NCBI GenBank assembly: GCA_903834625.1 | Contig: CAILJQ010000101.1 | Coordinates: forward strand, 1 to 51,330 | Origin: an uncultured Bacteroidota bacterium | GTDB lineage: Bacteria > Bacteroidota > Bacteroidia > UKL13-3 | Length of the DNA: 51,330 nt | Direction: 5' to 3' | Shown: piece after piece, positions 1 to 51,330 of the stretch | Layout of the letters: every line of letters begins with the position of its first letter | Numbering within the stretch: position 1 is the first letter of the stretch | Translations under genes and position numbers: made by a program | Notes under the pieces: model-generated | What the model was told of the DNA's origin: nothing | Databases searched by the model: none | What the model saw: only the letters and a program-made list of their open reading frames with translations

Positions 1-1
1 A

Positions 2-988
2 AAAATAGCTGCAATAGAACTTAAAAATTTGATTTCACAAGAGCTGCTTCAGTTATATGAATCTATCATGGAATCTAAAAATGAAATCCCTTGTGCAAAG
101 AATATTACTGATAAAGAAAGAGGAAGTTTACAATGGTTTATTCCAAGATTAGGCATGGAAAGATTAGAAGTAAAATGTACCAACATGATGCAAATTTTGC
201 ACAAAGAAAAAGGTCATTGGGAACGTGTTTTTAACATGCACATTGGACATTATTTGGGAAGGCAAACCAATGCTTTACCCTTTGATTTATTATTCAAAGG
301 ATTACCCGAACAACTATGGCAAAAACACCAAGGTGATTCTCTCTCTTATCAATCTATCTTACTAGGGGTTGCAGGCTTTATGGGCAAACATTTTAATGAT
401 AATTATAACCAAAGTTTAAAAATAGAATTTTTATACTTTCAAAAACTTTATTCCTTAACAAGTATGGACGTAAGTTTATGGAAATACAAGGGCTTAAGGC
501 CTCATGGTTTTCCTCCCATCAGAATCATTCAATTTGCAGAATTATTAAGCAAGCAAGAATTGAATCTAGATAATTTATCTTCCTATGAAAATTTAGCGCA
601 AGTAAGAAATTCTCTATACCTCAAAAACAACCAAATAGTTGATATTGGCGATCTTCATCCCATTCATTCCAAAAGTAAATTGGAACCAATTCAGCTGAGT
701 GAAAGTATGCAAAACCATTTGATATTAAATGTGATTATCCCTGTTTTATTTGCTTATGGGAAATACCATCAGAAAGAACAAGTATGTGATAAAACTATTG
801 AATGGTTAGCCTTATTACCTGCCGAAGACAATAAAATAATAAGGATTTGGGACAAACTTGGCATTAGGGCTAAAAATGCCGAAGAGTCGCAAGCGCTCTT
901 ACAATTAAAAAACTATTATTGCATCTATAAAAAATGTTTAGAATGCAGTATTGGAAATACTATTTTGAAAAAAAGTCTGTCTTCCTAA
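2..988 (+). CDS. DUF2851 family protein, 5' end outside the window
   Basis: The frame is open to the left edge, so the true start lies upstream; the first start-like codon inside is a TTG at 29, which I do not believe is the start. About 329 residues are visible. The text resembles the DUF2851 family of Bacteroidota (motifs such as HIGHYLGRQTNALPF, a GLRPHGFPPIRI stretch and a final Cys-rich YYCIYKKCLECSIG segment), whose members are roughly 420 residues, so about 100 are missing. The function of the family is not known to me. The Cys pair close to the C-terminus could bind a metal, which is inference. The next gene starts inside its last codons. Confidence 0.75.
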   Translation, partial: KIAAIELKNLISQELLQLYESIMESKNEIPCAKNITDKERGSLQWFIPRLGMERLEVKCTNMMQILHKEKGHWERVFNMHIGHYLGRQTNALPFDLLFKGLPEQLWQKHQGDSLSYQSILLGVAGFMGKHFNDNYNQSLKIEFLYFQKLYSLTSMDVSLWKYKGLRPHGFPPIRIIQFAELLSKQELNLDNLSSYENLAQVRNSLYLKNNQIVDIGDLHPIHSKSKLEPIQLSESMQNHLILNVIIPVLFAYGKYHQKEQVCDKTIEWLALLPAEDNKIIRIWDKLGIRAKNAEESQALLQLKNYYCIYKKCLECSIGNTILKKSLSS

Positions 989-1506
989 TCTTCTTGACCC
1001 AAATCCTATTTGGGAATTTGGGATTCGCACAAGGTAAAATTCTTTTCATCAATCCTACACAAGGAAAAATGATTCATACAAATATAGGCGACCAGCTCTC
1101 AGTTAAATATAAAGGCTATTTGGGTCAAACCGAATATGTTAAAAGTACCCTATTAGAAATTAAGGATAGTACATTTATAGTTGGAACTCCCCTACTAGGT
1201 ATGGACAGAAGCAATACAGATAATCAAATAAATTTTAAGGAAATACGCTATGCAGATGTGATAGAATTTAGAAGGGCAGGAGTTGGCAGGGTGCTTTTAA
1301 AAACTGGCTTGAGCTTGATGGCCACTGTGGGAACTATTTTGGTGTTAAAGGAATTATATTCCCAAAACAATGTATCAGATTTGGGTAAAATTGGTATTTC
1401 TATTGGCATTGGCCTGGGGCTTAACCAGCTTATAAACATTGCCCTACCAGATAAACCCAACCATAAAATGAAAGATGGATGGGAAATTAAGGTCTTAAAA
1501 GATTAA
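934..1506 (+). CDS. Secreted or membrane-anchored hypothetical protein
   Basis: 190 residues, family not recognised. It begins with a positively charged segment and a hydrophobic stretch ending in a GFAQG signal-peptidase-like site near residue 33, so it is probably exported. After a polar domain come two hydrophobic stretches (about residues 120-140 and 150-168) that could be membrane helices or glycine-rich anchors. ATG at 934 is used, with ATG at 943 an equally possible start. It overlaps the DUF2851 gene by 55 bases in another frame and precedes the PspC gene by 35 bases, so the genes are probably cotranscribed. Confidence 0.6.
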   Translation: MFRMQYWKYYFEKKSVFLIFLTQILFGNLGFAQGKILFINPTQGKMIHTNIGDQLSVKYKGYLGQTEYVKSTLLEIKDSTFIVGTPLLGMDRSNTDNQINFKEIRYADVIEFRRAGVGRVLLKTGLSLMATVGTILVLKELYSQNNVSDLGKIGISIGIGLGLNQLINIALPDKPNHKMKDGWEIKVLKD

Positions 1507-1541
1507 AAGTTTTCATAAATTGCAGGTCACATTAAAGAATC

Positions 1542-1760
1542 ATGGAAAAGCTAAAATATTTTGTCGAGAAAAATGCCTTTGGTGTTTGCAACTATCTTGG
1601 CGATAGATTTGGAATATCCTCAGGCAAAATAAGGTTATACTTTATTTACACTTCTTTTATCACCATGGGCTCACCGGTAATTGTATACCTCATCATTGCC
1701 TTTTGGATCAATATTCGAAAATATACCAAACCAAACAGAAACACGCTTTGGGAAATTTAA
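1542..1760 (+). CDS. PspC domain membrane protein
   Basis: 72 residues covering a single PspC domain: a basic N-terminus, the GVCNYLGDRFGISSGKIRL motif around residues 14-32, then one long hydrophobic helix around 33-55. In enterobacteria PspC senses envelope stress with PspB. Here it stands alone, as many small PspC-domain proteins of Bacteroidota do. It lies 12 bases before the sensor kinase gene, which suggests a link with that two-component system, although this is only context. Confidence 0.8.
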   Translation: MEKLKYFVEKNAFGVCNYLGDRFGISSGKIRLYFIYTSFITMGSPVIVYLIIAFWINIRKYTKPNRNTLWEI

Positions 1761-1772
1761 TGTTGGAAGGCA

Positions 1773-2882
1773 TTGGACAGAGCTAGAATCATTTTTATTG
1801 TTTTAAGTATTTACATCATTGCGGCTTTTGGTTGGTGGACATACGCGCATTATCGAAATAATAAAACCATTTATTTACAACAAAAGGATGTGCTTGAAAT
1901 GCGTTGTTACAAGGCAACTTTCGACATCCACGGTGCCATAGACCAGCAATTGTTTGATGATACCCTTGGGATGAAAACTTTTTTCGACCCAAATTATCCA
2001 GATTTGGAAGTAATCTTTTTAGATTCTTTTTTGCCAATGGATAATTTTATGGTTCGACCCAAATTAGCGAGTTACCAAGAGCTTGAGGATACCTACCATA
2101 GAAAACTATGGATGTATATTACTGAAGGGGCAGTGATGATGTTATTACTCTTATGGGGTATGATAGTTATATACCGAAGCTTTAGAAAAGAGCTGTTTTT
2201 AAAAAAAATGCAGAACAACTTTTTATTGTCTATTACCCATGAATTGAAAACGCCTTTAACTGCCATGAAGTTGTATTTAGAAACGCTCTTGAAAAGGCAG
2301 GTAAGTCAGGAACAACTTAAAACCATTGCAGAGAACTCTTTGAACGAAGCCCACCGCTTACAAGATCAAGTTGAGAAATTGCTGTTATCTGCCCAATTAG
2401 ATAGCAATAAATACACTATTGAAAACCAATCTATTAACTTTAGCGAGTTGCTTCAAGAAATCATAACAAATTTTAAGAAACAAAATCCAAATGAGCAATG
2501 GATTCAAAGCACAATACAAGACCAAGTTTTTATCAAAGGTGACCCTACAGCTTTGGAGATGATCATAAATAACTTGATAACCAATGCAATAAAATATGGC
2601 GGCCAAAATTCCACCATAGAAATATCACTTCAAATAAAAGGGAATCAGGCTGTATTTAGCGTAGGAGATCAGGGTCCAGGCATTCATGAGGAGGATAAAA
2701 AAATGCTCTTCAATAAGTTCTTTAGAATTGGGGATGAAAATACCCGTAAAACAAAAGGGACAGGTTTGGGGTTATTCATTGTTAAACATTTGGTTGAGTT
2801 GCACAATGGGAAAATTTCAGTGAGAAATAACCAACCAAAAGGAACTATTTTTGATATTAAATTACAGTCAGATGCAGAATAG
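1773..2882 (+). CDS. Sensor histidine kinase of a two-component system
   Basis: 369 residues. A first membrane helix (about 5-22), a short periplasmic sensor region (about 23-112) and a second helix (about 113-135) precede the kinase core. The H-box ITHELKTPL carries the phospho-accepting H156; the N-box NNLITNAIKYG lies near 266-276, G1 is DQGPGI at 299-304 and G2 is GTGLGLFIVKH from 329. The start must be the TTG at 1773: an in-frame stop lies five codons upstream and the next ATG would remove the first helix. GGAAGG precedes it. The response regulator gene overlaps its end, so the two are translationally coupled. Confidence 0.93.
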   Translation: MDRARIIFIVLSIYIIAAFGWWTYAHYRNNKTIYLQQKDVLEMRCYKATFDIHGAIDQQLFDDTLGMKTFFDPNYPDLEVIFLDSFLPMDNFMVRPKLASYQELEDTYHRKLWMYITEGAVMMLLLLWGMIVIYRSFRKELFLKKMQNNFLLSITHELKTPLTAMKLYLETLLKRQVSQEQLKTIAENSLNEAHRLQDQVEKLLLSAQLDSNKYTIENQSINFSELLQEIITNFKKQNPNEQWIQSTIQDQVFIKGDPTALEMIINNLITNAIKYGGQNSTIEISLQIKGNQAVFSVGDQGPGIHEEDKKMLFNKFFRIGDENTRKTKGTGLGLFIVKHLVELHNGKISVRNNQPKGTIFDIKLQSDAE

Positions 2883-3588
2883 AATTTTGCTTGTTGAAGA
2901 TGAGGTTCATTTGCAACATGCCATAAAATTAAACTTAGAATTGGAAGGCCACCAAGTTCAAATTTCAGGAACTGGCACCGATGCTATCAAAATTTTCCGT
3001 GAACAAAAATTTGATTTGGTTATTTTAGATATCATGCTTCCAGAAATGGATGGCTTGATGGTTTGTGAGAACATCAGAATGTACGACCAACAAATTCCAG
3101 TACTATTTCTTTCAGCCAAAAATACCCCTGCCGATAGAATAAATGGGTTAAAGAAAGGTGCAGACGATTACCTTACCAAGCCCTTTGAATTGGAGGAGTT
3201 AATTCTCAGAATTAACAAGCTTATTGAACGCAGTAAGCAAATTAAATCAAGCAATGAAAACAAGGTTCCCAAACTTTTTAAATTTGGCAACAATTGGATC
3301 AATTTTGAGAACCACGAAGCACAAGGAATAGGTGGTAAGTTTGAGCTTACCAAAAAAGAATTGATGCTCATGAAACTACTTATTGAAAATAAAAACCAAG
3401 TAGTAAGTCGTGAGCATATTCTAAAAGTAGTTTGGGATTATACGGTAATACCTAATACCAGAACCATTGATAACTTCATTCTAGCCCTAAGGAAATATTT
3501 TGAAGAAGACCCTAAGATGCCTGAGTTTATTCAATCTGCGAGAGGTATTGGATATAAATTTACCAGCCCAGAATTAAAAGAAGCCTAG
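2872..3588 (+). CDS. OmpR-family response regulator
   Basis: 238 residues from the ATG at 2872, overlapping the kinase stop by 11 bases; a TTG at 2851 would add seven unneeded residues. The receiver domain has the acidic pair E9-D10, phospho-acceptor D53, S81 and K103. The C-terminal half is an OmpR/PhoB winged helix ending in RGIGYKF, followed by a short tail. It is the partner of the upstream kinase. Its targets are unknown; the PspC protein upstream is a reasonable guess. It converges with the VOC gene, leaving two bases between them. Confidence 0.95.
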   Translation: MQNRILLVEDEVHLQHAIKLNLELEGHQVQISGTGTDAIKIFREQKFDLVILDIMLPEMDGLMVCENIRMYDQQIPVLFLSAKNTPADRINGLKKGADDYLTKPFELEELILRINKLIERSKQIKSSNENKVPKLFKFGNNWINFENHEAQGIGGKFELTKKELMLMKLLIENKNQVVSREHILKVVWDYTVIPNTRTIDNFILALRKYFEEDPKMPEFIQSARGIGYKFTSPELKEA

Positions 3589-3590
3589 CA

Positions 3591-3989
3591 CTAATTGAGG
3601 TCACAATTGAACATCCAGCGGATGCCAAATTTATCTGTGATCATCCCAAATCTTGCGCCCCAGAAAGTATCTTGAAGAGGCATTGTTACCTCACCTCCCT
3701 CAGATAAATTCGCAAATACCCTATCCATTACAAATACTTCCATAAAACTCAATGCCAATGAACTATTGGCAGGAGCTTCTGTGGCCTTTAAATCATCACA
3801 ACCTTGTATTCGGTTCGATTCAAAAACAATTTCTGCGTGCAGTACTTTTTGCTCCATGCCAGCAGGAATTTCCATGGGTGAACCATCATACCTATTTAAT
3901 ATAGATATTTCACCTTCAAACACTTTAGCGTAAAATTGAAAGGCTTCTTCACAATTTCCATTGAAAGACAAATAAGGGGCTAGTATCAT
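3591..3989 (-). CDS. VOC superfamily (PhnB-like) protein
   Basis: 132 residues from the ATG at 3989; a TTG nine codons upstream is less likely because family members begin close to this Met. It has the PhnB-like pattern: LSFNGNCEEAFQFYAKVF at the start, VLHAEIVF in the middle and DKFGIRWMFN at the end, consistent with one beta-alpha-beta-beta-beta fold of the glyoxalase/bleomycin-resistance superfamily. The substrate cannot be told from sequence. It is a single gene on the - strand, convergent with the response regulator. Confidence 0.85.
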   Translation of the reverse strand: MILAPYLSFNGNCEEAFQFYAKVFEGEISILNRYDGSPMEIPAGMEQKVLHAEIVFESNRIQGCDDLKATEAPANSSLALSFMEVFVMDRVFANLSEGGEVTMPLQDTFWGARFGMITDKFGIRWMFNCDLN

Positions 3990-4040
3990 AATTTTATCAA
4001 TTTGTATTGAACACAAATCAATAAAAGTTAAGGAGAATAA

Positions 4041-4060
4041 GATATGATGTTTATCATATC
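4041..4060 (-). terminator. Hairpin downstream of uvrA
   Basis: A perfect 8-bp inverted repeat, GATATGAT and ATCATATC, with a 4-base loop. It lies 18 bases after the uvrA stop and before the VOC start. On the - strand it is followed by a T-rich but not continuous run (TTATTCTCC), so termination is plausible but may be weak. It could instead be a regulatory site for the VOC gene. Confidence 0.4.
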
Positions 4061-4078
4061 AAGCTTTTGGTTGCATGG

Positions 4079-6985
4079 TTATAATCCCAACTCTTTTCTT
4101 AAGAAAACAGCGGTATGACTTTCTTTAGATAAGCACACTTTTTCTGGTGTACCTTCAGCAATAACTGAACCGCCATATTTACCACCTTCTGGACCAATAT
4201 CTATAATATAATCTGCCACCTTCACCATGTCTAAATTGTGTTCAATCACCAAAACTGTATTGCCTTTGTCAACCAATTTTTGGAGCACTTCTAGCAACAC
4301 TTTTACATCCTCAAAATGCAAACCTGTGGTAGGTTCATCCAGAATATAGAAGGTATTTCCTGTATCGCGTTTACTCAATTCTGTGGCTAATTTTACCCTT
4401 TGTGCCTCACCTCCACTTAAGGTAGTGCTTTGCTGACCCAAAGTAATGTATCCCAATCCTACCTCGTTTAAAGCAACAATCTTGCGGAGTATATGTGGGG
4501 TATTTTCAAAAAATTGAACAGCTTCTTCAACGGGCATATTCAATACATCATTGATGCTTTTTCCCTTGAATCGAACTTCTAATGTTTCGCGGTTGTACCT
4601 TTTACCCCCACAATTTTCGCAGGTAACATAAACATCGGGTAAAAAATTCATTTCAATGCTGCGCATTCCTGCACCCTGGCAAGTTTCGCACCTGCCTCCC
4701 TTTACATTAAATGAAAACCTGCCCGGTTTATATCCCCTGATTTTAGATTCTGGTAAATTGGCAAACAAGGTTCTGATGTCACTAAATACCTCAACATAAG
4801 TAGCAGGATTGCTTCTTGGTGTACGTCCAATGGGCGATTGGTCAATATCAATAACTTTGTCAATATGTTTTAAACCAACTATCTCCTTGTAAGTGAGCGG
4901 CTTTTGATGCGAACCATAAAAATGTTGTCGAAGAATGGGATATAAGGTTTCATTGATAAGCGATGACTTGCCACTTCCACTTACTCCTGTTACACAAATA
5001 AATGTTCCAAGTGGCATTGAAATGTTAACATTCTTCAGATTGTTCCCTGTAGCTCCTTTCAGCTCAAGAAAATGTCCGTTTCCCTTACGTCGTTTTTTAG
5101 GAATTTCTATTTGCTTGCTCCCATTTAAATATTGTGCAGTAATAGAATTTGAATTGAGTATCTGTTGCATGGTTCCTTGTGCAGCAATATGACCGCCATG
5201 CACACCTGCACCAAAACCAATATCTAAAATAAAATCACTCTCCTCCATCATGTCCTTATCGTGTTCAACTACAATCACACTGTTTCCTAAATCTCTTAAT
5301 GATTTTAATGATTGGATGAGACGGTTATTATCTCTTTGGTGTAAACCTATACTTGGCTCATCTAAGATGTACAATACACCCACCAATTGTGATCCAATTT
5401 GTGTGGCCAACCTAATGCGTTGAGCTTCTCCACCACTTAAGGTTTTTGCAGGAGAGTTTAGGGTAAGGTAATCTATTCCAACTCCACGCAAGAATTCTAT
5501 TCTACTTCTTATTTCTTTTAATATTTCTGAGGCAATAATCAATTGTTTGGCATCTAACAAGCTTTCTACCTTGGCAAACCAATCGCCCAAGGCACCAATT
5601 TCCATAGCAGCTAAATGTGCTATGTTCATTTCTCCAATTTTATAATGTAAGGCTTCCTTTTTGAGCCTAGCGCCTTTACATTCCGGACAAGGCTGGATTT
5701 CCATAAATTCTTCTGCCCATTTGTAAATGGCATCGTAACTTTTTTCATGGTAATGGCGCGTAATAATATGTACTAGCCCTTCCCAATTACTATTATAATT
5801 TTGAGTATAACCACTACTAAATTGATAAGGCACAACAAGTGGTTCGTCTGAACCATATAAGATCACCTGCATGGCCTCTTTTGAAATTTTCTCAATAGGG
5901 TCGGCAAATGAAAACTTATAGCGTTTTCCTAATTCTCTCAATTGAAGAAAAGTCCAATTCTCTCTTGCTTCACCCAATGGTGCCAAACCCCCTTTATTGA
6001 TGCTTAATTTAGGGTCGGGTATCATGGTTTTTTCATCAATAATACTCTTTACTCCTAAGCCATCACAAACAGTACAAGCGCCATATGGAGAGTTAAAAGA
6101 AAAGGTATTTGGTTGTGGTTCATCATAACTAATTCCACTGGCAGGGTCCATCAAAAACTTGCTAAAATGGTGAACCTTATCTGTAGAATTATCTAGTAAA
6201 ACCATGGTGCCTTTACCCATCCTTAAAGCACTTTTCACACTTTCAGAAATTCTAAATCTTGCTCCTTTTGATGATTCAATTCTATCAATGAGTACCTCAA
6301 TATCATGAATCTTATATCGGTCGGCTTGCATTTTTGGGGTTACATCAACCAACACGCCATCTAATCTCACCTTGGTATACCCTTGTTTTCTTACTTGCTC
6401 AAACAACTCGCGGTAATGGCCTTTCCTACCTTTTACCAATGGGGCTAAAATGGATATTTTTTTATTCTCAAATTTTTCAATGATGGTGCTTATGATTTGT
6501 TCTTCAGTAAATTTCACCATCTTTTCGCCCGTCACAAAACTATAAGCATCGGATGCCCTAGCATACAATAACCTTAAAAAATCATATATCTCAGTAATGG
6601 TACCAACTGTAGATCTTGGGTTCTTATTAACTGTTTTTTGTTCAATTGCAATAACTGGGGAAAGCCCATTTATCTTGTCTACATCTGGGCGCTCCATGTT
6701 ACCAATAAACTGCCTAGCATAAGCAGAAAAACTCTCCATATACCTTCTTTGCCCTTCGGCAAAAATGGTATCAAAAGCCAAACTAGATTTGCCGCTTCCA
6801 CTCAACCCGGTAATGGTTACCAACTTATTCCTTGGAATGGTTACATCTATATTTTTAAGGTTATGTTCCCTTGCGCCCAATACTTCAATTACTTCAACCT
6901 GTAATTCAACTTCACTGTTCAAGGCTGGTGTAACTTTTTCAGCAACATTACCCTTTTTAATTTTCTTTTCTTTCGTCATTTCCAT
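4079..6985 (-). CDS. uvrA: Excinuclease ABC subunit A
   Basis: 968 residues, a full-length UvrA that finds bulky DNA lesions and loads UvrB in nucleotide excision repair. There are two ABC ATPase modules: Walker A GLSGSGKSS at 60-68 and GVSGSGKSS at 667-675, with signatures LSGGEAQR near 516 and again near 857. The C-terminal zinc module is intact (C766, C769, C789, C792). C433 and C436 form another CxxC. The first zinc module is incomplete: C304 and C307 are present, but where E. coli has the first CxxC this protein reads FLMDPASG (277-284). The N-terminus has a short Lys-rich extension; ATG at 6979 is an alternative start. It follows the ElyC-like gene with a 23-base gap. Confidence 0.98.
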   Translation of the reverse strand: MEMTKEKKIKKGNVAEKVTPALNSEVELQVEVIEVLGAREHNLKNIDVTIPRNKLVTITGLSGSGKSSLAFDTIFAEGQRRYMESFSAYARQFIGNMERPDVDKINGLSPVIAIEQKTVNKNPRSTVGTITEIYDFLRLLYARASDAYSFVTGEKMVKFTEEQIISTIIEKFENKKISILAPLVKGRKGHYRELFEQVRKQGYTKVRLDGVLVDVTPKMQADRYKIHDIEVLIDRIESSKGARFRISESVKSALRMGKGTMVLLDNSTDKVHHFSKFLMDPASGISYDEPQPNTFSFNSPYGACTVCDGLGVKSIIDEKTMIPDPKLSINKGGLAPLGEARENWTFLQLRELGKRYKFSFADPIEKISKEAMQVILYGSDEPLVVPYQFSSGYTQNYNSNWEGLVHIITRHYHEKSYDAIYKWAEEFMEIQPCPECKGARLKKEALHYKIGEMNIAHLAAMEIGALGDWFAKVESLLDAKQLIIASEILKEIRSRIEFLRGVGIDYLTLNSPAKTLSGGEAQRIRLATQIGSQLVGVLYILDEPSIGLHQRDNNRLIQSLKSLRDLGNSVIVVEHDKDMMEESDFILDIGFGAGVHGGHIAAQGTMQQILNSNSITAQYLNGSKQIEIPKKRRKGNGHFLELKGATGNNLKNVNISMPLGTFICVTGVSGSGKSSLINETLYPILRQHFYGSHQKPLTYKEIVGLKHIDKVIDIDQSPIGRTPRSNPATYVEVFSDIRTLFANLPESKIRGYKPGRFSFNVKGGRCETCQGAGMRSIEMNFLPDVYVTCENCGGKRYNRETLEVRFKGKSINDVLNMPVEEAVQFFENTPHILRKIVALNEVGLGYITLGQQSTTLSGGEAQRVKLATELSKRDTGNTFYILDEPTTGLHFEDVKVLLEVLQKLVDKGNTVLVIEHNLDMVKVADYIIDIGPEGGKYGGSVIAEGTPEKVCLSKESHTAVFLRKELGL

Positions 6986-7008
6986 TTCTGTTTATCTGAT
7001 AAAAACCA

Positions 7009-7773
7009 TCAGATATAATCCTTCATCCAATACACTGCCAAACCAATCCATTCTTTCCACAAATAGGTCCAAATTTGCAAGCCACCATAAGAGGGCATCA
7101 CAGTATTCATAACGGTATCTTTACTTCTAATACTTCGCAAATCACCACTATAACCTACTACTTCAAATCCTTGCTTTTCAAAACAGGCCAGAGCTCTTGG
7201 CATATGAAAACCTGCCGTAACCAAAAGGTATTTTTTCTTTAGAAATCCTGGGTCTTTTTTGGCAAGCATTTTTGCCGTAAAAGAAGCATTCTGAAAAGTA
7301 TTGATAGATTTGGTTTCAATCCAAATTGCGGTATCTGGAATGCCACATTTTACCATAAAGGCTTTGGCCAATTCTGACTCTGCTTTATAGGCACCAAAAA
7401 TGGTATCTGCCCCACCCGTATAAATGATTCTATTTGATATGCCTCTCTTATATAAATCAATGGCTTGAAGCATCCGGTCGTTGCCATCGTTAAAATTAAC
7501 ACGTAACTGTCCGTCTACGGTGTAATTGGTTACAAAACCAGAAGGCACAATAATGGCATCAAATGAATTTTTTTTCGAAAGAGCAATAGGTTCAACTTCA
7601 TACCAGCCTATTACATTTTGCGCAATCCATGGGTTGGTAAAGAACAACAATAAACCAAATGCCCAATATATATAAGACTTAACCTTTGTAAAAAAGTAAA
7701 GCAACATGAGTATTAAAATAATACTTACGGGCGCCACCATTGCGTATAATACTTTTGATAAAAAATAGAACAT
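7009..7773 (-). CDS. ElyC/SanA/YdcF family (DUF218) membrane protein
   Basis: 254 residues. Two N-terminal membrane helices (about 8-30 and 33-50) are followed by a DUF218 domain (about 72-235) with DAIIVPSGF, IIYTGGAD and VTAGFHMPRA motifs. E. coli ElyC/YcbC has this architecture and is known to affect peptidoglycan assembly and undecaprenyl-phosphate use; a similar envelope role here is inference. It is the last gene of a three-gene operon, starting two bases after the DUF6427 gene. An inverted repeat (6994-7000 with 7008-7014) overlaps its stop. Confidence 0.85.
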   Translation of the reverse strand: MFYFLSKVLYAMVAPVSIILILMLLYFFTKVKSYIYWAFGLLLFFTNPWIAQNVIGWYEVEPIALSKKNSFDAIIVPSGFVTNYTVDGQLRVNFNDGNDRMLQAIDLYKRGISNRIIYTGGADTIFGAYKAESELAKAFMVKCGIPDTAIWIETKSINTFQNASFTAKMLAKKDPGFLKKKYLLVTAGFHMPRALACFEKQGFEVVGYSGDLRSIRSKDTVMNTVMPSYGGLQIWTYLWKEWIGLAVYWMKDYI

Positions 7774-7775
7774 AA

Positions 7776-8762
7776 TCAGGTATTAAAATAATGGTAATAC
7801 ATCATGCAAATGATCATTCCTATGAACAAAATTTCCTTCAACCATTTCCGTTGTGAACGCAAAAAATAATTGGCCAATAAAAAGGCCAAAGCAGGAGCCA
7901 AAAAAGTTAACCCAAAAATATATCCTTGGTTCTCTGCCAACACAGAGATGATTCCAAAGAGTTGCATAATGAGGATTATCAATTGTACACGGCGCGTTTT
8001 TACTTTGTTACGTAAGAAATTTATTTGAAGTTCAAATACCGAAAATACAAATGCAGGTATAATCAAGAACCATATAAGTCCCTCTTTTAAAGTAATTCCA
8101 ATAGGGTTAAAATAACTCTTCTCAAAAGAATATTGAAAGGAAACCAAAAAATCATTTAGATGATTGGTTAAATAAAACACCACACCTAAAAAATATCCTG
8201 GCACAATAATCCCAAAAATAGCTACCAACCAGTAGCGCAAATTAAAGGAGGTCATGTATAACACACTCACCAAAATGAATGGCAAATAAATGATTAAATC
8301 ATAATCTAGCAGGATTCCTAATCCAAGCCAAATTCCCGCATCAAACACCAGAAAAAGGGGTTGCGGACTTTCATACAAATAACACAACCTATTAAATAAA
8401 AGAATGATAAAAGTATTGGATAATAATTGAGGAGTTAACTGCAATTGCTCTGGGTAAATGCTATTTATCAGAATATAAAACAACCCAGGTAATACAGAAT
8501 TTTTATACAAAATTTCGTGCGAACTGCTGATATAATTGATAAGTATTCCTTGAACCAATAACAAGAGAATAGCTATCAAACTATTCATATGAGGAAATAG
8601 TTGATTTTCTTTTAAAACTTTGAACACCAATTCAGCGAAAGGTGTATTTAATAGGGGTTCAACAGGAGCTGGAATAATAAAACTTGCCGTGCGAACCAAG
8701 AAGGTAAAGAGTATTAAACCTACTATTGAAAAAATGGTATTTGTTCTAAATATTTCTAACAA
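7776..8762 (-). CDS. DUF6427 polytopic membrane protein
   Basis: 328 residues, almost wholly hydrophobic with about nine to ten membrane helices. It resembles the DUF6427 family of Bacteroidota (N-terminal FRTNTIFSI, then ...LLNTPFAELVF and a conserved FDAGIWLGLGILLDYDLI segment). The role is unknown; the layout is reminiscent of GT-C or O-antigen-type membrane enzymes, but I see no catalytic motif. The start is TTG at 8762: an in-frame stop closes the frame just upstream with no ATG between, and a perfect AGGAGG lies six bases before it. Confidence 0.75.
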   Translation of the reverse strand: MLEIFRTNTIFSIVGLILFTFLVRTASFIIPAPVEPLLNTPFAELVFKVLKENQLFPHMNSLIAILLLLVQGILINYISSSHEILYKNSVLPGLFYILINSIYPEQLQLTPQLLSNTFIILLFNRLCYLYESPQPLFLVFDAGIWLGLGILLDYDLIIYLPFILVSVLYMTSFNLRYWLVAIFGIIVPGYFLGVVFYLTNHLNDFLVSFQYSFEKSYFNPIGITLKEGLIWFLIIPAFVFSVFELQINFLRNKVKTRRVQLIILIMQLFGIISVLAENQGYIFGLTFLAPALAFLLANYFLRSQRKWLKEILFIGMIICMMYYHYFNT

Positions 8763-8768
8763 AATGCA

Positions 8769-8774
8769 CCTCCT
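8769..8774 (-). promoter_or_regulatory. Strong Shine-Dalgarno that decides a TTG start
   Basis: AGGAGG on the - strand, six bases before the TTG at 8762. It overlaps the TAG stop of the upstream gene (8773-8775), so translation of the two genes is probably coupled. Canonical Shine-Dalgarno sequences are uncommon in Bacteroidota, which makes this one stand out. Confidence 0.7.
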
Positions 8775-10242
8775 AATATGTTATCCTCATCAAGGTAAAT
8801 TGCTTATCTTTTATGGTACCACCAAGCATACTTGATGCGCCTGTTTGCTTGCATTCACTTGGTATAAGAGCCACACTAAAATTGGTAGATTTTACTGCTA
8901 TTCTCTCATCTGTTTTACCTTCGTAATTCACCGTATGAACCATAATATTTCCGTCTTTGTCTAGTTCAGAATTGTACATTAGGAAAATATTATCCTGTGT
9001 TGTCATGGTAAAAACCCCACTCAAATAACCACCATCACCTACTGATCCTTGTCGTTTTCTAATCATATCGCCAAAGTGAATACTGCCATCCTTATTTACT
9101 GAAAACAATACCACATCATCAAAATTGTAGGTAATTCTTACCCCATCTTGTGGGATATTGTTCTGGTAATAATTAAAGTGTTGCTCAACTTTGGTAAACT
9201 TTTCTGCCACCATAAAAACCCCACCATCACTTCTAGGTATCAATTTTCGGATATAATAATTTTTAAAATCGGGGTTCTTTCTTTCCAACTTAGCCCCTGT
9301 TACAGACTTTAATGATTCCATGTCAATAACAGAAGCATACTTCTCTTCGGTTGCTTTGGTATTGATATTGAATCTTTCCATAAAAAAGCCATTCACTACA
9401 CTATTGTTTCCTTCAGAATAGAAACCCATTACCGATACTGTATGATTGAAATTATTAAGTGTTAGCGCCAATTCTTCGATAAATAAATTTTCATTTCCAA
9501 TAGGATAAGCTAGCATTTTATCTTCTGCCGGATAATAGGCATACAAGAAAAACTCTCTATTATCAGCTAATTTAGATCCGTTTGTCATTGGGAAATCGAT
9601 CAACACAAAAGCATTCCCTTCGTTATCTGTTTCAAAATTAGTGATGAACACATCATCTGCTTGAACGTTTAAGGTGAATTGTTTACCAAAGATCTGTTGT
9701 ATTGATTCATTGTAGGCGTACAAATTTAATTTGCATTCACCCACACTGGCTCCTTTGGTTAAAAACATCATCAAAACCTTCTTCTTATCTGCACTTGTCT
9801 TTATTTGAATTTTCCTTTTATCTAACATCGATGAAGCCGGAAAAGTGCAGATAACATTGGGCAATCCAACGGCCTTTAAATTTGCATCTACTTTCTGAAC
9901 CAAAATATCAATGGCATTGGTTTGGGTATTCCTTGCACTGATAAAAATTTGCAATTCACCATTTACTAGAAGCACCCGCTCAATGGTCCCATTTATTGAA
10001 ATTGGCGCAGGCATGCTTTGATCCAAAGTTAAGTTCAACTTGTACTTTTCAAGGATTACTTCCGAAGAAAAATCATTGTTCTTACACCTCAGAACAAAAA
10101 TTCCTGCGGGCGTTTCTCCAACTATCTGCGAGTAGAGGTTTTTCTGCTTAATTTTTTGAGGATTACCCCACTCCACAGTTTGTCCTGAACAGAAAAAAAC
10201 CTGTATCACAAACAGAAAAACAAAATACAATCGAAATGCCAT
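8773..10242 (-). CDS. Secreted hypothetical protein, possible beta-propeller
   Basis: 489 residues, not recognised. A clear signal peptide (about 1-20, ending CSGQT) is followed by a beta-rich body with recurrent short strands such as GIFVLRCKNN, GGVFMVAEKF and NIFLMYNSELDKDGN, which look like WD40/Kelch-like blades, though no named repeat is convincing. There is no T9SS domain and no lipobox, so it is probably periplasmic or released. It is the first gene of the operon with the DUF6427 and ElyC-like membrane proteins. Confidence 0.65.
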   Translation of the reverse strand: MAFRLYFVFLFVIQVFFCSGQTVEWGNPQKIKQKNLYSQIVGETPAGIFVLRCKNNDFSSEVILEKYKLNLTLDQSMPAPISINGTIERVLLVNGELQIFISARNTQTNAIDILVQKVDANLKAVGLPNVICTFPASSMLDKRKIQIKTSADKKKVLMMFLTKGASVGECKLNLYAYNESIQQIFGKQFTLNVQADDVFITNFETDNEGNAFVLIDFPMTNGSKLADNREFFLYAYYPAEDKMLAYPIGNENLFIEELALTLNNFNHTVSVMGFYSEGNNSVVNGFFMERFNINTKATEEKYASVIDMESLKSVTGAKLERKNPDFKNYYIRKLIPRSDGGVFMVAEKFTKVEQHFNYYQNNIPQDGVRITYNFDDVVLFSVNKDGSIHFGDMIRKRQGSVGDGGYLSGVFTMTTQDNIFLMYNSELDKDGNIMVHTVNYEGKTDERIAVKSTNFSVALIPSECKQTGASSMLGGTIKDKQFTLMRITY

Positions 10243-10267
10243 TTATTTGCAGTAAGTTTCAAAAAAG

Positions 10268-10275
10268 CGAAGATA
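10268..10275 (-). promoter_or_regulatory. Promoter -7 box of the 489-aa/DUF6427/ElyC operon
   Basis: TATCTTCG on the - strand fits the Bacteroidota -7 pattern TAnnTTYG and lies 25 bases before the start at 10242. The -33 element is imperfect (TTC in place of TTG, 19 bases upstream). The region is shared with the divergent hflX gene. Confidence 0.45.
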
Positions 10276-10309
10276 CTTTTTCCGACCCATTTTTGAACAT
10301 AAAAGATAC

Positions 10310-11482
10310 ATGACGAAACCAAAAACATTTGATACCGCTAAAAAACAAGAAGAAGCCGTTTTAGTGGGTGTCATAAACCAGAACCAACGTCAAGAACAGG
10401 CAGAAGAATATTTAGAAGAACTTGCCTTTTTAGCTGTAACCGCAGGCGCAAAGGTTGTGAAGAAATTTCAGCAAAAATTAACCTATCCTAATCCTCGAAC
10501 ATTTATTGGTGAGGGTAAGTTGCAAGAAATCTGCGATTTTGTGAGCGCACAAAACATAGACATCGTCATTTTTGATGATGAACTTTCTCCTTCCCAATTG
10601 AGAAATTTGGAAAACTCCATCAAATGTAAAATTTTGGATAGGAGCAATCTAATACTCGATATATTTGCATCAAGGGCCAAAAGTGCCCAAGCCAAATTTC
10701 AAGTTGAACTGGCACAAACCCAATATTTATTGCCAAGGCTGACCCGAATGTGGACCCACTTAAGCAAACACAAAGGGGGAATTGGAATGAAAGGTCCGGG
10801 AGAATCTGAGATTGAAACAGACCGAAGAGCACTCAGAGAAAAAATCACCAAACTCAAGGAACGCTTAGACATTATTGATAAACAGGCCGCTACACAGAGA
10901 AGAAATAGAGATTCAAAAGTGCGCATTTCTTTGGTAGGTTATACCAATGTTGGCAAATCAACCCTCATGAATTTACTGTCTAAAAGCGACGTTTTTGCAG
11001 AGGATAAACTATTTGCCACCCTTGATAGTACAGTAAGAAAAGTAGATTGGCCCGAAGCCTCTTTCCTGTTAAGCGATACCGTAGGATTCATTAGAAAACT
11101 TCCCCACCAATTGGTTGAATGTTTTAAGTCAACTTTAGATGAAATAAGGGAGGCAGATATCTTGCTCCATGTGGTTGATGTGAGTCACCCTTCTTTTGAA
11201 AATCACATTCATGTGGTTAATGAAACGCTCAAAGAAATAAAGGCTTTGAATAAAATCGTCATTTTAGTTTTCAATAAAATTGATTGTCTCAAAGAACCTT
11301 TCATTCTTGGCGACGAAACCATTGAAAGCAAACATGCATATATTGATCAATTGAAAAAATCATGGATGGCAAAAGAAAACAACCCAGCCATATTTATTTC
11401 TGCCCACAAAAAAATCAATATAGAGGAACTTAAAAATGGTATCCTCCAAGCAGTTAAAATGAGTTTAGCAGATAAGAAATAA
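10310..11482 (+). CDS. hflX: Ribosome-associated GTPase HflX
   Basis: 390 residues. The N-terminal HflX domain contains RTFIGEGKL near 63 and the family signature GGIGMKGPGE at 156-165, followed by a coiled linker. The GTPase domain has G1 GYTNVGKST at 210-218, G2 ATLDST near 236, G3 DTVGF at 256-260 and G4 NKID at 322-325. HflX binds the large subunit and splits stalled or stressed 70S ribosomes. It stands alone, divergent from the operon ending at 10242 and followed by a separate promoter. Confidence 0.97.
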   Translation: MTKPKTFDTAKKQEEAVLVGVINQNQRQEQAEEYLEELAFLAVTAGAKVVKKFQQKLTYPNPRTFIGEGKLQEICDFVSAQNIDIVIFDDELSPSQLRNLENSIKCKILDRSNLILDIFASRAKSAQAKFQVELAQTQYLLPRLTRMWTHLSKHKGGIGMKGPGESEIETDRRALREKITKLKERLDIIDKQAATQRRNRDSKVRISLVGYTNVGKSTLMNLLSKSDVFAEDKLFATLDSTVRKVDWPEASFLLSDTVGFIRKLPHQLVECFKSTLDEIREADILLHVVDVSHPSFENHIHVVNETLKEIKALNKIVILVFNKIDCLKEPFILGDETIESKHAYIDQLKKSWMAKENNPAIFISAHKKINIEELKNGILQAVKMSLADKK

Positions 11483-11535
11483 ACCATTTCTAGACTTTTC
11501 GAAATTTCTTTCATTTGCCATTGTGAAACATATTG

Positions 11536-11560
11536 GGCAATTAACTGCCTATCAATTGCC
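11536..11560. repeat. Inverted repeat between hflX and the glycan operon
   Basis: GGCAATT at 11536-11542 and AATTGCC at 11554-11560 form a perfect 7-bp inverted repeat with an 11-base spacer. It lies 54 bases after the hflX stop and ends 17 bases before the -33 element of the next promoter. It could be a factor-independent hflX terminator without a T-run, or an operator of the glycan operon. Confidence 0.35.
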
Positions 11561-11577
11561 TAAAAGTTAGTTTGAAA

Positions 11578-11608
11578 TTGGGTGAAGTGTCATAATTAAT
11601 TATTTTCG
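11578..11608 (+). promoter_or_regulatory. Promoter of the GT2/methyltransferase/GT-C operon
   Basis: TTG at 11578-11580, a 20-base spacer and TATTTTCG at 11601-11608 match the Bacteroidota promoter pattern TTG-N19/21-TAnnTTYG. The ATG of the GT2 gene follows 14 bases later, so the leader is very short. Confidence 0.65.
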
Positions 11609-11622
11609 CAATTCCCGAAACA

Positions 11623-12789
11623 ATGGATAACACGAACAACAATATAGAATTGAGTGTGGTAATGCCATGCTTAAATGAAGCTGAAACAATTGAAATCTGC
11701 ATCCGCAAAGCATTTTCATGGATGAAAGCTAATAACGTCATGGGTGAAGTGGTGATTGGTGACAATGGAAGTACAGATGGTTCACAAAAATTAGCTGAAA
11801 ACCTAGGAGCCAGAGTTATTGCCATTCCCAGAAAAGGATATGGAAGCGCCCTTATGGGAGCCATTGAAGCCGCAAGAGGCAAATATGTCATCATGGGTGA
11901 TAGCGATGATAGTTATGATTTTGAAAACCTAACCTTGTTTGTGGAAGAATTGCGCAAAGGGAAAGACTTGGTAATGGGAAATAGGTTCAAGGGTGGAATC
12001 AAAGAAGGTGCCATGCCTTTCCTCCATAGATACCTTGGCAACCCTGTTTTGTCGTTCATTGGTCGCCTGTTTTTTAAATGCCCTGTTGGCGATTTTCATT
12101 GCGGTTTACGTGGGTTCAGACAAGATATTGTTAGCTTACTTGATTTAAAAACTACGGGAATGGAGTTTGCCAGTGAAATGGTAGTGAAAGCCACTATTTT
12201 TAAACTCAATATTACCGAAGTACCCACCACACTCTCTAAAGATGGTAGAACCAGACCGCCACATTTAAGAACTTGGCGAGACGGTTGGCGCCATTTGCGC
12301 TTTTTGTTAATTTACAGTCCAAGATGGCTGTTCCTATATCCAGGTTTGTTCTTAATGTTACTCGGATTTATCATGAGCATTCTCATTGTTCAAGGTCCCG
12401 TTGACGTTTTTAACCGAGTATACTTTGATACGAACACTTTACTGTATGCCGGAGCCTTCATTATTGTAGGATACCAAGCTGTTAGTTTTGGTGTATTTAC
12501 CAGAGCCTATGCAGTTCAAGCAGGCTTCTTGCCTGTAAAAGATTCGCTTACAAAAGCCTTCAATATTGTTTCATTAGAAGCCGGACTTATAGCCGGACTC
12601 CTCATTCTGTTAGCGGGCCTAAGTGGAACCTTTTACTCCCTCTATGTTTGGGAAGAAAGTAATTTTGGCCAATTAGATTATTCCAAAATTCTGAGGATAG
12701 TTATCCCAAGTGTTATCGCTATCATATTAGGGTTGCAAACGGTGTTGTCGAGCTTCCTACTAAGCGTGTTATCTGTAAATAAAAAATAG
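11623..12789 (+). CDS. GT2 glycosyltransferase, polyprenyl-phosphate sugar synthase type
   Basis: 388 residues. The GT-A domain (about 8-230) has LNEAETI near 17, GDNGSTDGS at 46-54 and the metal-binding DSD at 93-95 in MGDSDDSYDF. The later pattern GDFHCGLRGFRQD and EFASEMVVKA is typical of dolichol/undecaprenyl-phosphate sugar synthases. The C-terminus carries about four membrane helices (from about 238). It probably moves a sugar from a nucleotide donor to polyprenyl phosphate at the inner face of the membrane, supplying the GT-C enzyme two genes downstream; that pathway is inference. The next gene starts 10 bases later. Confidence 0.9.
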   Translation: MDNTNNNIELSVVMPCLNEAETIEICIRKAFSWMKANNVMGEVVIGDNGSTDGSQKLAENLGARVIAIPRKGYGSALMGAIEAARGKYVIMGDSDDSYDFENLTLFVEELRKGKDLVMGNRFKGGIKEGAMPFLHRYLGNPVLSFIGRLFFKCPVGDFHCGLRGFRQDIVSLLDLKTTGMEFASEMVVKATIFKLNITEVPTTLSKDGRTRPPHLRTWRDGWRHLRFLLIYSPRWLFLYPGLFLMLLGFIMSILIVQGPVDVFNRVYFDTNTLLYAGAFIIVGYQAVSFGVFTRAYAVQAGFLPVKDSLTKAFNIVSLEAGLIAGLLILLAGLSGTFYSLYVWEESNFGQLDYSKILRIVIPSVIAIILGLQTVLSSFLLSVLSVNKK

Positions 12790-12799
12790 ACCTGAACTC

Positions 12800-13348
12800 A
12801 TGAAAGCTTTAGATATTTACCTTCAAAATGTGCGCATTAGTAAGGCAAAGAAATATATCCGTAAAAATGACGCTGTTTTAGATATTGGTAGTGTTGATGG
12901 TGTGATGTTTGATAAGTGGAAGGGTTATATTTCAAAGGGCTTAGGGGTTGATCCAACATTGAAGGAGAAAATAGTTAGCGAAAATTATATCCTTTATCCG
13001 GGTTACTTCCCTGAGGCTTGCCCCAAAGGAGAAACCTTTGATGCAATTACTCTTTTGGCCGTTTTAGAACATATACCTACCAACCAACAAAAGCAATTAG
13101 CGGAGGGCTGTTTTCAATATTTGAAAAAAGGCGGTAGGTTAATTATCACCGTGCCCTCTCCTCAAGTTGATCATATTTTAGAAATTTTGTTAAAGCTAGG
13201 ATTAATTGAAGGCATGAGCCTGGAAGAACATTACGGATACAAACCTGAACATACAGAACAAATCTTTTGCTCACCTATGTTTACACTTCTCAAAAAAGAA
13301 AAGTTTCAATTCGGATTAAATAACCTCTTTGTTTTCGAAAGATTATAA
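12800..13348 (+). CDS. Class I SAM-dependent methyltransferase
   Basis: 182 residues with a Methyltransf_11-like fold. Motif I is the slightly degenerate VLDIGSVDG (27-35), an acidic D51 follows GLGV, and FDAITLLAVLEHI (about 80-92) and GGRLIITVPSP (about 111-121) mark the core strands. The substrate is unknown; its place between a polyprenyl-sugar synthase and a GT-C transferase suggests methylation of a glycan or lipid intermediate. It is short for the family but complete, and in one operon with its neighbours. Confidence 0.8.
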   Translation: MKALDIYLQNVRISKAKKYIRKNDAVLDIGSVDGVMFDKWKGYISKGLGVDPTLKEKIVSENYILYPGYFPEACPKGETFDAITLLAVLEHIPTNQQKQLAEGCFQYLKKGGRLIITVPSPQVDHILEILLKLGLIEGMSLEEHYGYKPEHTEQIFCSPMFTLLKKEKFQFGLNNLFVFERL

Positions 13349-13370
13349 CACTCGCTAGAATAACGCATAC

Positions 13371-16301
13371 ATGGAAGCACGAAATTTATCGGATAACAGA
13401 ATCAGTGTGGCGGTTAATGCCACTCAAGTTGAACCAGCTTTTTATGAAATGTTGCATACATTTCTTCAAAAAACGAAGGTCGATTTAGAGTTTATTCTTT
13501 TAACCAAAGAAAATTCCCTTCCAAAAAATATGGAAGAATGGGTTCAAAAAGGAAAGATAAAAAATGTTTCTTATTCGGCTGAACCTTTAAACCTGCAGTT
13601 CTCAAAAATGCTTGAGCAAGTAAGTGGAAGTGTGAGTGTTATTCAATACCACCTATCACAACCCATTGGGAACATTATTCAAAGTATTCAAAATAACAAA
13701 AAAGCAATCAAGGAAGATGCCCTTTTTGTAGGTCGTCAATTGAGCCAAAATAAAGGCAATAAATCCGCCGATTCTTTTTCAAATAAAATGGCCAATAGCG
13801 CCTTAAGATTGTTTTCTTCTATTGATTTAAGAGACGGGAACAGTGGCGTAATTTGTGGCAAAACAGCCCTACTTCAACAATGGCTAGCAAATGAATTGGC
13901 CACTGGAAATAGCTATTTAGAAACACTTAATTTAGCAAGTAATAAAAAGCTCAACATCACTGAATTCAGCCTTAGCACAGATAAAGCTCTTTCGTTTTCT
14001 TTTATAAAATCTTTGAGTGCTGTCATAACACTTCGCATGCAATATTTTGTGAAAGATGCATTGTGGCAATTTAAGAACAGACCACAGGAATGGTCGGATG
14101 GAAATCACCCAATTTACCGCATGGCCTTTTTTGTGGTGACCTTAATCGCTCTAATAGGAATGCCTAAATTAAGCCAAGATTTTGGCAGTACTTGGGATGA
14201 AAAAGCGCATAATGATTACTCTCAAATAGCCTATAATTACTTAACAACTTTTGGAGGAGATACTGCAGCTTTGGCTGAACCAAAGAATAGCGGAGAATAC
14301 ATCAGACAAGCCTATAGATTCTATGGAGAGCAAATGAACACTGTAGCGGCTTTTGCTTATAATTGGTTCGGCACAGGTGTATTTGAAACACGCCACCTTA
14401 TCAACTCTTTTTATGGATTTATTGGCTTGTTATTTACTTCTTTAATTGCCTTTGAATTGGCAGGTTGGAGGGCTGCATTTTTGGCTTCTATTTTTATGTT
14501 TTTAAATCCGGGTTGGCTCGGACATAGCATGAATAATCCCACGGATATTCCATTTGCCACCGGATTTGCCTTTGCAGGGTATTATATTGTTAAAGTAATG
14601 AAATCATTACCTAAGCCAAGGTTTAGAGATTTGTTTTGGTTGGCATTTGGTATTGGTATAGGTATTGCCTCAAGGGTGGGAGCCTTCTTAATTGTAGCAT
14701 ATCTTGGCCTATTCCTTGCCAGCAACTGGTTGTATAAAGTTAAAAACAAAGAGAAGAATTTAGGGAAACTCATTTGGCCTTATGCCAAAATATTTTTGTT
14801 GGTAGCTGCATTGGGTTATGTATTCGGAATTTTGTTATGGCCTTATGCATTAGATAACCCATTAAAACATCCTTTCCAAGCTTTTGCCAAAGCTGCTGAA
14901 AATGCATTTTATACCAATAACGTAGAACTTTTTGAAGGGAAAAGAATGTACATGATTACTTCAGCACCTTGGTACTATGTATTCAAATTCCTCGGAATGG
15001 GAAATCCATTGTACCTTGTTGTTGGCGTGGTTATTGGCGTCCTTTTGTTTTTACCTATTGGCAAAAAAATTGGTTCGGGATTTTTCCTCATGTTGGTATT
15101 CATGATATTCTTTCCCATTCTTTATGCAGAGTATAGTAACTTAAATTATTATAATGGCTGGAGACACTACTTGTTCATTCTACCTTTTGCTATTCCTCTT
15201 GCTGCAGTAACATGGGATTATTTCCTTAGCCTTAAAAAGCCAATTGCATTAACAGCAATGATTGTATTGGGTGCCCTTTATGCAAAACCAGCTATTTGGA
15301 TTGCGCAAAACCATCCCAATGAATATGTTTATTTTAATGAATTGGTAGGAGGCATCAAAGGAGCTTATGGCGATTATGAAACCGATTATTACAGCAATTC
15401 TTGCAGAGAAGCTGCCGAGTGGATTGCTAAACAACATCCTAAAGATACATTGGTCATTGGAATCAATAACGAAACAACCACCGCAGCTTATTGGGCACAT
15501 CAAATAAATCCAAGATTGAATTTTGTTTGGACAAGAGAAACGGAAGAACAAAAACTTGCATGGGATTATTTGATACTTACAACACGTACTTTTTCTAAAA
15601 ACGAATTAGAAAATGGCTCATTCCCTCCAAAAGGAACAGTTTATACAGTAGAAGCTGATGGAGTGCCACTTGCTGCTGTAGTGAAAAGAGAAAATTATAG
15701 CATGCCAAGAGGTTATGTCTCCTTAGACAAACAAGACTTTGATTCATCTATCTATTACTTTGAAGATGCTGTTAGATATGCACCTAATGACGAAGAAACT
15801 TGGCGCATGTTAGGCTTTGCATTAATCAATAAAGCTCGCTTAGACAGTGCAGAGAAAATGCTTCAAAAGGCCATTGAAATTTATCCTGAAAACTTCACTG
15901 CATATAGCAATTTAGGTTTGGTATATTTTAATAAAAAAGAGTTTAAAAAAGCCACAGAGGTCTTCAAGAAAAGTACTGATTATAAAGAGAACGTAACAGA
16001 AAGCTATTATTATTCTGCACTCGCTTATCTCAATTTAGGTGATTACCAAAATGCCATTCAACAATTAGAAATGGCCGTAAAGCACAATGCTAGTATTCCT
16101 GAAGTTTATTACTATTTAGCCAAGTCGTATGCCGCAACAGGTAGCTACCAAAAGGCTGCAGACAATTACCAAATTGCTTTAGGCATGAACCAAAACTTCA
16201 TGCAAGCCTGGGGAGAATTGGCCGATGTATTTACAAAACTTAACCAACCAGAATACGCTAAGCAGTGTATTGAAAGGTATAAAGCATTGGGTGGGAACTA
16301 A
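13371..16301 (+). CDS. Fusion protein: dead GT2-like domain, GT-C membrane domain, TPR domain
   Basis: 976 residues in three parts. Residues about 10-230 look like a decayed DPM1-type GT2: the usual DxD with its SHP/SQP tail is replaced by IQYHLSQP (Q92-Y93-H94), and a later DLRDGNSGVICG segment matches the acceptor region of that family. Residues about 248-690 hold roughly ten membrane helices with FGSTWDEKAH (D276-E277) after the first helix, the usual place of the GT-C catalytic acid, so this part is probably a GT39-like transferase using polyprenyl-linked sugars outside the membrane. Residues about 780-976 are five to six TPRs. It is the last gene of the operon. Confidence 0.8.
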   Translation: MEARNLSDNRISVAVNATQVEPAFYEMLHTFLQKTKVDLEFILLTKENSLPKNMEEWVQKGKIKNVSYSAEPLNLQFSKMLEQVSGSVSVIQYHLSQPIGNIIQSIQNNKKAIKEDALFVGRQLSQNKGNKSADSFSNKMANSALRLFSSIDLRDGNSGVICGKTALLQQWLANELATGNSYLETLNLASNKKLNITEFSLSTDKALSFSFIKSLSAVITLRMQYFVKDALWQFKNRPQEWSDGNHPIYRMAFFVVTLIALIGMPKLSQDFGSTWDEKAHNDYSQIAYNYLTTFGGDTAALAEPKNSGEYIRQAYRFYGEQMNTVAAFAYNWFGTGVFETRHLINSFYGFIGLLFTSLIAFELAGWRAAFLASIFMFLNPGWLGHSMNNPTDIPFATGFAFAGYYIVKVMKSLPKPRFRDLFWLAFGIGIGIASRVGAFLIVAYLGLFLASNWLYKVKNKEKNLGKLIWPYAKIFLLVAALGYVFGILLWPYALDNPLKHPFQAFAKAAENAFYTNNVELFEGKRMYMITSAPWYYVFKFLGMGNPLYLVVGVVIGVLLFLPIGKKIGSGFFLMLVFMIFFPILYAEYSNLNYYNGWRHYLFILPFAIPLAAVTWDYFLSLKKPIALTAMIVLGALYAKPAIWIAQNHPNEYVYFNELVGGIKGAYGDYETDYYSNSCREAAEWIAKQHPKDTLVIGINNETTTAAYWAHQINPRLNFVWTRETEEQKLAWDYLILTTRTFSKNELENGSFPPKGTVYTVEADGVPLAAVVKRENYSMPRGYVSLDKQDFDSSIYYFEDAVRYAPNDEETWRMLGFALINKARLDSAEKMLQKAIEIYPENFTAYSNLGLVYFNKKEFKKATEVFKKSTDYKENVTESYYYSALAYLNLGDYQNAIQQLEMAVKHNASIPEVYYYLAKSYAATGSYQKAADNYQIALGMNQNFMQAWGELADVFTKLNQPEYAKQCIERYKALGGN

Positions 16302-16320
16302 GCTGTTGACGCATTTATTA

Positions 16321-16350
16321 ACAACATTTTTAAAAGTTGTCTATTTTTCT
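16321..16350 (+). terminator. Terminator-like hairpin after the glycan operon
   Basis: ACAAC (16321-16325) and GTTGT (16336-16340) pair around an inner TTTT/AAAA stretch, 19 bases after the stop at 16301, followed by a T-rich tract (CTATTTTTCTT). It is low in G+C, so only a moderate candidate. Confidence 0.4.
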
Positions 16351-16372
16351 TAATTAAAGGAAAACCTACGTA

Positions 16373-16425
16373 TTCAAGCTTCTTGAACGTTCTGAACCAA
16401 GGTAATTACCTCTTTACAAGGTAAT
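16373..16425. repeat. Palindrome cluster in the leader of the Fic-like gene
   Basis: Three ordered elements lie here. TTCAAG (16373-16378) and CTTGAA (16382-16387) form an inverted repeat with a 3-base spacer. AGGTAATTACCT (16400-16411) is a perfect 12-base palindrome. Its half AAGGTAAT occurs at 16399-16406 and again at 16418-16425, 19 bases apart. Together with the inverted repeat at 16468-16490 they make the leader of the Fic-like gene look like a multi-site regulatory region. Confidence 0.4.
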
Positions 16426-16467
16426 CCACCATTTCGTTATGGATAGGCCTCTTAAAGGCGACTAAAA

Positions 16468-16490
16468 ATCAACTTAGATTCGTAGTTGAT
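16468..16490 (+). promoter_or_regulatory. Inverted repeat enclosing a -7 box at the Fic-like gene start
   Basis: ATCAACT (16468-16474) and AGTTGAT (16484-16490) are perfect 7-bp arms. The nine bases between them contain TAGATTCG (16475-16482), which fits the -7 pattern TAnnTTYG. The right arm runs into the ATG at 16489. No TTG is seen at the -33 position, so the promoter may be weak or need an activator. The layout is that expected for an autoregulatory operator, and the product carries a DNA-binding domain. Confidence 0.45.
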
Positions 16491-17661
16491 GATACTGATT
16501 AACAAATACGAACCTGTCATTTCAATTGACGAAGCCTTCTTGCAGTGCGTGCAAGATCAGGTTGAACTCTGTAAAATATATGAGTTTATTGACCTGCCAG
16601 ATCATATTAGAAATATTGAAAAACTAAACAGCGCCATTTTAAGGAATTACTATGCCAACGCACTTGATAATAACCTCCTTGATATAAAATCTGTAAAGTA
16701 CCTCATCAATAAAAATCTTAGAGCCTCCAATATGGCCGAAAGGGCCGTTGAACAATATCAAAAAGCAGAACAATTCATAGACGAGCAACTACACGAACAA
16801 CTGAGTATTCCCCTTTTATACCAAATAGAGAAAATAATCATAGAAGACCTCTACCAGAATACAGGTGAAGTAAATTTATTCTCTTCACAAATTGCTAGAA
16901 TCCCAGAGAAGTTGAACATGGAGTCGGAATTAGAACTCGAAAGCTTGTTCGATTTCTTAAATTCAGATTCAGAATTTCATCCAATTATTCAATCGTGGAT
17001 GATTCATTTCAGAATTATGTCGCTTCCTTTGTTTAGTGAAGCCAAATCTAAAATTGCTGGACTCATGCAATTGTTTTGGCTTAGAAAGCACAAGATGGAT
17101 ATGTTCGGTTTAATGAGTTTAGAACACGAAATTTACATTAATAAGCAAGCATACGACCAAATCATATTCAACGCCATCCAAGGCGAAGAAAACGCCCTAA
17201 ATGAACAAATAACCTTTGGCTTGCAACTGCAACAGGTACAACTCGGACGATTAAAAGACCTTTTCAGAAACTACTTCAGACAACAAGTAGATTTTGAAAA
17301 ATTAAATCCACGTCAAAAAAATATCATGAACTATGTCTTCGAAAGAGGATATAAGTTAAAAGAAATTGATGACAGCATCCTTAACAAAAGGCAAAAGCTC
17401 ATCATGTATATTATTCAGCATAGAGGATTTATATCAACCAAGGAGTTGGTAAATGAGTTTGATTGTAACCGTAAAACTATTCAGCGTGATTTCCAGTTGT
17501 TACTCGACTTAGGCCTGGTAAAATCAATTGGTGCAGGAGCTGGTCTAAGGTATTGCATTAACCTCCAAGAAAAAGGAAATCCGCTATTGGAAAAATACCA
17601 AGCGGATTTCGTTGAACAAAATTCTTCAGAAATATCTCCTGAAATTCAAGAAGGATTATAA
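16489..17661 (+). CDS. Degenerate Fic-fold protein with C-terminal winged helix
   Basis: 390 residues from the ATG at 16489 (a TTG precedes it directly). Residues about 40-240 follow the Fic fold: an N-terminal helical region with NMAERAVEQYQKAEQFI, a GEVNLFSSQIARIP segment where Fic proteins have GxYR, and HPIIQSWMIHF at the position of the helix before the active site. The active-site loop HPFxDGNGRxxR is replaced by SLPLFSEAKSKIAG (about 178-191), so AMPylation activity is not expected. Residues about 272-358 hold a winged helix of DeoR/HTH type (STKELVNEFDCNRKTIQRDF). Two similar LNxRQKxIMxYxxxRG segments (about 272 and 299) suggest a partial duplication. Probably a transcription regulator with a dead Fic sensor domain. 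Confidence 0.7.
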   Translation: MILINKYEPVISIDEAFLQCVQDQVELCKIYEFIDLPDHIRNIEKLNSAILRNYYANALDNNLLDIKSVKYLINKNLRASNMAERAVEQYQKAEQFIDEQLHEQLSIPLLYQIEKIIIEDLYQNTGEVNLFSSQIARIPEKLNMESELELESLFDFLNSDSEFHPIIQSWMIHFRIMSLPLFSEAKSKIAGLMQLFWLRKHKMDMFGLMSLEHEIYINKQAYDQIIFNAIQGEENALNEQITFGLQLQQVQLGRLKDLFRNYFRQQVDFEKLNPRQKNIMNYVFERGYKLKEIDDSILNKRQKLIMYIIQHRGFISTKELVNEFDCNRKTIQRDFQLLLDLGLVKSIGAGAGLRYCINLQEKGNPLLEKYQADFVEQNSSEISPEIQEGL

Positions 17662-17877
17662 CTCGTCTTCGTTATAAAAATAATCTTCGTTGGTAGGATA
17701 ATCTGGCCAGATTTCTTCAATCGTTTCAAACGGCTCGCCATCATCTTCTAATTCTTGTAGGTTTTCTATCACCTCAAGGGGCGCTCCTGAACGAATTGCA
17801 TAATCAATTAATTCATCTTTTGTAGCAGGCCATGGAGCATCGTCCAGGTATGATGCCAATTCTAATGTCCAATACAT
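17656..17877 (-). CDS. DUF2795-like small acidic protein
   Basis: 73 residues, strongly acidic in the second half. MYWTLELASYLDDAPWPATKDELIDYAIRSGAP follows the short DUF2795-type fold known in Bacteroidota, with a C-terminal tail of mostly Asp, Glu and Tyr. The function is unknown. Its last two codons overlap the end of the convergent Fic-like gene by six bases. A promoter-like sequence lies upstream. Confidence 0.8.
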   Translation of the reverse strand: MYWTLELASYLDDAPWPATKDELIDYAIRSGAPLEVIENLQELEDDGEPFETIEEIWPDYPTNEDYFYNEDEL

Positions 17878-17896
17878 AATTTTGGTTATTTTTACG

Positions 17897-17925
17897 CGAA
17901 TTTATAAAAAGGGGCGACTTATCAA
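17897..17925 (-). promoter_or_regulatory. Promoter of the DUF2795 gene
   Basis: On the - strand TTG (plus positions 17923-17925), an 18-base spacer and TAAATTCG (17897-17904) resemble the TTG-N19-TAnnTTYG pattern, with a spacer one base short. The ATG at 17877 follows 19 bases later. Confidence 0.45.
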
Positions 17926-17961
17926 CTTATTTTTTGTGAATCTTTCTAAATCTCACCAAAC

Positions 17962-19017
17962 CTATTGATTTTCAAGGCACTCATTTAATTTGTTTCGATC
18001 CAATTTTCCATTTTCATTCCTTGGAAAACCATTCACGCTGAAATAACGCTTGGGTATTTCATATTGGTATCCTTTACCTTTCAAAAATTCATTTAAATTC
18101 TTCATCCTGTTTTCATCAAAATCACCTGAAACAAACAACACACATTCTTCACCCAAAATAGGATGAGAAAGTTTACCGATGGCTATTTCTGTTTGACCCA
18201 ATTCATCCCACTCTTGCAGCACCAACTCAAGCGCTTCAGGTTGAATTTTTATTCCACCAGAATTGATCACAAAATCTGTTCTTCCAACAATAAAAAACCT
18301 TTCATTATCTATAAATTTACCCAAATCATTTGTTTGTATAGGTTCGGCCAAAAAGCCTCCTGAAATGCGTAAACATGAATGTTCATTCAAAGAAATGCTG
18401 TATGGCAAAATAGCTTGATATCCTTGCTCTTTCCCAATTTGCCTTAAAGCTACATGCGATAAGGTTTCTGTCATGGCATAGGTGTGATAGGTTCTGTTTG
18501 TGAAGATACTTAATTGCCTCTCTATAGGTTTTGGAATACTTGCACCACCCACCAATACATTTTTAATTAAGTTGTAATTCTCTGAATGAAGTTGAAGAGT
18601 CTGAAGTTGCAAAGGTACAAAGCTGGCAAATGTATAAGGGTGATGCGCGTTAAGTTGATTCAATATATCTGAAGTAGGAGGAATGAGTGTACAAGAACAA
18701 TTGAGCACAAGGGCCCTTGCAATCATCATAGCACCACCCACAAAACTGGGCGATAAACACATCAACACATGCTCTTGCTCCGCTTGTAAGCCAAGTGCAT
18801 TGATGGTCGCATTTGCACTCGCAACCAAACTGCTTTTAGGAAAAGTGAAAGTCTTTGGAATACCTGTGGTGCCAGAACTGCGATAGGAAAATGAATCTTC
18901 ACTATTCCAAATTTCAAGAAATTGTTTGATGGATTTTTCAAACGCTGTATTGGCGTCGAATTCAATAAATGAAAAACCTTTATAGGTTATATCTTTATAA
19001 ATAATTTCAAACGCCAT
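17962..19017 (-). CDS. menE: o-Succinylbenzoate-CoA ligase-like AMP-binding protein
   Basis: 351 residues from the ATG at 19017; the frame extends 16 codons further upstream but only through a terminator hairpin, so that extension is rejected. The ANL-superfamily fold is visible: the P-loop YRSSGTTGIPK near 45-55, VGGAS, the TYAMTETLSHVA motif, VGRTDFVINSGGIKI with the hinge Asp, and a C-terminal ENGKLDRNKL with the catalytic Lys. It is short, as MenE of Bacteroidota tends to be. It would activate o-succinylbenzoate for menaquinone synthesis. No other men gene is in the window, so the name rests on length and motifs. Confidence 0.75.
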   Translation of the reverse strand: MAFEIIYKDITYKGFSFIEFDANTAFEKSIKQFLEIWNSEDSFSYRSSGTTGIPKTFTFPKSSLVASANATINALGLQAEQEHVLMCLSPSFVGGAMMIARALVLNCSCTLIPPTSDILNQLNAHHPYTFASFVPLQLQTLQLHSENYNLIKNVLVGGASIPKPIERQLSIFTNRTYHTYAMTETLSHVALRQIGKEQGYQAILPYSISLNEHSCLRISGGFLAEPIQTNDLGKFIDNERFFIVGRTDFVINSGGIKIQPEALELVLQEWDELGQTEIAIGKLSHPILGEECVLFVSGDFDENRMKNLNEFLKGKGYQYEIPKRYFSVNGFPRNENGKLDRNKLNECLENQ

Positions 19018-19020
19018 ATA

Positions 19021-19050
19021 CAAAGGTAATAAAAAAGAAAATCCTGCCAA
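19021..19050 (-). promoter_or_regulatory. Promoter of menE, -33 inside the upstream terminator
   Basis: On the - strand TTG (plus 19048-19050), a 19-base spacer and TACCTTTG (19021-19028) match TTG-N19-TAnnTTTG exactly. The -7 box ends four bases before the ATG at 19017, so transcription would begin at or next to the start codon, giving a nearly leaderless mRNA. The TTG lies at the loop of the terminator hairpin of the preceding gene. Confidence 0.55.
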
Positions 19051-19062
19051 TGGCAGGATTTT
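19038..19062 (-). terminator. Rho-independent terminator of the T9SS cargo gene
   Basis: The arms AAAATCCTGCC and GGCAGGATTTT pair perfectly around three bases, starting 11 bases after the stop of the gene at 19074. On the - strand the hairpin is followed by CTTTTTTATT. This is a standard intrinsic terminator. Confidence 0.8.
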
Positions 19063-19073
19063 CAACCCTTATA

Positions 19074-19877
19074 TCAATTTTGCTGAATCAATAACTTTCG
19101 GTTCAATACATCTAAACCGGTTTCTATTTGTAAGAAATATATTCCTCTGCCTAATGTGGGCAATTGGAACTTTTCATCAAACGAACCTGCATTTAAATAG
19201 CCATTCACAAATGATGCAACTTCTTTACCTGTAATGTCAATTAAAGATACTTTGAAATTACCTGCTCTTTTTACCTCAAAGCCAATATTCAACTCTTCGC
19301 TAACAACAGGATTTGGATATAAACTCAATTTTGAAATTGCTGCATTCTCATTTATGCCTGTAGCAACTTTTTCAGAAACGGCCAATTGTGTTTTACGCAC
19401 TTGATTGGTATTATTTGCAAAACATCCAAAAAAATTAAATGAACCAGTTCCTTTTGCTGGAGCAACCCATGTGAATGTCCACACAGCAGGGATAGTAGTT
19501 TTAGGAGTTGTATGGGTAATATAGCCTTTACCCACCATTTGATTTCCTGTGCCGGCAGTTAGCGTTCCAATAACTGTCCCATCATCTTTTTGTGGACTAA
19601 CACATAATCCCTTTTTGCCTGCTCCATCTACAGAGACAGTAATGGTGTAACTTGCACCAGGTGTGTAACCTTCTGCTGGAATATTTGAAGTAATAAAATT
19701 AGTTACATTTGATACCGTACCGGCATGGCAGCCACCCTGAGAGCATGTTTTACCGCCATCGCCAGGGGAACCCGTCCTGCCATCTGAAGGTGTTCCATTT
19801 GGATTTGAGCGCAATGATGGAATGCCTATTGCTAAAGTAATTAAAAGTGAAATGCTTAGTAAAGTTTTTCTCCTCAT
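19074..19877 (-). CDS. T9SS cargo protein with choice-of-anchor V / Reeler-like domain
   Basis: 267 residues. A signal peptide (about 1-20) is followed by GTPSDGRTGSPGDGGKTCSQGGCHAG (residues about 28-53, given here in part: C-x4-C-H) and a beta-sandwich (about 55-170) of the choice-of-anchor V/Reeler-like type. The C-terminal part from LSLYPNPVVSEELN onward is a type A T9SS sorting domain, so the protein should cross the outer membrane and be anchored or released. The C-x4-C-H motif resembles a haem c site, which would need checking. It is followed by a strong terminator. Confidence 0.8.
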   Translation of the reverse strand: MRRKTLLSISLLITLAIGIPSLRSNPNGTPSDGRTGSPGDGGKTCSQGGCHAGTVSNVTNFITSNIPAEGYTPGASYTITVSVDGAGKKGLCVSPQKDDGTVIGTLTAGTGNQMVGKGYITHTTPKTTIPAVWTFTWVAPAKGTGSFNFFGCFANNTNQVRKTQLAVSEKVATGINENAAISKLSLYPNPVVSEELNIGFEVKRAGNFKVSLIDITGKEVASFVNGYLNAGSFDEKFQLPTLGRGIYFLQIETGLDVLNRKLLIQQN

Positions 19878-19947
19878 AAATTTGTTCTTATTATATGTTT
19901 AGACAAATATTTTCGTTAAAGGTTGCCATAAGGTAAAAAATAAATGT

Positions 19948-21228
19948 CTATTTTCCTCTTAACCAAGGAGCTGGATTTTGAAAAACCCTTTGTTTCCATA
20001 CCTCAAAATGCAATTTACCGCTTCCATCATCTGGGTTAGTTGCAATTTCACCAAGAACGGTGTTCCTATCAATTGATTGCCCTATTTTAACCTGAACCGA
20101 TGTTAAACAAGCATAAATGGTAAAGTATTCACCATGGTTTACCAAAATCACCTGATCCATTCCAGGGATAGGGAAAATCCCTTTTACTGTTCCATTAAAT
20201 ACCGGTTTAACTTGCGTCCCTGGCTTTACAGAAATATCAATTCCATTGTTGGTAGTTACCACACCCTTCAAGGTTGGGTGAGGATGGGCTCCAAAAGTTT
20301 GGCTAATAAATCCGCCAGATACGGGCCAAGGCAACATACCCTTATTGGCCTCAAAACTGCCACTCAATTTTAAATCGGCATCAGATAAATAGCTGGTCTT
20401 GGTTTTAGGTGCACTAGCTTTCTGACTTCTTTTAGCTGCATCGGCACGCTTTTTATCCTCTGCTTTTTTTGCAGCGGCAATCTCTGCTGCAATTAAGTTA
20501 TCCAATGATTGGTTGAGTTTCTTCGCAGCTTTCTCTTGCTCTGCAATTTTCTGGCTTAGATTTTTTACCTTTTGTTGCACCTTGGTAAGCACCACTGCTT
20601 CTTCTTGCTTGTCTACTTGTAGCTCCTTTTTCTCCCTTTCTTTCAGCGTAATAAGACCCATTTTTTCACGCTTTATTAAGATCATTCTCTCCAGAGCTAC
20701 AATCATTTCTTTTTGGGTATTCAAAATAACATTCGCCTGCTGTTGTCTGTAATTACCATAACTATTAAGGTACTTTAACCTTTTATAAGCTTGATTCAAA
20801 CTCTTTGAATCAAAAACAAAAAATAAGGTTGCATTAACATCACGTTTTTGATAGGCAGCTACCAAATAAGCAGCATAATCTGCCTTTAATTTATCTAAAT
20901 CATTGCGAAGAGTTTCAATAACCTTTTGTTGATTAGCAATCTCTATACTTAACTCAAAAGATTCTTGTGTTACATGGTCGATTAGGCGCTCTCTGGTTAC
21001 TATTTGATTTGAGATAGCTTCGAGCTCTTTTAAGGAACTGTTTTCGGCCGACTTGGCTAACTGAAGTTCCTTTTTGTTTTTCTGTATTTGAAGCTGTAGC
21101 TCTTTTCTTTTGGCTTCAAGTTCTTTTCTTTTTTTGGTGGTAGACTGTCCATACCCATTATTTCCAAATAGGAGAAATAGGAGCAGAACACTAATAAACC
21201 ATAACTTTATACGACCTTGGTACAACAA
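19948..21228 (-). CDS. EnvC-like murein hydrolase activator (LytM/M23 domain)
   Basis: 426 residues. A signal peptide (about 8-28) leads to a long coiled coil (about 30-250, Lys/Glu/Gln-rich) and a C-terminal LytM domain (about 300-426). Catalytic residues of M23 peptidases are lost: NNGIDI is preceded by TT where active enzymes have His, and only one His remains in KLHFEVW. This matches EnvC, which activates cell-wall amidases at the division site instead of cutting peptidoglycan. The start is TTG at 21228 or 21225; no ATG exists in the N-terminal region. It overlaps the DUF4292 gene by 38 bases. Confidence 0.88.
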   Translation of the reverse strand: MLYQGRIKLWFISVLLLFLLFGNNGYGQSTTKKRKELEAKRKELQLQIQKNKKELQLAKSAENSSLKELEAISNQIVTRERLIDHVTQESFELSIEIANQQKVIETLRNDLDKLKADYAAYLVAAYQKRDVNATLFFVFDSKSLNQAYKRLKYLNSYGNYRQQQANVILNTQKEMIVALERMILIKREKMGLITLKEREKKELQVDKQEEAVVLTKVQQKVKNLSQKIAEQEKAAKKLNQSLDNLIAAEIAAAKKAEDKKRADAAKRSQKASAPKTKTSYLSDADLKLSGSFEANKGMLPWPVSGGFISQTFGAHPHPTLKGVVTTNNGIDISVKPGTQVKPVFNGTVKGIFPIPGMDQVILVNHGEYFTIYACLTSVQVKIGQSIDRNTVLGEIATNPDDGSGKLHFEVWKQRVFQNPAPWLRGK

Positions 21229-21976
21229 ATTGAGGGGACTTTTTTATCAATACGAATTTGCTGATTGAAAAAGTGCAATCCATCTTTTTTTCTCCCTGAA
21301 TGTTGATTAATATCTCCATTGGATACCTTAAAGCGTCTACTTCTTTGAATTTTTTAAAGGTTATATCCATTGTTTCTGCCTTGCCAGATTCAGTTAACCT
21401 GAGAGATTGGGGTTGAAGTATAGAATTATATACAGCTTGTTGAAATGCAGAACCAACTTGCGTTATTAAGCTGAATTGATTGTTGCTGCTATCTATTTTT
21501 GAATCAATCGTTGGGTCAAACATGGCGTTTGCCCAAGCCAAGTTTTGAAGGTTTTCAAACTTAAGTGGAGCCGAAGTGAAATTTTTTAAATAGTTGTACG
21601 AAGCAGAAATATAGGTCCTATGAATCAAATCCAAAATTCTTATAGAATCGGGCTGAATCATCACTCTGGCAACATTTACAAATCCCAACGCCTTCACATT
21701 CATAAAAATGAATTGGTCTTTCACCGCCATAACCTCTACACTTAATTCCGCATCTTGTTTGCCATCTTTGTATTCGGCAACAGACTCAAACCAGAAAGAT
21801 TCGCTCACATTCTTTTTTACCAGTAAGGTTTGAATAAACCTCTCTGCCCTATTGCTAGTCTCAACCTTAGGCAGAATAACTTCCTTAGGGTTAGTTTGGG
21901 TGGTTTGTTTTTTTGTTTTACAAGAGAATGCAACTACAAGTAAGAAAAAGAGTGAGGCAATTTTGAATTTAAACAT
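21191..21976 (-). CDS. DUF4292 lipoprotein
   Basis: 261 residues from the ATG at 21976. A signal peptide ends in the lipobox VVAFSC (Cys near residue 19), so the protein is lipidated. The rest has the DUF4292 pattern with long beta strands (SVEVMAVKDQFIFMNVKALGFVNVARVMI and similar), related in fold to LolA/LolB-type lipid carriers; that relation is inference. It sits between a TPR protein and an EnvC-like gene, an arrangement I know from other Bacteroidota, which suggests outer-membrane or cell-division work. Confidence 0.8.
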   Translation of the reverse strand: MFKFKIASLFFLLVVAFSCKTKKQTTQTNPKEVILPKVETSNRAERFIQTLLVKKNVSESFWFESVAEYKDGKQDAELSVEVMAVKDQFIFMNVKALGFVNVARVMIQPDSIRILDLIHRTYISASYNYLKNFTSAPLKFENLQNLAWANAMFDPTIDSKIDSSNNQFSLITQVGSAFQQAVYNSILQPQSLRLTESGKAETMDITFKKFKEVDALRYPMEILINIQGEKKMDCTFSISKFVLIKKSPQFVVPRSYKVMVY

Positions 21977-21989
21977 GAGGTTTACCAAT

Positions 21990-23693
21990 TTATGGATGAG
22001 GTAATGCGCGTTGTTGTATTTTTAGCTTTAATGTTGAATTATCAGGTGAAAGTTTTAAAGCACTTTCCCATTTATTGACGGCCATTTCAATGTTATTTAA
22101 TTTGAACAAAACATCACCCAAATGCTCCAATACCTCTGCATTTGTGGGGATAATTGCCAATGATTTTTCAATATACTCTTTTGCCTCTAAGTACTTCTTT
22201 TTTTGAAACAAAATCCACCCATAGGTGTCTAGATTAGAAGGGTTTTGAGGATCTAACTCTATAGAAAACCTGCTCATATTTTCTGCTTTGTCTAAATCAG
22301 ACCCGGTTCGCAATGATAAAAAATAGGCATAGTTGTTTAAGGCAAATGAATTCTTTGGATCCAACGACAAGATTGCCTCAAATGAAGAGTCACATAAATT
22401 ATAATCGCCACCATAATGAGCCAAATCAGCCAAACTTCCTAATAATTGAATTAACTCTAATTCACTTGAGGCATAAGATAAACCCTCGCGGGTAACAGTA
22501 ATTCCTTCTGGATATTTTTTCAAACTTTTGGCAGCTAATCCATACATGAGATAAGCACTCCCATAGGTTGGAAATAGAGAGATGATTCGTTCACAATCTG
22601 TCATCATATAATCAAACCTTCCCAAATCTTGGTCGCAAAATAAAATTTGTTCCCAAGCCACAAAGGCTGAATAATCTCTTTCAATAGCTTGCAAATAGGC
22701 CAAACGCGCCTCTTCCATCTTTCTTTCTTGCAACAAAATATCGCCTTTTACTATCCATGGTTCAGATGCGGTAGGATTAGAGTTGGCAAATAGCTCTGTA
22801 AGTTCCTTACACTTTTCTTTATGTTGTTCTCCAAAAACACCACTAGGCACTAATTTGCCTAAAACTTGCATTTTTATTTTTGGTTCAACACTCGATTCCA
22901 TACCCAATTTTAACTGAGTAAAGAACCTTCCCATATCCTTCTTTTGTTTGTAGTAATCGGCCAAAGAAAAAGCAGCCAAACCATTTTTAGGGTCTTGCCT
23001 TTGAATGGCATCATAAATGCTCAATCCTTCGGCGTCTCTGCCTTTTCCCATGTATAAATCTGCAAGCAAGCCTTTAAACTGAATATTATCTGGAAATGCT
23101 AAAGAAAGTTTTTCTATTTCTTTGATAGCTCCAGATATGTTGCCTGTATTCAAAAATATCATTTCTTTTTGCCTACTTACCTGCTCACTCACCCCTTTGT
23201 GTTTTTCTATTTCATTAAGTGCAGAAATGGCTTTAGATGACTTTCCAAGTAAGACATACATCCCAGATTCTTCGTACAAGAAATGAACGTCGCTGCTAGC
23301 TTTCCACGCCGTTCTACATACCTTGGCAGCACTGGCATATTCTCGCTCATTTTTGTAGAGCTCTATCAATAATTTGGCATACCATTCGTTTTTGGGATTA
23401 CATTTAAAAGCCCTCTCTGCCTCAAATAATGCTTCTGAATTGCGCTTAACAGAAAGTAAAACAGTTGCCAATTGATAATGCACGTCTGCATTACTGGGAT
23501 CAATGATTTCGGCATTCTTAAACTCCGATTCGGCATCCTCGAAATTGCGAATCATCTTAAATTTCATGCCACCAAAAAAGTGACGGTCAAAATCCATCCG
23601 CTGCTTTTCAGATAAGGTAGATTTATTATTCTGAGCCAATAAAAATTGGCTCAGAATAAACCCAAGAAAGGTAAGTAGAATAAATTTTTTCAT
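21990..23693 (-). CDS. Exported TPR-repeat protein
   Basis: 567 residues. A signal peptide (about 1-20, ending LLAQ) is followed by about a dozen TPR or TPR-like helical pairs from residue 30 to the end; clear ones include AEIIDPSNADVHYQLATVLL near 50 and FSIELDPQNPSNLDTYGW near 480. There is no lipobox or sorting domain, so it is probably periplasmic. TPR proteins act as protein scaffolds; the partner could be the DUF4292 lipoprotein, whose gene starts 13 bases downstream. Confidence 0.85.
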   Translation of the reverse strand: MKKFILLTFLGFILSQFLLAQNNKSTLSEKQRMDFDRHFFGGMKFKMIRNFEDAESEFKNAEIIDPSNADVHYQLATVLLSVKRNSEALFEAERAFKCNPKNEWYAKLLIELYKNEREYASAAKVCRTAWKASSDVHFLYEESGMYVLLGKSSKAISALNEIEKHKGVSEQVSRQKEMIFLNTGNISGAIKEIEKLSLAFPDNIQFKGLLADLYMGKGRDAEGLSIYDAIQRQDPKNGLAAFSLADYYKQKKDMGRFFTQLKLGMESSVEPKIKMQVLGKLVPSGVFGEQHKEKCKELTELFANSNPTASEPWIVKGDILLQERKMEEARLAYLQAIERDYSAFVAWEQILFCDQDLGRFDYMMTDCERIISLFPTYGSAYLMYGLAAKSLKKYPEGITVTREGLSYASSELELIQLLGSLADLAHYGGDYNLCDSSFEAILSLDPKNSFALNNYAYFLSLRTGSDLDKAENMSRFSIELDPQNPSNLDTYGWILFQKKKYLEAKEYIEKSLAIIPTNAEVLEHLGDVLFKLNNIEMAVNKWESALKLSPDNSTLKLKIQQRALPHP

Positions 23694-23743
23694 GCTTAAT
23701 CTTGACCTAACGCCTGGGATAATAAAATTAATATACAGTGGTC

Positions 23744-24754
23744 TTAAGATATGGTAGTATAATCGCCAACACTTAAGTCTTTTGCTTCTCCTTTGTAATG
23801 TACATGACTTCCAATCATGGCATTATCTATTACAGCATTTTTAATCGTAGTATTGGTTTGAATAATACAATTACCAACTACAGAACTATCAATGGTACAG
23901 TTGTCGGCAATAGAGGCATATGGCCCAACTACACTCTTGGTAATTTTCACATTTTTACCAATGTATGAGGGTTGAATAATTAGGGCATTTTCGGTCTGAA
24001 CCGAATCATCAACCATTTTCGCATTTGATTCATGCATGAAATGTAAAATGCGTGAATTGGTAAAAACTGTTGAGTTTTTATTGCCACAATCTAACCATTC
24101 GGTAACCTGACCAGGTTCAAACTTAGTACCCTTTTGCTTCATATTCTCAAGGGCATTGGTCAATTGATATTCTCCTTTTTCACGAATATCATTGTCTAAC
24201 AAATATTGCAACTCACTGCGCAAGTAGGCACCATCTTTAAAATAGTATATTCCAATAATGGCCAAATCAGAAACAAAATGTTCTGGTTTTTCAACAAAAT
24301 CAGTAATGACATTTTCTTCATTCACTTTTACAACACCAAAAGGTCTAGGATCATCTACTTTTTGAACCCAAATAATGCCATCTTTTTCCCTATCCAAAGT
24401 AAAATCTGCTTTGAATAAAGTATCAGCAAATACTACTAATACATTGCCATCCAAACTTTCTTTGGCACACATAATTGCATGTGCCGTGCCTAATGGCTCT
24501 TCTTGGTAATAAATGCTTCCTTTTGCTCCTAATTTATTAGCAACTGCAACAAGCTCCTTTTCAACGGCAGCTCCAAAACTAGGACCAATGATATAAGCAA
24601 CTTCTTCTATCCCTGTTCCGCAAACCTTTGCTAAATCTTCAATAATCTTTTGAACAATGGGTTTTCCGGCAACCGGAATAAGGGGTTTAGGAACCGTTAA
24701 GGTATGTGGGCGCATGCGCTTTCCCATACCAGCCATAGGCACAATAATTTTCAT
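23744..24754 (-). CDS. Sugar-1-phosphate nucleotidyltransferase
   Basis: 336 residues. The N-terminal nucleotidyltransferase domain (about 1-235) begins with VPMAGMGKRMRPHTLTVPKPLIPVAGKP, containing the GxGxRxxxxT...PKP loop, and has FADTLF for the metal-binding Asp. The C-terminal part (about 255-336) is a left-handed beta-helix with hexapeptide repeats (YIGKNVKITKSVVGPYASI). It makes an NDP-sugar for envelope polysaccharide; sugar and nucleotide cannot be told from sequence. An inverted repeat AAACTT-N3-AAGTTT lies six bases before the ATG. Confidence 0.88.
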   Translation of the reverse strand: MKIIVPMAGMGKRMRPHTLTVPKPLIPVAGKPIVQKIIEDLAKVCGTGIEEVAYIIGPSFGAAVEKELVAVANKLGAKGSIYYQEEPLGTAHAIMCAKESLDGNVLVVFADTLFKADFTLDREKDGIIWVQKVDDPRPFGVVKVNEENVITDFVEKPEHFVSDLAIIGIYYFKDGAYLRSELQYLLDNDIREKGEYQLTNALENMKQKGTKFEPGQVTEWLDCGNKNSTVFTNSRILHFMHESNAKMVDDSVQTENALIIQPSYIGKNVKITKSVVGPYASIADNCTIDSSVVGNCIIQTNTTIKNAVIDNAMIGSHVHYKGEAKDLSVGDYTTIS

Positions 24755-24759
24755 ATTTT

Positions 24760-24774
24760 AAACTTTATAAGTTT
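24760..24774. repeat. Small inverted repeat before the nucleotidyltransferase start
   Basis: AAACTT and AAGTTT separated by TAT, 6 to 20 bases upstream of the ATG at 24754. It could pair in the mRNA leader or be an operator. A second 6-bp repeat, CTCGCA (24799-24804) with TGCGAG (24816-24821), lies further upstream in the dut to nucleotidyltransferase gap. Confidence 0.25.
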
Positions 24775-24853
24775 GACTTTTTTCCAAATGGATTAGCCCT
24801 CGCAACCTAATACAATGCGAGAAATTTTCAAAACCCACCCAATCAAGCATCAA

Positions 24854-25285
24854 TTATTTCCCAGTACTGCCATAGCCCCCAGCACCTCTTGAGGTATCGG
24901 TCAGACTATCAACTACTTCCCACTCAACCTGCTCATGTTTTGCCAGAATCATTTGGGCTATTCTATCTCCATGCACAATAGGAAAATCCTCTTCCCCATG
25001 GTTAATTAACAATACCTTAATCTCTCCTCTGTAATCTGCGTCTATGGTACCCGGACTGTTTAACACAGTAATTCCATGCTTAAAAGCCAAACCACTTCTT
25101 GGTCGTATTTGTACTTCGCAGCCCAAAGGTATTTCTAAAAATAATCCAGTAGGCACCAAAACACGCTTGCCTGGTGATAATATCAATTCATTGCTTAAAC
25201 AGGCACATAAATCCATTCCAGCTGAACCCAAGGTTTGGTATTCAGGCAATGGTAACCTAGATTGATGTATGACTTTAATTTTCAT
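24854..25285 (-). CDS. dut: dUTP diphosphatase
   Basis: 143 residues, a complete trimeric dUTPase. All five motifs are visible: GSAGMDL near 20, [12 protein letters not shown] near 61, [11 protein letters not shown] near 79, GDRIAQMIL near 105 and the Gly-rich [10 protein letters not shown] at the C-terminus. It hydrolyses dUTP to dUMP and pyrophosphate, keeping uracil out of DNA. It overlaps the flippase gene by 11 bases, so it belongs to that envelope operon by position although not by function. Confidence 0.97.
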
Positions 25286-26756
25286 TTGACCCCAAAATTG
25301 AATGTGCGCTTTTTCTCTCTTGAAAATAACCTAATAAAATAAACAAGCCCAATAATCCTCCTTTAAACAAATTATTGAAAAGGGTTGGTAAAACTGCATG
25401 TGAATCAAGCAGAGTTGCCAAGAAATAGAATGCTAAAGTAGTAATCAAATAGAGCAATGCCCTCTGTAAATTGTATGGAACAGGATAATATTTTTGACCC
25501 CATAAATATCCAATTACCATCATGGTAAAGTAACAAACAAAGGTTGCCCATGCGCATCCTACATAGCCAAATTTAGGAATCCATAATAGGTTCAAACCTA
25601 TAGTAATTACTGCACCTATTGCAGAAATTATTGAGCCCTTTTTGGTTTGATCTGTAAGCTTATACCAAATGGAAACATTGTAATATACCCCTAGAAAAAT
25701 ATTGGCAAATAGTAATATAGGAACAATCGTTAACCCTTCTCTGAACTTCTCGTCTATAAACAACTTGAAATAATCTAAAAATAACATTACTAGTAGGAAT
25801 ACAAACAAACAAATCCAAAGAAAATAGTTCATTACATTGGCATACAAATCTCTTTTCTCTGTAGTTTTTGAATGCGCAAAAAAGAAGGGCTCTGCAGCAA
25901 ACTTATAGGCTTGAATAAATAGTGTGATGATGATAGATAATTTATAATTTGCAGAGAAGATTCCATTCATGGCTTTGGCCTGCTCTGGGTCGGGCCAAAC
26001 ATAGCGCAGGATAGCTCTACTCAAAGTTTCATTCACCATACCTGCTAAACCCACCCATACCATAGGAATAGCGTATTTTATCATGCCTTGCCATTGGGCA
26101 TAATCAAAACCTAAAGTTATGCCAGACAGCTCCTTCATTAAGGGAATTAAGGTAACCAAACTGGCTATAAGGTTAGCTAAAAAAACATTACTTATACCAA
26201 GTTCAGGATAGTACAATGGCAAAATAATTCCATGTTTACTTTGCACATAAGGACCAATAACCAAAAAGTAAATATTTAGGAGAATGTTCACCAAAATATT
26301 TAGGTTTTTTATGAGGGCAAATCTCAAAGGCTTATTTTGTTGCCTTAATAGCGCAAAAGGAATGGCACATAAGCTATCAAAACATAAGATACCAACCGAA
26401 TAATAGATATACTCTGGATGGTCGCCATATCCAATAAAGTTGGCTATTTGAGAACCAAATCCAATAAAAATTAATGCAAAAATACTTGATACACCCAAAA
26501 CAGAAATAAGGGAGTTGGCAAAAACTTGTTTGGAATTTTCCTTTTCGGCATACCTAAAAAAGGCCGTTTCCATGCCATGAGTGATAATGATATTGAAAAA
26601 GGAGATATAGGCATAAAACTCAGAGTTTATACCATATTCAACCTGACTAAACACCCTGGTATAAATGGGTACCAAAAGGTAATTCAAAAACCTCCCAGCA
26701 ATGGTGCTCAGTCCATAAACAGCCGTTTGTCCTGCTAATTTCTTTAAGTTACTCAA
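25275..26756 (-). CDS. Polysaccharide flippase, Wzx/MATE-like
   Basis: 493 residues with about 14 membrane helices. The N-terminus [20 protein letters not shown] is typical of the polysaccharide biosynthesis/export family in Bacteroidota. It would move a lipid-linked oligosaccharide across the inner membrane. The start is TTG at 26756: a stop codon lies two codons upstream and no ATG is near, while the family N-terminus begins right here. It is the first gene of the operon running to the EnvC-like gene. Confidence 0.88.
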
Positions 26757-26891
26757 GGTCTACAATTATAAGTGATTTTGGAATAAACTATTCATCAATT
26801 CATCTGCTATAGCAATGAACCTGATTCCTCATACGAACCAAAAGCAAAAATATTGGATAGCATGAAAAATAATTAATGCAAAATCTTTCCC

Positions 26892-26899
26892 TATTTTCG
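26892..26899 (+). promoter_or_regulatory. Promoter -7 box of the TPR/DUF4286 operon
   Basis: TATTTTCG fits TAnnTTYG and lies 10 bases before the ATG at 26910. No TTG is found 19-21 bases upstream, so the -33 element is not defined. Confidence 0.45.
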
Positions 26900-26909
26900 T
26901 TCAAACAAC

Positions 26910-28733
26910 ATGAAGTACATTTTCCTAAAACTGAAATCACTCTTTTTACTTTTATCCATGCTTAGCCTTGCAAACCTGCTTTTTGCCCAACAAGCAGATG
27001 AAGAGCTAGCTGCACAGTTTTTAAACAACAAAGAGTTTGTGAAGGCAGCAGACTTATATGAAAAATTGTTGGGTAAGAACCCAAAGTCAATGTACTTTTA
27101 TGATAACCTGTTGAAAGCATATTTGGCAGAAAACAACTTTTCAGATGCAACAAAGCTTGTAAAAAAACAAAACCGAAAATTTGAAAATAACCCCTATTAT
27201 CAGGTAGATATAGGCTATTTGCTCATTCTACAACACGCAGAAACAAAAGCAGAATCACATTTTAACGAACTTATTCAAAAACTTAAACCGTTAGATCAAG
27301 CAGTATTTGAATTGGCGAAGGCTTTTGAAAAAAGAAACGAAAAAAAATTGGCTATTGAAACCTATTTAAAAGGCAGAAAATTGCTTCATAGTGAGTTAGC
27401 TTTTTCTGCTGAATTGGGAGGTTTATACACCGATCTTGGCAATACCAAAGAAATGATTGAGGAATTTCTAAACGTACTGGTTATAGAGGAAAATATCCAA
27501 CAAGAGGTACAAGGTTATTTCCAAAATTCACTTAAAGACAATGCAGAGTTTGACCTACTAAAACTTGCCTTGGTTAAAAGAACCAAACAATACCCTGAAA
27601 GAATGGTATTTCAAGAAATGCTCATTTGGTTACACGTTCAAAAGAATGAATATGAGTTGGCTTCGCTCTATGCAAGAGCAATTGATAAAAAATACAAAGA
27701 AGATGGAAGGAGGCTAATAGAATTGGGATTCTTGGCTATGTCTAATGAAAAATATGATGCCGCCATTTCTATCTTTAAACAAGTTCAGACCCAAGGAAAA
27801 GATAAACCCTATTTTTCTTTATCCAAAAACTCAGAATTGGAGGCACGTTCTAAAAAAATATTGCAGGGTAATTTTACCAAGGAAGACCTCATCAACCTTG
27901 AAACAGAATACATCAATTTGTTAAATGAGTTTGGCAAAAACCCTATGTCGGCAAGTACTATGAGAAACCTTGCTAACCTTGAGGCTTTTTATTTAAACAA
28001 CTACGAAAAGGCCATTACCCAATACGAAGAAATTATTCAAATGCCTGGCGTGGAGAGGAATATTCAAGCCAATTGCAAACTAGAGTTAGCAGATTTTTAT
28101 GTGATGAAAGGAGAAGTTTGGGATGCCATGTTATTGTACGGTCAGGTTGACAAGGATTTTCTTCAAGATCCACTTGGACAAGAAGCCAAATACAGAAATG
28201 CAAGGCTGAGCTATTATTTGGGAGAATTTGAATGGGCCAAAGCACAGCTAGATATTCTTAAAACTGCCACAACTCAATCAATTTCAAACAACTCCATTGA
28301 GCTTTCTTTATTAATACAAGACAATACCATTGACAGCAATTTGGCCCCATTACAATTATTTGCCAAAGCAGATTTAAACTATGTTCAAAATAACTTAAGC
28401 ACCTCGCTTTCTCAGCTTGATAGCCTTCAGCTTTTATATCCAAAGCATGGATTAAACGATGATATCCTATACAAAAAGGCGGAGATATATCTTAAATCAA
28501 AGGACTATTTCAATGCTGCCTTGTATTTCAACAAGGTGTTTACAGAATATGGAAGCGACATATTAGGAGATAACGCCCTTTTCCAATTAGCCCAGTTGTA
28601 CCAATTCAAACTCAACAAAACAGAAGATGCCAAAAATATGTACGCCAAATTTATTGATACCTACCCAGGCAGTTTCTTTTTAACCGAATGTAGAAAGCAA
28701 TTCAGAATATTAAGAGGTGATCAAATAAACTAA
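26910..28733 (+). CDS. Exported TPR-repeat protein
   Basis: 607 residues. A signal peptide (about 1-26, ending LLFAQ) is followed by TPR-type helical repeats along the whole length, for example FVKAADLYEKLLGKNPKS near 43 and YFNAALYFNKVFTEYGSD near 530. The spacing is irregular in the middle (about 180-330). It is probably periplasmic or outer-membrane associated. No specific partner can be named; the DUF4286 gene starts two bases after its stop and is surely cotranscribed. Confidence 0.82.
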   Translation: MKYIFLKLKSLFLLLSMLSLANLLFAQQADEELAAQFLNNKEFVKAADLYEKLLGKNPKSMYFYDNLLKAYLAENNFSDATKLVKKQNRKFENNPYYQVDIGYLLILQHAETKAESHFNELIQKLKPLDQAVFELAKAFEKRNEKKLAIETYLKGRKLLHSELAFSAELGGLYTDLGNTKEMIEEFLNVLVIEENIQQEVQGYFQNSLKDNAEFDLLKLALVKRTKQYPERMVFQEMLIWLHVQKNEYELASLYARAIDKKYKEDGRRLIELGFLAMSNEKYDAAISIFKQVQTQGKDKPYFSLSKNSELEARSKKILQGNFTKEDLINLETEYINLLNEFGKNPMSASTMRNLANLEAFYLNNYEKAITQYEEIIQMPGVERNIQANCKLELADFYVMKGEVWDAMLLYGQVDKDFLQDPLGQEAKYRNARLSYYLGEFEWAKAQLDILKTATTQSISNNSIELSLLIQDNTIDSNLAPLQLFAKADLNYVQNNLSTSLSQLDSLQLLYPKHGLNDDILYKKAEIYLKSKDYFNAALYFNKVFTEYGSDILGDNALFQLAQLYQFKLNKTEDAKNMYAKFIDTYPGSFFLTECRKQFRILRGDQIN

Positions 28734-28735
28734 AT

Positions 28736-29041
28736 ATGGTAATTTATAATGTAACAATAAATGTAGAAGAGTCTATTCATGAGGAATGGTTGAGTTGGAT
28801 GAAAAGTAAACATCTAAAAGATGTGATGAATACTGGCATCTTCAATGAGTATAAAATTTTCAAATTATTAAGCAGGCAGGAAGATGAAACAGGTTTCACC
28901 TACGCCATCCAATACCAGTGCGATTCACTAGAAAAATATGAAAAATACCAAAGTGATTTCGCCCCTAGCCTTCAACAAGATACCCAAGCAAAGTTTGGGG
29001 GGAAATTTGTGGCCTTTAGAACGCTCTTAGAGGAGGTTTAA
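28736..29041 (+). CDS. DUF4286 family protein
   Basis: 101 residues, a complete member of the DUF4286 family of Bacteroidota: VIYNVTINVEESIHEEWLSWM at the start and QDTQAKFGGKFVAFRTLLEEV at the end, probably a ferredoxin-like alpha/beta fold. The function is unknown. It is coupled to the TPR gene upstream. Confidence 0.85.
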   Translation: MVIYNVTINVEESIHEEWLSWMKSKHLKDVMNTGIFNEYKIFKLLSRQEDETGFTYAIQYQCDSLEKYEKYQSDFAPSLQQDTQAKFGGKFVAFRTLLEEV

Positions 29042-29073
29042 TTAAAAAAAAACCTGTATAAAATTAAACACCA

Positions 29074-29303
29074 CTTAAATAGTTTTTAACTCTTATTAAA
29101 TAGCTATTTTTGATTTATTATGTGTCCAATTTTATGAATTTTGCACATTTTTTCGCCATTTAAATAGATTTTACGTCAATTTAAATATTTTTTTCTTGGT
29201 AAGAATCAGTTGATTGCATTTGTTTTGAATTGCACAGCCGTTTAAATAGCTTTTAAAGCCATTTAAATATTTATTTTTGGTTTATGAATAAGTTTTAACC
29301 AAC
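29074..29303 (+). repeat. Three diverged tandem repeats of about 83 bp with paired TTTAAATA boxes
   Basis: The non-coding gap 29042-29323 holds three tandem units starting at 29074, 29159 and 29241 (periods 85 and 82). Each opens with TTAAATAG, then a T-rich arm, then a second TTAAATA box exactly 21 bases after the first (29075/29096, 29160/29181, 29242/29263). Units 1 and 3 also share TATTTTTG followed by TTTAT (29105 and 29272), a -7-like sequence. Units 1 and 2 end alike (GAATT..GCACA..GCC). The array ends about 20 bases before the ATG at 29324 and is probably a regulatory region for that gene pair. Confidence 0.6.
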
Positions 29304-29323
29304 AATCATTAAATCAAAGTGCC

Positions 29324-29590
29324 ATGAAAAACATTCTACCAAACGAGCTATCTTCTAATTCTATTGGATTAAGGCAGAGACAAACTTTATTAAATAAGTT
29401 TCAAATCAAACTCAAAAATCTGGTTTCATTTGTTAAATACAGCTACTTGGTGTTGGTTATGGTTTTACTCTTATGCGCCGTGGTTGAACTCAAACATATA
29501 TTTCATATCGACATATTTCCTGGCATAGACACACCCATAGACAACGCCTACTTTGCTGGAGCAGATCAATTGGGAATTCACACCCTATAA
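29324..29590 (+). CDS. Small single-pass membrane protein
   Basis: 88 residues, not recognised. A basic N-terminal half (about 1-38) is followed by one membrane helix (about 39-58, SYLVLVMVLLLCAVVEL) and a short outer tail with FHIDIFPGIDTPIDNAYFAG. It starts from an ATG just after the tandem repeats and ends 10 bases before the degenerate glycosyltransferase gene, so the two are probably one transcript and the proteins may work together. Confidence 0.55.
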   Translation: MKNILPNELSSNSIGLRQRQTLLNKFQIKLKNLVSFVKYSYLVLVMVLLLCAVVELKHIFHIDIFPGIDTPIDNAYFAGADQLGIHTL

Positions 29591-29600
29591 AATAGATGTC

Positions 29601-30686
29601 ATGGAAACCTTATTGATAATTGTTTTAAAAATGCTCCTTGCATTTTACATATTGAGCATCCTTTACTTGTTGTTGATGTATTACCTCAAAAACACACAAG
29701 CCACTCCTCTATCTCCAAGCGAAATGAAAAGGCCATTTAGAGAGCATCATATGGCCCTCATTTTTAATGGGGTAATAAATGAAACTGATTTATTGAACCA
29801 AATTCAATTTTTGAGACAACAAAATTATCAAAATTTCAGTGCATACTTTTTTACAGATACCGCATTCATAGACGCAAATTATATTCCCAATATAACTATC
29901 CAAATAGTAACCAAAAAGACTTACGACCCCTTTGAATTGGTTCATTTAATCGGGCACAACTTTCTTAACAAACCAGAGGCAGTGGTGTTGGTTAAACCAA
30001 ATGCTATTCTAACAGATGGTATTTTGGATCAACTCAACCTTAGCCTCCTTCATGGAAATTTGGTAGCACAATGTAAAATAGAAATTATTGGTGGGCAAAC
30101 AGCATCATACCAAGCCTTTTCAAAAAGATTTTTCAATTTTATTGACCGCGAAGCCATGAACGCAAATGGCATATCTGCGGCACTTTGGAGCCACGGGTTT
30201 ATCATTGATTACTCCATCTTCAAAACACTAAGCTTTGAAGAACCTAACTATTCAGATAAAGACTTACAAGCAGAACTCATATCACGTTCCATCCATATTC
30301 ATTATCTCAATCAAATCATTATAAAAGAAAGGCCTATTCAAATTCAAGAATACGTATTGAGCCGAAGTAGGTGGCTAACAAATTATGCCTTTCAAGCCAA
30401 AATTGGTTTTCAATTATTGGTAGAAGCCGTAAAAAACCCTAACCTCGATAAAGTTATTTTTGGGTTCAATTATTTGCGACCTCCTCTGTGGATGATGTTC
30501 TTTGCCTCTTTAGGATTATTGGTGTTAGACAACTTAGTTATAAGCGCATTACCCTTCTTTAATTATACTGCCCTTTGCGGTATTGTGTTTAGCGGAGTCA
30601 TCTTATTCTTTAACAATTTGCACCACGCGAACCCAGGTAGTTCCATAGTAAAAAGTAAAGATTTAATTGTTATTGACCCCAGTTAG
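29601..30686 (+). CDS. Degenerate membrane glycosyltransferase (GT2-like)
   Basis: 361 residues from the ATG at 29601. It has the plan of a processive GT2: an N-terminal membrane helix (about 3-27), a GT-A-like domain (about 50-265) and two C-terminal helices (about 296-335). NETDLLNQIQFLRQQNYQNF copies the family start and YSDKDLQAELISRSI plus EYVLSRSRWLTNY correspond to the ED and Q/RxxRW motifs. The expected DxD is absent: the matching segment reads VLVKPNAIL (about 129-137). It may be an inactive paralogue used as a partner or scaffold. It converges with rpoN, leaving four bases. Confidence 0.6.
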   Translation: METLLIIVLKMLLAFYILSILYLLLMYYLKNTQATPLSPSEMKRPFREHHMALIFNGVINETDLLNQIQFLRQQNYQNFSAYFFTDTAFIDANYIPNITIQIVTKKTYDPFELVHLIGHNFLNKPEAVVLVKPNAILTDGILDQLNLSLLHGNLVAQCKIEIIGGQTASYQAFSKRFFNFIDREAMNANGISAALWSHGFIIDYSIFKTLSFEEPNYSDKDLQAELISRSIHIHYLNQIIIKERPIQIQEYVLSRSRWLTNYAFQAKIGFQLLVEAVKNPNLDKVIFGFNYLRPPLWMMFFASLGLLVLDNLVISALPFFNYTALCGIVFSGVILFFNNLHHANPGSSIVKSKDLIVIDPS

Positions 30687-30690
30687 ACCT

Positions 30691-32169
30691 CTAGATTTCT
30701 TTGCGTAAACGAGCCACTGGTATATTCATCTGTTCTCTGTACTTAGCAACAGTTCTTCTAGCAATGTTATACCCTTTTTCTTTCAAAATATCCATGAGTT
30801 TTTCATCAGGAAGTGGTTTTGATTTTTCTTCACCTTCAATGGCTTCCTTCAATATCTTTTTCACTTCTCTACTGCTCACCTCATCTCCATCATCTGTTTG
30901 AATCCCTTCGCTAAAAAAATATTTCAAGGCAAAAGTGCCATATTCTGTTTGAACATACTTGCTATTGGCAACCCTGCTTATAGTAGAGATGTCTAAACCT
31001 GTAATTTCAGCAATGTCTTTTAAAATCATTGGTTTCAAAAACGACTCATCACCTTCAACGAAGAACCTATATTGAAATTTCAAAATAGCGTTCATTGTCA
31101 TCAACAAGGTATTGTGTCTTTGCTTTATACTTTCAATAAACCAACGTGCACCATCTAACTTTTGCTTAATGAATTGGGCTGTCTCTTTCTGCTCTCGAGT
31201 AGGGGCCTTGGCTCCGTCATAACCCTTAAGAGTTTCCATATAACTCTTACTAATCCTAAGGTCGGGGGCATTTCTTGAGTTAAGATGAACTACCAACTTC
31301 CCCAATTCTTCTATTAAAATAAAATCGGGTGTAATGTATTGGGTTGCGGTATTATCTATTGCCTCTCCTGGTTTTGGATTCAGCTTGGTAATAACGTGAA
31401 TGGTATCCTTTAATTCTTGATCAGTTATCTTAAGTGATCTCGTTAATTTTTCGTAATGCTTTTTGGTGAAGTCATCAAAGTAATGCGTAAGAATTTCAAT
31501 AGCAGTTTTTACGGTTCGTAAACTTTGATCTTTTCTTTTTAATTGAAGCAGCAGACATTCTTGAAGGGTTGTTGCACCAATTCCGGCAGGATCTAAGGTT
31601 TGAACTTTAGCCAAAACTTTTTGTAATTCTTCCCTACTTGCATCAACATTCATAGAGAAGGCCAAATCATTTGCAATAGCTTCCAAGGGCCTTCTTAGGT
31701 AGCCATCATCATCTATAGAACCTATAACTTGATTTCCTATGGTAAGTTCTTTTTCATTATCAGCAATTGCAGTGAATTGCTCCATTAGTTCTTCATGAAA
31801 GGAGTGAGATTCTGCTAAAGGTCTTTCCTTTTTTTCTTCATCCCCTTCATCACTTAAGTGAAAGCCTTCCGGATCATATTCATCATTTACATATTCCTTC
31901 ACATCAAATGATTCATCAGCAAGATAATCATCTACGGTAAGGTCTTTTTTCTCCTCCTCAGGTGTTGCTAATTCTGATTCAGAAATTGGGGCTGTTTCAT
32001 CAGGAGCAGCGTCAGAATCCGATGATTTTAATAGGGCCGGATTTTCTATCAATTCCTGATCTATCCTTTGTAAAATATCTACAGAATTCAATTGCAACAA
32101 TTTGATGAATTGAATTTGTTGTGGAGATAATTTCTGTAACTGACTTTGTTGTAATCCTTGTTTTAACAT
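30691..32169 (-). CDS. rpoN: RNA polymerase sigma-54 factor
   Basis: 492 residues. The N-terminal activator-binding region I is Gln/Leu-rich (LKQGLQQSQLQKLSPQQIQFIKLLQL), followed by a long acidic region II (about 45-125), the core-binding domain, the helix-turn-helix and the C-terminal RpoN box ARRTVAKYRE near 475. RpoN recognises -24/-12 promoters and needs enhancer-binding ATPases to open DNA; no such activator is in this window. A -7 box lies 10 bases before the ATG. Confidence 0.96.
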   Translation of the reverse strand: MLKQGLQQSQLQKLSPQQIQFIKLLQLNSVDILQRIDQELIENPALLKSSDSDAAPDETAPISESELATPEEEKKDLTVDDYLADESFDVKEYVNDEYDPEGFHLSDEGDEEKKERPLAESHSFHEELMEQFTAIADNEKELTIGNQVIGSIDDDGYLRRPLEAIANDLAFSMNVDASREELQKVLAKVQTLDPAGIGATTLQECLLLQLKRKDQSLRTVKTAIEILTHYFDDFTKKHYEKLTRSLKITDQELKDTIHVITKLNPKPGEAIDNTATQYITPDFILIEELGKLVVHLNSRNAPDLRISKSYMETLKGYDGAKAPTREQKETAQFIKQKLDGARWFIESIKQRHNTLLMTMNAILKFQYRFFVEGDESFLKPMILKDIAEITGLDISTISRVANSKYVQTEYGTFALKYFFSEGIQTDDGDEVSSREVKKILKEAIEGEEKSKPLPDEKLMDILKEKGYNIARRTVAKYREQMNIPVARLRKEI

Positions 32170-32179
32170 GTGCTCACTG

Positions 32180-32187
32180 CGAAATTA
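32180..32187 (-). promoter_or_regulatory. Promoter -7 box of rpoN
   Basis: TAATTTCG on the - strand fits TAnnTTYG; the -33 position has TTT instead of TTG. The ATG at 32169 follows after 10 bases. Confidence 0.4.
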
Positions 32188-32268
32188 GTAAAAAAGTTAG
32201 CAGCATAAAAGGATTGTTTTTAATGGAGTGTATTAATATTATAAAGGCTGATTCTTCCTTATACCTTA

Positions 32269-32790
32269 TTATTCTTGAACAGGCGCCGGTTTAAAAACTG
32301 GTACTACTTCTGCGCCTGTGGTGTCTATTTTACCTTCAAGACTTTTAATTCTCACCCGAGCGTATCCTCTTTTGTTAAAACTTCCAATTTCATCATAAAT
32401 GATAGGAGTAATTTCTTCTCCCTGTTTATTAATAACCCCAAACTGCCCATTAACCCTTACTTGAGCCAAATCATTTTGAAACGGACCAATATAATCATAC
32501 TTAATAGGTATGATCTCCTCATCTTTATCATTGATATAACCGAACTTTTTATCAATTCTTACCTTGGCTATACCATTCACAAAATCAGATATAAAGTGGT
32601 ACCTGCAGGCAATAACTTCTTCGCCTTTGGTATTAATAAATCCAATAAACTTTCCTTGGTACACCTTTGCCCACCCATTTTTAAATGGGTCAATTTTATC
32701 ATACCCCTTTCCGGGTTGTTTCATGCCCAACAACAATAAAATGCATATGGGTATTAAAAACACCAAACGATTTGGAGAAGTATGTTTCAT
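32269..32790 (-). CDS. WG-repeat protein, membrane-anchored or exported
   Basis: 173 residues. An N-terminal hydrophobic segment (about 8-23) could be a signal anchor. Then come four WG-type repeats with the pattern G(F/Y)IN..GEE.I...Y..I..F..G.A.VR (for example GFINTKGEEVIACRYHFI and GYINDKDEEIIPIKYDYI). WG repeats bind proteins or ligands at the cell surface in other bacteria; here nothing more can be said. It lies 99 bases upstream of rpoN on the same strand. Confidence 0.8.
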   Translation of the reverse strand: MKHTSPNRLVFLIPICILLLLGMKQPGKGYDKIDPFKNGWAKVYQGKFIGFINTKGEEVIACRYHFISDFVNGIAKVRIDKKFGYINDKDEEIIPIKYDYIGPFQNDLAQVRVNGQFGVINKQGEEITPIIYDEIGSFNKRGYARVRIKSLEGKIDTTGAEVVPVFKPAPVQE

Positions 32791-33029
32791 AAAGACTGTA
32801 CTAGGCTGAAAGTCAAAACAAATATTAATCTTTGTACGCGTTAAAACAAAGTTTAAATGCCCCTTAACTCAAATAATTTTGTGGATTGTATCGGCTTTTG
32901 GTCAATACCATATTTCTTCAAAAGGAATAACCCCTCTATACATTTGTAATATATTGGTTTAACCATGCCCTACGGTTCGGGAAATTGATGTAACTAAGCT
33001 ATCTTGCATCACTTTACACATTAATCTAA

Positions 33030-35375
33030 ATGAAGAAACTAGCTGTCATTGCCTTCTTAATATGGAATTATTCTCAATCTTTTGGACAAATTCATAGATC
33101 AAATTGCCCTGTGAAAGAGGAAGAGTTTACTTATACCCTTTCCGACCAATCAACCATCACATTAAGGGTATGGGGTTCAGAAATGGTTCAATATTTCGAA
33201 ACCAAAGAAGGGTATACCTTACTAAAAAATGATGCAGGATACTTTGAATATGCCGTTCAAGATAGTGAAGGAAATTTAATTAGCTCAGGTGTTCCATTAC
33301 AACGTACGTTACCCGCATCCCTGCAATTGGTTCAGCCTAACTTAAAATACAGTAGCCGCCAAATAGAGTTTATTACACAAAATTTCTACGGTTTGAGCCA
33401 AAACTTAAATAAAAAAGCTGGTGGGAAACCGTTTCCTTCAAAGGGAAAAAGAAATGTATTAACGATATTAATCCAATACCCCGATTTGCCCGCCACCATA
33501 GCTAAATCTAATTTTGATTCAATGATGGTGAAGCAAAACTACAATGGAACTGGTTCCTTTAGAGATTATTATTTGAAAGCATCCTATAACCAACTTGAGT
33601 TAAATACAGATGTTTTTGGATGGTATACAGCAAGCTCTGGATATATGAATTATGGAAAATCAAACCCAAATTATAATTACAATGTAGGAACGCTAATTAA
33701 GAGAGCTATTCTAGCAGCCGACTCAGCAGGAGTTGACTTTTCTAAATACGATAACGATAGCGATGGGTATGTAGATGGAATTATCATTGTACACGCGGGA
33801 ATTGGCGCAGAGGAGCAAAGTGCGCCTAGCGCAAATAATTTTATTTGGTCGCATAGATACAATTTAACCTACTCTGTGGGAGCCGTTGCCTTAGATGGCG
33901 TTATGATTGATGCCTATGGTATTTTCCCAGAAAAAAGATACAATGGTGGTTCCTATTCTCAGGTGGGCATAGGTGTGCTTAGTCATGAATTTGGACATTT
34001 ATTAGACTTACCAGACTTATACTCTACCCAAAGCAAAGGAGAAGGTGCAGGTAATTTTTCCAATATGGCTGGCGGACCTTGGCTTAACAATGAAAAAACT
34101 CCCTGTTTAATGGATGCTTGGTCGAGAATGGCGCTTGGTTGGCTAAACCCAACCCTTATTAATGCCGCTGGTACCTACACCATAACAGATGGTTTAAGCG
34201 ATAGCAATTTTGCCTATAGAATCAATACCAACTTACCAAACGAATTTTTCTTGATAGAAAACAGGCAGAAAAAAGGCTTTGATGCGTATTTACCCTCCAA
34301 GGGAATGGCTGTTTGGCATATCAATACCAACAAAGCCAAATTATTATCGTTCGCCAGTAACAATGTAAATAACGATACAAGTGCTTATGGTGTTGGACTC
34401 TTACAAGCAGATGGAAGAAGAGATTTAGAAAAAGGAAATAATAGAGGTGATGCAGGTGATTTATTTCCAGGAACCACAAACAACAGAAGTATTGGTAATA
34501 ACACAAGTCCAAATACCTTATTACATTATAAAATTGGTGGCATAAAACAACTTTCAAATATTGTCATAAACAATATTACCAGTTATACCGATAGTTCAGT
34601 TTCTTTCACTATTGGAAACAAACCAACCGCTGCCTTTGATTTGTTTCCAGCCAAGGGCTGTGCACCTTTATCTGTGTACCATCAAAACATTTCGAGTTTC
34701 GCACAATCATTTAAATGGAAGTTTCATGATGGCACTTTTTCAACAGATAAAGATGTTGTTAAAACATTTAACATTGCCGGTTCATACCCAGTTACTTTAT
34801 ATGTATTAGACTCAACTGGCACTGCCATAGATTCAAACCTACAAACCATTCAGGTAGATGCTTCGCCTGAAGCAGCCTATGAATTAGTAAGGTCAGACAG
34901 CAATACCTTCCTCTTAACAAATAATTCTAAGGGTAGTTTATATGTGGTATGGCGTTTCGGTTCGAACCAAACCTCTACACAACCTAATCCAACTTATGTA
35001 ATTAACGGAGGCCAAGATGTACCCTTTATGTTAATTGCCTATTCACAAAACCAATGCACAGATACTGCCTATGGAATAATGAGTTTTTGGCCATTGGCAC
35101 AGCAAAATGTGTCTCAGCTCAAAAATGAAATTTCAGTATATCCCAATCCTTTTGAACAGAAATTTGACCTTTCTTTTTCTCTTGTTCAAGAACAACCTTT
35201 AACCTTTACCATCACTGATTTACAAGGCAAAGAAATTTGGAAACAAGAATCTACCTTGGTAAAATCTGGTTCATCAACACTTTCATTTGAAACGGGAAAG
35301 ATGGCACATGGTGTTTATTTATTAAAAATTGAAGGAGCTGATTTTAATAAAATATTAAGGGTTAACGCTCGTTAG
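33030..35375 (+). CDS. M6 family metalloprotease with PKD domain and T9SS sorting signal
   Basis: 781 residues. A signal peptide (about 1-19, ending SFGQ) and a propeptide precede the M6 domain. The zinc motif is HEFGH at 319-323, followed by LLDLPDLYS. A PKD domain (about 530-610) with WKFHDGTFS and PVTLYVLD comes next, and the C-terminus from ISVYPNPFEQKFDLSF onward is a type A T9SS sorting domain. It should be a secreted or surface-bound protease that breaks down external protein. The next gene, comF, starts 21 bases later. Confidence 0.92.
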   Translation: MKKLAVIAFLIWNYSQSFGQIHRSNCPVKEEEFTYTLSDQSTITLRVWGSEMVQYFETKEGYTLLKNDAGYFEYAVQDSEGNLISSGVPLQRTLPASLQLVQPNLKYSSRQIEFITQNFYGLSQNLNKKAGGKPFPSKGKRNVLTILIQYPDLPATIAKSNFDSMMVKQNYNGTGSFRDYYLKASYNQLELNTDVFGWYTASSGYMNYGKSNPNYNYNVGTLIKRAILAADSAGVDFSKYDNDSDGYVDGIIIVHAGIGAEEQSAPSANNFIWSHRYNLTYSVGAVALDGVMIDAYGIFPEKRYNGGSYSQVGIGVLSHEFGHLLDLPDLYSTQSKGEGAGNFSNMAGGPWLNNEKTPCLMDAWSRMALGWLNPTLINAAGTYTITDGLSDSNFAYRINTNLPNEFFLIENRQKKGFDAYLPSKGMAVWHINTNKAKLLSFASNNVNNDTSAYGVGLLQADGRRDLEKGNNRGDAGDLFPGTTNNRSIGNNTSPNTLLHYKIGGIKQLSNIVINNITSYTDSSVSFTIGNKPTAAFDLFPAKGCAPLSVYHQNISSFAQSFKWKFHDGTFSTDKDVVKTFNIAGSYPVTLYVLDSTGTAIDSNLQTIQVDASPEAAYELVRSDSNTFLLTNNSKGSLYVVWRFGSNQTSTQPNPTYVINGGQDVPFMLIAYSQNQCTDTAYGIMSFWPLAQQNVSQLKNEISVYPNPFEQKFDLSFSLVQEQPLTFTITDLQGKEIWKQESTLVKSGSSTLSFETGKMAHGVYLLKIEGADFNKILRVNAR

Positions 35376-35396
35376 ATTGTTTTAAATTGCACGTCC

Positions 35397-36077
35397 ATGA
35401 TTGGAGACCTATTGAACTTAATATTCCCAAACCTTTGCATTTCTTGTAACGCGAGTTTAAGCAGAAATGAAAGGCATTTGTGTTTGGGATGTTTAATAAG
35501 GTTGCCTGAAACGCAGCATCATTTAACCAAGGAAAACAGTGTAGAAAAGACACTTTGGGGAAGAATTCCATTTGAAAGAGCATTTTCATTTCTTTATTTT
35601 AACCAAAAAGGCACCACCCAAAAGTTATTGCATGAGTTAAAATACAAAGGAAACGAGGAGCTTGCCCATTTTTTAGGAGAGATGTATGCCAACAAAATAA
35701 GAAAAACTGTTGAAGATCATGGAATTAATGCAATAGTTGCCATTCCTTTGCATAAGATGAAAATGGCTAAAAGGGGATACAATCAAAGTTTGGCTTTTGC
35801 CAACGGTATGGCGAACCAATTGCCATTAGAAAATTTGAGTGATTACGTGAGCCGAAAAAAATATACAGATACACAAACCAAAAAGTCGAGGATAGACAGA
35901 TGGGATAACGTGAATTCAGTGTTTGCCATTCAAAACCTACAATCCTTTGAAAACAAGCACATTTTGGTTGTAGATGATGTAATAACCACTGGAGCAACCA
36001 TTGAAAGTTGCGCGAGTGAAATTACTAAATCTGTTAATTGTAGAATAAGCATTGCCAGTATTGCATATGCTGCTTAA
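35397..36077 (+). CDS. ComF-like phosphoribosyltransferase
   Basis: 226 residues. An N-terminal zinc finger (CISC at about 14-17 and CLGC at about 29-32) is followed by a phosphoribosyltransferase domain with the PRPP loop VVDDVITTGAT (about 190-200) and an AKRGYNQS motif near 128. This is the ComFC layout, linked in other bacteria to DNA uptake for transformation. Its place right after a secreted protease suggests no specific role. Confidence 0.9.
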   Translation: MIGDLLNLIFPNLCISCNASLSRNERHLCLGCLIRLPETQHHLTKENSVEKTLWGRIPFERAFSFLYFNQKGTTQKLLHELKYKGNEELAHFLGEMYANKIRKTVEDHGINAIVAIPLHKMKMAKRGYNQSLAFANGMANQLPLENLSDYVSRKKYTDTQTKKSRIDRWDNVNSVFAIQNLQSFENKHILVVDDVITTGATIESCASEITKSVNCRISIASIAYAA

Positions 36078-36131
36078 ATTTGTCGTTGATTTGAAAAAGA
36101 AGCCTTTGATAATATTACCTACCCAAAAAAA

Positions 36132-37595
36132 ATGAAGAAACTACTTATCATATTCTTTCTTTTGGGCGTGAACTTGGGCACTTATGCTCAATTCCAAACT
36201 GGAATAAACTCAAGCAATTACGCAGGTGTTATGGGTATTACCATTAACCCAAGTTATACAAATTACCTAAACAACGGTACAGATTTCATGCTTTTTAATA
36301 CCTCTGTTACCGCAATGAACAACGGGCTTTACATGAATAGAAAACCTGTAACAAAGCTGTTTTCTGCAGATGTACTTAGCGCCTTTACAGATAAAGAAAC
36401 GGCAAAAAAAGAATCAATGACCGAAACTTTTGACCGAGTTTTTGACGTAAAAAGAGATTTAAAGCCCAAGAATTACATTTTTGCAGATGTAACCTTGTAT
36501 GGCCCTTCCTTTCTGATAAATTATAGAAAACATTCCTTTGGTATAACAACAGCCTTCAAAGCAAACTCCTCCTCAATAAGTTTACCCGGAGAAATCATCA
36601 CCTTTTTATTAAAAGGGGTTGGCGCTGCAGATATTCAAGGCAAAACGGTAAAATTGAACACAATGACCAGTGGCAGCTTAGTTTATACAGACATTGGCTT
36701 GAACTATTCCTATGAAATTAGTAATAACTTTAAATCAAGCTCACGACTTGGAATTACAGGACATTACTTGAACGGAATTAATTCCCTCATTTTTGAGGAT
36801 ATGAGTAAAACTACATGGAACTTTTCAGGCGACTCTACCATTATTACCTCCAACGGAAATTTTATTTACAACTACGCAGCCACAAAATCTGCCAAATACG
36901 CAGAATTACTTGAATCGAGAGGAAAAGGATTTGCCTTTGATATTGGGTATTCTTATACCAGAAAAAAGAAAGGAAGGCCTACAAGAATTACAATTTGCCC
37001 AAACATTAGATACGGAGGTAAAATTAGGGAATTCCAAGAGTACAAATGGAAGTTTGGTGTGGCACTCATGGATATTGGATATATCAAATTCAACAACCAA
37101 GCAGTTTCCAATTCGTTTGAAAACGTTAATGGTCCAGTAAGAAATTTAGACCTTGCTTTTTATGGAGGTTTGTTCTCGCTTGACAGGGCTTTAAGATTCA
37201 ATTACAGTGGAACTCCTAACGTTGTATACAAGACAGATAATACATTTATGCATTTCACCCCCATGCGTCTCAATGCACAATTTGATTATTACTATTCAAA
37301 TCACCTTTTCTTTAACATTTCTGCCTCACAAAGAATCAACCCACCTTCTATTCATAGCATGCATCACCCTAATATCATCAGTGCGTCTGTTAGATATGAA
37401 GAGTTAAAATATGAAATAGGATTGCCAATTAGTTTAATTGAATACCAATATCCTGTGGTGGGCTTTAACTTCAGAATTGGACCATTTTATATGGGCACAA
37501 ACCACCTTCCAGAGATAATTGGATTGAGAAAAATTAAAGGCGTTGATTTTTATCTAGGCTTGAAAATGAACTTATCAAACTTCAGAGGCGTTTAA
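36132..37595 (+). CDS. DUF5723 outer-membrane beta-barrel protein
   Basis: 487 residues. A signal peptide (about 1-19, ending TYAQ) is followed by SSNYAGVMGITINPSYTNYLNNG, the typical start of DUF5723/PorV-like barrel proteins, and then many amphipathic beta strands ending in Phe/Tyr. The role is unknown; a membrane pore or surface-attachment job is possible. It starts 54 bases after comF and converges with the glutathione peroxidase gene. Confidence 0.78.
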   Translation: MKKLLIIFFLLGVNLGTYAQFQTGINSSNYAGVMGITINPSYTNYLNNGTDFMLFNTSVTAMNNGLYMNRKPVTKLFSADVLSAFTDKETAKKESMTETFDRVFDVKRDLKPKNYIFADVTLYGPSFLINYRKHSFGITTAFKANSSSISLPGEIITFLLKGVGAADIQGKTVKLNTMTSGSLVYTDIGLNYSYEISNNFKSSSRLGITGHYLNGINSLIFEDMSKTTWNFSGDSTIITSNGNFIYNYAATKSAKYAELLESRGKGFAFDIGYSYTRKKKGRPTRITICPNIRYGGKIREFQEYKWKFGVALMDIGYIKFNNQAVSNSFENVNGPVRNLDLAFYGGLFSLDRALRFNYSGTPNVVYKTDNTFMHFTPMRLNAQFDYYYSNHLFFNISASQRINPPSIHSMHHPNIISASVRYEELKYEIGLPISLIEYQYPVVGFNFRIGPFYMGTNHLPEIIGLRKIKGVDFYLGLKMNLSNFRGV

Positions 37596-37606
37596 AAACA
37601 TCTCAA

Positions 37607-38182
37607 TTATTTCAATAAAGAAGTTATATCGGTACTCATAGGTTCAGTACTAGATCCAAAATACTTTAGCCATTGTCCGTCTTTACCAATAAATATCTTA
37701 TTGAAATTCCATTTGATGGTAGCATCACTCACACCATTTAATTCTTTACTTGTTAACCAGCGGTAGATTTCATTTTGACTGCTACCTTTCACATCAATCT
37801 TTTGTGTTAGTAAAAAGGTAACTCCATAATTTTTCTTGCAAAAAGTTGCAATTTCAGCTGCACTTCCAGGCTCTTGACCCATAAACTGATTACAAGGAAA
37901 ACCTATTACAACTAATTTGTCTTTGTATTGAGAATACAATTTTTGTAGGCCCTCATATTGGCGAGTATAACCGCATTCACTTGCAACATTTACGCACAAA
38001 ACATATTTACCCTTAAAATCTTTCATTCGAATTACTCCCTTTCCATCTAAGGTAGGTATACTTAAATCGTAGAAGCTCTTAGCTGCAAATGTGCTTTGCT
38101 TTTTTGCATTGGCTTCAGATAAGCTATAAATTAATACTCCTAAAAAGGTTAATAGAAAAATTGAATAAAAATACTTCTTCAT
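37607..38182 (-). CDS. Glutathione peroxidase family protein, exported
   Basis: 191 residues. An N-terminal signal peptide (about 1-26) is followed by the peroxidase domain. The catalytic set is present: C70 in NVASECGYT, Q99 in FPCNQFMGQEPG and W158 in IKWNF. C115 (TFCKKNYGV) is placed as a resolving Cys, so the enzyme probably uses thioredoxin-type reductants in place of glutathione. It reduces peroxides, here in the periplasm. Single gene. Confidence 0.92.
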   Translation of the reverse strand: MKKYFYSIFLLTFLGVLIYSLSEANAKKQSTFAAKSFYDLSIPTLDGKGVIRMKDFKGKYVLCVNVASECGYTRQYEGLQKLYSQYKDKLVVIGFPCNQFMGQEPGSAAEIATFCKKNYGVTFLLTQKIDVKGSSQNEIYRWLTSKELNGVSDATIKWNFNKIFIGKDGQWLKYFGSSTEPMSTDITSLLK

Positions 38183-38248
38183 ACACTAACTAATAAGTTA
38201 TAATATTATTAAAAATAATTGAACATCCAAACAACGAATAAACTCTTA

Positions 38249-39091
38249 TTAAATTGCCAAAATAGCCTCTTTAACTTCCTCCATCTGCCATTGAGGAGTA
38301 GAGGTTGCGCCACAAATCCCAACGCTATCGTTTTCTGCAAACCATAACGGATTTATCTCATCTTTTCCGCTAATGAAATAGGTGTTTGGATTATTATCCT
38401 TACATACGTCAAATAACACCTTTCCGTTTGATGATTTTAAACCTGCAACAAACACAATTTTATTAAATCTGGTAGCGAAATCTCTTAGTTGAATATCTCT
38501 GTTACTAACCTGCCTACATAAGGTATCATTAAAGTCGACCTTCACTCCTTTTTCTTCCAAAATCTCCTTTAACTTATATAAATTTTTTGTTCTTTTGGTT
38601 GTTTGGCTAAACAATTGAATATGGTCTGGTAACTCATGATTTTCCAATTCATCAAATGTTTCAACCACCAAGGCGGCACCTTCAGATTGTCCAACCAAAC
38701 CTTTTACTTCTGCATGGCCATGTTTTCCATAAATTAATATGGGCTCTTTTTTATTGTGTGCCTCTCTTACCCTATGTTGCAACTTCAGTACTACAGGACA
38801 GCTCGCATCAACTAGCTCAATCCCATTATCAAGCGCCATTTTATAAGTTTCTGGTGGTTCACCATGAGCCCTTATCAATACTTTGGTATTTCTGAGTTGG
38901 GCAAAAGTATCGTGATCTATTATTTCCAAACCTTTTACACGTAAGCGATTTACTTCCTCATCATTATGAACTATGTCGCCAAGGCAATACAAATGCCCTT
39001 CCTCATCTAGGATATCTTCTGCCATTTGAATAGCGAAAACTACCCCAAAACAAAAGCCTGAATTATCGTCAATTTCAACGGTTAGATTCAT
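38249..39091 (-). CDS. ispH: 4-Hydroxy-3-methylbut-2-enyl diphosphate reductase
   Basis: 280 residues from the ATG at 39091. The three iron-sulfur ligands are C14 (GFCFGV), C98 (ASCPVV) and C192 (NDTLC); H42, H76 (RAHGE) and H124 are in the substrate-binding positions. It makes IPP and DMAPP in the last step of the MEP pathway of isoprenoid synthesis. A TTG at 39100 lies inside the -7 box, so the ATG is the true start. Confidence 0.96.
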   Translation of the reverse strand: MNLTVEIDDNSGFCFGVVFAIQMAEDILDEEGHLYCLGDIVHNDEEVNRLRVKGLEIIDHDTFAQLRNTKVLIRAHGEPPETYKMALDNGIELVDASCPVVLKLQHRVREAHNKKEPILIYGKHGHAEVKGLVGQSEGAALVVETFDELENHELPDHIQLFSQTTKRTKNLYKLKEILEEKGVKVDFNDTLCRQVSNRDIQLRDFATRFNKIVFVAGLKSSNGKVLFDVCKDNNPNTYFISGKDEINPLWFAENDSVGICGATSTPQWQMEEVKEAILAI

Positions 39092-39097
39092 ATATAA

Positions 39098-39105
39098 CAA
39101 AGATA
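39098..39105 (-). promoter_or_regulatory. Promoter -7 box of ispH
   Basis: TATCTTTG on the - strand is a perfect TAnnTTTG box ending six bases before the ATG at 39091. The mRNA leader would be only a few bases or absent. No -33 TTG is seen. Confidence 0.45.
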
Positions 39106-39277
39106 AGAATTGATAGGTGAGATTACCTTAATAAATTACTAAATATAGGAATTAAACAAGTTCTTACTGAATTTGTTTGACAACAACTTTTTTTGCCAAT
39201 TTGGCTTAATTCCTCATTTTTGTAATGCTTAACGCAACGCTTGTAAAACATTATCGGTAACTTTAGGTTTAGTACAT

Positions 39278-39712
39278 ATGACTCAAACAGAAAATATGAC
39301 CAATGAAGATGGAAGTTATATTGGTCCAGCTAGCCTTTCACCTATTGCCTTAAGTATTGGGTCACCTGTTATTAAAGCAGAGGATAAAGGCAAAATAAAA
39401 GCTAATGCAGTAGAGGCAATGCACCATTATGCCAACCAAGAAATGGCTATGCTTAAAAAGCAAGCCGACTTGATTATGGAGCAGGTAAGAGAAATTGAAA
39501 GCAGACTTAAAGTATCTGAAAGAATTTATGAATCCGATTTGCGATTTCAGCCAGTAATTGGCCAAATTTATCACTTATACGAAAAAGACGACCATTATAA
39601 ATTGAGTATCATCGGACCTAAAGAATGGGGAAATAGTAAGCCGATGGGAAATTTCGTAGCCTCTGTAAAGTTGCTAGGCGACCACAGTTGGGATATTATT
39701 AAGAACAATTAA
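39278..39712 (+). CDS. DUF2452 family protein
   Basis: 144 residues, a member of DUF2452, with PASLSPIALSIGSPVIKAEDKGKI near 18-41, a central helix (about 48-82) and FQPVIGQIYHLYEKDD near 91, ending in GDHSWDI. No signal or membrane helix; cytosolic. The function is unknown. Its stop overlaps that of the convergent PD40 gene by four bases. Confidence 0.82.
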   Translation: MTQTENMTNEDGSYIGPASLSPIALSIGSPVIKAEDKGKIKANAVEAMHHYANQEMAMLKKQADLIMEQVREIESRLKVSERIYESDLRFQPVIGQIYHLYEKDDHYKLSIIGPKEWGNSKPMGNFVASVKLLGDHSWDIIKNN

Positions 39713-40758
39713 TCAACCCATTCGGCAATAAACAGGTTGGTATCTCTTGTACCGCCATTATTTCTATTGCTCGAAAAAACCAATTTTTTTCCATCTGGAG
39801 AGAACATTGGAAAAGCGTTAAAAAGGCTGTTGTTTGTGATTCTCTCTAAACCTGTTCCATCTTCGTTTACCATGTATAATTGGAAGTCATATCCTCTTTC
39901 ACTGTGATGGTTGCTACTGAAAATAATTTTCTTTCCAGATGGATGATAAAAAGGTGCCCAATTGGCTTTACCTAAACTGGTTATTTTTTTCAAATCACTA
40001 CCATCAACATTACAGGTATAAATTTCCATATTAGTAGGAGCTACTAATCCTTTAGCCAATAAATCTTTGTAATCGGCAATCTCTACATCGCCCTGAGGTC
40101 TTGATGCCCTGAAAACGATTTTCTTCCCATCTGGAGAGAAAAATGCGCCACCATCATACCCCAAGCCAAAGGTTATTTGCTTTACATTCTTGCCATCAAT
40201 ATCCATAGTATACAAATCCAAATCGCCATTTCTGGTGCTGGTGAATACAATTTTATCTCCTTTTGGGCTTACTGTGGCCTCTGCATCATAACCGGCAGTT
40301 TGTGTTAACTGTTTAACAATTTCTCCTTTTTCATTTGCAATGAAAATATCAAACTCGGGGTAGATAGCCCATAAATAACGTTTGGAAGGAGGGGGATCTG
40401 CTGGACAATTCATGCCACCTAAATGGGTAGAAGCGTATAGGATGTGCTTATTATCGGGCATATAATAACTACAAGTGGTTCTACCCTTCCCCGTACTAAT
40501 CATTTGTGGAAAATGAGAGGTATCAATGGATGCACTTGTGTTCAACATAAAAATTTGATCACATTGCAAACCCCACTTTTTGTTATTGCTCTGGAAACAT
40601 AATTTCTCATTATCAAAACTCCAATAAGCCTCGGCGTTATCGCCGCCAAAAGTTATTTGCTTAAGGTTTTTTAGATGGTTCTCTGCATTCTGAGACTTTA
40701 CATTACCAGCCAAAAAAAGGACAAAAAAGAATAAAAAAGCAAAGTTTATTTTTTTCAT
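39709..40758 (-). CDS. PD40/TolB-like beta-propeller protein
   Basis: 349 residues from the ATG at 40758 (a GTG lies two codons earlier). A signal peptide (about 1-22) is followed by six PD40 blades with FSPDGKKIVF, VSPKGDKIVF and FYHPSGKKIIF patterns. The fold resembles the C-terminal propeller of TolB, which binds proteins in the periplasm. It is the last gene of the haem-uptake-like operon and could act as an accessory protein there. Confidence 0.85.
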   Translation of the reverse strand: MKKINFAFLFFFVLFLAGNVKSQNAENHLKNLKQITFGGDNAEAYWSFDNEKLCFQSNNKKWGLQCDQIFMLNTSASIDTSHFPQMISTGKGRTTCSYYMPDNKHILYASTHLGGMNCPADPPPSKRYLWAIYPEFDIFIANEKGEIVKQLTQTAGYDAEATVSPKGDKIVFTSTRNGDLDLYTMDIDGKNVKQITFGLGYDGGAFFSPDGKKIVFRASRPQGDVEIADYKDLLAKGLVAPTNMEIYTCNVDGSDLKKITSLGKANWAPFYHPSGKKIIFSSNHHSERGYDFQLYMVNEDGTGLERITNNSLFNAFPMFSPDGKKLVFSSNRNNGGTRDTNLFIAEWVD

Positions 40759-40769
40759 AATCACAACAT

Positions 40770-41786
40770 TTATTTCAACTCAGCAATTTCAAACTTTGGT
40801 GAACCTTTTAATCCTTGCTTGTTGTAATAGTCAGTAAACCTTAGTTTATAATACTTTGGCTGACTCCCTTTTGTTCTGAAAATATAATTTACATATTTAC
40901 GTGCTTTATACCTTCCTTCCTCAAAATCATATATTTTCCAATCAAATCCAACCACATCGCGCTTGGAAGAGTATTTCCAATCTTCTACATTTTTCCTAGT
41001 AAGTGATTCAAAAGTATGCAAACTATCTACTGAAACAGAAACTAACCTTGTATTGATATGAATGCCTGTAACTGTATATACCAGAGGTGGATTAAATTCA
41101 TAATACACCCAACGAGTACGTAAAAAACAAAACTGCCAATCATACAAACGTGGTTCAAAATTTAACAAGCGATTTTCTGCAAAGTTGTAATATACATTTA
41201 GCCTAGCAGGGTCTTTACTAAAAAAGGTTTTATTTAACACCTGCCCAGCCAAATTTGCCACACTTATTTCTGTGGTATATGGGAAATTGAGGGAGCTTAC
41301 CTTAAATTGAAAATATCTCTTATCTGGCTCCGCTTCAGGTCCGCAATCTATGATATAAATAGAATCTGAATTTTGTCTAGTTATATAATGACACCAATTT
41401 TTCACTACAACAGAATCGCCACCAGAAGACTCATCCCACTTCCATTTTACGTTAGCTAAATTTACATTACTTTTAAAACTTCCTCTTCCTAAAACACCTA
41501 TGAATACGCCTTTACCACCGTTCATATATATTCTTTGATTTTCGAAGCTACAATCTATTGCTATGTCCCAAACATTACTCTTTACGCTTGACTTAATAAA
41601 ATTGCTGTCTAAGAAATTAATATACACTTGGTCTTCATACTTTTCACCTAGGTTGACTTGTAAAATTGAAACCGAATCTGTAGGTCGTGGCGGGAGTGAA
41701 TAGGGCAGCTCTTTTCTTTCACAGGAAGCAAATATTACTCCCATGATAAAAAGAAAAAGACAAGGATATTTATATAAACTTTTCAA
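40770..41786 (-). CDS. HmuY-like lipoprotein
   Basis: 338 residues. A signal peptide ends in a lipobox (IFASC, Cys near 22). Two HmuY-like patterns are visible: NVWDIAIDCSFENQRIYMNGG near 72 and DWKIYDFEEGRYKARKYVNYIFRT followed by YYKLRFTDYYNKQGLKGSPKFEI at the C-terminus. HmuY family lipoproteins capture haem at the surface and pass it to a TonB receptor; axial ligands cannot be assigned here. It follows the receptor gene by 11 bases. Confidence 0.7.
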   Translation of the reverse strand: MKSLYKYPCLFLFIMGVIFASCERKELPYSLPPRPTDSVSILQVNLGEKYEDQVYINFLDSNFIKSSVKSNVWDIAIDCSFENQRIYMNGGKGVFIGVLGRGSFKSNVNLANVKWKWDESSGGDSVVVKNWCHYITRQNSDSIYIIDCGPEAEPDKRYFQFKVSSLNFPYTTEISVANLAGQVLNKTFFSKDPARLNVYYNFAENRLLNFEPRLYDWQFCFLRTRWVYYEFNPPLVYTVTGIHINTRLVSVSVDSLHTFESLTRKNVEDWKYSSKRDVVGFDWKIYDFEEGRYKARKYVNYIFRTKGSQPKYYKLRFTDYYNKQGLKGSPKFEIAELK

Positions 41787-41797
41787 GTTAACTTATA

Positions 41798-43804
41798 TTA
41801 TATATGATACTTAATGCCAATAAAACCAGTTCTTCCCATACCTGTAGCAGCAGCGCTGCTGCCTCCAGAATGTGGGTTGCTGCTAATACTTGCATTCACA
41901 TTAATTACATTCAAAATATTTTTTACCCCAACAGTTACAGATAATTTCTTATTCAAAAACTCTTTCCCCGCTGTTAAGTCCAATAATACAAAAGGATCAA
42001 TAAAATTTAAACTCACATTGTCATTTAAATAATCAAATTGGTATATCTGTAACCTGCCATTTGCCTTACAAAACACATTGAAAGTGGTACCAATATTTTT
42101 TACTGTATAACTTCCATTTACTCTGTACTCGTGACTAAAGTAAAACGATTCTGTCATTTGATATCCATCAATTTCATTTTTCCTGCCAGTATAAGAATAT
42201 CCAAATGTAATAGAATAGGGAATGGTTCTGTATTCTGTGGAGATTGAAATCCCCTTGCTTGAGTAACTATTGATATTCACATATTGGTAGGAAACAGTAT
42301 TACCAGAACCTGTTCTTGCCAATTCAATAAGTCCATTTATTTTGTTGTAAAAAAGGTTCGGTTCGAACCTAAAAACCCTACTTTCTAGCTTATAGGTATA
42401 TGTTAATCCAATTTGTATGTTATTGGATGTTTCGGAACTAAGATTTGGATTACCTTTTAAATTATGACTGGCATCTACAAACTGAAGGTATAATTCTTTT
42501 AAAGATGGGGCTCTAAATCCTCTGGCGTAAGAGGCCCTCATAACGGTTGATTCTGATAAGTCGTATTTCAAATGAATAGAAGGAACAAATGGAGCACTAA
42601 ACTTTGAATGGTAAATTGCCCTAAATGCTGGTCGAACGAATAACCTTTTAATAGGCTTTAATTCTGCGCTAGCAAATACATTGTAATCAGCCATGTATTG
42701 TCTCTCGCCTTCAATTCGCTCGCCAATAGCCAACTCTTGATTCACTTCATAACCCATTTGGTAGTTCATCTTTTTGGAGAAGGCAACATTGGCATAAGTG
42801 CCTCTGCTCATCAATTGATGGAAGCGGCTGCTATCATTTTCAGATGTAGACGGAACTATTTGTTCTGTTTGTTGAACCAAATCTTTGTAATAGGTATTAA
42901 ACCTTCTTTCATAAAAATTGTAAGAAGCCAATACATTCATGTTACGTTTCCCATCATGCTTTTTTTCGAAAAAGAATGAACTTGAAAATCTATTGGTATA
43001 ATAATATCTATCCAAAGCTGTTGCTTGGGTCCAATCAATAGTTGGCTCACCTTTATCTGTAACTTTTTCTTGGAAATATTGATTTGTCCAGCGTAAACTT
43101 CCGTTGTTAATAAACTTACTTAAACTTAACTCGGCATTATACTGGGTGCGGGGCTTCCAAAGCTTCATTCTACTATTTGGATCTTCACTAAACCCTTTGA
43201 AAAAATTCCTGCCAAATGATGCTTGCGCGCCATATTTTGCTTTAGAATAATTTGCGGTCACATCATAATTATACTGACCAATAGATTCAGCATAACTTCC
43301 AAATCTGAAATTCTTTTTTTCTGCTTGCTGCTTTTTTGTGATAATATTAATTACCCCACCTAAAGCATCAGTACCATAGTTCACGCTCATAGGACCTTCA
43401 ACAAACTCAATCCTTTCAACATTGGCAAGGTTAATTTGAGAAAGATCTATACTACCGTTTTCCCTGCCTACTACAGGCACACCATCAACTAAAATTTTGA
43501 TGTTATTTCCACCAATCCCTTGTAATTGAATTCCACTACCCAAAATGGGGTCTTGAATAATTCGAATATTCAGTTCATTGGTTAAAACATGTTGTAAAGT
43601 AAAGGCGCCCTGTTGCTCAATTCTTTTGGCATCAATCACCTTTACTTTTTGAACCGATTTGCTTAAACTATTTACTTCGTACTGACCAGTAACTACCAAT
43701 TCATCCAAATCTAAATTCCTTTCTTTCACTTGAGCGCTCGCAATAACCCCACTTAAGAGCATGCTGCCAAGTAAAAAAAGAGATATGGATAATTTGGTCC
43801 TCAA
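41798..43804 (-). CDS. TonB-dependent receptor
   Basis: 668 residues. A signal peptide (about 1-25) and the TonB-box-like region DELVVTGQYEV are followed by the plug domain (about 45-155, with ILVDGVPV and VERIEFVEGPMSVNYGTDALGG) and a 22-strand barrel ending in GFIGIKYHI. It probably imports haem or iron chelates, because it lies between two genes for HmuY-like proteins. It starts five bases after the T9SS HmuY-like gene. Confidence 0.93.
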   Translation of the reverse strand: MRTKLSISLFLLGSMLLSGVIASAQVKERNLDLDELVVTGQYEVNSLSKSVQKVKVIDAKRIEQQGAFTLQHVLTNELNIRIIQDPILGSGIQLQGIGGNNIKILVDGVPVVGRENGSIDLSQINLANVERIEFVEGPMSVNYGTDALGGVINIITKKQQAEKKNFRFGSYAESIGQYNYDVTANYSKAKYGAQASFGRNFFKGFSEDPNSRMKLWKPRTQYNAELSLSKFINNGSLRWTNQYFQEKVTDKGEPTIDWTQATALDRYYYTNRFSSSFFFEKKHDGKRNMNVLASYNFYERRFNTYYKDLVQQTEQIVPSTSENDSSRFHQLMSRGTYANVAFSKKMNYQMGYEVNQELAIGERIEGERQYMADYNVFASAELKPIKRLFVRPAFRAIYHSKFSAPFVPSIHLKYDLSESTVMRASYARGFRAPSLKELYLQFVDASHNLKGNPNLSSETSNNIQIGLTYTYKLESRVFRFEPNLFYNKINGLIELARTGSGNTVSYQYVNINSYSSKGISISTEYRTIPYSITFGYSYTGRKNEIDGYQMTESFYFSHEYRVNGSYTVKNIGTTFNVFCKANGRLQIYQFDYLNDNVSLNFIDPFVLLDLTAGKEFLNKKLSVTVGVKNILNVINVNASISSNPHSGGSSAAATGMGRTGFIGIKYHI

Positions 43805-43809
43805 AGCTA

Positions 43810-45117
43810 TTAATCGATTATGATCTTAGAACTTAGCACACCTTTGTCAGACAATACTTGCACGAAGTATATTCCTGGCTTTACACCAGTCATGTCTCTA
43901 TCAACAGTTAAGTCCTCACCTACATTGCTCATCTGAACTTCGTCAACTAATTTTCCATTGATATCTAGAATGCGCATGGTTGCTTCTTTAATTCCATAAA
44001 CATTAGCAAACGAAACTGCTATTTTTCCATTGCTTGGGTTAGGAAATACGCGTATAAAGCCATTCTCCTTTGCTATATTATCTATACCAGTTAATATTTC
44101 ATGAAAGGTAGTATTGAAGGTTATGTATTGTAATTGCTGACTGGCAAAATAACCTGTGAAGTACAATCTGTAATATTTGTTCTGACCAGATTTAACAACA
44201 TATGCCAAAGAATCTCTTACTGGCCAAACACCTGGTGTAGTGGTGATTACTTTCCAATCCCAACCAATCTCAGAAATAGATGATTTAAACCTGAGCGAAG
44301 AATCTGGTGTGAATACTCGAGCATCAGCTCCAACATATTCAGCAGATTGATGAGCTGGGTTATGGAAAACGCCCATCACAGGATACATGAGTGTTTGACC
44401 AAACATGGTCACCAAAGATTTGTACCTTGTAAATAAAAGGTCCCATGACCCAACAGGCGGCTCTCTATCTATTACTCTCTTATCTATCAGGTTTACGTAG
44501 GCAAACAATTTATTGGAAAAATCAGATTTGCGGATAGTCATTGTGGTACTATCAGAATTATTCATGTTAGCAAAGGTGAACACCCATTGCGTATCGTAGG
44601 CAATCTTCTGAATCATTAACTTTTTCAACACTTTTGGTCCACCCGGGATAGGTGAAGATATAGCTACAACGTATATTCTTGAGCCAGTAACATCTTTGGT
44701 AGTCATATTATACTGACCCCAACCATAATCAAATGGGTTGCTCAAGTTATGATCTGCATTAAAAGCGCCTACATCCCAGCTGCTGTCACTATTTGACCCT
44801 TGAGGTAAGCTGCTCCAGGTAGTTGTGTCAAAGTTCGACCAAGTTGTTCCCATTGGCGCCATGTATAATTCAACACCTCTACCGTCATTAATTCTAATGG
44901 TTGCTGCTTGCATGGTTCTTAGAGGGGGCAATGCTTTTCTAACGGCAAAAGCTAGGTGCCAATTGTTGTTACGTACTGTGTCTTTAGTACCAGTATTAAA
45001 ATTATAATAAACATCTAGTACATTACCTGGAAGCATACTCAAGCTATCTGAGCGCTGTGCCTGAATGTTTCCAGTGAAGGTGAATAATAATAATGCTGTT
45101 AGTGCAATTAATCTCAT
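43810..45117 (-). CDS. HmuY-like domain protein with T9SS sorting signal
   Basis: 435 residues. A signal peptide (about 1-20) is followed by about 330 residues of HmuY-like sequence (NNWHLAFAVRKALPPL near 51, GSWDLLFTRYKSL near 223, YYRLYFTGYFASQQLQYITF near 321). The C-terminus from FIRVFPNPSNGKIAVSF onward is a type A T9SS sorting domain. It is therefore a secreted or surface haemophore candidate, in contrast to the lipid-anchored version later in the operon. It is the first gene of that operon. Confidence 0.75.
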   Translation of the reverse strand: MRLIALTALLLFTFTGNIQAQRSDSLSMLPGNVLDVYYNFNTGTKDTVRNNNWHLAFAVRKALPPLRTMQAATIRINDGRGVELYMAPMGTTWSNFDTTTWSSLPQGSNSDSSWDVGAFNADHNLSNPFDYGWGQYNMTTKDVTGSRIYVVAISSPIPGGPKVLKKLMIQKIAYDTQWVFTFANMNNSDSTTMTIRKSDFSNKLFAYVNLIDKRVIDREPPVGSWDLLFTRYKSLVTMFGQTLMYPVMGVFHNPAHQSAEYVGADARVFTPDSSLRFKSSISEIGWDWKVITTTPGVWPVRDSLAYVVKSGQNKYYRLYFTGYFASQQLQYITFNTTFHEILTGIDNIAKENGFIRVFPNPSNGKIAVSFANVYGIKEATMRILDINGKLVDEVQMSNVGEDLTVDRDMTGVKPGIYFVQVLSDKGVLSSKIIID

Positions 45118-45140
45118 TGTTTTGGTGAATTAGGGAGCAC

Positions 45141-45195
45141 AAAGAAAACCCTAAGTTTTCTTTATGCAGGCTGATAAAAATCAATGTCTTTGATT
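45141..45195. repeat. Two inverted repeats in the leader of the haem-uptake operon
   Basis: AAAGAAAAC (45141-45149) and GTTTTCTTT (45155-45163) form a perfect 9-bp repeat with a 5-base spacer, 24 bases upstream of the ATG at 45117. A second repeat, AATCAA (45179-45184) and TTGATT (45190-45195), also with a 5-base spacer, lies 35 bases away centre to centre. They may be binding sites of an iron- or haem-responsive regulator, or a leader hairpin; the sequence is not a Fur box. Confidence 0.4.
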
Positions 45196-45264
45196 ATGAC
45201 CAATTTTTGACAGCTTAAAAAATGTAATAAAATCAAGGGAATTGGGGTATAAGTCCCTTTTAAT

Positions 45265-45294
45265 TTGCGGGTTTGGCCTTTTTACCTACCTTTG
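45265..45294 (+). promoter_or_regulatory. Promoter of panD
   Basis: TTG at 45265-45267, a 19-base spacer and TACCTTTG at 45287-45294 match the Bacteroidota promoter exactly. The ATG at 45311 follows 16 bases later, supporting that start over the longer frame. Confidence 0.65.
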
Positions 45295-45310
45295 CACCGC
45301 AAAATTTACT

Positions 45311-45661
45311 ATGCAAATACAACTGTTAAAATCGAAAATACATCGTGTAAAGGTTACACAAACCGAATTGCATTATGTAGGAAGTATCACCATTGATGAA
45401 GATTTGATGGATGCGGCCAATATGATTGAAAATGAGAAAGTACAGGTAGTTAACATCAACAATGGAGAACGCCTTGAAACCTATGTCATCAAAGGAGAAA
45501 GAGGCTCTGGCATGATCTGCTTAAACGGTCCGGCTGCCAGAAAAGCTGCCACAGGCGACCATGTAATCATTATTTCCTATTGTGCAATGGAATTTGAGGA
45601 GGCAAAAAAATATAAGCCAATTGCCATTTACCCTGATAATAACAATAAATTAACGCACTAA
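45311..45661 (+). CDS. panD: Aspartate 1-decarboxylase
   Basis: 116 residues from the ATG at 45311; the frame is open further upstream, but those residues would be within the promoter. HYVGSITID contains the G24-S25 self-cleavage site that forms the pyruvoyl group, and [18 protein letters not shown] and YCAMEFEEA are family motifs. The enzyme makes beta-alanine from aspartate for pantothenate and coenzyme A synthesis. It starts the operon that goes on with a flippase-like gene and rfaE2. Confidence 0.96.
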
Positions 45662-45665
45662 CACC

Positions 45666-46652
45666 TTGAAAAAAAACCTTCAATATTTCATCATCACCAT
45701 TGTTGGTGGAATATTCCTTTTTTTGGTTTTTAGAAACACAAATTGGGCTGAATTATTTGATAAAATGAGCTATGCTAATCCCTATTGGTTGGCATTGGGC
45801 GTTTTTATTTCATTGATAAGTCATTGGATTAGAGCCTATCGAGCAACTTTGCTCTATGAAGCCATGCACTATACAGTAAGTACTAAAAACAGCTTCTATG
45901 CGGTAATCATTGGTTATATGATGAATTACCTTATTCCAAGAGCTGGAGAAGTTTCTCGATGCGCAGCTATTAGCAAAACAGATAACCTACCCGTTGAAAA
46001 ATCTTTAGGATCGGTGGTAACTGAACGAATAGTTGACATGTTTTTACTGATTCTCATCTTAGGTATCATTTTCTTACTACAGTTTGATTTAATTGTTAAT
46101 TTCATCACCAAATTTACCTCTGGTAGTAACGCAGAAAATGGTGGGGGATTCCCTTATTTATGGGTTCTTTTGGCAATAGGCGTGCTTTCTATTGGCACTG
46201 TCTGGTTTTTTAAAGACAAGCTCATGAAATCACCCTTATTTCTGCGAATTTTTAGTTTGGTTCAAGGGTTTGGAGACGGACTTTTAAGTATAAGGAATAT
46301 TAAAAATCCTTTTCTATTTATTGTATTATCTGTGCTTATATGGCTAGGATATATCTTAATGATGTATGTATGCCTGTTTTCATTAGAGTCAACCTCCAAT
46401 CTATCATTTTCCGACTGTTTAACTGTATTTGCTTTAGGCACTGTTGGTGTTGTACTTCCAGCCCCAGGCGCTGGTGCTGGCACCTATCACTTTTTTGTGA
46501 TGCAATCACTTATGTTATACGGTGTGGGTAGGGAAGATGGCATTGCCTATGCTACCATGGTACACGGCATTCAAATGATTGTAATCCTCATTTTAGGAGC
46601 CATTGCTTCACTCATTGTAATGTCGAAACAAAAGAACAAAAACCTTGAATAA
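45666..46652 (+). CDS. Lysylphosphatidylglycerol synthase-type membrane protein (flippase-like domain)
   Basis: 328 residues with about eight membrane helices, of the UPF0104/LPG_synthase_TM family: RAYRATLLYEA near 55, IPRAGEVSRCAAI near 90 and LPAPGAGAGTYHF near 262. In MprF this domain flips aminoacyl-lipids; the stand-alone form found here has no synthase half, so its substrate is unknown. The start is TTG at 45666, four bases after the panD stop; no ATG is near. Confidence 0.85.
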   Translation: MKKNLQYFIITIVGGIFLFLVFRNTNWAELFDKMSYANPYWLALGVFISLISHWIRAYRATLLYEAMHYTVSTKNSFYAVIIGYMMNYLIPRAGEVSRCAAISKTDNLPVEKSLGSVVTERIVDMFLLILILGIIFLLQFDLIVNFITKFTSGSNAENGGGFPYLWVLLAIGVLSIGTVWFFKDKLMKSPLFLRIFSLVQGFGDGLLSIRNIKNPFLFIVLSVLIWLGYILMMYVCLFSLESTSNLSFSDCLTVFALGTVGVVLPAPGAGAGTYHFFVMQSLMLYGVGREDGIAYATMVHGIQMIVILILGAIASLIVMSKQKNKNLE

Positions 46653-47136
46653 ATATACCCAAATATCTAACAAAATTTACACACCTGATTTGCTTTCAGC
46701 TCAGTTAAAGGTTTGGAATGAGGAGGGGAAAAAAGTGGTATTTACCAACGGTTGTTTCGATATTCTTCATTTAGGGCATGTTGACTATTTGGCAAAGGCC
46801 GCCGATTTAGGAGACGTGTTGGTTTTAGGTTTAAATACGGATGCTTCTGTAAGTAAATTAAAAGGCCCACACAGACCCATACAAAATGAACAATCGAGGT
46901 TGAGAATTATGGCTTCTTTGGCTTTTGTTGATGCTGTAATTTTATTTAATGAACCCACTCCTTTTGAACTCATTCAATTGGTTCAGCCCGATGTATTGGT
47001 GAAAGGGAGTGATTATAAACCTGAAGATATAGTAGGATTTGATATTGTAACCCAAAAAGGTGGTTGTGTAAAAACAATAGATTTTATTCCGGGTTATTCA
47101 ACTAGTTCTATTGAGAAAAAAATAAAAAACGCTTAA
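46645..47136 (+). CDS. rfaE2: D-glycero-beta-D-manno-heptose 1-phosphate adenylyltransferase
   Basis: 163 residues. The cytidylyltransferase fold shows FTNGCFDILHLGHVDYL (HxGH motif near 42-45), a GLNTDASVSKLKGP segment and the C-terminal YSTSSIEKKI. It is the stand-alone C-terminal half of HldE and makes ADP-heptose for lipopolysaccharide core. The start is TTG at 46645, overlapping the upstream stop by eight bases, so it is translationally coupled. The kinase half is not in this window. Confidence 0.92.
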   Translation: MNKYTQISNKIYTPDLLSAQLKVWNEEGKKVVFTNGCFDILHLGHVDYLAKAADLGDVLVLGLNTDASVSKLKGPHRPIQNEQSRLRIMASLAFVDAVILFNEPTPFELIQLVQPDVLVKGSDYKPEDIVGFDIVTQKGGCVKTIDFIPGYSTSSIEKKIKNA

Positions 47137-47158
47137 ACAAAATCTAAATGAGTATCAT

Positions 47159-47188
47159 TTGATAATGTAATGGCATATTCTATATTCG
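47159..47188 (+). promoter_or_regulatory. Promoter of the acyl-CoA dehydrogenase gene
   Basis: TTG at 47159-47161, a 19-base spacer and TATATTCG at 47181-47188 match the Bacteroidota pattern. The upstream ATG at 47170 lies inside this promoter, which favours the ATG at 47209 as the start. Confidence 0.65.
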
Positions 47189-47208
47189 CTAAACCAAAAA
47201 GAAAGTAT

Positions 47209-48348
47209 ATGAACTTTGAATTTACTGAAGAACACTTAAATGTGCAGCAAGCGGCACGTGATTTTGCCCAAACAGAACTATTACCCGGAGTAATTGAAAG
47301 GGATAACGAACAAAAATTCCCCTATGAACAAATCAAAAAATTAGGAGAATTGGGCTTTTTGGGTATCATGGTTGATCCTAAATATGGTGGTTCAGGAATG
47401 GATACCATTTCTTATGTTTTGGCCATGGAAGAGCTTTCAAAGGTTGACGCCTCTGCCTCTGTAGTTGTTTCAGTAAATAACTCGCTGGTTTGTTGGGGTC
47501 TTGAAACCTATGGAAATGAAGAGCAAAAACAAAAATATTTAGTGCCTTTGGCAAGTGGTCAAGTGCATGGCGCGTTTTTGCTTTCTGAACCAGAGGCAGG
47601 TAGCGACGCAACTTCGCAACGCACAACAGCTGAAGATAAGGGCGACCATTATTTATTAAATGGTACCAAAAATTGGATTACCAATGGAGGTACTGGAACC
47701 TACTATTTGGTAATTGCTCAAACACACGTTGAAAAAGGACACAAAGGAATTAACGCTTTTATCGTTGAAAAAAATTGGCCAGGTGTTACCGTAGGAAAAA
47801 AAGAAGATAAAATGGGTATTCGTGGAAGCGATACACACTCTATTATGTTCCAAGATGTAAAGGTACCTAAAGAAAACCGCATTGGAGAAGATGGCTTCGG
47901 GTTCAAATTCGCTATGAAAGTTTTGGCTGGAGGAAGAATTGGTATTGCCGCTCAAGCCTTAGGTATTGCAAGTGGAGCCTATGAATTGTCTCTCAAATAT
48001 TCAAAAGAAAGAAAAGCATTTGGCAAGGAAATCATGCACCACCAAGCCATACAGTTTAAGTTAGCTGATATGGCTACTCAAATTGAAGCTGCTCGTTTAT
48101 TAATTCTAAAAGCAGCTGCCCTTAAAGATGAAGGAAAAGAATATGGTTTAGCAAGTTCTATGGCCAAAGTTTTTGCTTCTGAAACAGCTATGTGGGTAAG
48201 TACAGAAGCCGTTCAAATACATGGTGGTTATGGTTATGTTAAAGAATACCACGTAGAAAGACTGATGAGAGATGCCAAAATCACCCAAATTTATGAGGGA
48301 ACAAGTGAAGTAAATCGTATTGTTATTTCAAGAGAAATATTGAGATAA
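47209..48348 (+). CDS. Acyl-CoA dehydrogenase
   Basis: 379 residues from the ATG at 47209, a usual length. The N-terminal helical domain, the middle FAD domain (LSEPEAGSDATSQRTTAEDKGDHYLLNG, given in part; WITNGG) and the C-terminal helical domain are complete. The catalytic Glu is in IYEGTSEVNRIVISREI. It oxidises short- or medium-chain acyl-CoA, as in fatty-acid or branched-chain amino-acid breakdown; substrate not clear. A strong terminator follows. Confidence 0.94.
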   Translation: MNFEFTEEHLNVQQAARDFAQTELLPGVIERDNEQKFPYEQIKKLGELGFLGIMVDPKYGGSGMDTISYVLAMEELSKVDASASVVVSVNNSLVCWGLETYGNEEQKQKYLVPLASGQVHGAFLLSEPEAGSDATSQRTTAEDKGDHYLLNGTKNWITNGGTGTYYLVIAQTHVEKGHKGINAFIVEKNWPGVTVGKKEDKMGIRGSDTHSIMFQDVKVPKENRIGEDGFGFKFAMKVLAGGRIGIAAQALGIASGAYELSLKYSKERKAFGKEIMHHQAIQFKLADMATQIEAARLLILKAAALKDEGKEYGLASSMAKVFASETAMWVSTEAVQIHGGYGYVKEYHVERLMRDAKITQIYEGTSEVNRIVISREILR

Positions 48349-48364
48349 TTGAGAAAATATCAAT

Positions 48365-48393
48365 AAAAAAAGCCCGCTAGACGGGCTTTTTTT
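48365..48393. terminator. Bidirectional terminator between acyl-CoA dehydrogenase and phosphatase genes
   Basis: AAAAAAAGCCCG (48365-48376) pairs with CGGGCTTTTTTT (48382-48393) around a 5-base loop, a perfect 12-bp stem with T-runs on both strands. The last T-run contains the stop codon of the phosphatase gene (48392-48394). It serves both converging genes. Confidence 0.9.
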
Positions 48394-49006
48394 ATGCCTG
48401 CAAATGAGCAACATCTGCATGCTTAAATACTTCAACGGTACCTTCTTCAAAGTTGAGTAAATACAAGCAAAGATTGCTGTGCTCAAATTTCTCCATATCA
48501 CTTAAAGGCAAATCAAGTAAGGTACACAAAAAACTCTTCATGGCCCTACCGTGCATAGAGATTAAAATACAGTCATCATTTCTACCCTTTAGATATTGGA
48601 TAAAGGATTTTTGCCTCATCTGCAATTCAAACGCACTCTCCCCACCTTCAATTTTTGCATGGTAGTTTCCTTCTTTCCAAGCATTAACCACACTCCAATA
48701 TTGAGCTCTTTCTTGCTCAGATTGAGGCTTTCCTTCAAAAACACCCCAAGAAATTTCATTTAATGCCTCGGTGGCTTGATAGGCATAACCTGCCTCAATA
48801 AAGGGAAGTACTGATTGTTGGGTGCGAATGAGTGCAGAGGTATATATTTTATTGAACTTAATCCCTTTATAATAATCATAAAACTTTTGGGCCTGTTTCA
48901 TTCCAAGCTCATTCAAGGGCATATCTATCCCACTCCCTTGCACAATGCCTAACCTGTTATAATCTGTTTCGCCATGCCTGATGATATAAACCAACTTTGT
49001 CTTCAT
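48392..49006 (-). CDS. Histidine phosphatase family protein (phosphoglycerate mutase-like)
   Basis: 204 residues from the ATG at 49006; the frame goes on 22 codons upstream but the family starts at KLVYIIRHGETDYN, so the longer form is rejected. The phospho-His loop RHGETDYN holds H12, SALIRTQQS follows, and SMHGRAMK has the second catalytic His. The substrate could be a phosphosugar or the alpha-ribazole phosphate; it cannot be told by sequence. Its stop is inside the terminator T-run. Confidence 0.88.
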   Translation of the reverse strand: MKTKLVYIIRHGETDYNRLGIVQGSGIDMPLNELGMKQAQKFYDYYKGIKFNKIYTSALIRTQQSVLPFIEAGYAYQATEALNEISWGVFEGKPQSEQERAQYWSVVNAWKEGNYHAKIEGGESAFELQMRQKSFIQYLKGRNDDCILISMHGRAMKSFLCTLLDLPLSDMEKFEHSNLCLYLLNFEEGTVEVFKHADVAHLQA

Positions 49007-49080
49007 TAACCGCAAATTAAATAGAATTAACTTGACATTATGGAATGGGGTGATGTATATTGCTTGAAACACTTTAGCTT

Positions 49081-50223
49081 ATGAAATCTGGACAACTACT
49101 TTTTACCTCAGAAAAAGGCTGGCAGGAATTAACTTCTAACATTCCTAGCATCCAACCTAACTTGATTTTATTATTTGGCGCCACAAACCTCATTAAATCT
49201 AATATCCACACAGATATATTAAAAACCAACTATCCAAAAGCCATTTTGGTTGGATGCAGTTCTTCAGGAGAAATTGCAGGAACGCATGTGCATGACGACA
49301 CCCTTGTTGCCACCTTGGTTGAATTTGAATCAACCAGGATAAAATATGTTTACCAAACCATTGAAGACCCAAGCGATAGTTATGATGCCGGAAAGAAATT
49401 GGTATCACAGTTAATTGACCCAGAATTAAAACACGTATTTGTAATTAGTGAAGGATTGCAAATTAATGGGTCGGAACTGGTAAGAGGTTTAAGAGATGTG
49501 TTACCTGCTCAAATAGCCGCAACTGGCGGATTAGCTGGCGATGGTGCCTTGTTTTCTGAAACATTTATCTTGAATGAGAAGGGAAATTCTCAATCAAAAA
49601 TGGTTTCAGCCATTGGCTTCTATGGAAACAATCTACAAATTTCGTACAGTAGTTTAGGCGGTTGGGATAGTTTTGGGGTAGAAAGATTGGTTACCAAATC
49701 AACAGGAAACGTGCTGTTTGAATTAGATGGAGTTCCTGCTTTGCAATTGTATAAATCCTTTTTAGGAGATTATGCCAAAGATCTTCCAGCTTCAGGCTTG
49801 CTATTCCCTTTAAACTTAAGAGCTGAAAGAAACAGTGAGCCAGTGGTAAGAACTATTTTAGCAGTTGACGAAGAAAATCAATCTCTTACTTTCGCTGGTG
49901 ATATTCCAGAAGGCAGTTATGTGAGACTGATGAAAGCCAACTTCGACCGATTAATTGAAGGTGCCATTGGAGCTGCAAAAGGCACCTTATCAAAAAATAA
50001 TAAAGATCCAGAACTTGCTATTCTCATTAGCTGCGTTGGCAGAAAATTGGTTTTAAAACAATTGATTGAAGAAGAGGTTGAGGGTGTAAAAGAAGTATTA
50101 GGTACACAAGCTTTGTTATGCGGCTTTTATTCTTATGGAGAAATTTCACCCTTTGTGGCAGAAGCCAAATGTGAATTACACAATCAAACCATGACTATCA
50201 CCACTTTTAGCGAAACTGTGTAA
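49081..50223 (+). CDS. FIST domain sensor protein
   Basis: 380 residues with a FIST N domain (about 25-215; LVGCSSSGEIAGTHVHDDT near 57, GGLAGDGALFSETFILNEKG near 150) and a FIST C domain (about 225-365, with PLNLRAERNSEPVVRTILAVD and ISCVGRKLVL). It has no membrane helix. FIST domains bind small ligands, possibly amino acids, and are coupled to signalling proteins. The next gene is a PAS/GAF signalling protein, so they probably form one sensing unit. Confidence 0.9.
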   Translation: MKSGQLLFTSEKGWQELTSNIPSIQPNLILLFGATNLIKSNIHTDILKTNYPKAILVGCSSSGEIAGTHVHDDTLVATLVEFESTRIKYVYQTIEDPSDSYDAGKKLVSQLIDPELKHVFVISEGLQINGSELVRGLRDVLPAQIAATGGLAGDGALFSETFILNEKGNSQSKMVSAIGFYGNNLQISYSSLGGWDSFGVERLVTKSTGNVLFELDGVPALQLYKSFLGDYAKDLPASGLLFPLNLRAERNSEPVVRTILAVDEENQSLTFAGDIPEGSYVRLMKANFDRLIEGAIGAAKGTLSKNNKDPELAILISCVGRKLVLKQLIEEEVEGVKEVLGTQALLCGFYSYGEISPFVAEAKCELHNQTMTITTFSETV

Positions 50224-50290
50224 ATACAATGGAATTGGTTAAACTTGAATACTGTTTCAGAATATCTATTACTAATATAAAAAGCCTTTC

Positions 50291-51330
50291 ATGCATAGAT
50301 TACTCAAAAGGCAATTAAAAAAACTATTCGGTGAGTCAATCCCGAATGTTTCAGAGTTAAATTCACTTATTCAATTGGTAGACGAAAGCTACCATGAATA
50401 CCAACAAGACTATAACAAACTTGAAAGAATTCTTGAACTCAGTTCTAAAGAATCATTCAAAGAACTGAGTAATTTCAAAAACGCCATTGATACAGCTGCG
50501 CTCGTTTCATTAACCGATGCCAATGCTAACATCATTATGGCTAACGAAAATTTTTGTAAAATTTCTGGCTATCCTCTCAATGAGCTTGTAGGAAGGAACC
50601 ATAACATCATAAACAGTGGCTTCCATCCAGTTTCGTTTTTCAATAACATGTGGGAGACCATTGGTTCTGGGAAAATTTGGCAAGGTGAAATATGTAATAA
50701 AACAAAAAATGGAGAGTTCTATTGGGTAGCTTCAACCATTATTCCCTTCTTAAATGATGAAGGAATTCCCTACCAATACCTTTCTATTAGGTTCGACATT
50801 ACCTCTAGAAAAAAGATTGAAGAGGAAATAAAAACCTTAGCACTTGTTGCCCAAAAAGCACAAAATGTTGTTATTATTAGTGATGCATCTGGTAACGCCA
50901 TTTGGGCAAATGATGGCTTCGAAAGGGTTACAGAATATAAGGTTTCCGACCTTTTAGGTAAAAAGCCAGGCACCCTGCTTCAGGGCCCAGAAACCGATCT
51001 AGAAACCATCAAAGAAATTTCAATTGCACTTAGAAATAAAGAACCCTTTACGGGTGAAATTTTAAATTATGCAAAATCGGGTCGAACCTATTGGATCTCC
51101 TTATCTATTACCCCACTTATTGAAGAAGGAAAACATATTGGATTCATTGCCATTGAAAGTGATATAACTTCACGCAAAATTTATGAGGATAGGCTGAAAG
51201 AAAATGAGAAATTATTAAGAGCCATAAATGAAGCTTCTGCAGAATTACTAGCTAATTCGAATTTTGAAACTGCGGTAGGAAAATCACTTGAAATTATTGG
51301 AAAGGCCTTTGGAGTTTACCGTGTACACGT
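50291..51330 (+). CDS. PAS-PAS-GAF signalling protein, C-terminus outside the window
   Basis: About 347 residues from the ATG at 50291; the frame is open at the right edge. A coiled N-terminus (about 1-60) is followed by two PAS-PAC units: first about 65-180 (ANENFCKISGYPLNELVGRNH, ITSRKKIEE) and second about 185-305 (VVIISDASGNAIWANDGFERV, ITSRKIYED). A GAF domain then begins (NFETAVGKSLEIIGKAFGVYRV). In such proteins a histidine kinase, adenylate cyclase or GGDEF domain follows. It starts 67 bases after the FIST gene. Confidence 0.85.
   Translation, partial: MHRLLKRQLKKLFGESIPNVSELNSLIQLVDESYHEYQQDYNKLERILELSSKESFKELSNFKNAIDTAALVSLTDANANIIMANENFCKISGYPLNELVGRNHNIINSGFHPVSFFNNMWETIGSGKIWQGEICNKTKNGEFYWVASTIIPFLNDEGIPYQYLSIRFDITSRKKIEEEIKTLALVAQKAQNVVIISDASGNAIWANDGFERVTEYKVSDLLGKKPGTLLQGPETDLETIKEISIALRNKEPFTGEILNYAKSGRTYWISLSITPLIEEGKHIGFIAIESDITSRKIYEDRLKENEKLLRAINEASAELLANSNFETAVGKSLEIIGKAFGVYRVH

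Follow-up and report, generated by a model that had tools for sequence, protein, structure and literature searches.

What may a glycosyltransferase-like domain do at the front of a membrane-bound glycosyltransferase when its own donor-binding motifs appear to be gone? This question is raised by a single intact open reading frame of 976 aa at 13371-16301 (+ strand) of the window, as we call the whole analysed stretch of 51,330 nucleotides from an uncultured Bacteroidota bacterium. A preliminary description of the DNA had read the protein as a GT2 outline in which DxD is replaced, fused to a GT-C-type membrane domain and a C-terminal TPR domain, and had suggested that the dead domain holds an active synthase or its product close to the GT-C part. 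To our knowledge, it is poorly understood how a lipid-linked sugar gets from the enzyme of its synthesis to the enzyme that consumes it. The window protein is probably an enzyme that glycosylates extracellular molecules. Our preferred answer, which we hold to be rather probable, is that it is a GT-C transferase whose donor is a polyprenyl-phosphate sugar and whose cytoplasmic cap, derived from a GT2, is non-catalytic and matters most for its juxtamembrane helix. Several elements of this answer are inferred: how the protein is oriented in the membrane, that it uses such a donor, what the acceptor is, that the fusion happened once, and that the cap has a structural role. The features of the locus, by window position, are as follows.

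11623..12789, + strand: intact GT2, polyprenyl-phosphate-sugar synthase-like (Pfam PF00535, E 1.7e-26; DSD; synteny)
12800..13348, + strand: SAM methyltransferase between both glycosyltransferase genes (Pfam Methyltransf_23, E 2.9e-9)
13371..14078, + strand: pseudo-GT2 (GT-A) domain, residues 1-236 (AF2, Foldseek, VIA, hhalign to GT2, Pfam on orthologues, entropy), with the former DxD loop at about residues 92-98 and the interface (juxtamembrane) helix at residues 211-236, of which the second part, 221-236, is conserved
14109..15311, + strand: GT-C membrane domain, residues 247-647 (AF2 full-length model, VIA to Pmt4/ArnT/AglB, conservation)
15312..15698, + strand: alpha/beta domain, residues about 648-776, predicted extracytoplasmic (AF2 model)
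15699..16298, + strand: TPR array, residues 777-976, predicted extracytoplasmic (Pfam TPR_2, E 1.2e-22; VIA to CTPR and OGT TPRs)

Orthologues starting with the same N-terminal domain were found in 22 of 40 other genomes, at 45-73% identity to the window protein; one of them, L013, is cut by its contig end.

The N-terminal domain and its active-site motifs

The AF2 model of residues 1-245, for which an alignment of 41 orthologous domains was the input, had a pLDDT of 87.8 and a pTM of 0.85. It consisted of GT-A-style alternating strands and helices with a long final helix at 211-236. With Foldseek the top match in the PDB was a dolichyl-phosphate-mannose synthase (DPMS) entry, 5mlz (E 3.7e-9), and the rest of the best 20 were mainly ArnC, WrtF and GtrB entries. 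With VIA three DPMS entries led, the best being 9ep0 (Z 14.1, rmsd 4.4, 203 aligned), and ArnC and GtrB came next. For residues 7-236 the prediction, of good confidence, is a GT-A domain whose nearest structures are DPMS, ArnC and GtrB, in agreement with the GT2 outline of the preliminary description, which had proposed the comparison with DPMS and GtrB structures made here.

When the pseudo-glycosyltransferase (pseudo-GT) profile was compared with 11 real GT2s by hhalign, a probability of 92.8 and an E-value of 3.9e-7 over 188 columns were obtained. Window residues 1-235 matched no Pfam family at E 5, and Glycos_transf_2 (PF00535) was found in none of 23 rows scanned. Eight orthologous domains were also scanned singly: L102 and L105 passed the Pfam GT2 cut-off (33.4 vs 23.3 bits), L103 and L104 matched GT2 below it and the other four were without a GT2 match. 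Since two of the eight lie above the PF00535 cut-off, GT2 ancestry is supported. L102 and L105 have also retained a DNASTD stretch as in real GT2s, and a weak GtrB-like match was detected for L102 in PHROGs (E 0.0005). The search of the window N-terminus against NCBIfam gave no GT2 match; an NGTferase match (E 0.0017; 17 bits, where the cut-off is 1000) and a still weaker kinase match were dismissed as noise. In a PDB sequence search the N-terminal profile A2 found one glycosyltransferase, 3bcv (E 0.016), followed by seven unrelated chains with E from 0.1 to 2.5. Alignment A4 of the N-terminal domains held 41 of 46 sequences, L094, L114 and L122 being excluded by choice and L113 and L127 as truncated; alignment A5 held 31 of 46.

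None of the 41 aligned orthologues has a D-x-D within window residues 84-104, and the same was true of L094, L114 and L122 outside the 41-row alignment (0 of 3). The QYH said to stand in place of the DxD corresponds to residues 92-94, and the profile alignment places the GT2 DSD on Y93-H94-L95, so the register differs by one between methods. An acidic residue at 93 or 94 is common in the orthologues (D or E at 93 in 16 of 41, D at 94 in 9 of 41). With a mean entropy of 2.80 bits, the loop 92-98 was the least conserved of 19 segments. The most constrained ones were residues 34-40 (1.29 bits), helix 221-236 (1.75) and strand 7-16 (1.77); residues 211-220, the first part of the final helix, were variable (2.53 bits). 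Nearly invariant in the home family are K34, K36, G86, K111, N142, D155, T165 and F226. These are mostly not known GT2 donor-site residues, the exception being D155 at the site of the DxxSG-like motif of GT2s, which is retained in 39 of 41. A DNGSTD-like stretch, as at the nucleotide site of GT2s, was visible by eye only in L102 and L105 and partly in L103 and L104. Judged by its motifs, the N-terminal domain is catalytically dead. The preliminary description had tied its reading to a GT-A fold in this part and to the lack of homologues with a DxD at the expected place; the fold was predicted, and no such homologue was found.

Membrane domain, C-terminal parts and neighbouring GT2

The AF2 model of the full-length protein had a pLDDT of 85.7 and a pTM of 0.80. 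By VIA, residues 241-670 or so match the GT-C enzymes Pmt4 (9i5l; Z 25.0, rmsd 3.5, 381 aligned), ArnT (5f15; Z 24.8, rmsd 3.9, 345 aligned) and AglB (Z 25.7, rmsd 6.9), and with Z of 24-26 the fused GT-C domain was borne out. No match to Pfam PMT or PMT_2 was obtained for window residues 237-778; among the relatives, a weak match was seen in L024 (E 0.007) and another in L083 (E 2e-8), a paralogue with a GT-C part only. Searching PDB sequences with the GT-C profile A3 brought no useful match. From the model we read about 11 TM helices, an odd number that would place both the alpha/beta domain (648-775) and the TPRs (from 777) outside the cytoplasm. The TPR domain was recovered by Pfam, as listed above. 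The alpha/beta domain between the GT-C part and the TPRs was absent from the preliminary description.

That description had also pointed to a well-placed D-E pair, of which the first residue stood and the second did not. D276, in the first extracytoplasmic loop, is invariant in all 45 covering sequences (of 46); position 277 has E in 37 of these 45 and S or A in the other eight, and E277 was therefore rejected as an essential residue. A wider set of 47 GT-C domains, in which L151 and L178 are copies, has the loop-1 D in 47 of 47 and the following E in 42 of 47.

The intact GT2 gene was confirmed two genes upstream, with one methyltransferase gene in between. Its product carries C-terminal hydrophobic segments, as read by eye, and gave an AglJ-like match of 126.8 bits, below the cut-off of 325 of that model. 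In some clades the slot of the methyltransferase holds another methyltransferase-like gene, or none. In the home family a GT2 with DxD was found upstream on the same strand, 6-2013 bases away, in 38 of the 41 assessable loci, that is, of 45 loci minus four (L096, L099, L113, L127) whose start coincides with, or lies close to, the end of a contig; L127 and L129 share a genome. This count joins two DxD scans, a narrow pattern having missed six loci found by the other scan, which itself missed L092.

Two further groups without the usual GT2 have a different GT2 adjoining the gene. L103 and L104, which are within the 38, carry a GT2 of 225 aa that is 26% identical to the window GT2, together with a methyltransferase just 34% identical to that of the window. 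Loci L194-L196, from another genus of the home family, have a further GT2 downstream on the same strand; it is 244 aa long in L195 (Pfam E 2e-14) and in L196 (Pfam E 5e-14), begins alike in the partly masked L194, and has a motif that reads DAG in L195. As to the three loci without an upstream GT2, genome G023 (L097) has the orthologue on another contig and G060 (L123) further along the same contig; the closed chromosome of G078 (UKL13-3, L130) encodes the protein, with no match to this GT2 at E 1e-20.

Over 64 genomes both genes were present in 42, only the GT-C gene in 7, only the GT2 in 1 and neither in 14 (Fisher p 3e-8, a value that ignores relatedness). The N-terminal part of the protein was seen in a short frame near a contig start of the GT2-only genome, G059. 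Among the three-part loci of other families a GT2 adjoins on the same strand in 1 of 16 (L177); two of these 16 have less than 1 kb of upstream sequence. Functional coupling to the GT2 is supported in the home family.

Distribution, gain and loss, and selection

In the home family 45 of the 64 genomes matched the pseudo-GT profile and 49 the GT-C profile. A GT-C relative was found in 82 of 395 genomes of a class sample at E 1e-8 and in 8 of 395 genomes of a phylum draw at E 1e-20, all eight within the same class. All 18 other-family proteins of at least 900 aa in the class sample were inspected: two have no such N-terminal domain, and in the other 16, which carry six family codes, the GT-C part is preceded by 183-279 residues. 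The search for the same three-part order, suggested by the preliminary description, thus found it in six other families of Bacteroidia. When these 16 were searched with the pseudo-GT profile, twelve N-termini matched at E <1e-3; the remaining four, without a profile match, may be homologous by position and length only. A fused ancestor with an intact GT2 was sought among these 16 proteins, and none matched the GT2 profile (best E 0.15). Two of the 16 contain a D-x-D, at the place of the D155 motif and not at the old DxD site (L167 by profile alignment, L176 by eye). In the three further home-family genomes, L194-L196, the N-termini had E <1e-20 with the pseudo-GT profile and a weak match, E 0.002-0.025, with that of GT2.

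On a quick tree of 46 GT-C domains, made without bootstraps, the distribution of the N-terminal domain needs four changes, which would most simply be one gain and three losses; L178, which duplicates L151, was omitted, and L182, a two-part row, sits on a long branch. Before the GT-C part there are 191 residues in L174 and 29-66 in eight nested two-part rows without the GT-A body (L151-L154, L163, L166, L179 and L145). These eight were searched for a helix motif ahead of the first TM helix, namely an aromatic residue, an aromatic one or Leu, three residues, Pro or Ala, and a hydrophobic one, which had been chosen post hoc by eye. It was present in 8 of 8, with 0.44 of 8 expected from shuffles. 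The home-family domains had it in 38 of 41 cases and the three-part proteins of other families in 12 of 16. It was found in none of three basal two-part proteins and in none of six GT-C-only entries, which represent five loci, L185_28 being an extra ORF. With Pro required, the motif was found in 7 of 8 nested proteins, 11 of 16 other-family proteins and just 7 of 41 home-family domains; the window protein itself has Ala, not Pro, at this position. A profile of the final helix from the home family alone gave 11.0 bits for L152, 6.6 for L153 and less for the other nested proteins, the best of 660 shuffles reaching 8.9, so that L152 was the sole nested protein above all shuffles. This profile was dropped as too narrow and the looser motif was used. 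In some relatives, it appears, one short helix is nearly all that is left of the domain.

For 18 of 20 pairs the dN/dS of the pseudo-GT was 0.064-0.237, and for 18 of 20 that of the GT-C part was 0.014-0.082; the former exceeded the latter in all 16 pairs with both values, the pairs not being independent and several dS values being above 1 or saturated. The pseudo-GT is under purifying selection that is weaker than on the GT-C part.

Role of the N-terminal domain and comparison with known systems

In the mechanism we propose, the GT-C part would be the catalyst, taking a sugar off a polyprenyl-phosphate carrier and transferring it to an acceptor outside the cytoplasm, which the C-terminal TPRs would recruit or present. 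A second enzyme, a free-standing GT2 like DPMS, ArnC or GtrB in type, would probably load this carrier; in the home family it would usually be the one encoded two genes upstream. Residues 1-236 would derive from a GT2 of this kind that became joined, in a single event within the Bacteroidia, to an ancestor made of GT-C and TPR parts. With its donor-binding motifs gone, this pseudo-GT would make no glycosidic bonds any more and would serve as a cytoplasmic cap, whose last helix, the former interface helix, may be the part that the GT-C domain cannot spare. For DPMS the interface helices are described as strictly required and the TM domain as expendable, in the parts of PMC5526996 drawn on here. 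This requirement makes it plausible that the inherited helix joined the juxtamembrane structure of the GT-C domain, and the body may plausibly stay as a stabiliser or docking face.

The pseudo-GT could instead pair with the active GT2, as GT2 domains may in GtrB oligomers, so that the polyprenyl-phosphate sugar is handed to the GT-C part within one complex, much as first suggested for this locus. We regard this as unlikely, even with a same-strand upstream GT2 in 38 of 41 loci, the co-occurrence of both genes (42/7/1/14, relatedness ignored), the different GT2 neighbours in two other groups, the newly conserved K34, K36, D38, K110 and K111, and the tetramer and octamer volumes of GtrB mentioned in PDB titles, all of which would fit it. 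A same-strand GT2 adjoins the gene in only one of the 16 other-family loci, the G078 genome has the protein without a match to this GT2, and the pseudo-GT remained where the neighbouring GT2 switched type. On the tree the GT-A body was lost about three times, with the GT-C and TPR parts kept. That the body appears to have gone repeatedly, and that a GT2 seldom adjoins the gene in other families, argues against docking as the main role, and a structural cap accounts for both with fewer assumptions than the holding of a synthase. Docking is nevertheless the more interesting reading. That a captured dead polyprenyl-phosphate-sugar synthase acts as a regulatory or docking subunit of the GT-C transferase, coupling donor synthesis and use at the membrane, is put forward tentatively; if true, it would be a prokaryotic pseudoenzyme controlling a glycosyltransferase.

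It is likewise doubtful that the domain is a relic, a functionless GT2 left over from the fusion and in decay, in which the helix alone is selected. The apparent loss of the active site, the higher dN/dS in 16 of 16 pairs and the shortened N-termini of L174 and the eight nested rows are consistent with decay, but dN/dS is still 0.06-0.24, the fold is predicted with high confidence and the eight residues from K34 to F226 named above are nearly invariant in the home family. Very improbable, in our judgement, is an unusual metal-independent transferase or ligand-binding activity retained by the domain. D155 of the DxxSG motif (39 of 41), the acidic residue at 93 or 94 common in other orthologues and the residual activity that single DxD mutants of DPMS keep, as reported in the same parts of PMC5526996, point in its direction; against it, the donor-site loop is the least conserved segment, the DxD is gone in 41 of 41 and the DNGSTD-like stretch is confined to L102 and L105 and, in part, L103 and L104. 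The GT2-derived cap is our preferred reading. The sequences form an apparent natural series from a separate active GT2 through a fused GT2 with part of the motifs (L102, L105) and a dead domain to a shortened one (L174) and a helix only (the eight nested rows). The series hints at the part that is retained by the GT-C enzyme, and it opens the coupling to tests by deletion.

The pseudo-GT resembles the GT2 enzymes DPMS and GtrB/ArnC in its GT-A fold, in its DxxSG-like motif and in a helix ahead of the membrane part, at the position of the DPMS interface helices; unlike them it is without DxD and is fused to a GT-C domain. With GT-C enzymes of the PMT/ArnT type the window protein shares the fold (Z 24-25 over about 345-381 residues) and the loop-1 Asp, but it has no Pfam PMT match and adds the pseudo-GT2, the alpha/beta domain and the TPRs. 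The pseudo-glycosyltransferases VldE and ValL are active enzymes making non-glycosidic bonds, according to the portions of PMC3441724 and PMC12041759 used here, and have a common name with the window domain without being the same kind of thing.

The animal O-mannosyltransferases TMTC1-4 are described in PMC7801869, as far as its excerpted text goes, as having 11 TM helices, a cytoplasmic N-terminus and a GT-C domain followed by lumenal C-terminal TPRs, and prokaryotic GT-C plus TPR homologues are mentioned there. The window protein has the same order of GT-C and TPRs, a likeness of plan in which its own topology comes from the helix count. It differs in the loop-1 motif, which is DD in TMTCs and mostly DE in the window family, and in its GT2-derived N-terminal domain, of which the same excerpts describe no counterpart for TMTC1-4. 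An inactive GT2 fused to GT-C and TPR parts was described in none of the matches listed, judged by title or start of abstract, with subscription journals and preprints outside the scope of the search. Neither the folds nor the combination of GT-C with TPRs is new; what would be new, within the literature searched, is a conserved and apparently dead GT2 fused ahead of them.

HTH-domain gene and a peptidase gene in the window

The three-part gene (pseudo-GT2, GT-C membrane domain and TPRs) is followed in the window by a gene for an HTH-domain protein. Among the other loci from this genus, L002-L019 (18 in all, with L013 truncated by the end of its contig), 17 have the gene in the same position. 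Elsewhere in the window a peptidase is encoded.

Window 16486-17661: HTH-domain protein, 391 aa
Window 33030-35375: peptidase of the M6 type, carrying a PKD domain and a sorting tail for type IX secretion

GT2 and methyltransferase genes in relatives

Next to the conserved three-part gene, the GT2 was of another type in L103, L104 and three home-family genomes of another genus (L194-L196), and in L103 and L104 the methyltransferase was of another type as well. By eye, a different methyltransferase-like gene took the place of the window's methyltransferase in the clades of L118 and L120. After the three-part gene, six loci carried a protein with a GT2-like start. Additionally, a GT-C-only paralogue in genome G022 (L083) had its own GT2 gene immediately downstream.

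L103 and L104, 4702-5951: neighbour genes of the other type
L118:5313-5912 and L120:5375-5980: methyltransferase-like gene, 199-201 aa by ORF, assigned by eye
L110:9009-10967, with equivalents in L111, L112, L115, L126 and L127: protein of 651-652 aa, GT2-like start
G022:C67, L083:2018-4319: GT-C-only paralogue, 515 aa (PMT_2, E 2e-8)

Amine-oxidoreductase-like neighbour

In two distant relatives, L124 and L130, the three-part gene was adjoined by an FAD-dependent amine-oxidoreductase-like gene, assigned by Pfam Amino_oxidase.

L124:4538-5968: amine-oxidoreductase-like gene (E 1e-21)
L130:4306-5763: amine-oxidoreductase-like gene (E 2e-25)

Its product could act in the same glycan pathway as the three-part protein.
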